Origin: Nitrososphaerota archaeon
GTDB lineage: Archaea; Thermoproteota; Nitrososphaeria; Nitrososphaerales; Nitrosopumilaceae
DNA length: 42,217 bases
Assembly: GCA_028867675.1 (NCBI GenBank)
Contig: JAGWGA010000015.1
Location: forward strand, 1 to 42,217
Direction: 5' to 3'
Notes under the pieces: generated by a model
The model's database searches: none
Told to the model about the DNA's origin: nothing
The model's input: the letters and a program-made list of their open reading frames with translations, nothing else
Part shown: piece after piece, positions 1 through 42,217 of the stretch
Position numbering within the stretch: the stretch's first letter is position 1
Layout: each line of letters begins with the position of its first letter
Program-made: the position numbers and the translations under genes

Positions 1-2
1 TA

Positions 3-2060
3 TCGCAGAATATGACTACAGGGCTTGTAATTCCATCTGATGATGACAGGGCTCAAGTCTTTACCGTTCATTTTTCAAATGGTTACATAAAAACACCTTT
101 TGACTATACATTTCTTAAATTTGCTCCATTTTCAAAGACTTATTCCATATTTGCATTGCCTGATTATACATTTGGCAATAAACCGCAATTCTATTTGGAA
201 TCCCTGCCAAGTAAAGGCAAAGATCAATTCTATCAACTGGTAAATAGCTATGTCAATCCTGGCGGTAACACACCACAACCATTTGATGCTTCAGTATCTC
301 TTACTAGTGGTGATGGAAGTGTCATACAGACATGGAGATATACAAAATGCGATATTACACAATATCAGCCATATTTTCAAAATGTAATAATTGTAAACAT
401 GTTTACAGAAAAATTCCAACCCGAGATTAGGGAAAGAGCAATCTTTCAATGTTCAGGATTATCTTTAGATGGTTTCAAGGGAACAACAGAACAAAATACT
501 ATGATTCAGGCAACAAATTTTGTTCCAAGCGATGTTGATAGGGCGCAGCTGTATGTTACAAAATTCTCAAATGGTGATTTTACAACTCCACAGACTTACT
601 ATACTTTTGCAGACTTTCAACCTGACCTTAGTGCAAGCAACCAAGTTAAAACTACATCACCTCAAATAAAATCATCATCATTTTCTTTGCTTTCATTACC
701 AAGCAAAGATAAGGTGGAATATTACAAATTAATCAGCAGATATGTCAACCCGACATACAAACCAGGACCATTTGATGTCTCAATTGAGACTGTCACTGGG
801 GATGGCACCATTGTAGAGATTTGGAAGTATCAAAAATGCCAAGTAACGAATTACAAGACATATCTTCAAAGCTCACTTCTTTTTTATTCCATGAGTGGGA
901 AGAAAGGTATCACTGAGACTTGGGACAGTACGACATTTCAATGCACTGGATTTTCAATAAAATTTGGCGGTGGTATTGAAGATTTGTCAAAACAACAAGT
1001 AATTCCAAGTGATGAAAACAGAGTCATGGCATATGTCATACACGTGACAAGTGCTGAATTTACTTCAACACAAACAAATGGTCTTGTCCAAGAGTTTGAC
1101 ACCCTTAGCAACCAGCAATTCCAAACTGAATCACTTTCAAACAAATACAGTAAGGGACTGTACTATATGGCAAGTAAATACATCAATCCTGGAACAAAAC
1201 CGGAATTATTTGATGTTGAAACAGAATTAATCACAGGTGATGGAACAAAATTGTATTCTATACAATACCCAAAATGTAATGGTGTTGACTATTCTATATT
1301 CTTGGATGATAGTATTGCTGATGCCAAGTTTGGAACTCCGATAAAATTTGAAATTAGAGATAAAACAATTATTCAATGCTCTGGCGTAAATGCTATAATT
1401 CTTCCTAAAGACAAACCTACTAATATCATAGGTCCTGTGGTTCAAAAGGCAATTGGTGTACCTGATGATAAGGTTACATGCAACCAAGGTTTTCAACTGA
1501 TGGTAAGACTACCACATGAAAATACGGTCTGTGTAAAAATCAATCATATATCAGATTTGATCAATAGAGGATGGCAAAAGGGAACAACAAACCAAACTCT
1601 TTCAACTCTGATAAGGCCAGTTATTCCAACATCTGATGAGAGGGCAATGTCAATTAGAGCAACATTCCAAGGTACTGATATTCCAACACAAACAATTGGA
1701 ACATTCTCAAAGTTTGTGCCCATATCGCAAGACTCTCCAACTGACCCATCACATCCTCTTTCTGGTGGTGTTCCACTATTTTATCTAGAATCAATGCCAA
1801 GTAAAGACAAAACATCTGTCTATCACTTGGTGAGCATGTACGTCAATCCTGGAATAAAACCAAATCCATTTGATGTAAAAATTGACATACTAAATGGTGA
1901 TAACAGCACTTTACAGTCTTGGAGTTTTGGCAAGTGTCAAATTACAAACTATGAACCATATCTTGATGAAAATTCATTGTTATACAAATACCACCTGAAA
2001 TGGCAATCTGAAATTAAAGATAGGACAACATTTAGCTGTTCTGGTCTAAATCTTGGATGA
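3..2060 (+). CDS. Four-repeat extracellular protein, 5' end missing
   Basis: The reading frame is open to the left edge, so the first ATG at 12 is probably internal and any signal peptide lies outside the window. Counted from that ATG, four related domains of about 140-160 residues start near residues 8, 171, 330 and 537. Each carries an (I/V)PSD..R opening, a SLPSK(D/G)K.. segment, a Y(V/I)NPG..P..FDV segment, a TGDG motif, a KC.(I/V)..Y motif and a closing QCSG. The two cysteines per domain suggest one disulfide each. A separate segment near residues 480-530 (VTCNQGFQL...CVKI...LINRGW) resembles a short cysteine-paired module common at the C-terminus of thaumarchaeal secreted proteins, here placed internally. 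A surface location is inferred. No enzymatic motif is visible and the function is unknown. Confidence 0.8.
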   Translation, partial: SQNMTTGLVIPSDDDRAQVFTVHFSNGYIKTPFDYTFLKFAPFSKTYSIFALPDYTFGNKPQFYLESLPSKGKDQFYQLVNSYVNPGGNTPQPFDASVSLTSGDGSVIQTWRYTKCDITQYQPYFQNVIIVNMFTEKFQPEIRERAIFQCSGLSLDGFKGTTEQNTMIQATNFVPSDVDRAQLYVTKFSNGDFTTPQTYYTFADFQPDLSASNQVKTTSPQIKSSSFSLLSLPSKDKVEYYKLISRYVNPTYKPGPFDVSIETVTGDGTIVEIWKYQKCQVTNYKTYLQSSLLFYSMSGKKGITETWDSTTFQCTGFSIKFGGGIEDLSKQQVIPSDENRVMAYVIHVTSAEFTSTQTNGLVQEFDTLSNQQFQTESLSNKYSKGLYYMASKYINPGTKPELFDVETELITGDGTKLYSIQYPKCNGVDYSIFLDDSIADAKFGTPIKFEIRDKTIIQCSGVNAIILPKDKPTNIIGPVVQKAIGVPDDKVTCNQGFQLMVRLPHENTVCVKINHISDLINRGWQKGTTNQTLSTLIRPVIPTSDERAMSIRATFQGTDIPTQTIGTFSKFVPISQDSPTDPSHPLSGGVPLFYLESMPSKDKTSVYHLVSMYVNPGIKPNPFDVKIDILNGDNSTLQSWSFGKCQITNYEPYLDENSLLYKYHLKWQSEIKDRTTFSCSGLNLG

Positions 2061-2261
2061 CTGAATAGCTAATCTAAGGTCAATTTGGTGTCAATGATCA
2101 ACATAATATAGTTGAAAATTGTCGTTTTCCTGTTTTTACCATTTATTTCCATTTATTACGAATGAGAAAACCGTCATACAATATATCTCTGAAAAACACC
2201 ATTTGCAAATCTTGCTATACAAAATAATTTCAGGGATTAATGCTGTAAGGAATAATCTTCT

Positions 2262-3689
2262 CTAAATGTAAAACTCGAGAAGTTCTTCCTTGTCTGATTT
2301 TGTTTTAAATTTTCCAGATTGAATTGCAGCCTTGAATACTTTGAAATCCTTTTCCACCTGGTCTGCATATGCTGTTGAATATTGTACCAATGCATCATCA
2401 AAATTTTCTTTTGATCCCAAATATCCTGAAATCCTTGATGCGTCACCGGCTTTTGAATGGGCCCTTGCAAGTGCCCAACCACACATTTCCGCATAATCTG
2501 ACAAAAGCCTTGGCTTCCTAACGTTTTCCATATTTAATGTAACTTTCATGTCATGCAGTTGACGAACATAGTAATCATGTCCGCTATCTGACCTGAACCA
2601 ACCAAGAAATATGTCGCTTGCAGATTGCATGAGACGCTGTCCGTGTACTATGCGATACCCTTGGTGTTCATAACGACTTTTGCCGTCTGGATTCTCTAAT
2701 ACTGATCTGCGAGCTTCTTTTATTTGAAGAAATAATGGTTCTGATCCATCTGCATACAACAAAACAACAATGCAGCGTGTTCCCACACTTCCTATTCCTA
2801 CAACCTTGATAGATATGTCCTCTACTTGATACCGGTCTAGTAATATTCGTCTGTCTTCTTGGAGTGATGTCTTGTATGCATTTGCATATTTTCCAAATCC
2901 TTCCACATTTTTAATATCTTTGTAGTAATGATAGAGAAGTGGCGGTTCATCTTTTATTCTTGGGTGTCCTTTTACACCACTTGTTAGCTTTGGAAATAAT
3001 GTCTCTGACGTTCTAGAAATAGCTCGCACTTCAGCTTTTTTCAAACGTATCTCAGCATCTTTATCTTTTTTAAAATAATCTTCAAGTTTTTCTACAGTAA
3101 TTTTTTCATACCATCTATCAAGTATGCTCATTTGTGTAAACTCTAGCATTCTTGTTCTATAAGAGAAAGTAACTTGCCTAGCTGCATCTTCTACATTATC
3201 TTTAGAAAAACCAAGCTCCCTTGCAGCAAGGACAAAGCTTACAGCAAGTCGTTTGATATCCCACTCCCAAGGTCCTGGAAAAGTTTCATCAAAATCGTTA
3301 ATATCAAAAACGAGACTTCGCTCCGGTGTTGCAAATCCTCCAAAGTTTAGTAGGTGACAATCACCGCACACCTGAATTGTTATGCTAGATGCGGGTGAAT
3401 TTGCAAGGTCACTTGCTTGTATGACTGAAGAACCTCGAAAGAATTTGAAAGGTGATTCTGACATTCTCTGATATCTTATTCCGACAAGACCTGGAATTCT
3501 ATCCATATTGGATTCTTCTAATAGCTGTATTGGGTCACATGTACGCAAAGAAGTACTCCATACGGCATGCTTACTACGTGGGCATTTTTCCCGAAGGGCT
3601 TTGCCTTGTTGAATCTTTTCTTCCCTTGTTAGAGTTTTATTTTCCATGTGAGACAATATTGTAATCTCACTAGTTTTTTTACTTTTCAT
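2262..3689 (-). CDS. DUF2252 family protein
   Basis: This 475-residue protein matches the DUF2252 family along most of its length. The recognisable landmarks are QVCGDCHLLNFGGFA near residue 106, FDINDFDET about 20 residues later and PWEWDIKRLA shortly after. These resemble the nucleotide- and metal-binding pattern of aminoglycoside-phosphotransferase-like kinases, to which the family is thought to be distantly related. No substrate is established. No signal peptide or membrane segment is seen, so it is probably cytosolic. The ATG at 3689 is taken as the start; a second ATG at 3647 (MENKTL) is an alternative. It is transcribed divergently from the secreted-protein gene to the right with only about 30 bases between them, so their promoters must overlap. 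Confidence 0.85.
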   Translation of the reverse strand: MKSKKTSEITILSHMENKTLTREEKIQQGKALREKCPRSKHAVWSTSLRTCDPIQLLEESNMDRIPGLVGIRYQRMSESPFKFFRGSSVIQASDLANSPASSITIQVCGDCHLLNFGGFATPERSLVFDINDFDETFPGPWEWDIKRLAVSFVLAARELGFSKDNVEDAARQVTFSYRTRMLEFTQMSILDRWYEKITVEKLEDYFKKDKDAEIRLKKAEVRAISRTSETLFPKLTSGVKGHPRIKDEPPLLYHYYKDIKNVEGFGKYANAYKTSLQEDRRILLDRYQVEDISIKVVGIGSVGTRCIVVLLYADGSEPLFLQIKEARRSVLENPDGKSRYEHQGYRIVHGQRLMQSASDIFLGWFRSDSGHDYYVRQLHDMKVTLNMENVRKPRLLSDYAEMCGWALARAHSKAGDASRISGYLGSKENFDDALVQYSTAYADQVEKDFKVFKAAIQSGKFKTKSDKEELLEFYI

Positions 3690-3721
3690 TGTAGGACCTA
3701 GACAATCCTTATGACTGATAA

Positions 3722-5035
3722 TTGGGATATAGTATACACTTGAAAGCCGTTCTTTTTGGCCTATTCATCATACCTATTCTGATATTAACAAGCATTCTTG
3801 GAAATACACATGCTGTTTGTTCAACTGGTGCTAGCGGTTCAAGCTTGTGTGCAGGTCCTGATTTTAGTGCAACTCTGGATAAAACAAATTATCAAAGTAA
3901 CGATTTTCCGTTAATCACAATCTCTGGACCGGCTGACAAAGTTCTCAGTGTTAAAGTTCTTGATTCTGCGTCATTACAAATGCTCTCTGACACAGTAATC
4001 ATGGGAGAAAATGGAAAAATGACTTATTCCTTTGGTTTATCTAAATTTAGCTTTAGTAAATATCAAGTTCAAGTAAGCGATGGCATTAGCATCATAAAAC
4101 TAAATTTTTCTGTAGGTGAATCTTCTAAACAATTACCAAAAAGTGCATCTCCGAGAACTGACCAAGCTTACTTGATGATTTACACAAATGTATCCTGGCA
4201 GGCAACAATTCAGACTTCATCTGACAATATCTCAATTAATGGGAATACTGATACAAAATATTCTTTTACTTGTGCTGATGATGACACATACAATATAACA
4301 ATACAAAGTCCATCACGTAAAGGAAACGGCATCCAACTATGGACTGTTGCTAATCTGATGCAGGATGGAAAGATGCTAGATGTTGGAGAAAACCATGTCG
4401 CAAACGGTCAGTTAACTCTGTCAGGCAAGTGTCATGTATCTCAATTTCCATTGTCTAATAACGGGCTGATCTATTTTACAACGGATAGAACATCTTATCG
4501 TCCTGGAGATATGATTCAAGTCTCTGGATACATTTTACCCTACATGCAAAGACAACAATATGTCCTAACATGTACTGTTCAAAACTCTCAAGGTATGGCA
4601 GTCCAAACCGACAGTACTGGTTTTATGACTCTGAATACTTTTGGTTTTAATATCGTTACAAGAGGCGGTCTGTGGAAACCAGACACGTATAAAATTACAT
4701 TAGAACTTGCCAAATCAACAGCAGAGACAAAGGTCATGCTTACATCTATTGCACAAAAGCAATTCGGTACATCCCAGTCTACAAACATCATACCTGCATC
4801 ATTTAAAATAATTGCAAAAGACTGGGTAGCTGGAAAGACTAGTGATGACAAATTCATACAAACAGTACAAGGCATGATAAAACAGGGAATACTCAAGATT
4901 CCATACTATAATGCTCCTGCAACATCGACTCAAACACTACTTTCTTGGATAAAATCAAGTACTAATTTATGGTTGAATGGAAAAATGTCTGACGATGATT
5001 TTGCAAATGTATTAAAACATCTAAACCTTGGATGA
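3722..5035 (+). CDS. Secreted protein with degenerate thaumarchaeal C-terminal W-G-sDdeF repeats
   Basis: A hydrophobic signal peptide (LFGLFIIPILILTSILG) is followed by beta-rich sequence with segments such as TLDKTNYQSNDFPLITISG and YFTTDRTSYRPGDMIQVSG. These look like macroglobulin- or Ig-type domains (residues about 50-130 and 250-340). The last 80 residues hold two degraded copies of a module frequent in thaumarchaeal secreted proteins, roughly W..G..SDd.F...v...I..GIL.IP and W.nGk.SDddF. The protein probably sits outside the membrane; its function is unknown. The start is uncertain: TTG at 3722 or the in-frame TTG at 3740, which gives a cleaner signal peptide (MKAVLFGLF). It converges with the next gene, with only 10 bases between stop codons. 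Confidence 0.75.
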   Translation: MGYSIHLKAVLFGLFIIPILILTSILGNTHAVCSTGASGSSLCAGPDFSATLDKTNYQSNDFPLITISGPADKVLSVKVLDSASLQMLSDTVIMGENGKMTYSFGLSKFSFSKYQVQVSDGISIIKLNFSVGESSKQLPKSASPRTDQAYLMIYTNVSWQATIQTSSDNISINGNTDTKYSFTCADDDTYNITIQSPSRKGNGIQLWTVANLMQDGKMLDVGENHVANGQLTLSGKCHVSQFPLSNNGLIYFTTDRTSYRPGDMIQVSGYILPYMQRQQYVLTCTVQNSQGMAVQTDSTGFMTLNTFGFNIVTRGGLWKPDTYKITLELAKSTAETKVMLTSIAQKQFGTSQSTNIIPASFKIIAKDWVAGKTSDDKFIQTVQGMIKQGILKIPYYNAPATSTQTLLSWIKSSTNLWLNGKMSDDDFANVLKHLNLG

Positions 5036-5045
5036 TGATTTTATT

Positions 5046-5606
5046 TTAAGAAAATTTTAGTGCGTTAATTACCAAAGCATTGGTATTGGCATTGTGATCA
5101 TCTGTGACACTTAGAACCAAGTTCGATACTTCCATGTTTGCGCCTGGTGTAATGTGGAATGTCACGTAGACATATGGTTGAGTGGAACTATAGTCTGCAG
5201 TTATGGAACCAATAAGTTTATGGGGATCAACAACTGCAACATAATGATTTCTCATTGTATATTGAACATATGTATCGCCATAAGCAAAGCTGTTTCCTTG
5301 TACATTAACTCCAAGTGTAACTGATTTTATAGTTGATGGGCCTGCACTATCAAACATTTTGAGAGTAACTGTAGATGATTTTCCTACTGGTAGAATCTGT
5401 GGTGTTGTAAATTTTTGAGAAAACTTTGAAATATCAAAGATTTGCCCATTAATTGTTAACCCATCAGCATAATTGTTTATCTTTCCACCGCCAAATGAGG
5501 GAGGGTGAGAAAATACTGCATATGCTGACATGTTATGTCCTGCAACTGCAGAACATAGCAAAAGAATTACAGTCAATGACGCTAATTTTACAAAGCTATT
5601 TTTCAT
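5046..5606 (-). CDS. Secreted hypothetical protein
   Basis: About 186 residues beginning with a clear signal peptide (MKNSFVKLASLTVILLLCSA), followed by small and polar residues typical of an exported beta-sheet protein. The ATG at 5606 is chosen because it places the signal peptide at the N-terminus; the open frame continues upstream to a TTG at 5654 but that segment adds nothing recognisable. No cysteine pair, catalytic motif or membrane anchor is seen in the mature part. It contains a glycine-rich stretch (PPSFGGGKINN) just after the presumed cleavage site. The product is not recognised, and a surface or pseudoperiplasmic role is only inferred. Confidence 0.7.
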   Translation of the reverse strand: MKNSFVKLASLTVILLLCSAVAGHNMSAYAVFSHPPSFGGGKINNYADGLTINGQIFDISKFSQKFTTPQILPVGKSSTVTLKMFDSAGPSTIKSVTLGVNVQGNSFAYGDTYVQYTMRNHYVAVVDPHKLIGSITADYSSTQPYVYVTFHITPGANMEVSNLVLSVTDDHNANTNALVINALKFS

Positions 5607-5748
5607 GATGTATCTATTTTTTTTACCAAAATAAAGGATCAAGTTGTTTATCAATTGTGATAATCACCGCTGCTAGAACTATTCCACTAATATTGACACT
5701 ATTTTTCTCATTTGCATTTTGATAATTATGATGATTTAATTAATTGAA

Positions 5749-6057
5749 ATGAATGTGCAATACATGTCTCCAAAAAAGCTCATACTGATAGGTTTGGGAA
5801 TTTTTGTAGGTATGTTGCTAGCATTTGGTGCAAGTGATATGACACTAGTATTGAAGGAAAAGACACAGGCGCAAAAAGACTTTTTTAATTTGATTGCTCG
5901 TTTGGCTTCTATTGCCTCAATATCTGTATTGGTTTTAACTCGTCTCAAAAAGATACCGATGAGGCCTACATGGTCTTACTTTGTAACAGGAGCGGCAGCA
6001 ACTTTTACTGTATTTAATCTTGTGATAATTCCACTAGTTCCAGGACTTTCAGGATAA
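5749..6057 (+). CDS. Small membrane protein, about 102 residues
   Basis: The protein has three hydrophobic stretches, at about residues 11-30 (LILIGLGIFVGMLLAFG), 46-63 and 77-97, with a basic loop (RLKKIPMRPTW) between the second and third, so it is probably a three-helix membrane protein. ATG at 5749 is taken as the start; a second ATG at 5764 (MSPKKL) is possible. An AT-rich TATA-like element (GATAATTATG) lies about 26 bases before the first ATG, which favours it. The family is not recognised. It converges with the glutamine amidotransferase gene, with only nine bases between stop codons. Confidence 0.65.
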   Translation: MNVQYMSPKKLILIGLGIFVGMLLAFGASDMTLVLKEKTQAQKDFFNLIARLASIASISVLVLTRLKKIPMRPTWSYFVTGAAATFTVFNLVIIPLVPGLSG

Positions 6058-6066
6058 TTATTTTAT

Positions 6067-6756
6067 TCAAAGATTAAACTCTGACTTGAAATTTTTATAA
6101 AATATTTCTAGATTTTCCTTTACTATTCCAATATTGAAAGGAATCTGTCTCTCAATGGATACCGGATCAATATACGACACCTTGCTTAGTTCATCTCTAG
6201 ATTTTTCTAGCCACAGTTTGATGGTGGGCTCATCTACTTCAAGGTGAAACTGAACGCCAATTGCACTTCCTACCCTTATTGCTTGATTCTGATAATTCTT
6301 TGAATGTGCCAATCTTGTGGCATTCTCTGGCAAATCAAATGTATCACCATGCCAGTGAAAAACAAGTGTGGGGCTCTTCATTCCACTAAATATGTTGGAT
6401 TTTTCTGTATTATCAAATTCAATATCATTGTAAAACCCAATCTCTTTTTTTGGTCCCTTGTATACTCTAGCACCAAAGGCTTTTGCTATTAGTTGAGACC
6501 CAAGACATATCCCTAATACTGGGATATTTTTTCTCACCGCATCACGAATCAAGTCTAACTCTTTTTTTAGATGTGGTAAATCATCATTTGCACTCTCTGG
6601 AGCTCCCAGAATGATTATCGCGTCAGGTTTCATGTCTGGAATGTCTTCGTTTTTTGCAAGAACTGTCTTTATTTCAAAACCATCTTTTTTTAGCAGATCT
6701 CCTAGTAGGCCAATTCCTTCGATCTTTGTATTTTGAATTACTAGAATCTCTGACAT
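6067..6756 (-). CDS. Class I glutamine amidotransferase (GMP synthase subunit-like)
   Basis: A single-domain class I glutamine amidotransferase of 229 residues. The nucleophile is Cys84 in GICLGSQ, and the catalytic His171 and Glu173 lie in VQFHLE. An FHWHGDTFDLP segment (from about residue 133) is characteristic of the GuaA-like stand-alone amidotransferases. Such proteins hydrolyse glutamine and pass ammonia to a partner synthetase, or act as gamma-glutamyl peptidases on small peptides or conjugates. No synthetase partner is adjacent, so the acceptor is unknown. It is cytosolic by the lack of any signal or membrane segment. The gene is divergent from the Toprim gene with about 43 bases between them. 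Confidence 0.88.
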   Translation of the reverse strand: MSEILVIQNTKIEGIGLLGDLLKKDGFEIKTVLAKNEDIPDMKPDAIIILGAPESANDDLPHLKKELDLIRDAVRKNIPVLGICLGSQLIAKAFGARVYKGPKKEIGFYNDIEFDNTEKSNIFSGMKSPTLVFHWHGDTFDLPENATRLAHSKNYQNQAIRVGSAIGVQFHLEVDEPTIKLWLEKSRDELSKVSYIDPVSIERQIPFNIGIVKENLEIFYKNFKSEFNL

Positions 6757-6799
6757 GTGTTCTGAAAATTGCTTAATACCCTAGCTTGTAAATAAGTTT

Positions 6800-7171
6800 G
6801 TGAATATTGACTTCGAGGACATTTCTAAAGTAAAGGATTTTGTCAAGTCTCTAAATTCTAAACATGGTATAGTAGTTGTTGAAGGAAAACGTGATGAGGA
6901 TGCCTTGAAAAAATTGGGCTATACAGGAAAGATCTGTCAATTTCACAGCTTTAAAGGATTGATAAAATTTGCAGATAGTATGCCAAAATACAAAAATCTC
7001 ATACTGTTGCTTGACGCTGACAGAAAGGGAAGATATCTTACAAAGAGAATCATTTCTCAGCTTCAACACAGGATGACCATCGATCTATCATACCGGAAGG
7101 ATCTGACTGTTATAACAAAAGGTAGAGTCAAAAATGTCGAAGATCTTGTTCTGTATGAAATTGGGGTTTAA
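6800..7171 (+). CDS. Small Toprim-domain protein
   Basis: The 123-residue protein is essentially one Toprim domain. It has the acidic motif VVVEGKRDEDAL at about residues 25-36, with the conserved glutamate, and the metal-binding LLLDADRKGR at about residues 68-77. This fits the small archaeal Toprim proteins related to RNase M5 and to the DnaG and topoisomerase catalytic folds, which are expected to bind Mg2+ and act in phosphodiester transfer. The exact substrate is unknown. A GTG start at 6800 is used. It lies upstream of dnaG on the same strand, with a 78-base gap that contains a separate candidate dnaG promoter. The adjacency of two Toprim proteins suggests a nucleic-acid role, but this is inference. 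Confidence 0.82.
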   Translation: MNIDFEDISKVKDFVKSLNSKHGIVVVEGKRDEDALKKLGYTGKICQFHSFKGLIKFADSMPKYKNLILLLDADRKGRYLTKRIISQLQHRMTIDLSYRKDLTVITKGRVKNVEDLVLYEIGV

Positions 7172-7249
7172 CCATGGGGAAAAAATGAATAAGCACTTAT
7201 ATCGAACCATTCAGAAAAATAATTGATCAAAAATTAAGAGGATAATGAT

Positions 7250-8395
7250 TTGGTATACACAGGAATTGTCAAGTATCATGTTAAGCTCAGCTTCGAAGTC
7301 GACGGATTAGTTGAAAAGGCAGATATCATAGGCGCAATTTTTGGCCAGACAGAAGGTCTGCTTGGCCCGGAGATGAACCTAAACGAACTCCAAAAGATGT
7401 CGAAGGTAGGACGAATAGAGGTCAATACTACGGCATCGTCTACTCAAACAAAGGGAGATGCCTTGATTCCAATGAGTACTGATATCAACACTGCTGCACT
7501 TATTGCGGCAGCCATCGAAAGTATAGATAAAGTAGGTCCATTTCAAGCCAAATTCAAATTAGATGCTATTGACGATGTTAGAACTGCCAAGAAAAAAGAG
7601 ATTGTAGATAGAGCAAAGGATATCGTCCAAAAGTGGTCTACAAAGACAATCAGCGAAGGAGAAGAGATGCTCAAGGATGTGTCTGATATTGGATCTTCAG
7701 GAAAGATTGCTGCATTTGGAAGAGAAAAACTTGCATGTGGTTCTGGCGTATTTGATTCACCATGGATAATTCTAGTAGAAGGCAGAGCAGATGTGATAAA
7801 TCTATTACGAGCAGGTTTTGATAATGCACTTGCAATTGAAGGTGCAAGAATCGATGAATCCATAAAATCACTTTGTGATTCAAAATCAAAAGTAGTTGCA
7901 TTCCTTGATGGAGACAGAGCAGGTGGATTCATACTAAAAGAATTAAAATCTCTAGTTAACGTCGATGTAGTTCACAGAGCACCAGAAGGTGTAGAGGTTG
8001 AAGAATTGACTCCAATACAAATTGCAGAAATTCTAAAAGAAACTGCAGAAGATATGAAAAAGGAGACTGCAAAACCTGCACTCAAGGATGTAAAAGATGA
8101 ACCAATTGCTAATCTAGTAAAGAAGGTATATCCAGAACTCAATGAATCATTAGAAGCAATTGCACTTGATGATAGTGCAAACACTGTTTTCAAGGTTCCA
8201 GTAAGTGAAGTTGTAGGAAAACTTCTTCCAGGTTCTGGTATAAAGTATCTAGTACTTGATGGAATTATTACACAAAGATTAGTTGACTCTGCAAAACAAG
8301 CTGGAATTGGGTATCTAATTGGTCATAGGATGGCTAATCTAAAATCCACTGATGGATTGACACTCAAAACATTTACAGAGCTTGGCGTTGCATAA
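7250..8395 (+). CDS. dnaG: Archaeal DnaG-like primase
   Basis: A 381-residue protein matching archaeal DnaG. It has an N-terminal archaea-specific domain starting MVYTGIVKYHVKLSF, a central Toprim domain with IILVEGRADV near residue 172 and FLDGDRAGG near residue 217, and a C-terminal region without the bacterial zinc-binding domain. Archaeal DnaG is reported both to prime RNA synthesis and to associate with the exosome in RNA degradation, so either role is possible. The start is a TTG preceded by an AGAGG Shine-Dalgarno-like motif about eight bases upstream; the nearby ATG at 7245 is out of frame. A TATA-like CTTATATCG near 7195-7203 implies a short leader. The ribK gene follows after five bases, so the two are probably co-transcribed. 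Confidence 0.93.
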   Translation: MVYTGIVKYHVKLSFEVDGLVEKADIIGAIFGQTEGLLGPEMNLNELQKMSKVGRIEVNTTASSTQTKGDALIPMSTDINTAALIAAAIESIDKVGPFQAKFKLDAIDDVRTAKKKEIVDRAKDIVQKWSTKTISEGEEMLKDVSDIGSSGKIAAFGREKLACGSGVFDSPWIILVEGRADVINLLRAGFDNALAIEGARIDESIKSLCDSKSKVVAFLDGDRAGGFILKELKSLVNVDVVHRAPEGVEVEELTPIQIAEILKETAEDMKKETAKPALKDVKDEPIANLVKKVYPELNESLEAIALDDSANTVFKVPVSEVVGKLLPGSGIKYLVLDGIITQRLVDSAKQAGIGYLIGHRMANLKSTDGLTLKTFTELGVA

Positions 8396-8400
8396 AATTA

Positions 8401-9096
8401 ATGTCTGAGCTAAAGATCCAGCATATTCTAACTCTTGCAGAACTTTTTACCAAAGGTGCTCGCTATAATTTTATCCCGATAACTACATCTACTTTGGGAA
8501 AAAGTATAAAAAAATCACAACAAGCTGCATCAAAACATCTCTTAGAACTTGAGGCAAATGGATACATAGAAAGACTACGAAGTGGCCAAAAGGTCTCAGT
8601 CAGAATAACAACAAAAGGTCATTCAGACATGGTAAAAATATTTTCTACACTAAAATCAAGTCTTGAATCGATTCCTGCTTATTTGGAATTCAAGGGAACA
8701 ATTAGTTCCGGAATGGGAGAAGGTGCATACTATATGTCAATGAAAGGATACACAAAACAATTCAAGACAAAGCTTGGATACATTCCATTTCCTGGTACAC
8801 TAAATGTGAAACTAAAAGACAAGGAATCAGTCGAGGCCAAACGTTCACTTGATGCTTATCCTGCAATAATGGTTGATGGTTTCTCAGATGGCAAGCGAAC
8901 ATACGGATGGGTAAAGTGTTATCCTGCAAAAGTAAACAACATCGATGCAGCACTAATTCTCTTAGAGCGTACTCATCATGATGATTCTATTATAGAACTA
9001 ATCTCAAAAGAGAATATCAAAAAGACCGCAAAACTTTCTACTGGTTCTAAGATATCTATACGAGTTCCACTAGATACAAAAAATATTCGAGATTAA
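8401..9096 (+). CDS. ribK: CTP-dependent riboflavin kinase with N-terminal winged helix
   Basis: Archaeal RibK phosphorylates riboflavin to FMN using CTP (EC 2.7.1.161). The C-terminal kinase domain starts near residue 98 with FKGTISSGMGEGAYYMS, followed by LGYIPFPGTLNVKL, both characteristic of the family. Residues 1-90 form a winged-helix domain (TLGKSIKKSQQAASKHLLELEANGYIERL), as in the longer archaeal RibK proteins annotated as regulator/kinase fusions; it could let the enzyme bind DNA and report flavin status, but that is inference. The gene follows dnaG by five bases. Its stop codon overlaps the stop codon of the convergent FAD synthetase gene by four bases, so the two steps of FAD synthesis are back to back. 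Confidence 0.92.
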   Translation: MSELKIQHILTLAELFTKGARYNFIPITTSTLGKSIKKSQQAASKHLLELEANGYIERLRSGQKVSVRITTKGHSDMVKIFSTLKSSLESIPAYLEFKGTISSGMGEGAYYMSMKGYTKQFKTKLGYIPFPGTLNVKLKDKESVEAKRSLDAYPAIMVDGFSDGKRTYGWVKCYPAKVNNIDAALILLERTHHDDSIIELISKENIKKTAKLSTGSKISIRVPLDTKNIRD

Positions 9097-9719
9097 ATTC
9101 CGTAAATTGATTTACCGTAATCATTTTCTATCTTAGAACTTTTGATGTCTGGTATTGGAGATTGTAGTCTTGCAATTGATGCAGTAATTCCTATTTTTTT
9201 ACAACCATCTACTATGAATTTTTCCTGATGAACTTGATCATATCCTAGTGCAATAATATTTGGCTTGATCATCTCAACTGACTTGAAGATATCTCCCTCG
9301 TATCCCACTACTGCATAATCTACCATTGATAGTGATTTTACCAAATCTCTTCGAAGCTCCATGTTATGTAGAGGAATTCTGTTTTTCATTTTTTGTGCAG
9401 TATTATCAGTTGCAATAACTACAACTAGCACATTGCCAAGATCTTTTGCTGCCTTGAGAGTATGAATATGTCCTGGGTGTATGATGTCAAAAACGCCTCC
9501 TGCCAAAACAACTCGTATTGAATTTCTTCCAAGATCAGTCAGTACAACCTTGTCTTTCTCAATAAATCCATTTTCTGTAAGATGTCTGATTCTCTCTTCG
9601 ATGTATTCTGGATTGAGGACAAGTTTTTTTTGTATTACTCCAATTGGTGTCTCGCCTGAAAGCGAGCCCACAAAAACTGCCGCAATTATCTCTTTATCAA
9701 ATGCGTCCACATCTATCAC
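9093..9719 (-). CDS. ribL: FAD synthetase (RibL-type nucleotidyltransferase) with N-terminal winged helix
   Basis: The C-terminal domain is a cytidylyltransferase-fold nucleotidyltransferase with LAGGVFDIIHPGHIHTL (HPGH at residues 81-84) and the later GYDQVHQEKF. In archaea this type adenylates FMN to FAD (RibL); glycerol-3-phosphate cytidylyltransferase is the closest alternative. The convergent ribK neighbour strongly favours FAD synthesis. Family members are usually about 150 residues, whereas this one has about 65 extra N-terminal residues (TPIGVIQKKLVLNPEYIEER... ENGFIEKD...LTDLG) that look like a winged helix ending in the usual 'GFIE' wing. The start codon is GTG at 9719. Confidence 0.85.
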   Translation of the reverse strand: MIDVDAFDKEIIAAVFVGSLSGETPIGVIQKKLVLNPEYIEERIRHLTENGFIEKDKVVLTDLGRNSIRVVLAGGVFDIIHPGHIHTLKAAKDLGNVLVVVIATDNTAQKMKNRIPLHNMELRRDLVKSLSMVDYAVVGYEGDIFKSVEMIKPNIIALGYDQVHQEKFIVDGCKKIGITASIARLQSPIPDIKSSKIENDYGKSIYGI

Positions 9720-9757
9720 TAAAGTGAAAATATTACAATTTGATTTATCTATAAACT

Positions 9758-10795
9758 CTATGCCCAGGGATCGATTCCTTTTGAGAGACGCAGGGCATCC
9801 ATTAGACCTTCCGCATATCCTATACTTAGAACAGCTAGTTCCTCTTTTCCTTCCTTTTGAAATTTTTCTGCATCATCGATGTATAGCTGGGCATTTTCTA
9901 TTACTGCCTTGAGGCTCTTGTCATCTTTGAACATGTTAACAACTTGTTCAAGTGCCTTCCTTGCCTTTGGGATATATTTTGAAAGCATTTGGTCTGATAT
10001 TTTTTGAATCTTTGATGAGTTATCAAATGGTTCGTCAAGACACTTTGAAAATATCTTGATTGCATCATGCTCTGTAAAATGCAGTCTTCCAGGAATTATG
10101 ATTGTATGTGGAGGCTTGCCAAAGTCTGTCTTGACAAGTGAAGATATCTTGCCAGATATTATGTCTTGACTCTTTGATCCAATTCTTGATGCAACAATTG
10201 CAAATGTTGTTCTATCAATGACATTTCTTTTCTCTCCGTCTTCTGTCTTGAGTAGACTAGTTAGCGCATCTTTTGGATCCAAAAAGAAATTGGAACTGTT
10301 ATCATACTCTAAAATCAAAAGACTATGGCTTCCTTTTATCATGTTTTCATAAATTGTATAGTATACCGTACTCAATGATGGCAACTCTCTCATTATAGTT
10401 ACAGGTCTTCCAATCTTGTAGTGGTGTAATCCACATTCTCCAATTAAAGAAGTAATTGCAGATGGACCATGGATTGTTTTTGTCTTGATTTTTTCACTCT
10501 CTGCCCTTGTTCGCAGTTCTATGTGAGTTGTTGCCACATATGGGTCCCCATAAGCAAGTAGGACGACGTTTTTCTTTTTGGCAAGTGCTAAAATGGCTTT
10601 GCCATCTTCAACCATCCACCTGGGGGCAATTGTAAGTTTTCCCCTAACTAGTTTTTTTATCTTTAATAGTTCTGACTTGCTAATGGGACTAGTAAAAATC
10701 TCAAAGTATGTCATGTCTGCCTTTTTTAAAACTTGGATTGCATTTGCACTGATACCATCAAGGCCTGAAATACCTAATCCAACAAACCATAACAT
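9758..10795 (-). CDS. dphB: Diphthine synthase fused to a DUF357-like C-terminal domain
   Basis: Residues 1 to about 255 are a diphthine synthase (Dph5/DphB), the SAM-dependent methyltransferase that builds the diphthamide precursor on elongation factor 2. Landmarks are MLWFVGLGISGLDGIS at the N-terminus, LLAYGDPYVATTH and IHGPSAITSLIGECGLHHYK. Archaeal DphB is usually about 260 residues. Here about 90 more residues follow, ending in ARKALEQVV...AQLYIDDAEKFQKEGKEE...SIGYAEGLMDALRL, which matches the helical DUF357 pattern. The start is ATG at 10795. It is the last gene of the leftward lysine block, 39 bases after lysK, so read-through from that operon is plausible although the functions are unrelated. 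Confidence 0.9.
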   Translation of the reverse strand: MLWFVGLGISGLDGISANAIQVLKKADMTYFEIFTSPISKSELLKIKKLVRGKLTIAPRWMVEDGKAILALAKKKNVVLLAYGDPYVATTHIELRTRAESEKIKTKTIHGPSAITSLIGECGLHHYKIGRPVTIMRELPSLSTVYYTIYENMIKGSHSLLILEYDNSSNFFLDPKDALTSLLKTEDGEKRNVIDRTTFAIVASRIGSKSQDIISGKISSLVKTDFGKPPHTIIIPGRLHFTEHDAIKIFSKCLDEPFDNSSKIQKISDQMLSKYIPKARKALEQVVNMFKDDKSLKAVIENAQLYIDDAEKFQKEGKEELAVLSIGYAEGLMDALRLSKGIDPWA

Positions 10796-10834
10796 GAAAC
10801 AAAACTCTAATCGCTCTATATTTTGAGTTTCGTT

Positions 10835-11977
10835 TTAGGATTTACTTGAAGGATTTTTGAATTCATGCAATCTTTTTAGATGGGATAGCATTCTCTTGAA
10901 GACCTCCACACTTCTTAGAAACTCATCAGTTGATACTCGCTCATCAATTGTGTGTGAAGCATGAGGATCTCCTGGACCATAAGTTACTACTGGAATGTTT
11001 AGTGAATTTCCTATGATGTTCATATCTCCTGTACCTGTCTTTCGAATTAATTGTGGCCGTGCCTTTTCTACATCCATTATTCCAAGTGTTAATGCTCTAA
11101 CAAGTGGAGAACTGTGTGGTGCCTCAAATGGTTCAGTCTCATCTATTACCGAATAAAATGCATTTACTCCTTGTTTTTTTGCTATATCTTGAACTGTAGT
11201 TGCAATTCTCTCACCGACCATTTTACAATTCATGTTAACAGGAATTCGAATATCCATTATTGCATCACATTCTAATGGTGTTACATTGTGACTGGTGCCT
11301 CCCTTTATTTCAGTCAAAGATGAGGTAAGCATCATACTTTTTGCTTTGCCTTCTTGATTGTCTTCTAATGCTTTCTTCAAAGCTGATGTGAAAATATAAG
11401 ATTCTTCAATTGCATTTTTTGCAAGCCATGGCGCACTAGCATGTGCACTATCACCTACGTTTACTCTCAAGTTAATTGCAATTCTTCCCTTGTATGCAAT
11501 TGTAATATTTTTAATTCCACTTGGTTCTCCAAACACTGCATAATCTATATCTGGTTTTTGTTTTACTAGACTTTTAATTCCAGTTGCATTTCCTTCCTCA
11601 TCTACAACTGCTGCAAATGTTATTGTTCCATTGTTTTCATTTTGAACAGAAGCTGTGGCAAGAAGCATTGCAATTAATGGTGCCTTGGCGTCTGATGCAC
11701 CTCTTCCATAAATGTAACCATTTTCATTTCTTACTTTGATTTTTCCAGGTACTGTATCCATATGTCCACATAGCATAATTCTTGGATGGCCTGAACCTTT
11801 TGTTGCAATTAGATTTCCCACATCATCTATACGGATATCCTCAAAGCCAAAATCATCGCATTTGTCTGCTAAAAATTCTGCTAGTGGTTTTTCTGAAAGA
11901 GAAGGAGTATAGAGTCTTAGAGCCTTCTCTAGTACTTTTACTGAATACCTTGGTGTACTTGTTACTGAAGAATCCAA
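10835..11977 (-). CDS. lysK: LysW-lysine/ornithine hydrolase (M20 family)
   Basis: An M20 metallopeptidase-type hydrolase that releases lysine or ornithine from the LysW carrier at the last step of the LysW pathway. Metal ligands and catalytic residues are visible: His72 and Asp74 in GHMDTVP, Asp97 in GRGASDAK, and Glu127-Glu128 in DEEGN; a later His occurs in SAHASAP. The position directly after lysX and in the same block as lysS, lysY, lysZ and lysJ supports LysK over generic ArgE or DapE. The start codon is TTG at 11977, four bases after the lysX stop. In Sulfolobus one LysK serves both lysine and arginine synthesis, and only one copy is seen here. Confidence 0.9.
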   Translation of the reverse strand: MDSSVTSTPRYSVKVLEKALRLYTPSLSEKPLAEFLADKCDDFGFEDIRIDDVGNLIATKGSGHPRIMLCGHMDTVPGKIKVRNENGYIYGRGASDAKAPLIAMLLATASVQNENNGTITFAAVVDEEGNATGIKSLVKQKPDIDYAVFGEPSGIKNITIAYKGRIAINLRVNVGDSAHASAPWLAKNAIEESYIFTSALKKALEDNQEGKAKSMMLTSSLTEIKGGTSHNVTPLECDAIMDIRIPVNMNCKMVGERIATTVQDIAKKQGVNAFYSVIDETEPFEAPHSSPLVRALTLGIMDVEKARPQLIRKTGTGDMNIIGNSLNIPVVTYGPGDPHASHTIDERVSTDEFLRSVEVFKRMLSHLKRLHEFKNPSSKS

Positions 11978-11981
11978 TTTC

Positions 11982-12830
11982 TTATTTTCCTAATTGCATT
12001 GCGTAATCAATCATCATTGCTGGTATATTTACGCCAGTAACTCTGACAGTATTTTTGTATTCCGTTGTATTGTTAACTTCGTGTACTACAAGGCCATTTT
12101 CCTTACTTTCCATGAGATCTACTCCTACTATCTGTCCCTGGACAGCCTCTTTGGCCTTGATGCAAATGTCTTCCAATTCTTTTGTAACTTTAAGCTCCTC
12201 TGCTCTTCCACCTAGTGCCATGTTTGTCTTCCATTGGGATTCCCCTGAATATCGGTAAATTGCAGCAACAACTCTGTCGCCTACAACTATAGCTCTGATA
12301 TCACGCGGTGGTCTGTTTACATATTCTTCCAAATAGTATACTTGGTAAATTGGATACATTGTTTCCCTGCTTTCTATTATGGCCTCTGCAGCCTCTCTGT
12401 CTTTTAACATGGCAATCATTCTTCCCCAGCTACCTACAGTTGGTTTTATGACCATTGGATATCCTTTCTTGTCAAGTAATTCTAGTGCTGCTTCTTGTGA
12501 AAATGCTACAGCACTAAATGGTGTTGGTATTCCTTTTTTTAGCAAAAGCATATGAGTAAATAATTTGTTTCCTGCAAAGATGCTGGTATTCAAAGAATTG
12601 ATTACGTTAACTCCTTTTCCTTCAAGAGCTGCAGTGGAGTGAAGACTACGATAGTAACTCACACATCTTTGTATTACAGTTCCATAATCTTCTGGACTTT
12701 TATCTAAATTAATGGACAGATTCTTACAGTCAACCATCTTTGTATTGATGCCTTTTTCTTTTGCAGCATCAAAGAGTGCTTTTTCTTCCCACCTGATGGT
12801 ATCGTAGAGAATCGATAAACCGGAATTCAC
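11982..12830 (-). CDS. lysX: LysW--aminoadipate ligase (LysX, RimK-like ATP-grasp)
   Basis: A RimK-type ATP-grasp ligase of 282 residues. It joins the alpha-amino group of 2-aminoadipate to the C-terminal residue of LysW, protecting it during lysine synthesis. ATP-grasp landmarks are PMVIKPTVGSWGRMIA, YYLEEYVNRPPRDIRAIVVG and VVHEVNNTTEYKNT. The window holds two such ligases; this one is called LysX because it lies between a LysW gene and lysK and downstream of homocitrate synthase, while the paralogue neighbours argG. This assignment is by context only. The GTG start at 12830 overlaps the TGA stop of the upstream lysW by four bases, indicating translational coupling. Confidence 0.85.
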   Translation of the reverse strand: MNSGLSILYDTIRWEEKALFDAAKEKGINTKMVDCKNLSINLDKSPEDYGTVIQRCVSYYRSLHSTAALEGKGVNVINSLNTSIFAGNKLFTHMLLLKKGIPTPFSAVAFSQEAALELLDKKGYPMVIKPTVGSWGRMIAMLKDREAAEAIIESRETMYPIYQVYYLEEYVNRPPRDIRAIVVGDRVVAAIYRYSGESQWKTNMALGGRAEELKVTKELEDICIKAKEAVQGQIVGVDLMESKENGLVVHEVNNTTEYKNTVRVTGVNIPAMMIDYAMQLGK

Positions 12831-12991
12831 TGGCCCCAGTCCTCACCAACAGATTGTGCTGGTTTAAGATCTAAGCCGGCGGAACCTTTTACGAGTTCAA
12901 AACTTGCACCGCAGTCTGGACAAGTCACTATCTCTCCTTCCATCGAATCTTTTGGAGGGTTGATGTTTGCGTCACATTCTAGACATTTCAT
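12827..12991 (-). CDS. lysW: LysW amino-group carrier protein, variant ending in Gln
   Basis: A 54-residue acidic carrier protein. CLEC near the N-terminus and CPDC at residues 24-27 give the four zinc-binding cysteines of LysW. The C-terminus is VGEDWGQ. Known LysW proteins end in EDWGE, and the gamma-carboxyl of that last Glu is where the amino-acid substrate is attached; here the last codon is CAG (Gln) directly before TGA. The other LysW in this window, at 18761-18928, ends in the normal EDWGE. The stop codon overlaps the lysX GTG start. The ATG at 12991 gives the expected MKCLEC start. Whether this copy can carry substrate is an open question. Confidence 0.9.
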   Translation of the reverse strand: MKCLECDANINPPKDSMEGEIVTCPDCGASFELVKGSAGLDLKPAQSVGEDWGQ

Positions 12992-12992
12992 A

Positions 12993-13073
12993 TTATTTTC
13001 CTGCTTTTTCCTTCACTTTCATGTTATTAATTATCTTTCTATTTCCAAGAAATATTTGGCTAAATGATGACAT
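12993..13073 (-). CDS. Possible 26-residue small protein between lysS and lysW
   Basis: The ORF starts with ATG three bases after the lysS stop (TAG GAA ATG) and ends in TAA one base before the lysW ATG. It therefore fills almost the entire 85-base lysS-lysW spacer. The product begins MSSFSQIFLGNRKIINN and has a basic tail (KVKEKAGK). The exact fit between two genes of an operon is suggestive, but at this length it could arise by chance. A possible role as a coupling or leader peptide is speculative. Conservation of the peptide in related genomes would decide the matter. Confidence 0.4.
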   Translation of the reverse strand: MSSFSQIFLGNRKIINNMKVKEKAGK

Positions 13074-13076
13074 TTC

Positions 13077-14282
13077 CTATTTTCCTTGCTTTGCCTTTTC
13101 TTTTGATTCTATGGTCTTTTCAGAATCGATTATCTTTTGTTCAAGTCTATCATCAAGGGGTATCTCAAGCAAGTCTCCCATTCTTAGGTTCTTCAGGCCA
13201 GCTGCTACTGCCTTTGCATGATCTTCATTTTGTTCAAGGCCTAATAGTGACATTAGATATGCTGCGCCGTTCTTTCCTGCAAGTTCTCCAAAGACAATTC
13301 TCCTTCTATTTCCTACCACTTTGGGTTCGATTGGCTCGTATGCTGCTGGGTTTCTCAATATGGCTGCCAAGTGCGTTCCTGCCTTGTGCTTGTAAGCAGT
13401 AGAGCCTACAATTGGCTTTGAATCATACGGAACTATAGTAGTATACTGTTCAATTAGTCTTGAGAGGTCCATGAGCATGTCTAGTCTGAAATTATTTGGA
13501 GACTCGTACAGATAGGTAAGTGCAACTGCAGTCTCTGCAAGTGAAGGTATTCCAGTTCTCTCTCCAATTCCATCAATTGTTGTATGAATCTGATCTGCTC
13601 CGCCATCACATCCTGCTAATGCGTTTGCTAATGCAAGTCCAATGTCGTTGTGACAGTGCACATCAAGTGGAGTCTTTATTTCATCACGAACTGATTTAAC
13701 AAAATTATACATTCCATTTGGTCTCATTATTCCAACAGTATCAGGTAGGCTGATTCTATCAACACCTGCATCAGAGATTGCTTTGCATACTTGCATTAGA
13801 AATTCTGGGTCTGCTCTTGAACCATCTTCTACCGTAAATCTCATCTTAAGACCATGCGACTTCGCGTATTCTACAGTCTCTACTGATCTTCGTAATGCTT
13901 CTTCTCTTGTAATTCTTAACTTGTCCTTCATGTGTATTTTAGAAATTCCAAGATATGTTGCCATCCATGTTGCATCACAAGCAATTGCAACATCTACATC
14001 TTCTTTTAATGCACGAACATGTGCTACGATATCTGCTTTTAGTCCTTGTTTGATGATTGTCTTTGTTGCTTCCTTGTGATCAGGTGATACAACAGGTGAT
14101 ATCTCAATCTGATCAACACCAAAATAATCAAGCATCCATGCAATTTGGATTCTCTGCTTGTTTGAAAAAGTAACTCCGGGGTGCTGTTCTCCTTCTCTTA
14201 GAGTACTGTCTAGTATTCTAATTTTCTTTGGTTTTACGCCCATCTCATTATACTTGTAAGCATAATAGTTTGCATCGTCCAT
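13077..14282 (-). CDS. lysS: Homocitrate synthase
   Basis: A 401-residue DRE-TIM metallolyase family enzyme. It has the N-terminal LDSTLREGEQHPGVTF, the metal-binding HCHNDIGLALANALAG and the IGERTGIPSLAE segment. It condenses acetyl-CoA with 2-oxoglutarate to homocitrate, the first step of the aminoadipate route to lysine. 2-isopropylmalate synthase is the main alternative; the position at the head of lysW-lysX-lysK and the lack of an LeuA regulatory C-terminal domain support homocitrate synthase. Later enzymes (homoaconitase, homoisocitrate dehydrogenase, LysN) are not in this window. Its upstream region holds a perfect dyad and a TATA-like element. The C-terminus is unusually rich in Lys and Glu. 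Confidence 0.88.
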   Translation of the reverse strand: MDDANYYAYKYNEMGVKPKKIRILDSTLREGEQHPGVTFSNKQRIQIAWMLDYFGVDQIEISPVVSPDHKEATKTIIKQGLKADIVAHVRALKEDVDVAIACDATWMATYLGISKIHMKDKLRITREEALRRSVETVEYAKSHGLKMRFTVEDGSRADPEFLMQVCKAISDAGVDRISLPDTVGIMRPNGMYNFVKSVRDEIKTPLDVHCHNDIGLALANALAGCDGGADQIHTTIDGIGERTGIPSLAETAVALTYLYESPNNFRLDMLMDLSRLIEQYTTIVPYDSKPIVGSTAYKHKAGTHLAAILRNPAAYEPIEPKVVGNRRRIVFGELAGKNGAAYLMSLLGLEQNEDHAKAVAAGLKNLRMGDLLEIPLDDRLEQKIIDSEKTIESKEKAKQGK

Positions 14283-14304
14283 TTCTGATTTTTTCTCTGG
14301 GTTT

Positions 14305-14326
14305 TACGAATATAAACATATTCGTA
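14305..14326. promoter_or_regulatory. 22-bp perfect dyad overlapping the lysS promoter (candidate Lrp/LysM operator)
   Basis: TACGAATAT and ATATTCGTA form perfect nine-base arms around a four-base AAAC spacer. On the lysS strand the centre reads TTTATATT, a plausible TATA box about 33 bases before the lysS ATG, so a protein bound here would cover the promoter. A further ATTCGT half-site follows at 14331-14336. The Lrp-family regulator encoded immediately upstream is the obvious candidate binder, by analogy with Sulfolobus LysM. Confidence 0.6.
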
Positions 14327-14381
14327 CAGAATTCGTCTAGTTTTATCATTTTTGAAACGATTTTAGGCGATTTTCGGATTT

Positions 14382-14402
14382 ATAAAACGAAATACGTTTT
14401 AT
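14382..14402. promoter_or_regulatory. 21-bp perfect dyad at the 3' end of the Lrp gene
   Basis: ATAAAACG and CGTTTTAT are perfect eight-base arms around the spacer AAATA. The element overlaps the last codon region and stop of the Lrp gene (stop at 14399-14401). It could be a second operator for the lysS operon, because it shares the ACGAA/TTCGT core with the downstream dyad, or a hairpin at the end of the argG-to-lrp transcript. Both readings are inference. Confidence 0.5.
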
Positions 14403-14818
14403 GTGACTGTGCGCAATATTATGACTGTATTTGTATCAAATACGCCAGGAACCTTTCGTAATTCATCTATGCATACGTTGATGTCCATTATTGTTGGTGC
14501 TCGAATTATGGTTGCAATGTCATATTGACCAGTTATTTCAAAAACTGTATGTACTCCACGAAGTTTGGAAAGTTTTGCAGATACTTTTGATGTATCAGTT
14601 GATGAATCAACTGAGATCAAAATTATTGCACTGGTAGAATTTGCATCTCCTGTTTCAATTGTAAATTTCTTGATTGTTCCACCATCTGTTAGATTCTTGA
14701 CTCTTCTTCTTACTGCTGATTCTGATAGTCCTAGTTTTTCACCAATCTCTACAAAGGACTGTCTAGAATCTTTTTTTAGCATCTCAATTATTGTCTCGTC
14801 TGTCTTGTCTCTAGACAT
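14399..14818 (-). CDS. Lrp/AsnC family regulator (LysM-like)
   Basis: 139 residues with the standard Lrp layout. An N-terminal helix-turn-helix covers about residues 8-50 (RQSFVEIGEKLGLSESAVRRRVKNL) and a C-terminal ligand-binding RAM domain covers about residues 62-139. In Sulfolobus the Lrp-type LysM controls the lysine operon in response to lysine. Here the gene is the last of the argG-lysW-argX-lysY-lysZ-lysJ string and sits just before the lysS operon, so a role in controlling lysine and arginine synthesis is likely but inferred. Its ATG overlaps the end of lysJ by eight bases. The dyads at 14305-14326 and 14382-14402 are candidate binding sites. Confidence 0.88.
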   Translation of the reverse strand: MSRDKTDETIIEMLKKDSRQSFVEIGEKLGLSESAVRRRVKNLTDGGTIKKFTIETGDANSTSAIILISVDSSTDTSKVSAKLSKLRGVHTVFEITGQYDIATIIRAPTIMDINVCIDELRKVPGVFDTNTVIILRTVT

Positions 14819-15986
14819 TTCTTCTCTTTTCCTCCTTTGTTAGTATCATATCTAAAGTTTCTAATGCTTTGTTTATGTCAGACTCTGATATCACCAGAGG
14901 TGGCAATAATCGTAGTATGTTTTTGCCTGAATAAAGCAATAATAAATTATTTGCAATTCCGTCAAATAAAATGTCTTTTACCTCAAACTTCATCTCAACA
15001 CCAATCATCAAACCTTTTCCTCTTACCTCTCGGATGATCTTGTGTTTTTCTTTTAGTCTCTCTAACCCTTCCCTGAATATCTTTCCATTCTTTTCTGCAT
15101 TCTCAACTAGCTTGTCTTCTACTAACGTATCAATGGCTCCAATTCCTGCAGCACATGATAATGGATTACCGCCAAATGTTGATGATTGCTCTCCCTTGCT
15201 AATTGTGGCCAAAATGTCTGGTCTTACAAGAGTTGCACCCATTGGTACACCGCCCGCAATTCCTTTTGCAAGACACATTATATCAGGTACAGTATCCCAG
15301 TGCTGACATGCCCACATTTTTCCAGTTCTTCCAAGGCCTGCCTGGATTTCATCAAATACTAGAACAATTCCCTTTTCATCACATAGTTTTCTGACTTGTT
15401 GCAAAAACCCATCTGGTGCTACATTGATTCCGCTTTCTCCCTGGATTGGCTCTAAAATTACCATTGCAGTGTCAGAATCTGCTACAGAACGCAATGCCTC
15501 GATATCTCCATATGATGAGAAGTTGACTGTATCAACAAGTGGCTCAAATGCCTTGCGATATTTTTGATTAAATGTAACTGATAATGCACCTAATGATTTT
15601 CCATGGTATGATCCATTCATCGCCACCATCTTTTTCTTTCCTGTGAACTTGCGTGCAAACTTGATTGCGGCTTCGACTGCTTCTGTTCCACTGTTGTTTA
15701 GGTATACTTGGCTGAGATTTTTTGGAGCAATTTTTATCAGTTTTTCAAGAAATGTTTCTCTTGTTTTATTATATAATGAACTGTGTACTGTGATGATTTT
15801 GTCAAGCTGTTCTTTTATTGCTTTTACAACTCTAGGATTGCAGTGGCCAACCAGAGCTACACCATATCCTCCCATACAATCAATGTACTCTTTTCCATTT
15901 GCATCCCATACATGAGCTCCCAGTCCACGCTCTATTGTTACAGGAAATCTCTGGTAGATATTTCCCATGAATTGATCTTCAGTCAT
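14811..15986 (-). CDS. lysJ: LysW-lysine/ornithine aminotransferase
   Basis: A class III PLP aminotransferase of the ArgD/LysJ type that converts the LysW-bound semialdehyde to LysW-lysine or LysW-ornithine. Visible landmarks are YIDCMGGYGVALVGHCNP, VFDEIQAGLGRTGKMWA and the PLP-lysine segment LAKGIAGGVPMGA. The ATG at 15986 is preferred over the in-frame ATG at 16004: it overlaps the lysZ stop as ATGA and has a GGTGAT motif about eight bases upstream. Only one such aminotransferase is seen in the window, which agrees with one enzyme serving both pathways as in Sulfolobus. Confidence 0.9.
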   Translation of the reverse strand: MTEDQFMGNIYQRFPVTIERGLGAHVWDANGKEYIDCMGGYGVALVGHCNPRVVKAIKEQLDKIITVHSSLYNKTRETFLEKLIKIAPKNLSQVYLNNSGTEAVEAAIKFARKFTGKKKMVAMNGSYHGKSLGALSVTFNQKYRKAFEPLVDTVNFSSYGDIEALRSVADSDTAMVILEPIQGESGINVAPDGFLQQVRKLCDEKGIVLVFDEIQAGLGRTGKMWACQHWDTVPDIMCLAKGIAGGVPMGATLVRPDILATISKGEQSSTFGGNPLSCAAGIGAIDTLVEDKLVENAEKNGKIFREGLERLKEKHKIIREVRGKGLMIGVEMKFEVKDILFDGIANNLLLLYSGKNILRLLPPLVISESDINKALETLDMILTKEEKRRNV

Positions 15987-16783
15987 TTTGATATCACCGT
16001 ACATTTATTGTGAGCAATTGCAGTAGATATTGGGTTTTCCTTTTTACCGTTTGCAATTAAAGCCTCTTTGACTCCCATTTCTAATGCTTCTGTTGCAGCA
16101 AGTATCTTCTTTTCCATTCCAAATCCAATCTTTGGCAAGATCTCTTTTGCCTCTGCTAGAGATAATTTTTCAACTAGTTTATCGTCCATAAGTAATCCAT
16201 CCACATTTGTAAGAAATAATATCTTATCTGAATTCATCTTGCCTGCTACATATGCAGCCGCTCTATCTCCATCAACATTGAGAAAATCACACTCCTCACT
16301 AATTGCAATTGGGGATATCACTGGAACATATCCTTGGTCTAATATTGAGCGAATCAATGGTGCGTTAACATCCTGAATTTTTCCCGTATATCCTCCATCT
16401 ATTATCATCTTGCGACCCTTTTCATTCATGACCATCAGTTTCTTTTTTCGCTCTGCCTGGATTATTTTTCCATCTACTCCCGAAAGGCCAACTGCGTTGA
16501 TTCCGTGTTTTTGAAGCATTCCAACTATCATCTTGTTTATTTTTCCAGACATGACCATAGTGAATATCTCTGCAGTCTCCTTGTCTGTGAATCTACTTTT
16601 AATTCCGCCAGGAGATACAATGAATTTTTGTTCTTTTCCTAATGCTTCTGAGATTTTAGTAACTTCTTTTCCTCCACCGTGAACCAAAATTAATTTCTCT
16701 TTCTCTGAAACTTTCTTTAGGTCTGTTATGGTGGTAGGATGAAGACCATCTACTACACTTCCTCCTATTTTTATTGTAATCAT
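15983..16783 (-). CDS. lysZ: LysW-aminoadipate/glutamate kinase
   Basis: A 266-residue amino-acid kinase family protein (ArgB-like) that phosphorylates the side-chain carboxyl of LysW-bound aminoadipate or glutamate. The N-terminal ITIKIGGSVVDG and LVHGGGKEV glycine motifs bind ATP, and FLNVDGDRAAAYVA is the typical substrate-side segment. The gene lies four bases after lysY and its stop overlaps the lysJ start (ATGA), so the three are tightly coupled. The absence of a second kinase supports dual use in lysine and arginine synthesis; this is inferred from gene content. Confidence 0.9.
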   Translation of the reverse strand: MITIKIGGSVVDGLHPTTITDLKKVSEKEKLILVHGGGKEVTKISEALGKEQKFIVSPGGIKSRFTDKETAEIFTMVMSGKINKMIVGMLQKHGINAVGLSGVDGKIIQAERKKKLMVMNEKGRKMIIDGGYTGKIQDVNAPLIRSILDQGYVPVISPIAISEECDFLNVDGDRAAAYVAGKMNSDKILFLTNVDGLLMDDKLVEKLSLAEAKEILPKIGFGMEKKILAATEALEMGVKEALIANGKKENPISTAIAHNKCTVISK

Positions 16784-16787
16784 CTTT

Positions 16788-17840
16788 TTACACAGGAGTT
16801 AGCGGAGTCTGTGCGATTCCGTCCATCTCGTTGAATCCTGCCATGACATTCATGTTTTGAATGGCAGAACCTGCTGCACCTTTCATAAGGTTGTCTGATG
16901 CTGAAAGAACTACAACTCTATTGTTGTCTTCGTCAATATCAAATCCAACATCACAGAAGTTAGAGCCTACGACAAACTTTGGATCTGGGAATTTGTAAAA
17001 TCCTTTCTTATCACGTATTAGTCTGACAAACTTTTCGTTTTGATATTGTTCACGATATATCTTCCACAAATCCATTTCACTTAGTGGCTGTTTGAGAAAT
17101 ACGTGATTTGTACAGAGAATTCCTCTTACGATATCTACTGCATGAGGACTCATTGATACTTTGATTTTATTTCCAGCAGCTTGTGACAACTCTTGCTCAA
17201 TTTCTCCAGTGTGTCTGTGCTTTGCTGGCTTGTATGGTCTGATTACACCTGATCTCATTGCATGATGAGTTCCTGAAACAGTTCCTGCACCTGCACCTGA
17301 AGAACCAATCTTTGAATCAACTATGATATGTTCAGTATCGATGAGATTCTTTTTGATTAAAGGATACAATCCAAGAATCGATGTTACTGCCATGCATCCG
17401 GGACATGATACAAGCTGAGATTTTTTGATCTCTTCTCTGTGAAGTTCTGGAACTCCAAATACTGACTTTGCTAATAGTTCTGGATGAGGGTGTTGCCAAC
17501 CATACCATTTGTCATAATCTGCAGCATTGTGCAATCGGTAATCTGCACTCAAATCAATTACTTTCATTCCTCTGTCATATAGTGCTTTTACAATGTCAAC
17601 CGCAGTTCCATGTGGTACTGCGGTAAATACTAGATCACACTTGTCTGTTAGTTTATCATAATCAAGTTCTGAAAATGTCAAGTCGGTAAATCCTTTCAAG
17701 CCTGGTTGGATTCTTGATATGTATTCCCCAACATATTGTCTTGAAGTTACCATGGAAATTTCTGCATGTGGATGGCTTACAAGTAATCTGAGAATTTCTC
17801 CTCCGACATAACCTGATGCTCCAACTACACCAACTTTCAT
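16788..17840 (-). CDS. lysY: LysW-aminoadipyl/glutamyl phosphate reductase
   Basis: A 350-residue ArgC-type dehydrogenase. It has the N-terminal NADPH-binding motif VGASGYVGGEILRLL, the catalytic Cys149 in SCPGCMAVTS and the HRHTGEIEQEL segment. It reduces the acyl-phosphate made by LysZ to the semialdehyde used by LysJ. It lies between argX and lysZ on the same strand. About 62 bases separate it from the upstream argX gene, the longest gap within this operon, and that gap is AT-rich enough to hold an internal promoter, although none is clear. Confidence 0.9.
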   Translation of the reverse strand: MKVGVVGASGYVGGEILRLLVSHPHAEISMVTSRQYVGEYISRIQPGLKGFTDLTFSELDYDKLTDKCDLVFTAVPHGTAVDIVKALYDRGMKVIDLSADYRLHNAADYDKWYGWQHPHPELLAKSVFGVPELHREEIKKSQLVSCPGCMAVTSILGLYPLIKKNLIDTEHIIVDSKIGSSGAGAGTVSGTHHAMRSGVIRPYKPAKHRHTGEIEQELSQAAGNKIKVSMSPHAVDIVRGILCTNHVFLKQPLSEMDLWKIYREQYQNEKFVRLIRDKKGFYKFPDPKFVVGSNFCDVGFDIDEDNNRVVVLSASDNLMKGAAGSAIQNMNVMAGFNEMDGIAQTPLTPV

Positions 17841-17902
17841 TGATACTCTCCTACCATAACATAGTATAATTTAAACTCTAAAATTTTTTTCAAATGTTGC
17901 GA

Positions 17903-18760
17903 TTATCGTTTTGCATAGCTTATCGCGTAATCGATCATTTCTTTTGGGATGTTTTTTTTGGCAACTTTTGCCATTCCCTTGAATTCTACCGTATTATTTA
18001 CTTCATGAACTACAAATCCACGTTTTTCATCTTCCATGACGTCAATACCTAAAATTCCTCCTCCTACGGCCTTGGATGCTTTCATGCAAATGTCTTCCAA
18101 CTCCTTTGTAATCTCACATGCAATTGGTTCTGCACCTAGGGCAATGTTTGTCTTAAAGCCACCAGTTGAGGTTCTATACATTGCAGCGATTAACTGGTCT
18201 CCTACAGATATGGCACGAATGTCTCTTGGTGGACGGTTTATCATCTCTTGTAAATAGTAAATTCTGTCTAATGTCCCATCATTTAGTTCTCGGACTTCGA
18301 TTATTGCATCTGCAGTCTCTCTGTCTCTTAGAGGTATTACGCCTCTTCCCCAACTGCCTATGATTGGTTTTATCACCAGGGGATATCCTACTTTTTCTAA
18401 TGTCTCAATTGCTGCCTCTGAAGAGAATGAAAAATATGTTTTAGGAGTTGGTACATTATGCTTCCTTAACAATAATGATGTAATCATCTTGTTTCCACAA
18501 TTATTTGCAACCTCGGTTCTGTTTAATACTGGAATATCTAAAAATTCAAGAGCTGCTGTAAAATGAAGACCACGAAAGTAACTTACACATCTTTCTAAAA
18601 CGACATCTCCAAAATCATAATCGTTTTTTTTACTTTCGGTGGTAAATTGAGTTGTTTTTGCGTCAATCATCTTCGTATCGTGTCCAAGCTCGATTGCTTT
18701 TTGCTCGAGCATTTTTTCCTCAAGTCTTACTCTGTCGAACACGATTCGAACTTTGGGCAT
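17903..18760 (-). CDS. argX: LysW--glutamate ligase (ArgX, RimK-like ATP-grasp)
   Basis: A 285-residue paralogue of the ligase at 11982-12830, sharing VIKPIIGSWGRGVIP, YYLQEMINRPPRDIRAISVG and FVVHEVNNTVEFKG. ArgX attaches glutamate to LysW to begin ornithine and arginine synthesis. It is assigned ArgX rather than LysX because it sits with argG and its own lysW, while the other copy sits with homocitrate synthase; sequence alone, as read here, does not decide specificity. The ATG at 18760 directly abuts the TAA stop of the upstream lysW gene. Confidence 0.85.
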   Translation of the reverse strand: MPKVRIVFDRVRLEEKMLEQKAIELGHDTKMIDAKTTQFTTESKKNDYDFGDVVLERCVSYFRGLHFTAALEFLDIPVLNRTEVANNCGNKMITSLLLRKHNVPTPKTYFSFSSEAAIETLEKVGYPLVIKPIIGSWGRGVIPLRDRETADAIIEVRELNDGTLDRIYYLQEMINRPPRDIRAISVGDQLIAAMYRTSTGGFKTNIALGAEPIACEITKELEDICMKASKAVGGGILGIDVMEDEKRGFVVHEVNNTVEFKGMAKVAKKNIPKEMIDYAISYAKR

Positions 18761-18928
18761 TTACTCTCCCCAATCTTCGCCAACTTTCTCAGCATGTTTT
18801 AATTCGCATGCGGCGCCATTCTTAGAAGCAATCTCGAAATCTGCCCCACAATCAGGACACGAGACTATCTCTCCAACACTTGCGTCGTCTGGAATTTTTA
18901 TTGTTGCATCACATTCTGGACAATTCAT
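18761..18928 (-). CDS. lysW: LysW amino-group carrier protein, canonical EDWGE ending
   Basis: A 55-residue carrier protein with four zinc-binding cysteines (CPEC at residues 3-6 and CPDC at 24-27) and the canonical C-terminus VGEDWGE, whose last Glu receives the substrate. Placed between argG and argX, it is probably the carrier for glutamate and the arginine branch, and it could serve the lysine branch as well. It is shorter than the usual ORF-length cut-off and easily missed. The start is ATG at 18928, eleven bases after the argG stop. Confidence 0.93.
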   Translation of the reverse strand: MNCPECDATIKIPDDASVGEIVSCPDCGADFEIASKNGAACELKHAEKVGEDWGE

Positions 18929-18939
18929 ATTTGATCATT

Positions 18940-20127
18940 TCACCTCTTTTTTAGTAATTTATTAGCTTCTGTTGATTGAAGTCCCCACAGCTCAACGAAT
19001 CCTTTTCCAAGAGTTTGGTCAAAAGTAGAACCAGAACCATATGTTGCCAAGTCATGACTGTACAATGAATATTCTGATTTTCTTCCAACAACTCTTAGGC
19101 TTCCTTTGAACATTTTGAGCTTTACAGATCCGCTAACCCTCTTCTGGGTAGCATTGATAAACATATCTAAATCTGTTTTCAACGGATCTTGCCATAATCC
19201 AGAATATGCTAACCAAGACCATTCTGCATCAACCATTGCTTTGAATTTTAATTCATGTTTTGTTAAAACCATTTTTTCAAGATCTGTATGTGCCTCAATT
19301 ATACACGAAGCGCCGGGTGTCTCGTAAACCTCTCTTGATTTTATCCCAACAACTCTATCTTCGATATGGTCTACAATCCCTATTCCATTTGCACCCGCTT
19401 TTTTGTTGATATGTTTGATTAGTTCAATTGGTTTCATGCGTTTTCCATCAGCTGCAACAGGAATTCCATTTTCAAATTTAATTTCCAAGTATTGCGGTTT
19501 GTCTGGCAAGTTCTTTGTCTTGACCCAGATGAATGCATCATCTGGCGGTTCTGAGAATGCATCTTCCATGTCTCCACCTTCTATTGCTCTTCCCCACAAG
19601 TTTTGATCTATACTGAACTTCTTGGCTGTTGTATCGATTGGAATCTTGTGTTTTTGTGCATACTTTAGTTCTACATAACGTGTTAGATTTAGATCACGTA
19701 TTGGTGCAATAATTGGTAAATTAGAACCAGAACGATATGTCACATCAAATCTTACTTGATCATTTCCTTTGCCTGTGCAACCATGAGCTAATGCTGACGC
19801 ACTTTCTTTTTTTGCAACTTCAACTACTTTTTGTGCAATTAATGGTCGTGCAAGTGCTGTTGCTAGACAATATTTCTTTTGATATAGTGCATTTGCTTTG
19901 ATTGCTGGAAAGATGAAACTGTCTACAAATTCTTGTCGTGCATCTATATTGTAATGTTTTAAAACGCCAAGACTTTTTGCTTTGGATGAAATCTTTGCAA
20001 GATTATCTTCTTGACCTACATCCACTGTAACTGTTACAACATCTAGATTGTGTTTTTCTTGGAGATATTTTATGACAACTGAAGTATCTAGTCCGCCAGA
20101 GAAAGCTAGAACTGCTTTTCCTTTCAT
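18940..20127 (-). CDS. argG: Argininosuccinate synthase
   Basis: A 395-residue argininosuccinate synthase that joins citrulline and aspartate with ATP in arginine synthesis. The PP-loop AFSGGLDTSVVIKYL is at the N-terminus, followed by TVDVGQE and ALAHGCTGKGNDQVRFD. It is the first gene of the leftward argG-lysW-argX-lysY-lysZ-lysJ-lrp operon. Argininosuccinate lyase is not in the window. Upstream, about 30 bases before the ATG, an ATAAATGC element (20153-20160) may serve as the TATA box. The gene is divergent from the ABC transporter. Confidence 0.96.
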   Translation of the reverse strand: MKGKAVLAFSGGLDTSVVIKYLQEKHNLDVVTVTVDVGQEDNLAKISSKAKSLGVLKHYNIDARQEFVDSFIFPAIKANALYQKKYCLATALARPLIAQKVVEVAKKESASALAHGCTGKGNDQVRFDVTYRSGSNLPIIAPIRDLNLTRYVELKYAQKHKIPIDTTAKKFSIDQNLWGRAIEGGDMEDAFSEPPDDAFIWVKTKNLPDKPQYLEIKFENGIPVAADGKRMKPIELIKHINKKAGANGIGIVDHIEDRVVGIKSREVYETPGASCIIEAHTDLEKMVLTKHELKFKAMVDAEWSWLAYSGLWQDPLKTDLDMFINATQKRVSGSVKLKMFKGSLRVVGRKSEYSLYSHDLATYGSGSTFDQTLGKGFVELWGLQSTEANKLLKKR

Positions 20128-20296
20128 CGAGGTTTTGTGTGATCAGAATTTAGCATTTATCTTTTATGGTAAGCAAATTGATCCAATTTTTATTTTGAAA
20201 AAATAATGCAAAATTAGTTTTTACATGATTTACAAATCAAATTAGTCCAAGCTAAAATTCGATCACTATTTAACCAATATATTATAACGCTGTTAT

Positions 20297-20371
20297 ATGA
20301 AATTCATACCCTTTACGGGCATCATAGTAGGAACTATTCTACAAATTACATTAGGAGATTTTCAGAATTGA
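20297..20371 (+). CDS. Possible 24-residue leader ORF before the ABC transporter
   Basis: The ORF begins MKFIPFTGIIVGTILQI, is hydrophobic with one early lysine, and ends with a TGA that overlaps the TTG start of the ATPase gene (TTGA). A CTATTTAA element centred near 20270 would place transcription start at this ATG. A competing TATA-like TATATTATAA at 20278-20287 would start downstream of the ATG and leave a leader with the GGAG motif instead. Whether the peptide is made is uncertain. It does not look like a remnant of a complete binding protein. Confidence 0.3.
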   Translation: MKFIPFTGIIVGTILQITLGDFQN

Positions 20372-21144
20372 CAAAACTTCAGGCAAAAAATATTGTAAAA
20401 CACTTTGATCATAATGGAAATTCTGTTGTTGCTTTGGATGGTATTACACTAAATGTCGAAGAAGGAGATTTTGTATGCATTGTAGGTCCATCTGGATGTG
20501 GAAAATCTACATTTCTAAATATTATAGCTGGACTTGAGCAGCCTGATTCTGGAGAAATTCTTCTAAATGGAAAACCCATTTCAGAAACTGGTCCTGACAG
20601 GACAATGGTATTTCAAGAAGGTGCACTTTTCCCTTGGCTCAAAGTAATTGACAATGTTGAATTTGGATTAAAGATGGCAGGAATTCCTAAGGATGAACGC
20701 AGGGAAATATCTAGAAGATATTTGGATATGATGCAGCTTACAAAATTTGCTGACTCGTACACATATCAACTTTCAACTGGAATGAAACAAAGAGTTGCGA
20801 TAGCAAGAGCTCTTGCAATGGACCCAGAAATTCTCTTAATGGATGAGCCTTTTGCGGCACTTGATTCGCAAACAAGAGATCTGTTATTAGTTGAATTACA
20901 ACTAATCTGGGAAAGAACGAAGAAGACTATAATATTTGTAACACATAATATTTCAGAATCCGTAATATTGGGAAATAAAGTTGAGATCTTCAAAAACAGA
21001 CCATCAAAAATAAAAAAAGAAATTATAATTGATTATCGAAGACCACGACTTACTGAAGACGCCAATCTTCAAAAATATTATCATGAAATTCTTCAAGAAT
21101 TAAAATCCGAAGTAATGGCACGCTCAAAGGATGATCTAAAATGA
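20368..21144 (+). CDS. NitT/TauT-type ABC transporter ATPase
   Basis: A 258-residue ATPase of the nitrate/sulfonate/taurine importer class. Walker A GPSGCGKST is at residues 40-48, the Q-loop Gln is at 83, Walker B ILLMDEP is at about 155-161 and the H-loop VTH is near 193. The signature motif is LSTGM instead of the usual LSGG(Q/M). The TTG start at 20368 is preceded by TAGGAG about ten bases upstream. The permease follows with an ATGA overlap. The substrate is not predictable from the ATPase; nitrate, sulfonate, taurine or a pyrimidine precursor are all transported by relatives. Confidence 0.9.
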   Translation: MTKLQAKNIVKHFDHNGNSVVALDGITLNVEEGDFVCIVGPSGCGKSTFLNIIAGLEQPDSGEILLNGKPISETGPDRTMVFQEGALFPWLKVIDNVEFGLKMAGIPKDERREISRRYLDMMQLTKFADSYTYQLSTGMKQRVAIARALAMDPEILLMDEPFAALDSQTRDLLLVELQLIWERTKKTIIFVTHNISESVILGNKVEIFKNRPSKIKKEIIIDYRRPRLTEDANLQKYYHEILQELKSEVMARSKDDLK

Positions 21145-21902
21145 ATGCAAAACTTTTGTATAAACAGATTTTATTTTACGTAGGAATTATAGCTGTATGG
21201 CAAGTCATATTTTTGACACATGTTGTACCTTCACAAGCTCTTCCATCACCATTACAAGTGGGACAATTATTACTCAAAGAAGCCGCAGATGGTAGTTTGC
21301 CATATGCAATTGGAGTTAGTATGTGGAGACTGGTTGTTGGTCTGATTATTGCTATTGTAGGTGGCTTGACTCTAGGCATCTTAATGGCAAAAATTGAGAC
21401 AGCTAATCAAACAATTGGTTCTCTCATATTGGGCTTACAATCAATTCCTTCGGTAGCTTGGGTTCCTCTTGCACTTTTGTGGTTTGGCCCAACTGACGCA
21501 GGTACAATTTTTGTTGTAGTTGCAGGGGCTTTATTTGCGATCTCAATTAACACTCATTCTGGAATAAAGAATATTCCACCAACTTACATCGCAGCAGGAA
21601 AAAACATGGGCGCAAGTGGTTTACAACTTATTACAAATGTGATGATTCCCGCAGCACTTCCATACTTGATCACTGGTTTTAAACAAGGGTGGGCATATGC
21701 CTGGAGAGGTGTAATTGCAGCAGAAATTATATTTTCTATTGCCGGACTTGGATTTTTACTAAATCTTGGAAAGCACAATAACGACATATCACAAGTAACT
21801 GGCATTCTTATCATTATAATGATAATAGGAATTCTAGTTGACGGTTTTGTATTCAAAAAACTTGAAGCAAAAATCTTGGCCCGTTGGGGATTACTGAAAT
21901 AA
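21141..21902 (+). CDS. NitT/TauT-type ABC transporter permease
   Basis: A 253-residue integral membrane permease with about six hydrophobic segments and the EAA-type cytoplasmic loop AAGKNMGASGLQLITNVMIP (near residues 154-173), which contacts the ATPase. It overlaps the ATPase gene by four bases, so the two form one import complex. The QSIPSVAWVPLALLWFG segment is characteristic of the NitT/TauT (SsuC/TauC) subfamily. No periplasmic-type solute-binding protein gene is next to it; the following gene is on the other strand and is not such a protein. Confidence 0.9.
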   Translation: MNAKLLYKQILFYVGIIAVWQVIFLTHVVPSQALPSPLQVGQLLLKEAADGSLPYAIGVSMWRLVVGLIIAIVGGLTLGILMAKIETANQTIGSLILGLQSIPSVAWVPLALLWFGPTDAGTIFVVVAGALFAISINTHSGIKNIPPTYIAAGKNMGASGLQLITNVMIPAALPYLITGFKQGWAYAWRGVIAAEIIFSIAGLGFLLNLGKHNNDISQVTGILIIIMIIGILVDGFVFKKLEAKILARWGLLK

Positions 21903-21910
21903 TTTTTATC

Positions 21911-22969
21911 CTAATCTGTTCTCTTTTTCCAAATTATAATAGAAATTATAGCAGCTGCAATTGGTATTATAATTAAAAGAAAGCTTCTGCTGTCCTTTAG
22001 TGAAAACTCTGGAATTGCGCCAATTGGACTAAATCCTGAAATGGTTACATAAGATGTAGATTGCGGTGCAAGATCAAATGCTACGTGCCAATAGCCATCA
22101 GGGTCTTTGCTTTGAAGAAATTCTATCTGTTTACCGTCTAGCGTTACTGTGTATTTCTGATCGTTGGATTCTTCTGGAATCATGAAATTTACAAACCCTT
22201 TATCTGGAAATGGATATCTTATGGTTAAACTAACACTCTGTGCAAAATCATCAAACTTTGCATCGTTGACATATCCTGAAGATACATATGTTATGTAAAA
22301 CGGTTGACCGGTTCTTTGTAGTTTGATTGTCTGGGTTGGGTCCTCACCTAGTGCAAAACAGCTATAGTAACTTAGTTTTGATGCACGATTAGGATCAGGA
22401 TACATTGAAAATGCAATCTTTTGACCAGGTTCCATCTTTTCAATTGTCTCAATGCTTTTGCCTGTGTCTAAGAACTTTCCATCTTTTCCATAAATTGCTG
22501 CATATACTATAACTCCATAGGCAGGAGAAGTATCATTATTTAGAATAAAACCCGAAGAATGCCCATCTGGATGCTTTATCAAAGTTCTGTCATAGATTAC
22601 ATCAATATTTACAGCGTCATGATTTGATGTTACAAAACTAACTTGAGGTTTTTCAAGAATTGCGTTTTTACCCTCCACTTGCGGTATTTTGATCTTAAAT
22701 GGAATATCTTTTCCTGAATTTACAGTTGAAAGGGTAAAGTTATCTGAGATTGCATTGTCGTCATCTTTTACATTGATTGTAACTGAAGGAATTATTGGCT
22801 TGTCTTCTGTATTTTTTACAGCCCCCACTACAGTGTAGATTCCATTTGAATCATAATATCCTAAATATTCATTATCTGGAATCCATACGTTTGCCGATGC
22901 AGTATTGGAAGAAACTATTCCTAATACTACCAATGCAACAAATATGGGAATTACAACAAGTAATCGCAT
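21911..22969 (-). CDS. Surface protein with signal peptide and PEF-type C-terminal anchor
   Basis: 352 residues with an N-terminal signal peptide (MRLLVVIPIFVALVVLGIVS) and a beta-rich extracellular region. A C-terminal tripartite tail reads IPEF, then a hydrophobic helix (LLIIIPIAAAIISIIIW), then KKR. This layout resembles the PEF/PEFG-CTERM sorting signals of archaea, which thaumarchaeosortase-type enzymes are thought to process; here the residue after PEF is Ser rather than Gly. The ectodomain repeats phrases such as VNDAKFDDFAQSVSLTIRYPF but no enzyme family is recognised. The function is unknown. It converges with the permease gene with eight bases between stops. Confidence 0.75.
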   Translation of the reverse strand: MRLLVVIPIFVALVVLGIVSSNTASANVWIPDNEYLGYYDSNGIYTVVGAVKNTEDKPIIPSVTINVKDDDNAISDNFTLSTVNSGKDIPFKIKIPQVEGKNAILEKPQVSFVTSNHDAVNIDVIYDRTLIKHPDGHSSGFILNNDTSPAYGVIVYAAIYGKDGKFLDTGKSIETIEKMEPGQKIAFSMYPDPNRASKLSYYSCFALGEDPTQTIKLQRTGQPFYITYVSSGYVNDAKFDDFAQSVSLTIRYPFPDKGFVNFMIPEESNDQKYTVTLDGKQIEFLQSKDPDGYWHVAFDLAPQSTSYVTISGFSPIGAIPEFSLKDSRSFLLIIIPIAAAIISIIIWKKRTD

Positions 22970-23051
22970 CTAATAACGCTCTCTTGGATGTCTATCTTTA
23001 ATTTTAAGCTAGGCCCTGATTTCTATCCTTGTTACACATAATTTACAAAAT

Positions 23052-23807
23052 TTACTTTAATTTTTGTAAAAGATCTAGCGCTCCCGTAAAGTCATTTGGA
23101 GAGCTTACCAATACATTTCCTGCAATCTTATCCACCTGTTTTACAAAAGATACCAAGTCCTTGTTATATTCTGACCAGTTTAGTTTTAACATTTGAGCAG
23201 ATTTGAGATTTTTCTCAGACGATACCAACACACATGGAATTATTTTAAATCCTTGAGGCTTTAGTTTGTCTACTAGTCTTGTTACTTGATCAATGGAACT
23301 TATGACCTGAGTTACAAATCCCTTTGGCTGAGCCTCTATTTTTTTATGCATCTTTTCAAAATCTGGATTGCTTGAAATTGAAAGATACATGTCTATTCTT
23401 TTTCCAAAGCCTTGTTCATTGAACTGTTTTACAACATCGCTTGGAACTAGTCCCGAGTCTGTTGGACCTGCTGGAGGTGCATCGCCTTTGAGAATTAGAA
23501 CACCGTTTAAATTTAACAAAATGGCATCACATATGGTCTGTGTGATAGAAGTGACATTTCTGTCTCTTACTCGAATACTTGCAGTAATTCTTATTTTATT
23601 ATTGGAATTTCGTATGAAAAATCCTGCAGTAATGGGTGAGACTCGGGGAATTCCAAGTACAGAATCAGTCAGATGGACTCCATCACATATTTGACCAATC
23701 TTTCCAGCTCGCTCCTTTAGTTTTTCAACTGAATCCGATAACTGGTCATGAGACAAGATGGTATCTTGTATAACTTTGGGTGGGTTGATCTCATAGATTA
23801 TGGTCAT
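23052..23807 (-). CDS. Methylenetetrahydrofolate reductase-like protein
   Basis: A 251-residue TIM-barrel-type protein resembling the MetF/MTHFR superfamily. It opens with TIIYEINPPK, the counterpart of the FEFFPPK start of MetF, has a DGVHLTDSVLG segment and the LLNLNGVLILKGDAPP strand typical of the family. MTHFR supplies methyl-tetrahydropterin for methionine synthase, and the divergently transcribed methionine-synthase genes to the right make that role likely. It is shorter and more divergent than E. coli MetF (about 296 residues), so the electron donor and exact pterin are unclear. A TTATAA box is centred 26 bases before its ATG. Confidence 0.78.
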   Translation of the reverse strand: MTIIYEINPPKVIQDTILSHDQLSDSVEKLKERAGKIGQICDGVHLTDSVLGIPRVSPITAGFFIRNSNNKIRITASIRVRDRNVTSITQTICDAILLNLNGVLILKGDAPPAGPTDSGLVPSDVVKQFNEQGFGKRIDMYLSISSNPDFEKMHKKIEAQPKGFVTQVISSIDQVTRLVDKLKPQGFKIIPCVLVSSEKNLKSAQMLKLNWSEYNKDLVSFVKQVDKIAGNVLVSSPNDFTGALDLLQKLK

Positions 23808-23830
23808 AATTGACTGTCCTGATTACTTGA

Positions 23831-23836
23831 TTATAA
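23831..23836 (-). promoter_or_regulatory. TATA box for the MTHFR-like gene
   Basis: TTATAA, read as GGTTATAATC on the minus strand, is centred about 26 bases before the ATG at 23807, the spacing expected for a leaderless archaeal transcript. Confidence 0.55.
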
Positions 23837-23905
23837 CCTTTGAAGATGTGGATTTTGTGACAAAACAAAACAGAATTAAATTGATGTAAACCCGTCTGAA
23901 TTGTA

Positions 23906-24868
23906 TTGACCGAAAAAATTCCTCTGGATCAATTGATGAAACAAAAAGTTGTACTATTTGATGGTGCAATGGGTACAGAGATTCAAAAACTAAATCCAAA
24001 ACCTGAAGATTTTCCAGATGGTAAAGAAGGATTCAACGATGGATTGTCATTTACGAGACCTGAATGGATTAAAAATATTCACAGATCATACTTGCGTGCA
24101 GGAGCAGATTGTGTTGAAACCAATACATTTGGTTCAAACAAACTAAAGTTGGAAGAATACGGATATGGTGATCAGACCCTTGAATATAACAAAAAGATAG
24201 CCGAGCTTGCAGTTGAAGTTACCAAGGAATTCCCAGACAAGTCAAGATATGTTGTTGGCTCCATGGGCCCAACAGGTTTTCTTCCTAGCTCAAATGATCC
24301 ATCACTTGGACAAATAAAACTCAACGAGATAAGAGAAGCATTTGAAATTCAAGCAGAAGGTCTAATTCTTGGAGGCGTTGATGCATTACTAATTGAAACA
24401 AGTCAAGATATCTTAGAAGTAAAGCTTGCAATTGAAGCATGTCATAATGCGTTTAAAAAAACTGGTAGAAAGATTCCAATCATTGCAAATGTTACATTGG
24501 ATAAATATGGAAAGATGCTTCTTGGTACAAACGTCCAAGCTGCATACACCACAATCTCTGAGATGGGAATTGATGCTTTTGGATTAAACTGTTCCACAGG
24601 ACCAAATGAGATGATTTCAAGTGTCCAATGGCTCAACGAACAAAATGAATTACCGTTACTTGTGGTGCCAAATGCAGGAATGCCTGAAAATCAAGGAGGA
24701 AGAGCAGTCTACAAAATGGCACCATCGGAGATGTCAAAAGTAATGTCTGATTTTCTAACACAGTATCCGAATGTGAGAATAATTGGAGGATGTTGTGGAA
24801 CAAACCCTGAACATATCTCTCTGTTACGAAAAGTAATTGACGAAAAGGCGACAGAAAATAATCGCTAG
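23906..24868 (+). CDS. metH: Homocysteine S-methyltransferase module of split methionine synthase
   Basis: A 320-residue homocysteine-binding methyltransferase, equivalent to the N-terminal module of MetH. Zinc ligands are visible as Cys229 in GLNCSTGP and Cys296-Cys297 in GGCCGTNPEH. The N-terminal LFDGAMGTEIQKL and VETNTFGSN motifs are typical. The gene ends 17-26 bases before a gene coding for the remaining MetH modules, so the two products together would form a complete cobalamin-dependent methionine synthase. The start codon is TTG at 23906. Betaine- or S-methylmethionine-homocysteine methyltransferase are alternatives, but the neighbour argues against them. Confidence 0.88.
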   Translation: MTEKIPLDQLMKQKVVLFDGAMGTEIQKLNPKPEDFPDGKEGFNDGLSFTRPEWIKNIHRSYLRAGADCVETNTFGSNKLKLEEYGYGDQTLEYNKKIAELAVEVTKEFPDKSRYVVGSMGPTGFLPSSNDPSLGQIKLNEIREAFEIQAEGLILGGVDALLIETSQDILEVKLAIEACHNAFKKTGRKIPIIANVTLDKYGKMLLGTNVQAAYTTISEMGIDAFGLNCSTGPNEMISSVQWLNEQNELPLLVVPNAGMPENQGGRAVYKMAPSEMSKVMSDFLTQYPNVRIIGGCCGTNPEHISLLRKVIDEKATENNR

Positions 24869-24894
24869 GTATTTAGAAAAAGTGATTGAGAACG

Positions 24895-27402
24895 ATGTTG
24901 TTGAAAACTCCTAGAGTAAGTTCGGCATTAAAAGCAGTTGATCTCAAGCAGAATCCAGCTCCGCTAATTATAGGTGAGAGACTAAACGCACAGGGCTCAA
25001 AAAAGGCAAAGGAATGTGTCCTAAATGACAATTTTGAGGAATTGGTAAAACTTGCAAGAGATCAAGTAGAAGATGGGGCCCATTGTCTTGATGTCTGTGT
25101 TGCAACAACAGAACGTTCAGACGAACTAGAATTTATGAAAAAACTTGTAAAGCTACTAAGCTTAGAAATTGATGCTCCTTTAGTTATTGATTCTACAGAG
25201 CCCAAAGTAATTGCAACAGCACTTGAACAGATTCCTGGAAAACCTATCATAAATTCTATAAATCTAGAAGGTGATGGTAGTAGATTCCATTTGCTTGCAC
25301 CCTTGATGGTAAAGTATGGTGTTCCAGCTGTTGCCATGTGCATTGGACCAAAAGGAATGGCAAAGACTCCTCAAGAAAAACTAGAGACTGCAGAATTGTT
25401 GGTTGAGACTGGAAAAAAATATGGACTGACTGAGGAGCATTTTATTTTTGATGTATTGACATTTACATTGGCTACTGGTGAATCTGAATTTCTAGATGCA
25501 GGAAAAAATACTCTTGAGGGAATTCGACTTGTAAAACAAAAATTTCCAAATTCCTTTACTACTCTTGGATTGAGCAATGTAAGTTTTGGTCTAGCACCAC
25601 GCGCAAGAAAAATTCTCAATGCCATATTTTTGTATCATGCAGTAAAATACGGGCTGGACACTGTCATAATAAATCCAAAAGATGTCATACCTTATACTGA
25701 AATTGATGAAAAAGAGAAAAAACTTTCAGAAGATCTCATCTTCAACAAACATCCAAATGCACTATCTGACTTTATAGCGTATTTTGAAATCTCAAAAAAT
25801 ACAGTTCAAACAACTGCTAAAAAAGTAGATGTAGACCCAACATGGCCTGCAGGAAAGAGATCAAACTTTAGGATAGTCAACAGGCTACGTGATGGAATAG
25901 AAAATGATGTAGTAAATGCAATTGCCGAAAAAATTTCTGCTAAAGTCCATCTTGTAGAAAAAGATGGTAAGATGATAATTGACGCTCCAAAGGAAGTGAC
26001 TCACCAGGCTGCTATTTTGACACTAAACGAGGATCTTTTACCTGCAATGAAGGAAGTTGGAGACAAGTTTGGCTCTGGAGAATTGATTCTTCCATTTGTG
26101 CTAAAATCGGCAGAATGTATGAAAGCATCTGTTGCAGAACTTGAAAAGTATCTCTTAAAAGAAGAAGGCTCAAGCAAAGGAAAACTAGTTCTTGGGACTG
26201 TTTATGGTGATGTTCACGACATTGGGAAGAATCTTGTAAAAACAATCTTTGAAAACAATGGGTACACTGTATATGACCTTGGAAAACAAGTCCCATTACA
26301 AAAATTCATTGAAAAAATTGATGAGGTAAAAGCTGACGCAATTGGACTTTCGGCACTGCTAGTATCAACATCAAAACAAATGCAGTATTTTGTAGAACAT
26401 GCAAGAAAGAATAACATGACCATTCCTGTACTTTGTGGAGGTGCCGCAATTAATACAAATTACATCAATAGAGTCGCAAAGGAAGGTGGAGTCTACGAGC
26501 CTGGTGTTTTTTACTGCAAGACTATGTTTGACGGACTGAAGATGATGGACAAGCTTGTCTCACCTGAAAAACAAAAATTTGTACAGGATTGGAAAGAGAA
26601 AATAGAACAGTGGAAAGAACCAGTCTTTGAAAGAGAGGAAGTAAAAGAGTTTGATCATAGTGGAATTATTCCTGTTGCAGCTCCGATACCTCCTCAGTTT
26701 AATACTCCAATTAGACTGGAACCAAAGGATATAGACTTACTCGAAGTCTGGAAATATCTTAATAAAAAATCATTATTTGTATTATCTTGGGGAGTTAGGG
26801 GACAGTCTGCCAAGGAATCAGAACAAGAACATGAAGTCTTATTTGAAGAATGGAAAAAACGAGTATTGCAAGAAAAATTGTTTGAGCCAAGAGCAGTCTA
26901 TGGTTACTTTAGATGTCATAATGAAGATGGCAAGTTGGTTGTAGAACATCCTAGTGGAGAAAAACTTGCATTTGACTTTCCTCGCTCTTCAAAATCAAAA
27001 CATCTCTGTCTTACTGATTATTTTGGAAAGGATGACGTAGTTGCATTTCAAGCAGTAACTGTAGGCACTAAAACATCCGATTTGATAGATGAATGGAACA
27101 AGGAGGACAAATACACTGATGCTTACTACCTGCATGGAATTGCTGTAGAAACGGCAGAAGCAATGGCTGAATGGATTAATCATAAAATTAGAGAAGATCT
27201 TAAAATTGGAGAAAAACGAGGTCTACGATACAGCTGGGGATACCCAAGCTGTCCAGATGTATCACAACATCATATAGTTTGGAAATTATTGGAGCCTCAA
27301 AAATCTGGTATGAGTCTAACAGAAGCAGGACAAATAATCCCGGAACAGTCAACGGCAGCTATTGTGGTTCATCATCCAGAAGCAGAATATTTTGTTCTCT
27401 AG
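24895..27402 (+). CDS. metH: Methionine synthase, pterin/cobalamin/activation modules
   Basis: About 835 residues containing the MetH modules that follow the homocysteine domain. These are a pterin-binding domain (PLIIGERLNAQGSKKAKE near the N-terminus, DGAHCLDVCVATTER), a helical cap (about 340-430), a cobalamin-binding domain with the lower-ligand motif DVHDIGKN (His about residue 441), and a C-terminal AdoMet-activation domain with RGLRYSWGYPSCPD. It transfers methyl groups from methyl-tetrahydropterin through B12 to homocysteine bound by the upstream protein. ATG at 24895 is preferred over the in-frame TTG at 24886 because AGTGAT lies about eight bases before it. Confidence 0.92.
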   Translation: MLLKTPRVSSALKAVDLKQNPAPLIIGERLNAQGSKKAKECVLNDNFEELVKLARDQVEDGAHCLDVCVATTERSDELEFMKKLVKLLSLEIDAPLVIDSTEPKVIATALEQIPGKPIINSINLEGDGSRFHLLAPLMVKYGVPAVAMCIGPKGMAKTPQEKLETAELLVETGKKYGLTEEHFIFDVLTFTLATGESEFLDAGKNTLEGIRLVKQKFPNSFTTLGLSNVSFGLAPRARKILNAIFLYHAVKYGLDTVIINPKDVIPYTEIDEKEKKLSEDLIFNKHPNALSDFIAYFEISKNTVQTTAKKVDVDPTWPAGKRSNFRIVNRLRDGIENDVVNAIAEKISAKVHLVEKDGKMIIDAPKEVTHQAAILTLNEDLLPAMKEVGDKFGSGELILPFVLKSAECMKASVAELEKYLLKEEGSSKGKLVLGTVYGDVHDIGKNLVKTIFENNGYTVYDLGKQVPLQKFIEKIDEVKADAIGLSALLVSTSKQMQYFVEHARKNNMTIPVLCGGAAINTNYINRVAKEGGVYEPGVFYCKTMFDGLKMMDKLVSPEKQKFVQDWKEKIEQWKEPVFEREEVKEFDHSGIIPVAAPIPPQFNTPIRLEPKDIDLLEVWKYLNKKSLFVLSWGVRGQSAKESEQEHEVLFEEWKKRVLQEKLFEPRAVYGYFRCHNEDGKLVVEHPSGEKLAFDFPRSSKSKHLCLTDYFGKDDVVAFQAVTVGTKTSDLIDEWNKEDKYTDAYYLHGIAVETAEAMAEWINHKIREDLKIGEKRGLRYSWGYPSCPDVSQHHIVWKLLEPQKSGMSLTEAGQIIPEQSTAAIVVHHPEAEYFVL

Positions 27403-27456
27403 TTTTATTATGATAAAATCATAACAGACAATAATGAATTCTGTACTAGTAGAACA

Positions 27457-28005
27457 TTGGATGTATCAAATCTAAAAAAGATCTTGACAAATTCAATAAT
27501 GCCTAATGTTCTAGATGATTCTAAAAGTAAACTTGCCGCCGTTATGATAATTATCTTTGGTAATGAACCAATGTTGCTGATGACTGAAAGACCTAAAACG
27601 ATGAATCATCACGCTGGTGAGATTTCATTCCCTGGTGGGACTTGGAATAAAAAAGATGGAGATCTACTGGTAACTGCAATTAGAGAAACAAGAGAAGAAT
27701 TGGGTATGGAAATTCCCAGGTCGATGGTAATTGGCCAACTAAAAACTGTTACAACCCTAAACTCTGGTTTTAAGATAGCTCCGTTTATTGCAATACTTGA
27801 TAAATTACCAACAATCGTTCCAAATTCTGAAATTGCATCGGTCTTGAGAATACCTCTTTCTCCGCTTCTTAAAACAATTGAAGATGATAAGGACCCATCT
27901 CACAAATCCATCTTGGAGATGTATACTTTCAAATTCGAAGATCATTTAATCTGGGGTGCATCAGCAAGAATGCTAAAACAGATACTTGCCAAGATATCGT
28001 CATAG
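27457..28005 (+). CDS. Nudix hydrolase, CoA pyrophosphatase-like
   Basis: A 182-residue Nudix protein of the NudL/CoA-diphosphatase type. NHHAGEISFPGG matches the subfamily motif upstream of the Nudix box, and GDLLVTAIRETREELGM is the box itself, with Asp in place of the first consensus glutamate as is usual in this subfamily. The predicted reaction is hydrolysis of CoA or a related nucleotide diphosphate, releasing 3',5'-ADP. The substrate is not certain. The start is TTG at 27457, 54 bases after the methionine synthase stop, so it may be read from the same transcript. Confidence 0.85.
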   Translation: MDVSNLKKILTNSIMPNVLDDSKSKLAAVMIIIFGNEPMLLMTERPKTMNHHAGEISFPGGTWNKKDGDLLVTAIRETREELGMEIPRSMVIGQLKTVTTLNSGFKIAPFIAILDKLPTIVPNSEIASVLRIPLSPLLKTIEDDKDPSHKSILEMYTFKFEDHLIWGASARMLKQILAKISS

Positions 28006-28029
28006 TTTGCCCGATATTTCTGAGATTCA

Positions 28030-28037
28030 TTTAAAAA
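28030..28037 (+). promoter_or_regulatory. TATA box for the L39e-L31e operon
   Basis: TTTAAAAA is centred about 26 bases before the L39e ATG at 28060, predicting a leaderless transcript. Confidence 0.6.
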
Positions 28038-28059
28038 GAGGTCGAAATGTCAAATTTTT

Positions 28060-28218
28060 ATGGCTGCGCGCAAGTCAACTCCAAGAAAGAACAGGCTAAT
28101 GAAGAAAGTAAAACAGAATGTGTCTGTACCAGCTTGGATTATTGTTAGGACAAAACGTAGAGTGCGAACTAATCCTCAGAAGAGACAATGGCGCAGAACA
28201 GATGTGAGTGTGGGATAA
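28060..28218 (+). CDS. rpl39e: Ribosomal protein L39e
   Basis: A 52-residue, very basic protein starting MAARKSTPRKNRLMKK and containing PAWIIVRTKRRVRTNP and RQWRR, the hallmark segments of L39e, a small large-subunit protein lining the exit tunnel in archaea and eukaryotes. It is too short for most ORF length cut-offs. A TTTAAAAA box sits about 26 bases before the ATG, which predicts initiation without a leader. It is followed, with a short overlap or abutment, by L31e, the usual archaeal partner. Confidence 0.95.
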   Translation: MAARKSTPRKNRLMKKVKQNVSVPAWIIVRTKRRVRTNPQKRQWRRTDVSVG

Positions 28219-28654
28219 ATTGTCTACTGAATCATTAGAAAGAATTTACACTATTAATCTTGGAAAAGTACTATTGTCTCCAAAGAATCAGAGAGCTAAG
28301 AGGGCAATCAACATGATACGTGAGTTTGCAACGAAACACATGAAGTCTGAAAATGTCAAGATTGAAGAAGAAGTAAGTCATTTGGTTTGGACGCGTGGCA
28401 TTAGACATCCTCCAAGAAAGATTAGAGTAAAGATCACAAAAGATGATGGTAACGTTATAGTTTCAAAGTATCAAGAAGAAAAGACTGCAGAAGAGACATC
28501 TAAGAAAGGAGACAAGAAATCGGAAGGTAAACAAAAGAAAGGAGACAAGAAGGGAGAAAAGAAAGTAGAAGAGAAGAAGACAGAAGAAAAACCAAAGAAA
28601 GACGAAAAGAAAGTAGAAGAAAAGAAGACAGAAGAAAAACCAAAGAAAGAATAG
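28208..28654 (+). CDS. rpl31e: Ribosomal protein L31e with long charged C-terminal tail
   Basis: The first 95 residues or so are L31e, a large-subunit protein near the exit tunnel (ERIYTINLGKVLLSPKNQRA, VWTRGIRHPPRKIRVKI). The remaining 55 or so are almost only Lys and Glu and end in two copies of a 16-residue unit (EKKVEEKKTEEKPKK plus D or E). Archaeal L31e is normally about 85-100 residues, so the tail is an addition and is probably disordered. The GTG start at 28208 overlaps the L39e stop; the TTG at 28220, just after that stop, is an equally good alternative and gives MSTESLERIY. Confidence 0.9.
   Translation: MWDKLSTESLERIYTINLGKVLLSPKNQRAKRAINMIREFATKHMKSENVKIEEEVSHLVWTRGIRHPPRKIRVKITKDDGNVIVSKYQEEKTAEETSKKGDKKSEGKQKKGDKKGEKKVEEKKTEEKPKKDEKKVEEKKTEEKPKKE
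28556..28651 (+). repeat. Two tandem 48-bp units in the L31e tail
   Basis: Units 28556-28603 and 28604-28651 are in frame and differ at two or three positions, encoding two almost identical 16-residue Lys/Glu-rich repeats. Slippage or recent duplication in low-complexity coding DNA is the simplest origin. Confidence 0.85.
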
Positions 28655-28661
28655 ATTTCTG

Positions 28662-28711
28662 AATTTATTCTATTTGTAATTAATTATTTTACTTTTAATT
28701 TATTCTATTTG
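28662..28711. repeat. 15-bp direct repeat between convergent genes
   Basis: AATTTATTCTATTTG occurs at 28662-28676 and again at 28697-28711, 35 bases apart. The second copy covers the end of the FtsZ-like gene. The T-rich tracts could serve as terminators for the L31e transcript; no further function is visible. Confidence 0.45.
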
Positions 28712-29653
28712 ATCTAAATTGAGATCAATCTTCACACTTGAATCTGGTTCGTCCCAATCAAGAACATTCTCTTTTGGTATGAATCCAAGTGGGTCGTATT
28801 TGTCAAAACGTGTTTCTCCTTCAATTGAAGTAAGCAACACAACTTTAGAATTCTCACCTGCTGTGACCGACATGCTGACTCTGGTACTATCATTTCCAAA
28901 AATTCCGCTTACTGTATTTACCATGGAATTTAGAACTCCGATTGGAACCTTGTTTCCGCCTACTACATACATTAGAGTATTTTTGATGCTGTTCGGTGCA
29001 ACATCTTCGTATAACATCTTGATGGAATCTCTCAGAGATGTTTCTACATCTGCAATGTCTTTGCTAGTCGAAAGTATGCTTGTTTGAAGTGGTAATGAGG
29101 AGTTCTTTAGGGTGGAGATTACGTGTACAAGAGCTGAGTTTGTAATGATATTACATGTATCCGGAGTAAGATCTGGGTTGCTCTCAAGTAGGGCATCATT
29201 ATCTATAATTATAGTACAATCTGAATTTGTCTTTAGTCTCTTAAGGGATACTCCTGAGAAGAATATTCTGTCTTTCTCAAATTTGAATGGCATAATCCCA
29301 AATGAAAGTATGCTTTTTCCTGATTCTTTGCCAATCTGAGATACTACGGGAGCAAGAGCAGCACCTGATTTTCCTGCTAGATTGGCTATCACCATTATCG
29401 TTGAATAACCGTTCATCTTCTCTTCGATGGAACCTCTTGCACCAAATGATACACCTCGTATGAGGTATGCTGATGGGTTGAGAACGGGACTAGTATTGAT
29501 TAAAATCTTTGAAGCATCATGATTTAGATCTCTTGCGTCATGGCTTACCAGAAGACAATCGTAACCCAGTTTTTCCTTGATATCTATGGCAAGTTTGCAT
29601 CCTGCTCCCCCTAAACCTACGACTAAAACTGGTTCTTGCATCTGAAATTCCAT
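28700..29653 (-). CDS. Divergent FtsZ/tubulin-superfamily protein
   Basis: About 317 residues. It keeps the first phosphate-binding loop VVGLGGAGCKLA (residues 11-22) and the landmark IMPFKFEKDR that corresponds to the PFxFE of FtsZ. The tubulin signature GGGTGTG is lost: the matching stretch reads AGKSGAALAPVV (93-104). The T7 region reads SKDIADV instead of NLDFADV, so the two aspartates may remain. Thaumarchaea divide mainly with the Cdv system and their FtsZ homologue is reported not to polymerise normally, which fits these losses. ATG at 29653 is chosen for its AGGAGA Shine-Dalgarno motif; TTG at 29674 is possible. Confidence 0.82.
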   Translation of the reverse strand: MEFQMQEPVLVVGLGGAGCKLAIDIKEKLGYDCLLVSHDARDLNHDASKILINTSPVLNPSAYLIRGVSFGARGSIEEKMNGYSTIMVIANLAGKSGAALAPVVSQIGKESGKSILSFGIMPFKFEKDRIFFSGVSLKRLKTNSDCTIIIDNDALLESNPDLTPDTCNIITNSALVHVISTLKNSSLPLQTSILSTSKDIADVETSLRDSIKMLYEDVAPNSIKNTLMYVVGGNKVPIGVLNSMVNTVSGIFGNDSTRVSMSVTAGENSKVVLLTSIEGETRFDKYDPLGFIPKENVLDWDEPDSSVKIDLNLDQIE

Positions 29654-29728
29654 AACTCTCCTCTTGCTTACCAAATTGATTAAAAAACTTTGTTGCTTAG
29701 TTTTGATCTAAGATCCGATCTAAATTAT

Positions 29729-30997
29729 TTAGCTCAATAAAATACCATAAAGACCATTTGGCATTGCTTTTGTGATCTTTACATTGGCCTTATGGCCCAG
29801 TTTGACTTTGTCATCTGTTACTACTTGTTTGTATGCAAAGTTCCTTCCCTTTACAATCTCATTTGATACTTCGTCAAATAGTACCTCTCCCTTCCAGCCT
29901 ATCCATTCTTCATTTCTCTCTTGAGATATACTCTTTGCAAGATCAAAGATTATCTTACTTCTACGTTTAACCTCTGAGACATCAATTTGGTCCATTTGGC
30001 AAGCTTTGGTGCCAGACCTTGCGCTATATCTTGAGAGGTTTATCACATCTGGTCTGGTCTTGTCTATGAGTTCAACAGTTCTGTTAAAGTCTTCTTCGGT
30101 CTCAGTTGGAAATCCTACTATGATATCAGTAGCTATTGTAAATCTATCAAATCTCTTCCTAAATACCGAATCTACATCGTAAAATATTTTTGAGGTGTGA
30201 AGTCTTTTCATGTCTTTTAGGACCTTGTCACTACCACTCTGAACAGGTATGTGCAAAAACTTGAAGACTTTGTCACTTGAAAAACTCTCCAAAAGTCTGT
30301 CTTTGATATGTGGAAGATACATTGGATTCATCATTCCTACTCTAACCATAAAATCACGTTCAATATCCGATACCTTTTGTACAAGTTCAGGAAGGCTTGT
30401 TCCTATGTCTAAACCATAACAGCCATTATCGGTTGATGTAAGCCATAGTTCTACACATCCATCCTCTATCTCATTTTTTACCTGTCTTACAATGTCGCCT
30501 AGTCTGTAACTTTGCAAATCTCCTTTAGCTAGTTTTGTTTGGCAAAATGTACACTCGCTCATACAACCACTTGCTATCTCGATAATCCCCACTACTGGAT
30601 TTAATCTGACTTTGGGAAGTCCTACCTTGCTTACGTCAGTGTCAGCAAGTTCAATTCTTCTTGCACCATTTAGTGCAGAGCCAATTACCTCCAAAGTTTT
30701 TCCTAAAGAGTTTGGTCCAAGCAAACTTGCTTTTGGGCTAAATTTTTCTACAGTGGATTGTTCTGCCTTGGGAAGACAGCCTGCAACAACAAGCGGTTTT
30801 GATTTTAATTTCTTAATTCGATGAACCATTTTATGTGCAGTTACATCTTTTACAGAACAAGTAACTATAACACTCAAGTCTGAATCTCTTTCATTTTCTG
30901 CAAGAGTATGTCCACCATTTACAACAAGACCTGATATCATTTCAGAATCTGCAAAACTTGCAGAGCAACCGTATGCCTCTACCCAGATCTTTGCCAT
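29729..30997 (-). CDS. tRNA methylthiotransferase, MtaB/e-MtaB type
   Basis: A 422-residue MiaB-family radical-SAM enzyme. Cys11, Cys47 and Cys74 form the N-terminal cluster site and Cys145, Cys149 and Cys152 (CMSECTFC) the radical-SAM cluster. A C-terminal TRAM-like RNA-binding region begins near residue 360. In archaea this type adds the 2-methylthio group to N6-threonylcarbamoyladenosine at position 37 of tRNA decoding ANN codons (ms2t6A). It starts at ATG 30997, three bases after the fumarase stop, so the two genes are co-transcribed although their functions differ. Confidence 0.9.
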   Translation of the reverse strand: MAKIWVEAYGCSASFADSEMISGLVVNGGHTLAENERDSDLSVIVTCSVKDVTAHKMVHRIKKLKSKPLVVAGCLPKAEQSTVEKFSPKASLLGPNSLGKTLEVIGSALNGARRIELADTDVSKVGLPKVRLNPVVGIIEIASGCMSECTFCQTKLAKGDLQSYRLGDIVRQVKNEIEDGCVELWLTSTDNGCYGLDIGTSLPELVQKVSDIERDFMVRVGMMNPMYLPHIKDRLLESFSSDKVFKFLHIPVQSGSDKVLKDMKRLHTSKIFYDVDSVFRKRFDRFTIATDIIVGFPTETEEDFNRTVELIDKTRPDVINLSRYSARSGTKACQMDQIDVSEVKRRSKIIFDLAKSISQERNEEWIGWKGEVLFDEVSNEIVKGRNFAYKQVVTDDKVKLGHKANVKITKAMPNGLYGILLS

Positions 30998-31000
30998 TGT

Positions 31001-32401
31001 TTATCCAAGTAATGCCTTTACTTCTTTTTCAGTCAACATTCCCTTTGATATGACAAGTTGTCTGATAGTTTTTCCTGTCTTGAGTGATTCTTTGAAAAGA
31101 TCAGCAGATGCCTGATACCCAATCTTTGGCGCAAGAAGTGTTACTATGACTGGACTGTTTTCTATGTATTGACTGAGTTTTTTCTTGTTTGCAGTCAATC
31201 CGTCAATTAGATTCCTTGAGAATATTGGAACAAAGTTTCTTAGCATATCCATAGAATCTAGAACGGACTTTAACATTACTGGAAGCATTACATTGAGTTC
31301 AAACTGACCTGCTTGAGCTGCAAGGGCTACTGTAGAATCCTTTCCAATTATGTCAAAGCAAATCATGTTCATGCATTCAGCCAGTGATGGATTTACTTTG
31401 CCTGGCATGATTGAAGAACCTGCATGAACTGCAGGAATTCCAATCTCGGATAGCCCAGCTACTGGACCTGATGCCATTAATCTGATGTCGTTTGAAATTC
31501 GTCCAATCTCTAATGCAAGATTTCTAAGAGATGAAGAAACCTTGGCAACAGCAAATCTACTTTCAAGTCCAAATTGCATATCTGATTCTGGCTTTAATGG
31601 AAGTTTTGATATTCTTCCAAGTTCTGAAATTGCAATACTTCTATATCCTTTTGGGGTATTTGCACCTGACCCCACTGCAGTTCCTCCTAATGCTACATGT
31701 TCTAATTCCTTCTTTGCATCAAAAATTGCATCACGAGCTTTTGCAATCGCAGTAGCATATGCGGCAAATTCACTTCCAAGTGTTACAGGAAGTGCATCCA
31801 TCAGATGGGTTCTTCCAATTTTCTGATAACTTGAAAATTCTTTTGCCTTTTTGATTAATGTTTTTACAAGTTCATCGATAGCAGGTATGACTTGATTTAC
31901 GTCAAATAAAATTGCAACATGCATTGCAGTTGGAAAAGTATCATTACTAGACTGTGACATATTTACATGATCATTTGGATGAAGTGCTTCATAGTTTCCT
32001 TTTTTCTTGCCAATGATTTCTAATGCAATATTTGCAATTACCTCATTTGTATTCATGTTGAATGCAGTTCCTGCACCAGAGTTGATTGCCTCTACTACAA
32101 ACTGGTCAAGATGTTTTCCTAACAATACTTGATCACATGCTTTGATTATTGCATTGCCTCTTTTTTTATCCAACACTTTTACTTTCATGTTTGCAACAGC
32201 TGCTGATCGTTTGATCATGACAAATGCCATGATAAGATATGGATGAGATCTCTGACCGGTTACGTGATACTGTTTGATGGCTCTGGCAGTAAAGGCTCCG
32301 TAATACGCATCGATTGGAATTTCTACTTTACCTAAAGAATCAGTATCTGTTCTAAACTTCACGCCAAAACTAAAATTTATTTTCCTAATATGCATTCGCA
32401 T
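31001..32401 (-). CDS. fumC: Class II fumarase (fumarate lyase family)
   Basis: The lyase signature GSSIMPGKVNP is present with the active-site serine, together with HPNDHVNMSQSSNDTFPT and GRTHLMDALPVTLG. These define the class II fumarase/aspartase superfamily. Fumarase is favoured because thaumarchaea need it in the 3-hydroxypropionate/4-hydroxybutyrate carbon-fixation cycle and the TCA reactions; aspartate ammonia-lyase is the alternative (YYGAFTARA is somewhat aspartase-like). The start is unclear: ATG at 32401 or 32395, TTG at 32410, or GTG at 32362 (VKFRTDTDSLG), where homologues usually begin. It is divergent from nirK. Confidence 0.85.
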   Translation of the reverse strand: MRMHIRKINFSFGVKFRTDTDSLGKVEIPIDAYYGAFTARAIKQYHVTGQRSHPYLIMAFVMIKRSAAVANMKVKVLDKKRGNAIIKACDQVLLGKHLDQFVVEAINSGAGTAFNMNTNEVIANIALEIIGKKKGNYEALHPNDHVNMSQSSNDTFPTAMHVAILFDVNQVIPAIDELVKTLIKKAKEFSSYQKIGRTHLMDALPVTLGSEFAAYATAIAKARDAIFDAKKELEHVALGGTAVGSGANTPKGYRSIAISELGRISKLPLKPESDMQFGLESRFAVAKVSSSLRNLALEIGRISNDIRLMASGPVAGLSEIGIPAVHAGSSIMPGKVNPSLAECMNMICFDIIGKDSTVALAAQAGQFELNVMLPVMLKSVLDSMDMLRNFVPIFSRNLIDGLTANKKKLSQYIENSPVIVTLLAPKIGYQASADLFKESLKTGKTIRQLVISKGMLTEKEVKALLG

Positions 32402-32471
32402 TTTAAACAATTACATCATATGGGATGGATTCTTGAAAACCTGTGAATTTCTTAAGAAAATACCCAATAAG

Positions 32472-32483
32472 TTAATATATTTA
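32472..32483 (+). promoter_or_regulatory. nirK TATA box
   Basis: TTAATATATTTA is centred about 26 bases before the nirK ATG at 32503, predicting a strong leaderless promoter. It lies in a short divergent region shared with the fumarase gene. Confidence 0.7.
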
Positions 32484-32502
32484 GTTTTAAACATCCGAAA
32501 CG

Positions 32503-33834
32503 ATGAACAGACGATACAGTATGATGTCTATTGTCGCAGTAGTGGCAGTAGCAGGATTATTGTTCGCAAGCACATATTCACAGACTCAGATGTCTGCAAC
32601 AAAACTGAGCATTCCTTCACAGGACTCAGATTTGCAGAAAGTCAATGAGATGGGTGGTATCCAGTTACAAGTGCCATCAGCATATGCACAAGTGCCACTA
32701 GATCAAGTTGATACTTTGGTAAGCCAGGGAAGACACTTAGTAGATGTCCAGTTAGTCGCTCAAAGCGTTGACTTGCCTATTATGGGTGGTGGAACATACC
32801 ACGCAATGACCTTTAACGGTCAAGTCCCAGGACCAACAATAAGAGTAACACAAGGAGATGTAGTCCGAGTAACTCTTACAGTACCATCAACTGAATCAAC
32901 ACCACACGGTGATGATTTACACGCATCTCAAATGTCTGCAGGAAACTTTGGAGCTGTAAAGCCTGGTGCAAGCAGAACATTTGCATTCATTGCAGAAGTA
33001 CCTGGTCAATTCAAGTACCACTGCTCTGGTGTTAATGTCGCTGCAATGGATCAACACGTTCTTTCCGGCATGTACGGAATGACAATCGTTGACCCATTGA
33101 ATGGTTACAACCCATTGATAGTCGACAAGACTGATGTCCAAGGTGGCAAAGTCGTAGTCGTACACCAACGCTATGAAGCTGACGCAAAGGAATTCCAACT
33201 TGAGTATAATCAATTATACTTGAATGCAGATGGTAGCTATAACCAACAAGCAATGTTCTTACACAACACTACACAAACTGTTGTTAACGGATTTGCATTC
33301 GGTTATGTACCAAACGCAGACATCAACAAGTTAGTCAAAGGTGATCCAAACAAAAATATCTTTGTCGCACAACCATGGAACTCTGCAGACTTGAAACAAT
33401 ATCAGTCTCATCCATTGTTTGTTGATACAGGTGTTCACTACAGGTTCTTTGTAGAGAATCAAGGTAACATGCCAGTATTCTTCCACATAGTCGGTGAAAT
33501 CATCGATCGTGTGACACAAGGAAACCATGTTCAAGCTCAGGGAACTGAGACTTGGCTAGTAGGTGGATCACAAGGTGCAACTATGGATGTTGTATTTGAT
33601 AACCCAGGTGTTTATGTGCCGCTTAACCATGACTATGCAGCAATCTTTACCGGTGCGGCTACCGTAGTCGTCGCAGGTGACCCATTCAATTTGGGATATC
33701 ATCCTGGTGACATGCCAAACCCATCTGATGCAGTACCTCCATTGGGCAAGAACTCTATTCCACAAAAGGAAGTAGTTCACTGTCTATGTACTGATGATCA
33801 GGCTGCAGCAATTGCGAAATCAATCAGCGGGTAA
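32503..33834 (+). CDS. nirK: Copper nitrite reductase, thaumarchaeal NirK
   Basis: A 443-residue exported two-domain cupredoxin. A signal peptide (MSIVAVVAVAGLLFAS) is followed by copper ligands that align with canonical NirK. Type 1 ligands are His135, Cys174, His185 and Met190; type 2 ligands are His140, His173 and His376. Catalytic residues are Asp138 and His328 (in FHIVGEIID). It reduces nitrite to nitric oxide on the outer face of the membrane, an activity typical of ammonia-oxidising archaea. The C-terminus carries an extra HCLC motif (His426, Cys427, Cys429). Its third codon positions favour C more than in neighbours, consistent with high expression. Confidence 0.95.
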   Translation: MNRRYSMMSIVAVVAVAGLLFASTYSQTQMSATKLSIPSQDSDLQKVNEMGGIQLQVPSAYAQVPLDQVDTLVSQGRHLVDVQLVAQSVDLPIMGGGTYHAMTFNGQVPGPTIRVTQGDVVRVTLTVPSTESTPHGDDLHASQMSAGNFGAVKPGASRTFAFIAEVPGQFKYHCSGVNVAAMDQHVLSGMYGMTIVDPLNGYNPLIVDKTDVQGGKVVVVHQRYEADAKEFQLEYNQLYLNADGSYNQQAMFLHNTTQTVVNGFAFGYVPNADINKLVKGDPNKNIFVAQPWNSADLKQYQSHPLFVDTGVHYRFFVENQGNMPVFFHIVGEIIDRVTQGNHVQAQGTETWLVGGSQGATMDVVFDNPGVYVPLNHDYAAIFTGAATVVVAGDPFNLGYHPGDMPNPSDAVPPLGKNSIPQKEVVHCLCTDDQAAAIAKSISG

Positions 33835-33841
33835 ACCCCAT

Positions 33842-33863
33842 CCTTTTCTCTTTTTGTTTCTCT
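33842..33863 (+). terminator. Pyrimidine/T-rich terminator after nirK
   Basis: A run of T interrupted by C (CCTTTTCTCTTTTTGTTTCTC) starts about ten bases after the nirK stop, the usual form of archaeal intrinsic terminators. No strong hairpin is needed or seen. Confidence 0.5.
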
Positions 33864-33877
33864 AATTCTCACAATGA

Positions 33878-33884
33878 TTATATT
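33878..33884 (+). promoter_or_regulatory. TATA box for the SerA-like gene
   Basis: TTATATT is centred 26 bases before the ATG at 33907, the leaderless spacing. Confidence 0.5.
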
Positions 33885-33906
33885 CTATACTTGATAGATT
33901 TCTTTC

Positions 33907-34839
33907 ATGTCAATGAATCAATCTGTTTTAATCTGTGATCAAGTAGCACCAATTCTAAATGAAATCCTCAAAAAAAATGGATTAAAAATTACATACGAAC
34001 CAGAAATAACCCCCGAACAAATCAAAGAAAAAATTTCTAATTTTGATATTGTTGTAGTTCGAAGCCGAACTAAGATCACTAAAGAAATGATCGATCAAGC
34101 TACTCAATGTAAGATAATTGCACGTGTAGGTGTGGGTCTTGATAATATTGATGTTGAAGCTGCCAAGGCAAAAAACATTCGAGTCATAAATGCAGTAGAG
34201 GGGGCAATGAATGCAGTTGCAGAACTTGTCCTGGGATTGATGCTGTCAATGGCAAGAGAAATTCCTAGAGCAGATAGAGAAATACGAAATGGTAAATGGC
34301 TAAAAAAAGAACTTATGGGAATTGAATTGTCTGGAAAATATCTAGGTATTGTCGGATTGGGAAACATAGGAAAGAGACTTGCAAAACTTGCGAGAGGATT
34401 AAACATGAATATAATTGGTTTTGATGTAATGCCTATTGCAGATGATTTTGCACGTGATGTCGGATTAATAAAAGCAGATATTGATACATTACTTTCAAGT
34501 GCTGATTTCATTTCATTTCATGTTCCATTGACTGAGACTACACATCACCTAGTTAATGCAAAAAGAATCTCTACTATGAAAAAAACAACATACATCATTA
34601 ATACCTCAAGGGGAGAAATCATCGATGAGGATGCATTATACGATGCACTCAAGGAGGGAAAGATTGCAGGAGCTGCATTGGACGTATTTGAAAAAGAGCC
34701 TGCAACAGGTAACAAACTTGCAACACTTCCAAATGTTGTGTGTACACCACACATAGGTGCTCAAACAAAAGAGGCTCAGACACTTGCAGCAAATGTAATA
34801 GGAGAAAAGATAATAATGATTCTTCGCGGCGTTATATAG
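33907..34839 (+). CDS. D-3-phosphoglycerate dehydrogenase-like (D-isomer 2-hydroxyacid dehydrogenase)
   Basis: A 310-residue NAD-dependent D-2-hydroxyacid dehydrogenase. The Rossmann motif is GIVGLGNIGKRLA (near residue 145), the catalytic Arg is in INTSRGEIIDEDAL, the Glu in FEKEPA and the His in CTPHIGAQT. ARVGVGLDNIDVEAA is typical of SerA, which oxidises 3-phosphoglycerate in serine synthesis. It lacks the C-terminal ACT domain of longer SerA proteins, so serine feedback through that domain is not expected. Glyoxylate or hydroxypyruvate reductase remain possible. ATG at 33907 fits the TATA box; an ATG two codons later is alternative. Confidence 0.85.
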   Translation: MSMNQSVLICDQVAPILNEILKKNGLKITYEPEITPEQIKEKISNFDIVVVRSRTKITKEMIDQATQCKIIARVGVGLDNIDVEAAKAKNIRVINAVEGAMNAVAELVLGLMLSMAREIPRADREIRNGKWLKKELMGIELSGKYLGIVGLGNIGKRLAKLARGLNMNIIGFDVMPIADDFARDVGLIKADIDTLLSSADFISFHVPLTETTHHLVNAKRISTMKKTTYIINTSRGEIIDEDALYDALKEGKIAGAALDVFEKEPATGNKLATLPNVVCTPHIGAQTKEAQTLAANVIGEKIIMILRGVI

Positions 34840-34859
34840 TTAAGTTAATTAAAAATAAT

Positions 34860-35489
34860 TTAGACCGCAATAATTCCTTTTTGAATTAAATATTGTATGC
34901 TTGAACCAAATTCATTATCTGATATCAAATTTTCTGACCACCACCCTGGAATATTTTTGAACCATGTTGGTATGTGTATTTGATTTGTCTGATTATTGTA
35001 GTTTGGAACATTGATTAATCCATTATTTATCAACGCACGAATTAATACTGCACATTCATAATCTGTTGGAGTTCCTTGTTTCCATGCATTTACAATTGAC
35101 TTAAATCCATTTGGAATGCCTATTTTTCCAGAATCTATTAGACTGAAAGAAGTTGTTGCATTGACCCCCGAATATTCTGCGGTGATGTGATAAATTCCTG
35201 GTCTAAACCTTATTTTGTCAAATGGATCAACTGCAGTAATTGAACTGTTTAAATTATCTATTGTCTGATTGATGGGCGCACTAGTCTTTCCCGAGCTATC
35301 CACTATGTGTAGTGTAATTTGATCTCCAGTTAATTCTGATACGTGAAAGATTATTGAAAGCAAATCTCCATACTCGTAAACCTGTTTGCTTGTGGATATC
35401 TCAAGTGAAGGAATTGCAAAGCTGTACTGCAAACCTATTGATAGCATTCCTATTACAACTAAGATTGAAATACTTCTTGACCAACTCAT
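34860..35489 (-). CDS. Secreted protein with C-terminal IPxWFKNxxGWW module
   Basis: 209 residues. A signal peptide (SISILVVIGMLSIGLQYSFA) precedes one beta-rich domain of about 100 residues (LEISTSKQVYEYGDLLSIIF, YHITAEYSGVNATTSFSL). The last 80 residues hold two copies of the thaumarchaeal surface module, a weak one (FKSIVNAWKQG..TDYE) and a near-consensus one (IPTWFKNIPGWWSENLISD) ending in IQYLIQKGIIAV. This tail is widespread on thaumarchaeal exported proteins and probably mediates surface attachment or interaction; that is inference. A TATA-like box is centred 26 bases before the ATG. It resembles, in miniature, the protein at 3722-5035. Confidence 0.78.
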   Translation of the reverse strand: MSWSRSISILVVIGMLSIGLQYSFAIPSLEISTSKQVYEYGDLLSIIFHVSELTGDQITLHIVDSSGKTSAPINQTIDNLNSSITAVDPFDKIRFRPGIYHITAEYSGVNATTSFSLIDSGKIGIPNGFKSIVNAWKQGTPTDYECAVLIRALINNGLINVPNYNNQTNQIHIPTWFKNIPGWWSENLISDNEFGSSIQYLIQKGIIAV

Positions 35490-35510
35490 GGAAATTAAGA
35501 AAAATCAATT

Positions 35511-35519
35511 TCATAAATA
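35511..35519 (-). promoter_or_regulatory. TATA-like box for the secreted-protein gene ending at 34860
   Basis: CTATTTATGA on the minus strand is centred about 26 bases before the ATG at 35489. Confidence 0.4.
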
Positions 35520-35576
35520 GTCTTCCGTGAAATTGGAACTAATTTACTGGCTAAAATCTGCCTAATTTTCTAACAG

Positions 35577-35585
35577 AATATAAAG
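35577..35585 (+). promoter_or_regulatory. TATA box for rpl15e
   Basis: AATATAAAG is centred 26 bases before the ATG at 35607, supporting that ATG over the GTG at 35598. Confidence 0.55.
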
Positions 35586-35606
35586 GGTAAATCTGTAGTG
35601 CCGAGT

Positions 35607-36065
35607 ATGCCTACTAGCCAGGATCAAGTCTGGATTAAGATGTGGAAAGAAAATTCCCCAGAGCTTAGAGCAAAGGCTGTTCAATGGCGAAAAGAAAATG
35701 CTCTAGTTCGTATTGATAGACCAAGCAGGATCCAAAGGGCAAGAAGACTAGGATACAAAGCAAAGCAAGGCATTGTTGTGGTCAGAATGCGTGTAGGTAA
35801 AGGTAACATGCGCAAGAAAAGACCAGTTGCAGGAAGAAGACCTAAACACCTCGGTGTACTTAGAATCAAGCCTGCCCTTAGTATGCAAAGAGTTGCAGAG
35901 CGTAGAGTATTGGAAAGATTTCCTAACATGAATCTTCTTGGTTCATACTATCTTCATCAAGACGGTTTGTATCTTTGGTATGAGGTTATACTTGCAGATG
36001 TCTCCCATCCAAGAATTATCAAAGACAAAGAGATACGTGGTAAATTATCTGCCCTGAAAAATTGA
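35607..36065 (+). CDS. rpl15e: Ribosomal protein L15e
   Basis: A large-subunit protein of archaea and eukaryotes, recognised by VWIKMWKENSPELRAKAVQW near the N-terminus, RPSRIQRARRLGYKAKQG, GRRPKHLGVLRIKP and LHQDGLYLWYEVILAD. It is strongly basic. The open frame extends to a GTG at 35598, but the ATG at 35607 lies 26 bases after a TATA box and gives the usual MPTSQDQ start. The stop overlaps the TTG start of the following surface-protein gene, so a membrane or surface protein is translated in step with a ribosomal protein. Confidence 0.95.
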   Translation: MPTSQDQVWIKMWKENSPELRAKAVQWRKENALVRIDRPSRIQRARRLGYKAKQGIVVVRMRVGKGNMRKKRPVAGRRPKHLGVLRIKPALSMQRVAERRVLERFPNMNLLGSYYLHQDGLYLWYEVILADVSHPRIIKDKEIRGKLSALKN

Positions 36066-36562
36066 GAACTGAAATTTTCTTATCTGGTATTATATTATTG
36101 GGACTATTGTTTGCACCAGCTTTTGCACAGACGGTTCAAGCTCCTAAAGATCTTGATCATCCTGGAATAAAATGGGACTGGAACATTAACGCAGAAAGCT
36201 ATACTTTTGATGTTACTACTGTATCAAACTATGATATGAAAAATGTAACTTTTAACAAAGTAAACAAGGAATTGATCTTTTCTGGAAATAGCTCCCATAG
36301 TGAAAATATTGCCGAGATTGAAATACCTAGTAATCTGATAGGTGGTAATCTTACTGTTATGCAGGATGGAAAACCAATTTCCGCAATTGTCATCCCGGGC
36401 ACAAATAGCTCAACTATAATGTTAAAATTTAATCAGACTGGTCTTAGTACAACAAGTGTTATGGGAACGACCTATCTCCCAGAGTTCTCAAGTACTGCTT
36501 CACTTGTAATGGTGTTGTCTATTACAATGGTTCTGTTTACCTTAAGATTGAGAAAGTTCTAA
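36062..36562 (+). CDS. Small surface protein with PEF-type C-terminal tail
   Basis: 166 residues. It has a signal peptide ending LFAPAFAQT, a short beta-rich ectodomain with several Asn-X-Ser/Thr sites, and a C-terminal tail of LPEF, a hydrophobic helix (LVMVLSITMVLFTL) and RLRK. Like the protein at 21911-22969, it has PEFS where the archaeal PEFG-CTERM signal has PEFG. The TTG start at 36062 overlaps the L15e stop (TTGA). The product is not otherwise recognised. It converges with the next gene by a four-base overlap of stop codons. Confidence 0.72.
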   Translation: MRTEIFLSGIILLGLLFAPAFAQTVQAPKDLDHPGIKWDWNINAESYTFDVTTVSNYDMKNVTFNKVNKELIFSGNSSHSENIAEIEIPSNLIGGNLTVMQDGKPISAIVIPGTNSSTIMLKFNQTGLSTTSVMGTTYLPEFSSTASLVMVLSITMVLFTLRLRKF

Positions 36563-37245
36563 AATCCATTGTTATAATCTTCCCACATGTTTGCTCTTGT
36601 GGTAAGCTTGTTCATCTGATAAAATATTCCACCTACAATTCCTGCCTGATAGAATGCATAGAGGTAAACTTGGGAGTGTGTTGGATCTGTATGAGAGAAA
36701 GTCAAAGCAAGCATAGAGAAGAAGATGTATGTTCCGACAAAAGTAAATAATTTGCTAAAGACTCCCTCCATTCCAACTATTCTCTTTGTTGCTGCTGCCA
36801 TTATTGTTATGCTAGATATGATTAGAAATGTCAGTCCGCCATTTGCTTGAATAAATTCTGTTGCCCAAGGTATCAATCCATCACTAAAAATTGACTTGTG
36901 TGGAGGATGTGCGCCACCGTGAAGTGCAAAAGAAACAGAAGTAAAGATCGCACCCATCATGAACAAAAATAAAAATCCTTTGAAAAATGCTCTTTTTAGG
37001 GGACTCCGAGTTTCTGAAGGATGCATTACTCTGTCAGTCATTTTAACACCATACAAAAATCCGATTCCAAAGGATGGTGCAAACATTATATCGAATATCA
37101 ATGGACTCTGTTTTGTCATTTTATCAATATCTGGTCCAAATACCAAGTAAACTACTAGAGCCAATACTGCGGCTCCTGCAAATATTGCAATATCTATTGA
37201 ACTTCTTTTGTCTTTAAGTTCAAGTAGGTTCTCCCACTCATCCAA
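36559..37245 (-). CDS. Multi-pass membrane protein, unknown
   Basis: 228 residues with about six hydrophobic segments. These include IDIAIFAGAAVLALVVYLVF near residue 17, FGIGFLYG, FFKGFLFLFMMGAIFTSVSF, FLIISSITIMAAAT, FTFVGTYIFFSMLALTF and YAFYQAGIVGGIFY. Histidines cluster in one loop (LHGGAHPPHK) and again in FSHTDPTHSQ, which could bind a metal or heme, but no known family motif supports this. ATG at 37245 is used; a TTTATAAA box lies only about 15 bases upstream, so translation may begin a few codons later. The family is not recognised. Confidence 0.7.
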   Translation of the reverse strand: MDEWENLLELKDKRSSIDIAIFAGAAVLALVVYLVFGPDIDKMTKQSPLIFDIMFAPSFGIGFLYGVKMTDRVMHPSETRSPLKRAFFKGFLFLFMMGAIFTSVSFALHGGAHPPHKSIFSDGLIPWATEFIQANGGLTFLIISSITIMAAATKRIVGMEGVFSKLFTFVGTYIFFSMLALTFSHTDPTHSQVYLYAFYQAGIVGGIFYQMNKLTTRANMWEDYNNGF

Positions 37246-37321
37246 ACTGATTTTGATTTATAAAAATGGATTAAAGAAAGAAATCAAAAGGATTTTGCCC
37301 ATTTTATCAACTCATTTTACC

Positions 37322-37329
37322 TTTTAATT
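37322..37329 (+). promoter_or_regulatory. TATA-like box for the 70-residue membrane protein
   Basis: TTTTAATT is centred about 26 bases before the ATG at 37352. Confidence 0.35.
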
Positions 37330-37351
37330 CAGGTCTGGGCGTAATTTACGT

Positions 37352-37564
37352 ATGAAAATAGGAATTGTAACTCTCGGAATGGGGATTGTTGTTATGATTT
37401 TAGGAATGATCTTCTATTTACAAGGAAATTCTATAGTTGGACCTACTTCATCGTTTATGTATTCAAATCCGAAATGGATTGTAAACGGACAATGGATTGC
37501 CGTCAGTGGTGCATTGATTTTGGCAGCAGGTCTTGGAATTAGCTTACGACGCCCAAGGTCATAG
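37352..37564 (+). CDS. Small membrane protein, 70 residues
   Basis: Two hydrophobic helices (IVTLGMGIVVMILGMIFYL at residues 4-22 and WIAVSGALILAAGLGISL at about 48-65) are separated by a polar loop and followed by the basic tail RRPRS. This predicts a hairpin membrane protein. The family is not recognised. Its last 26 bases overlap the convergent Lrp-domain gene on the other strand. Confidence 0.65.
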   Translation: MKIGIVTLGMGIVVMILGMIFYLQGNSIVGPTSSFMYSNPKWIVNGQWIAVSGALILAAGLGISLRRPRS

Positions 37565-37769
37565 TTGATCTAACCTTGGCTAACTGACGAATCCTTTTTG
37601 TAATTAGATGATCCATCTGGGATTCTGTGTCGGTCTCAGCTTCTACTACGATGTCATAATCTCCGTAAACTACTCTTGCATCCTTTACTTTGTCTATTTT
37701 CTTCAATTTTTCGACAATTTCGTTTTCGGCACCAAGCTCGCAACCGATCAAAACATAGGACTTTTCCAT
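37539..37769 (-). CDS. Stand-alone Lrp/AsnC ligand-binding (RAM) domain
   Basis: 76 residues matching only the C-terminal ligand-binding half of Lrp/AsnC regulators (SYVLIGCELGAENEIVEKLK, ARVVYGDYDIVVEAETD). There is no helix-turn-helix. Such single-domain proteins form oligomers and bind amino acids, and may modulate full-length Lrp proteins. Its partner is unknown; a full-length Lrp is encoded at 14399-14818 but far away. The 3' end overlaps the neighbouring membrane-protein gene by 26 bases. Confidence 0.85.
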   Translation of the reverse strand: MEKSYVLIGCELGAENEIVEKLKKIDKVKDARVVYGDYDIVVEAETDTESQMDHLITKRIRQLAKVRSTMTLGVVS

Positions 37770-37923
37770 ACTATATCAAATTAAAACGAGCTTAAATCCT
37801 TATTCTATACATTAGTCTAATCTCCTTCCTAATTCATGATGTTGCACATAATTTGCTGATTTTTTATATTTAGTTTTAGATGATAACTATGGAATTAAAT
37901 GATGGTTCTTTGGTAAGCCAATT

Positions 37924-38187
37924 ATGGGATTATTTGGCAAGTCCAAACAAAAAGATGCTACAATTGATCAAATGAGGGTATTGCTTGATAACTTTCAATT
38001 TGCTGATCTTCAGGCCTTTTGTATTGATGTTATTGGAGAAAAACCCGTAATTGATAAAGAACATCTATCAAATATTGAGGTTCTTGATTTTATCTGGGAC
38101 AAATATCATAAAGGAGCAATGCAATTCTCTCAACTAAAGGAATTTGCAATAAAAAATAATATTGTATCAGAAAGCTTTTTTGAATAA
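37924..38187 (+). CDS. Hypothetical protein, 87 residues
   Basis: A soluble, mostly helical small protein (MGLFGKSKQKDATIDQMRVL, FADLQAFCIDVIGEKPVIDK, LKEFAIKNNIVSESFFE). It is not recognised. ATG at 37924 is used. A TTTATATTTA box near 37863-37872 is better spaced for another ATG at 37889 that opens a different, 28-codon frame, so the start of transcription and of this gene is not settled. The gene converges with the NHL-repeat gene with four bases between stops. Confidence 0.6.
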   Translation: MGLFGKSKQKDATIDQMRVLLDNFQFADLQAFCIDVIGEKPVIDKEHLSNIEVLDFIWDKYHKGAMQFSQLKEFAIKNNIVSESFFE

Positions 38188-38191
38188 AATA

Positions 38192-39682
38192 TTAGACACG
38201 AATATCTAATGTCTTTAGAATATTTGTCTTAAGATCATAAATTCTTATGAGATGATTGTTGGTATCTGTAATATACAATTTGTCTTGATAAAATTCAACA
38301 TCACTTGGCTCATAAAGTCCTAATGTATCGCAATTTGGATCACCTGATTTGCATATTCCATCCATTCCGTGTTTTCCAATTATTGTTGACACTTTCTGAT
38401 TTTCTAAATCTATAATTCTGACAGTCGAGTTGTAAGTATCTGCAACAAATATTTTATCTGCTGTAGCACACAATCCTAGAGGGTGTTGAAATAATGCCTC
38501 GTCATTGCTGCCGTCTTTGTGTCCAAATACAAATAGTCCATGACCTATGATGGTTCTAACATAATTTGTCTTCAGGTCTATTTCTCGGACTGAAGATGTT
38601 TCACTATCTGTAAAGTATACTATGTCACCATACACAAAAATTCCGCTTGTTTGAGCAAGTTGTGCATGCATTCTGTCGCCATCTATAATATTTTCATGGC
38701 CGCTTCCTGCAAATGGTTTTGCTAAATCTGTCATAGTGTCATATGTCCAAATCTGATGATTCCCAGCCATTGCAATGAAAACGATGTTATCTTTAACTGC
38801 AACATCCCAAGGAGAAGAAATGGAAACATCTTTTCCTTTTCCACCTATTGATCTCCAGGGTCCCTGTACCCCTGTTCCAACTAGTGTTATTACTTGATTT
38901 TTTTCTAAATCTATGACTCTTAATGCATGATTTTCCGTATCTGCAACATACAGCAAGTTGTCCTTCCATACTACACCTTGAGGTCTAAAAAATGAAGATT
39001 CTGAAAATTTTCCGTCTGTCAATCCTGTCTTGCCACTACCAATGGTATGTTCAATTTTTCCTGAAAGATCAGTTATGATTATTCTGTTATGATTCGAATC
39101 TGATATTGCAATTCTTCCTTTGGAAATTGAGATTTTTCCTGGAAAAGATAGGGTTGTTTGACTTCTTTGTATTGTACTTGTAATCTTGATTGGCTCTCTT
39201 GCCAGTGTACGGGCTCTCTCATGTTTTTCCAAAAGAACATCAATCGTATCTTCTATCATCTCCTTCTGACCTTCTCCTGATTGCCTATATACCAAAATTC
39301 CATTTGGGTCAATTATGACAATCGTGGGCCATCCGCCTACTCCAAACTTGTTCCAAACTACCATTTCTTTGTCTACTAGTACTGGGTGCTGTACTTCATA
39401 TCGCATTACAGCTTGTTCGATATTTTTTCTATCTTTTTCATTGAAAAATTTTGCAGAATGAACTCCAATGAAAATAACAGGCCTATCTTTGTATTTTTTT
39501 TCAAGTTCGGCAAGTACAGGTAATGTATGCATACAATTTATGCAACAATAAGTCCAAAAGTCTAAAACTATGATGTGACCCCTGAGTTTCTCAAGTGAAA
39601 GTGGTTCTTTTGTATTAATCCAGTCAAAATCTGTAGGAAATTCAGAAGCCTTGGTCACTTTGGAAAATATGTCGTCAAGCAT
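38192..39682 (-). CDS. Thioredoxin-NHL repeat protein (NHLRC2-like)
   Basis: 496 residues. An N-terminal thioredoxin-like domain (about 1-150) carries the active-site motif FWTYCCINCMH (Cys46, Cys47, Cys50), the same CCINC pattern as in human NHLRC2 and bacterial relatives. It is followed by an NHL-type beta-propeller with repeated LYVADTENHALRVIDLE, IFVADTYNSTVRIIDLE and LYITDTNNHLIRIYDL. No signal peptide is visible, so it is predicted to be cytosolic. The role is not established; a thiol-disulfide or scaffold function is likely. A TATA box is centred 25-26 bases upstream of the ATG. Confidence 0.88.
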   Translation of the reverse strand: MLDDIFSKVTKASEFPTDFDWINTKEPLSLEKLRGHIIVLDFWTYCCINCMHTLPVLAELEKKYKDRPVIFIGVHSAKFFNEKDRKNIEQAVMRYEVQHPVLVDKEMVVWNKFGVGGWPTIVIIDPNGILVYRQSGEGQKEMIEDTIDVLLEKHERARTLAREPIKITSTIQRSQTTLSFPGKISISKGRIAISDSNHNRIIITDLSGKIEHTIGSGKTGLTDGKFSESSFFRPQGVVWKDNLLYVADTENHALRVIDLEKNQVITLVGTGVQGPWRSIGGKGKDVSISSPWDVAVKDNIVFIAMAGNHQIWTYDTMTDLAKPFAGSGHENIIDGDRMHAQLAQTSGIFVYGDIVYFTDSETSSVREIDLKTNYVRTIIGHGLFVFGHKDGSNDEALFQHPLGLCATADKIFVADTYNSTVRIIDLENQKVSTIIGKHGMDGICKSGDPNCDTLGLYEPSDVEFYQDKLYITDTNNHLIRIYDLKTNILKTLDIRV

Positions 39683-39703
39683 GTGATGAATTTGAGATTT
39701 TGA

Positions 39704-39711
39704 TTATAAAA
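39704..39711 (-). promoter_or_regulatory. TATA box for the NHLRC2-like gene
   Basis: TTTTATAATC on the minus strand is centred about 26 bases before the ATG at 39682, predicting a leaderless transcript. Confidence 0.6.
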
Positions 39712-39769
39712 ATTGATACTGCTGGTATTCTTTAATTCTATATTTTGTAGAAAGTACTTTTTTAAAATA

Positions 39770-40969
39770 TTAGAATCCTGCAACTACAGGGTCTGAAGGT
39801 TTCATTATCTCACGTAGTAGAATGGTAGCGTATGAACCCCGTGAGAGTGTAAAATCGATATAGGGTTCTTTTATTGCAAAATCCTTACACATCATTACCA
39901 CTTGTCTGAATCCTCCTTCCTCACTTGCTTCTTGCATCTCTTTTACAAAAAAGTCCTTTGGAGTTATTTGCTGCTCTACAAGTATCTGGGAAATGAAATT
40001 GTCAAATCTATTCTTTTTCGAATACGAATATCCAACAAGTGGAACAGCTAATCTCTGAAGAGGATCGTTTTCATATCTTCCAAGATTATCATCTTTATCA
40101 AAACATACATCACCTTGTTTTGGTTGTAGTAAATCTTCACCAAATTCGTATGCTTGTGATACTGCCTGATTGAATACAAAAGACTGGAATGCTTCAACAA
40201 AGAATCTTCTCAACTGAATTGGTATTGCACGTAACGCCTTGAGTGAATCTCCATGGTTTATCATTTCATCTAAGACAATTCTCTCAATGTCCATTTGTGG
40301 GGGAACTTCCTTGAAGACCTTGGTATAATTTGACTTGTCCTTGAGCATTTCACGTATCTTGTTGTTGTGTGGTAGATCGTGCTCTGATGTGTAAGAAAGT
40401 AAAGTCTCTACCGCATAATCAAAATTTTTCTGCAAGATTGCCTTTCCTATCAAATGTGATACAGGTCTTCTACTTCCAAATCTTTGATATCCAAAAAAGT
40501 TGATTATTTTATCCTGCTCGTTAAACTTGGAAATCTTTGAAAAATCTGCATCTTCTATCTTTATCTTGAAATGATTTCCAATCATGTCTTTTTTTGTTAG
40601 AGGTTTTTGTAGTAAACCAATCTTCTCAAGTGTGTATCTGTTTGTGACTAGAGTATTAGTAGATCTCCCAGTTGTCATGTCACAAACATATTGCTCTGTA
40701 GTAGCATTTGCATCTTTGAGTCCTAATGCCTTGAGTCTTAGACCATATTTTGTAAAAATATCTGATAATGCATGATTTGTATCAATGCCTTGTTTTTTTA
40801 GTTTGTATACTGCGTAACTCCCTGAGGAAGAAATCTTGTCAAGTGATTTTTCTCTTAATATCTCCGATACAAAGAACTGCTCGGGTGATGATTTTATTTT
40901 TCCTCCAGTGCCATCTGTTTTTGTACAATAAATAGAAATTCCAATCAGTTTGTCTAGATTGGGAACCAC
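39770..40969 (-). CDS. truD: tRNA pseudouridine synthase TruD
   Basis: A 399-residue pseudouridine synthase of the TruD family. The catalytic Asp86 lies in ALGLKDANATTEQY, the defining motif, and FGYQRFGSRRPVSHLIGKAI and RRFFVEAFQSFVFNQAV are further landmarks. TruD makes pseudouridine at U13 of tRNA in bacteria, and the archaeal and eukaryal enzymes (Pus7-like) also modify U35 and other sites. The GTG start at 40969 lies three bases after the stop of the upstream Vgb-like gene, so the two are co-transcribed despite unrelated functions. TruD is slightly longer than the bacterial enzyme, as usual for archaea. Confidence 0.92.
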   Translation of the reverse strand: MVPNLDKLIGISIYCTKTDGTGGKIKSSPEQFFVSEILREKSLDKISSSGSYAVYKLKKQGIDTNHALSDIFTKYGLRLKALGLKDANATTEQYVCDMTTGRSTNTLVTNRYTLEKIGLLQKPLTKKDMIGNHFKIKIEDADFSKISKFNEQDKIINFFGYQRFGSRRPVSHLIGKAILQKNFDYAVETLLSYTSEHDLPHNNKIREMLKDKSNYTKVFKEVPPQMDIERIVLDEMINHGDSLKALRAIPIQLRRFFVEAFQSFVFNQAVSQAYEFGEDLLQPKQGDVCFDKDDNLGRYENDPLQRLAVPLVGYSYSKKNRFDNFISQILVEQQITPKDFFVKEMQEASEEGGFRQVVMMCKDFAIKEPYIDFTLSRGSYATILLREIMKPSDPVVAGF

Positions 40970-40972
40970 TTC

Positions 40973-42217
40973 TTACTCTAGTGTGACGTCAATATATTTT
41001 GAAACTGTGACATCATTATATCTTGCACCTATCAAAACTTTGTAAGTACCAGTGACGGCAAAATTGTCTGCGGATATGGTTACCTTGACAGTCTTTGGCT
41101 TGTCTACTGTAACTTGAGTATTGTCTGGTGTAATTGAGATATTTTGTGTACCTGCAGTGTTTGCTGTAATGATTGATACTGGAGATGTTAATTGTTCGTG
41201 TGGATTGATGTTTAATGAAATTGTTGTATTTTGTCCGCGATGTACAGTAATTGAAGTATCTGATGAATTAACATCAATTGGTAATGCTACACTAGAATCT
41301 AAAACACCTATGTTATTTTCAACCCATTCTGAAAACCATACCTTGTTATGATCTACTGTGAAGTCTAATACTTGAGCTACTCCACAGTCTTGCAAAGTTC
41401 CACAATCAGACCAGTTAGGATTCTTAGAAGGAACGAGATATTCTACAAGAGACTGGGTTGATGGATCAAATACTCCTAAACTATTTGCAACTTGTTCGTT
41501 AAACCATAGTCTTCCCTTGTCATCAAAGTGATTCCAATATGGTCTTGATATTGGAGTCTTGATTAGTCCTGATACATTTCCATATGATGACATTGGAGGT
41601 GGAGAAGTTAGATGTCCTGTAAATTGTTTAGTGATGGGATCAAAATCATAGAAAAGACTGCTTGCAGTATCCATTATCCATAATTTTCCTGAAGAATCAA
41701 TTGTAATTCCATTGGGTGCCTGAACTTCTTGAGGTAGAGCATATTGTGTAAAGTTGCCTGTCTTTTGATCATAGCTTACTAGAGTTCCACCTTGTTGGTA
41801 TATCCAAACTGTATACCAAACCTTACCTGTAGGATCCGTTACCATTGTACTGGTAAAGTTATAGTTTCCAGGTGATGGAATGGCTGTTACACCAAGATCA
41901 GGACCTATATGATCTGTAGTAAAGACTCCAATCTTTTTTCCGGTAAAGTCGTTGACGTATACATTCTTTCCATCAATGAATAACATCTGTGGGAAAGAAC
42001 CTTCAGATGTTGCACTCTTTGGGAATGTAAATCTAGTATAACTCTTGTCTGTTGGATTAAATTTCCAGACCAAGTTGTGCTGTGAATCTGTAAACCAAAT
42101 GTTTCCATCCTGTGCAGTACCTAGACCCCACATCATAGATTTTTCTCCCTTTTGCCATTGTACGTTGTTAAATTCTTGGAATGTCTTTGACGAAGGATCA
42201 AACTTGGCCAAGTTTCC
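40973..42217 (-). CDS. Vgb-like beta-propeller protein, 5' end missing
   Basis: The frame runs off the right edge, so the N-terminus (and any signal peptide) is outside the window. The visible part has propeller repeats of the virginiamycin B lyase/streptogramin lyase type (GLGTAQDGNIWFTDSQHNLV, NGITIDSSGKLWIMDTASS, WNHFDDKGRLWFNEQVANS, VDHNKVWFSEWVENNIGVLD) over about 300 residues. An Ig-like domain of about 100 residues follows (ITVHRGQNTTISLNI...TGTYKVLIGARYND). Two cysteines (DCGTLQDCG) may pair. Lyase activity should not be assumed; related thaumarchaeal proteins are uncharacterised. It is probably secreted and lies three bases upstream of truD. Confidence 0.82.
   Translation of the reverse strand, partial: GNLAKFDPSSKTFQEFNNVQWQKGEKSMMWGLGTAQDGNIWFTDSQHNLVWKFNPTDKSYTRFTFPKSATSEGSFPQMLFIDGKNVYVNDFTGKKIGVFTTDHIGPDLGVTAIPSPGNYNFTSTMVTDPTGKVWYTVWIYQQGGTLVSYDQKTGNFTQYALPQEVQAPNGITIDSSGKLWIMDTASSLFYDFDPITKQFTGHLTSPPPMSSYGNVSGLIKTPISRPYWNHFDDKGRLWFNEQVANSLGVFDPSTQSLVEYLVPSKNPNWSDCGTLQDCGVAQVLDFTVDHNKVWFSEWVENNIGVLDSSVALPIDVNSSDTSITVHRGQNTTISLNINPHEQLTSPVSIITANTAGTQNISITPDNTQVTVDKPKTVKVTISADNFAVTGTYKVLIGARYNDVTVSKYIDVTLE

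Follow-up and report, generated by a model that had tools for sequence, protein, structure and literature searches.

In the LysW-dependent routes to lysine and arginine, the ligases LysX and ArgX attach the amine of their substrate to the γ-carboxyl of the last Glu of LysW, and the E54A change in haloarchaeal ArgW abolishes arginine synthesis and results in arginine auxotrophy (PMC10433800). How could a LysW protein whose gene encodes Gln at that position work as a carrier? The question is raised by the window, that is, the whole stretch of 42,217 nucleotides analysed here, in which the initial annotation had described two LysW genes, an EDWGE copy next to argG and an apparently intact EDWGQ copy (CAG followed by TGA) next to lysS/lysX, and had considered the terminal Gln to be at odds with the described chemistry of LysW. 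The translations agree with this description, both genes being located on the minus strand, and the conflict with the chemistry is a real one, as the published carriers use the γ-carboxyl (PMC10433800). On the minus strand, the order of the genes is argG, lysW-E, argX, lysY, lysZ, lysJ, lysM, homocitrate synthase, lysW-Q, lysX and lysK, in a cluster that extends over positions 10835-20127:

10835..11977, minus strand: lysK, M20-type [LysW]-lysine/ornithine hydrolase, candidate for removal of the Gln amide
11982..12830, minus strand: lysX, ATP-grasp ligase of the LysX/RimK family, AAA-type signature EYKNT, GSWGR intact
12827..12991, minus strand: lysW-Q, zinc-ribbon amino-group carrier of 54 aa with an EDWGQ end (translation, NF041070, Pfam)
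12830..12832, minus strand: terminal Gln codon CAG of lysW-Q, followed by the TGA stop
13077..14282, minus strand: homocitrate synthase, LysS-like, below the curated cut-offs, with IPMS and LysS as best subfamily matches
14399..14818, minus strand: lysM, Lrp-type regulator of lysine biosynthesis
14811..16004, minus strand: lysJ/argD aminotransferase, the one copy in the cluster, probably common to both carriers
15983..16783, minus strand: lysZ, [LysW]-aminoadipate/[LysW]-glutamate kinase, probably common to both carriers
16788..17840, minus strand: lysY/argC reductase, probably common to both carriers
17903..18760, minus strand: argX, ATP-grasp ligase, Glu-type signature EFKGM, GSWGR intact
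18761..18928, minus strand: lysW-E, second carrier, with an EDWGE end
18940..20127, minus strand: argG, argininosuccinate synthase (translation; its placement relative to lysW-E is kept in related loci)

The lysW-Q gene (12827-12991, minus strand) translates as MKCLECDANINPPKDSMEGEIVTCPDCGASFELVKGSAGLDLKPAQSVGEDWGQ followed by the stop, and the last base of its CAG codon is the first base of the GTG start of lysX, in a GTGA overlap with the TGA stop. The intactness of the gene was confirmed by the cut-offs of the NCBIfam carrier model NF041070 (80.4 bits, cut-off 75, model positions 3-57 of 57) and of the Pfam family Zn_ribbon_LysW, PF21344 (46 bits, cut-off 27), both of which it passes; with TIGR01206 (cut-off 53.2), LysW-Q (30.6) and likewise LysW-E (44.4) score below the cut-off. 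Both Cys pairs of the zinc ribbon are present, one as CLEC close to the N-terminus and the other as CPDC midway along the protein, and the gene is linked to those of LysX/ArgX and of the LysZYJK enzymes. When compared with the LysW/ArgW carriers of Thermus, Sulfolobus, Thermococcus and haloarchaea (NF041070; PDB 3VPB, 3WWL, 5K2M), LysW-Q shares the length, the Cys pairs, the GEDWG tail and the operon company of LysX, LysY, LysZ, LysJ and LysK, with a ligase that contains GSWGR, but it ends in Gln. The family hallmark, EDWGE with a terminal Glu, is thus EDWGQ at gene level and, because of this last residue, the substrate-accepting γ-carboxyl is not encoded. The GSWGR motif of the ligases has been described as recognising the EDWGE of the carrier, and it is the motif containing the EYKNT or EFKGM signature that, in Sulfolobus, determines whether aminoadipate (Asn-Thr) or glutamate (Gly-Phe) is preferred (PMC10433800). 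No LysW gene other than lysW-Q and lysW-E was found in the whole draft genome (97.5% complete), where two extra search matches with E of about 0.5 were noise.

In what follows, f2 corresponds to Nitrosocaldaceae and f8 to Nitrososphaeraceae, and f1 is taken to be Nitrosopumilaceae from its placement beside these two, the Cenarchaeum match of genome G015 and its gene content. Because Glu becomes Gln by one base (GAG to CAG), the terminus could be read as a sequencing error or as the isolated base change that the initial annotation had contemplated. The probability of this is negligible, since the EDWGQ copy is present in 43 of the 44 Nitrosopumilaceae genomes of one survey (in the remaining one, G143, both copies end in Glu) and Gln is found in many independent assemblies. 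The pattern EDWG(E/Q)-stop matched in 190 of 200 genomes of this family, among which a single lysX-linked copy with Glu-TGA was found (G143), and an argX-linked Gln was also seen once in the family (G045). Whether the lysX-linked copy ends in Glu in relatives, as had been asked, has a divided answer: Gln is nearly fixed in Nitrosopumilaceae, but Glu is found in f3, in f2-g50 and in g53 and g57 of Nitrososphaeraceae. The Gln codon in Nitrosopumilaceae has the context CAG-TGA, its G opening the overlapping GTG of lysX, and the wobble base of the preceding codon varies freely. Nitrososphaeraceae also keep the Gln as CAA followed by TAA or TAG, without a lysX overlap, which indicates that Gln is conserved at the level of the protein and not merely of the DNA. 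The overlap with the lysX start codon was rejected as the cause of Gln on these grounds and because GAG-TGA would yield an identical GTG overlap, so that the overlap does not force the C. As a separate observation, EDWG mostly begins with the codon GAG in GTGA overlaps of lysW and lysX (30 of 37 with Gln, 15 of 22 with Glu), and GAA dominates where there is no overlap; at 12827-12844 and in relatives, this GAG codon creates an in-gene GAGG that could be a putative ribosome-binding site for lysX.

The Gln terminus extends to Nitrosocaldus, Nitrososphaeraceae, other families of Thermoproteota, Jordarchaeia, Undinarchaeales and one bacterium. Within the order of the window genome, the termini of the LysX-linked and the ArgX-linked copy, given in this order, are:

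f1: Q/E
f2-g23: Q/E
f2-g50 and f3: E/E
f8-g44: Q/E
f8-g51 and g41: Q/Q
f8-g53 and g57: E/Q, reversed
f8-g29: one LysW, Q, sharing a single operon with the two ligases
f4-f7 and f9-f16: E in every genome read

Beyond the order, a single Gln-ended LysW occurs in f25 (g67 and part of g94), f30 (g73, g123) and f48, where two genomes of the same genus differ (G414 with Gln, G379 with Glu). Among the named loci, Gln is also found in Jordarchaeia, in Undinarchaeales/UBA55 and in a Thiotrichaceae bacterium that has a lysWXYZJ cluster. Pattern matches in Clostridia, Planctomycetota and others came with neither LysW nor pathway genes and were treated as chance, and a search of plasmids returned just ordinary bacterial LysW annotations. 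The idea that Gln is exclusive to lysX-linked copies had to be abandoned, as argX-linked and single LysW copies end in Gln too, an independence from lysX that the earlier reading had missed. Some Nitrosopumilaceae have orphan copies of LysW at a distance from the lys/arg genes, with neighbours that appear unrelated to the pathway; these copies are Glu-ended in L133 (G018 C37:34218) and L136 (G001 C1:1467880) and Gln-ended in Cenarchaeum (L203/L227, L151). In addition, the ligase tree places the lys loci of L188 and L200, labelled Nitrosopumilus (MGR_bin297, MGR_bin428), together with those of Nitrosocosmicus, and mislabelling or mis-binning of these contigs is possible.

The last residue is under strong restriction. 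The loci contain 218 distinct LysW HMM matches, for some of which, found by the Gln pattern, a restriction to Glu or Gln is partly built in; 214 of them end in EDWG plus one residue, which is Glu in 114 and Gln in 100, counts that differ from population frequencies because the named loci with Gln came from that pattern. The remaining four are two EDYGE and two divergent or low-complexity sequences. The loci found by HMM alone agree with the rule of Glu or Gln only, which holds although several other residues lie one base away. On a tree of 138 ligases, at least 15 changes between the two states are needed, and strongly supported branches make at least 10 of these unavoidable. Across 11 contrasts between Gln and Glu, no ligase residue was found to be consistent for either state; every column conserved in the Gln-linked set and in the Glu-linked set shows one residue common to the two, the catalytic columns are identical, and the top-ranked columns of the ligase and of LysK are either variable positions close to a chain end or fast-evolving in some other way. 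The GSWGR motif is present in 111 of 113 Gln-linked and in all 64 Glu-linked ligases, and Gln-ended carriers are paired with AAA-type (67) as well as Glu-type ligases (42). To judge from these alignments, the ligase acts as if it were seeing a single substrate. In LysK, no column tracking the terminus was found in the few contrasts available, and H/D/E residues of the M20 metal-site type, which in M20 enzymes are metal ligands, are conserved across the loci.

The combination of HMM-based LysW counts with the counts of Gln termini revealed at least 29 genomes without a Glu-ended LysW. A single LysW is found in 8 genomes of g29 (Nitrosocosmicus-type operon), 8 of f25, 4 of f30 and 1 of f48, and two copies, both Gln-ended, in 7 of g51 (Nitrososphaera) and 1 of g41; all these genomes retain ligase genes, which lie next to the carrier gene or not far from it. 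ArgJ was absent in all 23 genomes with Gln that were tested, including 14 of the 29, and all 23 were positive for LysK. It follows from the genomes with Gln only and from the absence of ArgJ that LysW with a Gln end has to function as a carrier, for arginine at the least, barring an unrecognised route. As regards lysine, LysA gave no match in the window genome nor in f25, f30 and f48, and a LysA-like protein under the curated cut-off is present in f2-g23, Nitrososphaera, Nitrosocosmicus and g41, which may make lysine via DAP. In G282 (C43:13702-14723), LysK is split into two overlapping frames, possibly by an assembly frameshift.

Taken together, the sequence comparisons suggest that the EDWGQ protein is probably a functional carrier whose Gln becomes Glu or acyl-Glu after translation by the action of an enzyme of the pathway itself, with LysK as the leading candidate and the ligase as the second. 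LysK normally hydrolyses the γ-glutamyl amide bond that joins LysW to lysine or ornithine. The side chain of Gln would offer LysK this same bond, with ammonia as the leaving group. The removal or exchange of the amide would produce the LysW-γ-Glu terminus (or the acyl-phosphate), the normal substrate of LysX/ArgX, so that LysZ, LysY, LysJ and LysK would work unchanged and Gln and Glu would be interchangeable at gene level. A single deamidation per molecule, even a slow one, would suffice, given that LysW is recycled. The restriction to Glu or Gln, their interchangeability and a ligase blind to the difference would all be expected if Gln becomes Glu, and deamidation would be the best-supported of the escapes contemplated by the initial annotation. 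The presence of LysK does not discriminate, because LysK also accompanies Glu-ended LysW, and its candidacy is a matter of chemistry, since none of its columns tracks the terminus. In short, we infer substrate carriage by LysW-Q, its deamidation and the enzyme responsible. Free interchange fails to explain why in Nitrosopumilaceae, almost without exception, the lysX-linked copy has Gln and the argX-linked copy Glu; a specific role of Gln, either to delay loading until the carrier meets LysK or to keep the two carriers apart, is possible.

A known case of an encoded Gln is Pup, which in mycobacteria is made with a terminal Gln that Dop, also the hydrolase of the isopeptide bond, deamidates to Glu (PMC7947786). 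Like LysW, Pup is a short protein in which the side chain of a C-terminal Glu is joined to an amine and which is encoded with Gln in some species (PMC7947786), and in the relatives of LysW-Q the two residues have replaced each other in the switches counted above. Unlike this case, LysW is an unrelated protein, and the folds of its ligase and hydrolase differ (ATP-grasp and M20). The search for Dop/PafA homologues (PF03136) was negative in 23 of 23 genomes with Gln and positive in the control, Corynebacterium glutamicum. LysW-Q is not a member of the Pup/Dop system but may work in a similar manner.

Other explanations of the Gln have to be weighed against conversion within the pathway. It is unlikely, though conceivable, that LysX/ArgX use the Gln directly, attacking its amide with phosphate (ADP + Pi) to free ammonia and pass the acyl-phosphate to aminoadipate or glutamate. 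Such an attack is amide synthesis in reverse, and we know of no ATP-grasp ligase that uses Gln in this way. With no deamidase or other additional enzyme required, direct use would suit the sporadic spread over unrelated lineages and the catalytic columns shared by both sets of ligases, and an engineered Dop/PafA hybrid does join PupQ directly (PMC7947786); against it, no ligase residue follows the terminus in the 11 contrasts. Dop is also the functional precedent (PMC7947786) for a dedicated or general protein-glutamine deamidase that would mature LysW-Q from outside the lys/arg cluster, and the three families of ammonia oxidisers represented in these genomes (f1, f2, f8), all with Gln, could share such an enzyme. 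This is quite unlikely, given that no member of the Pup ligase/Dop family is encoded in the 23 genomes, that Gln is scattered across several archaeal groups and one bacterium, and that no candidate was seen conserved next to the Gln-ended copies.

The idea of the initial annotation that both ligases use the Glu copy does not hold as a general explanation, in view of the 29 genomes with Gln only. In the window genome itself, it would make LysW-Q a regulatory or decoy paralogue, which is very unlikely. In Sulfolobus, one LysW serves both ligases; the window genome has a Glu-ended copy, and G023, the mirror of the genomes with Gln only, has lost lysW-Q and apparently manages on a single, Glu-ended LysW, with an open lysX frame directly after homocitrate synthase. 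However, the genomes with Gln only and the argX-linked Gln copies suggest that the Gln form can be the sole carrier, and nearly every Nitrosopumilaceae genome retains it. At the G023 locus (L303, C1:1771000-1778000), lysX follows homocitrate synthase with no lysW-Q in between, and repeats of AAAAAPPKAGKGG form the end of the homocitrate synthase frame instead. Less probable still is the loading of the main-chain α-carboxylate of LysW-Q, with an irrelevant side chain. A terminal Gln retains a free α-carboxylate, and an ordinary peptide bond is chemically simple. This escape, also raised by the initial annotation, is disfavoured by the strict restriction to Glu or Gln in 214 sequences, where an α-linkage should tolerate other residues, by the single set of LysZ, LysY, LysJ and LysK that serves both carriers of the same cluster, and by the use of the γ-carboxyl in the published carriers (PMC10433800).

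With conversion by a pathway enzyme as the preferred reading, a broader proposal can be made, for and against which the evidence is evenly balanced: LysW may be the second system after Pup with an encoded C-terminal Gln as a pro-form, either deamidated by LysK or loaded by the ATP-grasp ligase through ammonia exchange. No report of a Gln-ended LysW was found in the open-access literature, subscription papers being outside the search, and the lysine and arginine routes of ammonia-oxidising archaea have been completed on the model of Sulfolobus (PMC6038301). In these archaea, as in several further lineages, the residue that is described as making LysW a carrier, the terminal Glu, is encoded as Gln, and the Gln copy is often the only LysW of the cell, so that some uncharacterised step must handle Gln before or during loading. 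Because several of the ammonia-oxidising archaea are in culture, this missing step is directly testable.
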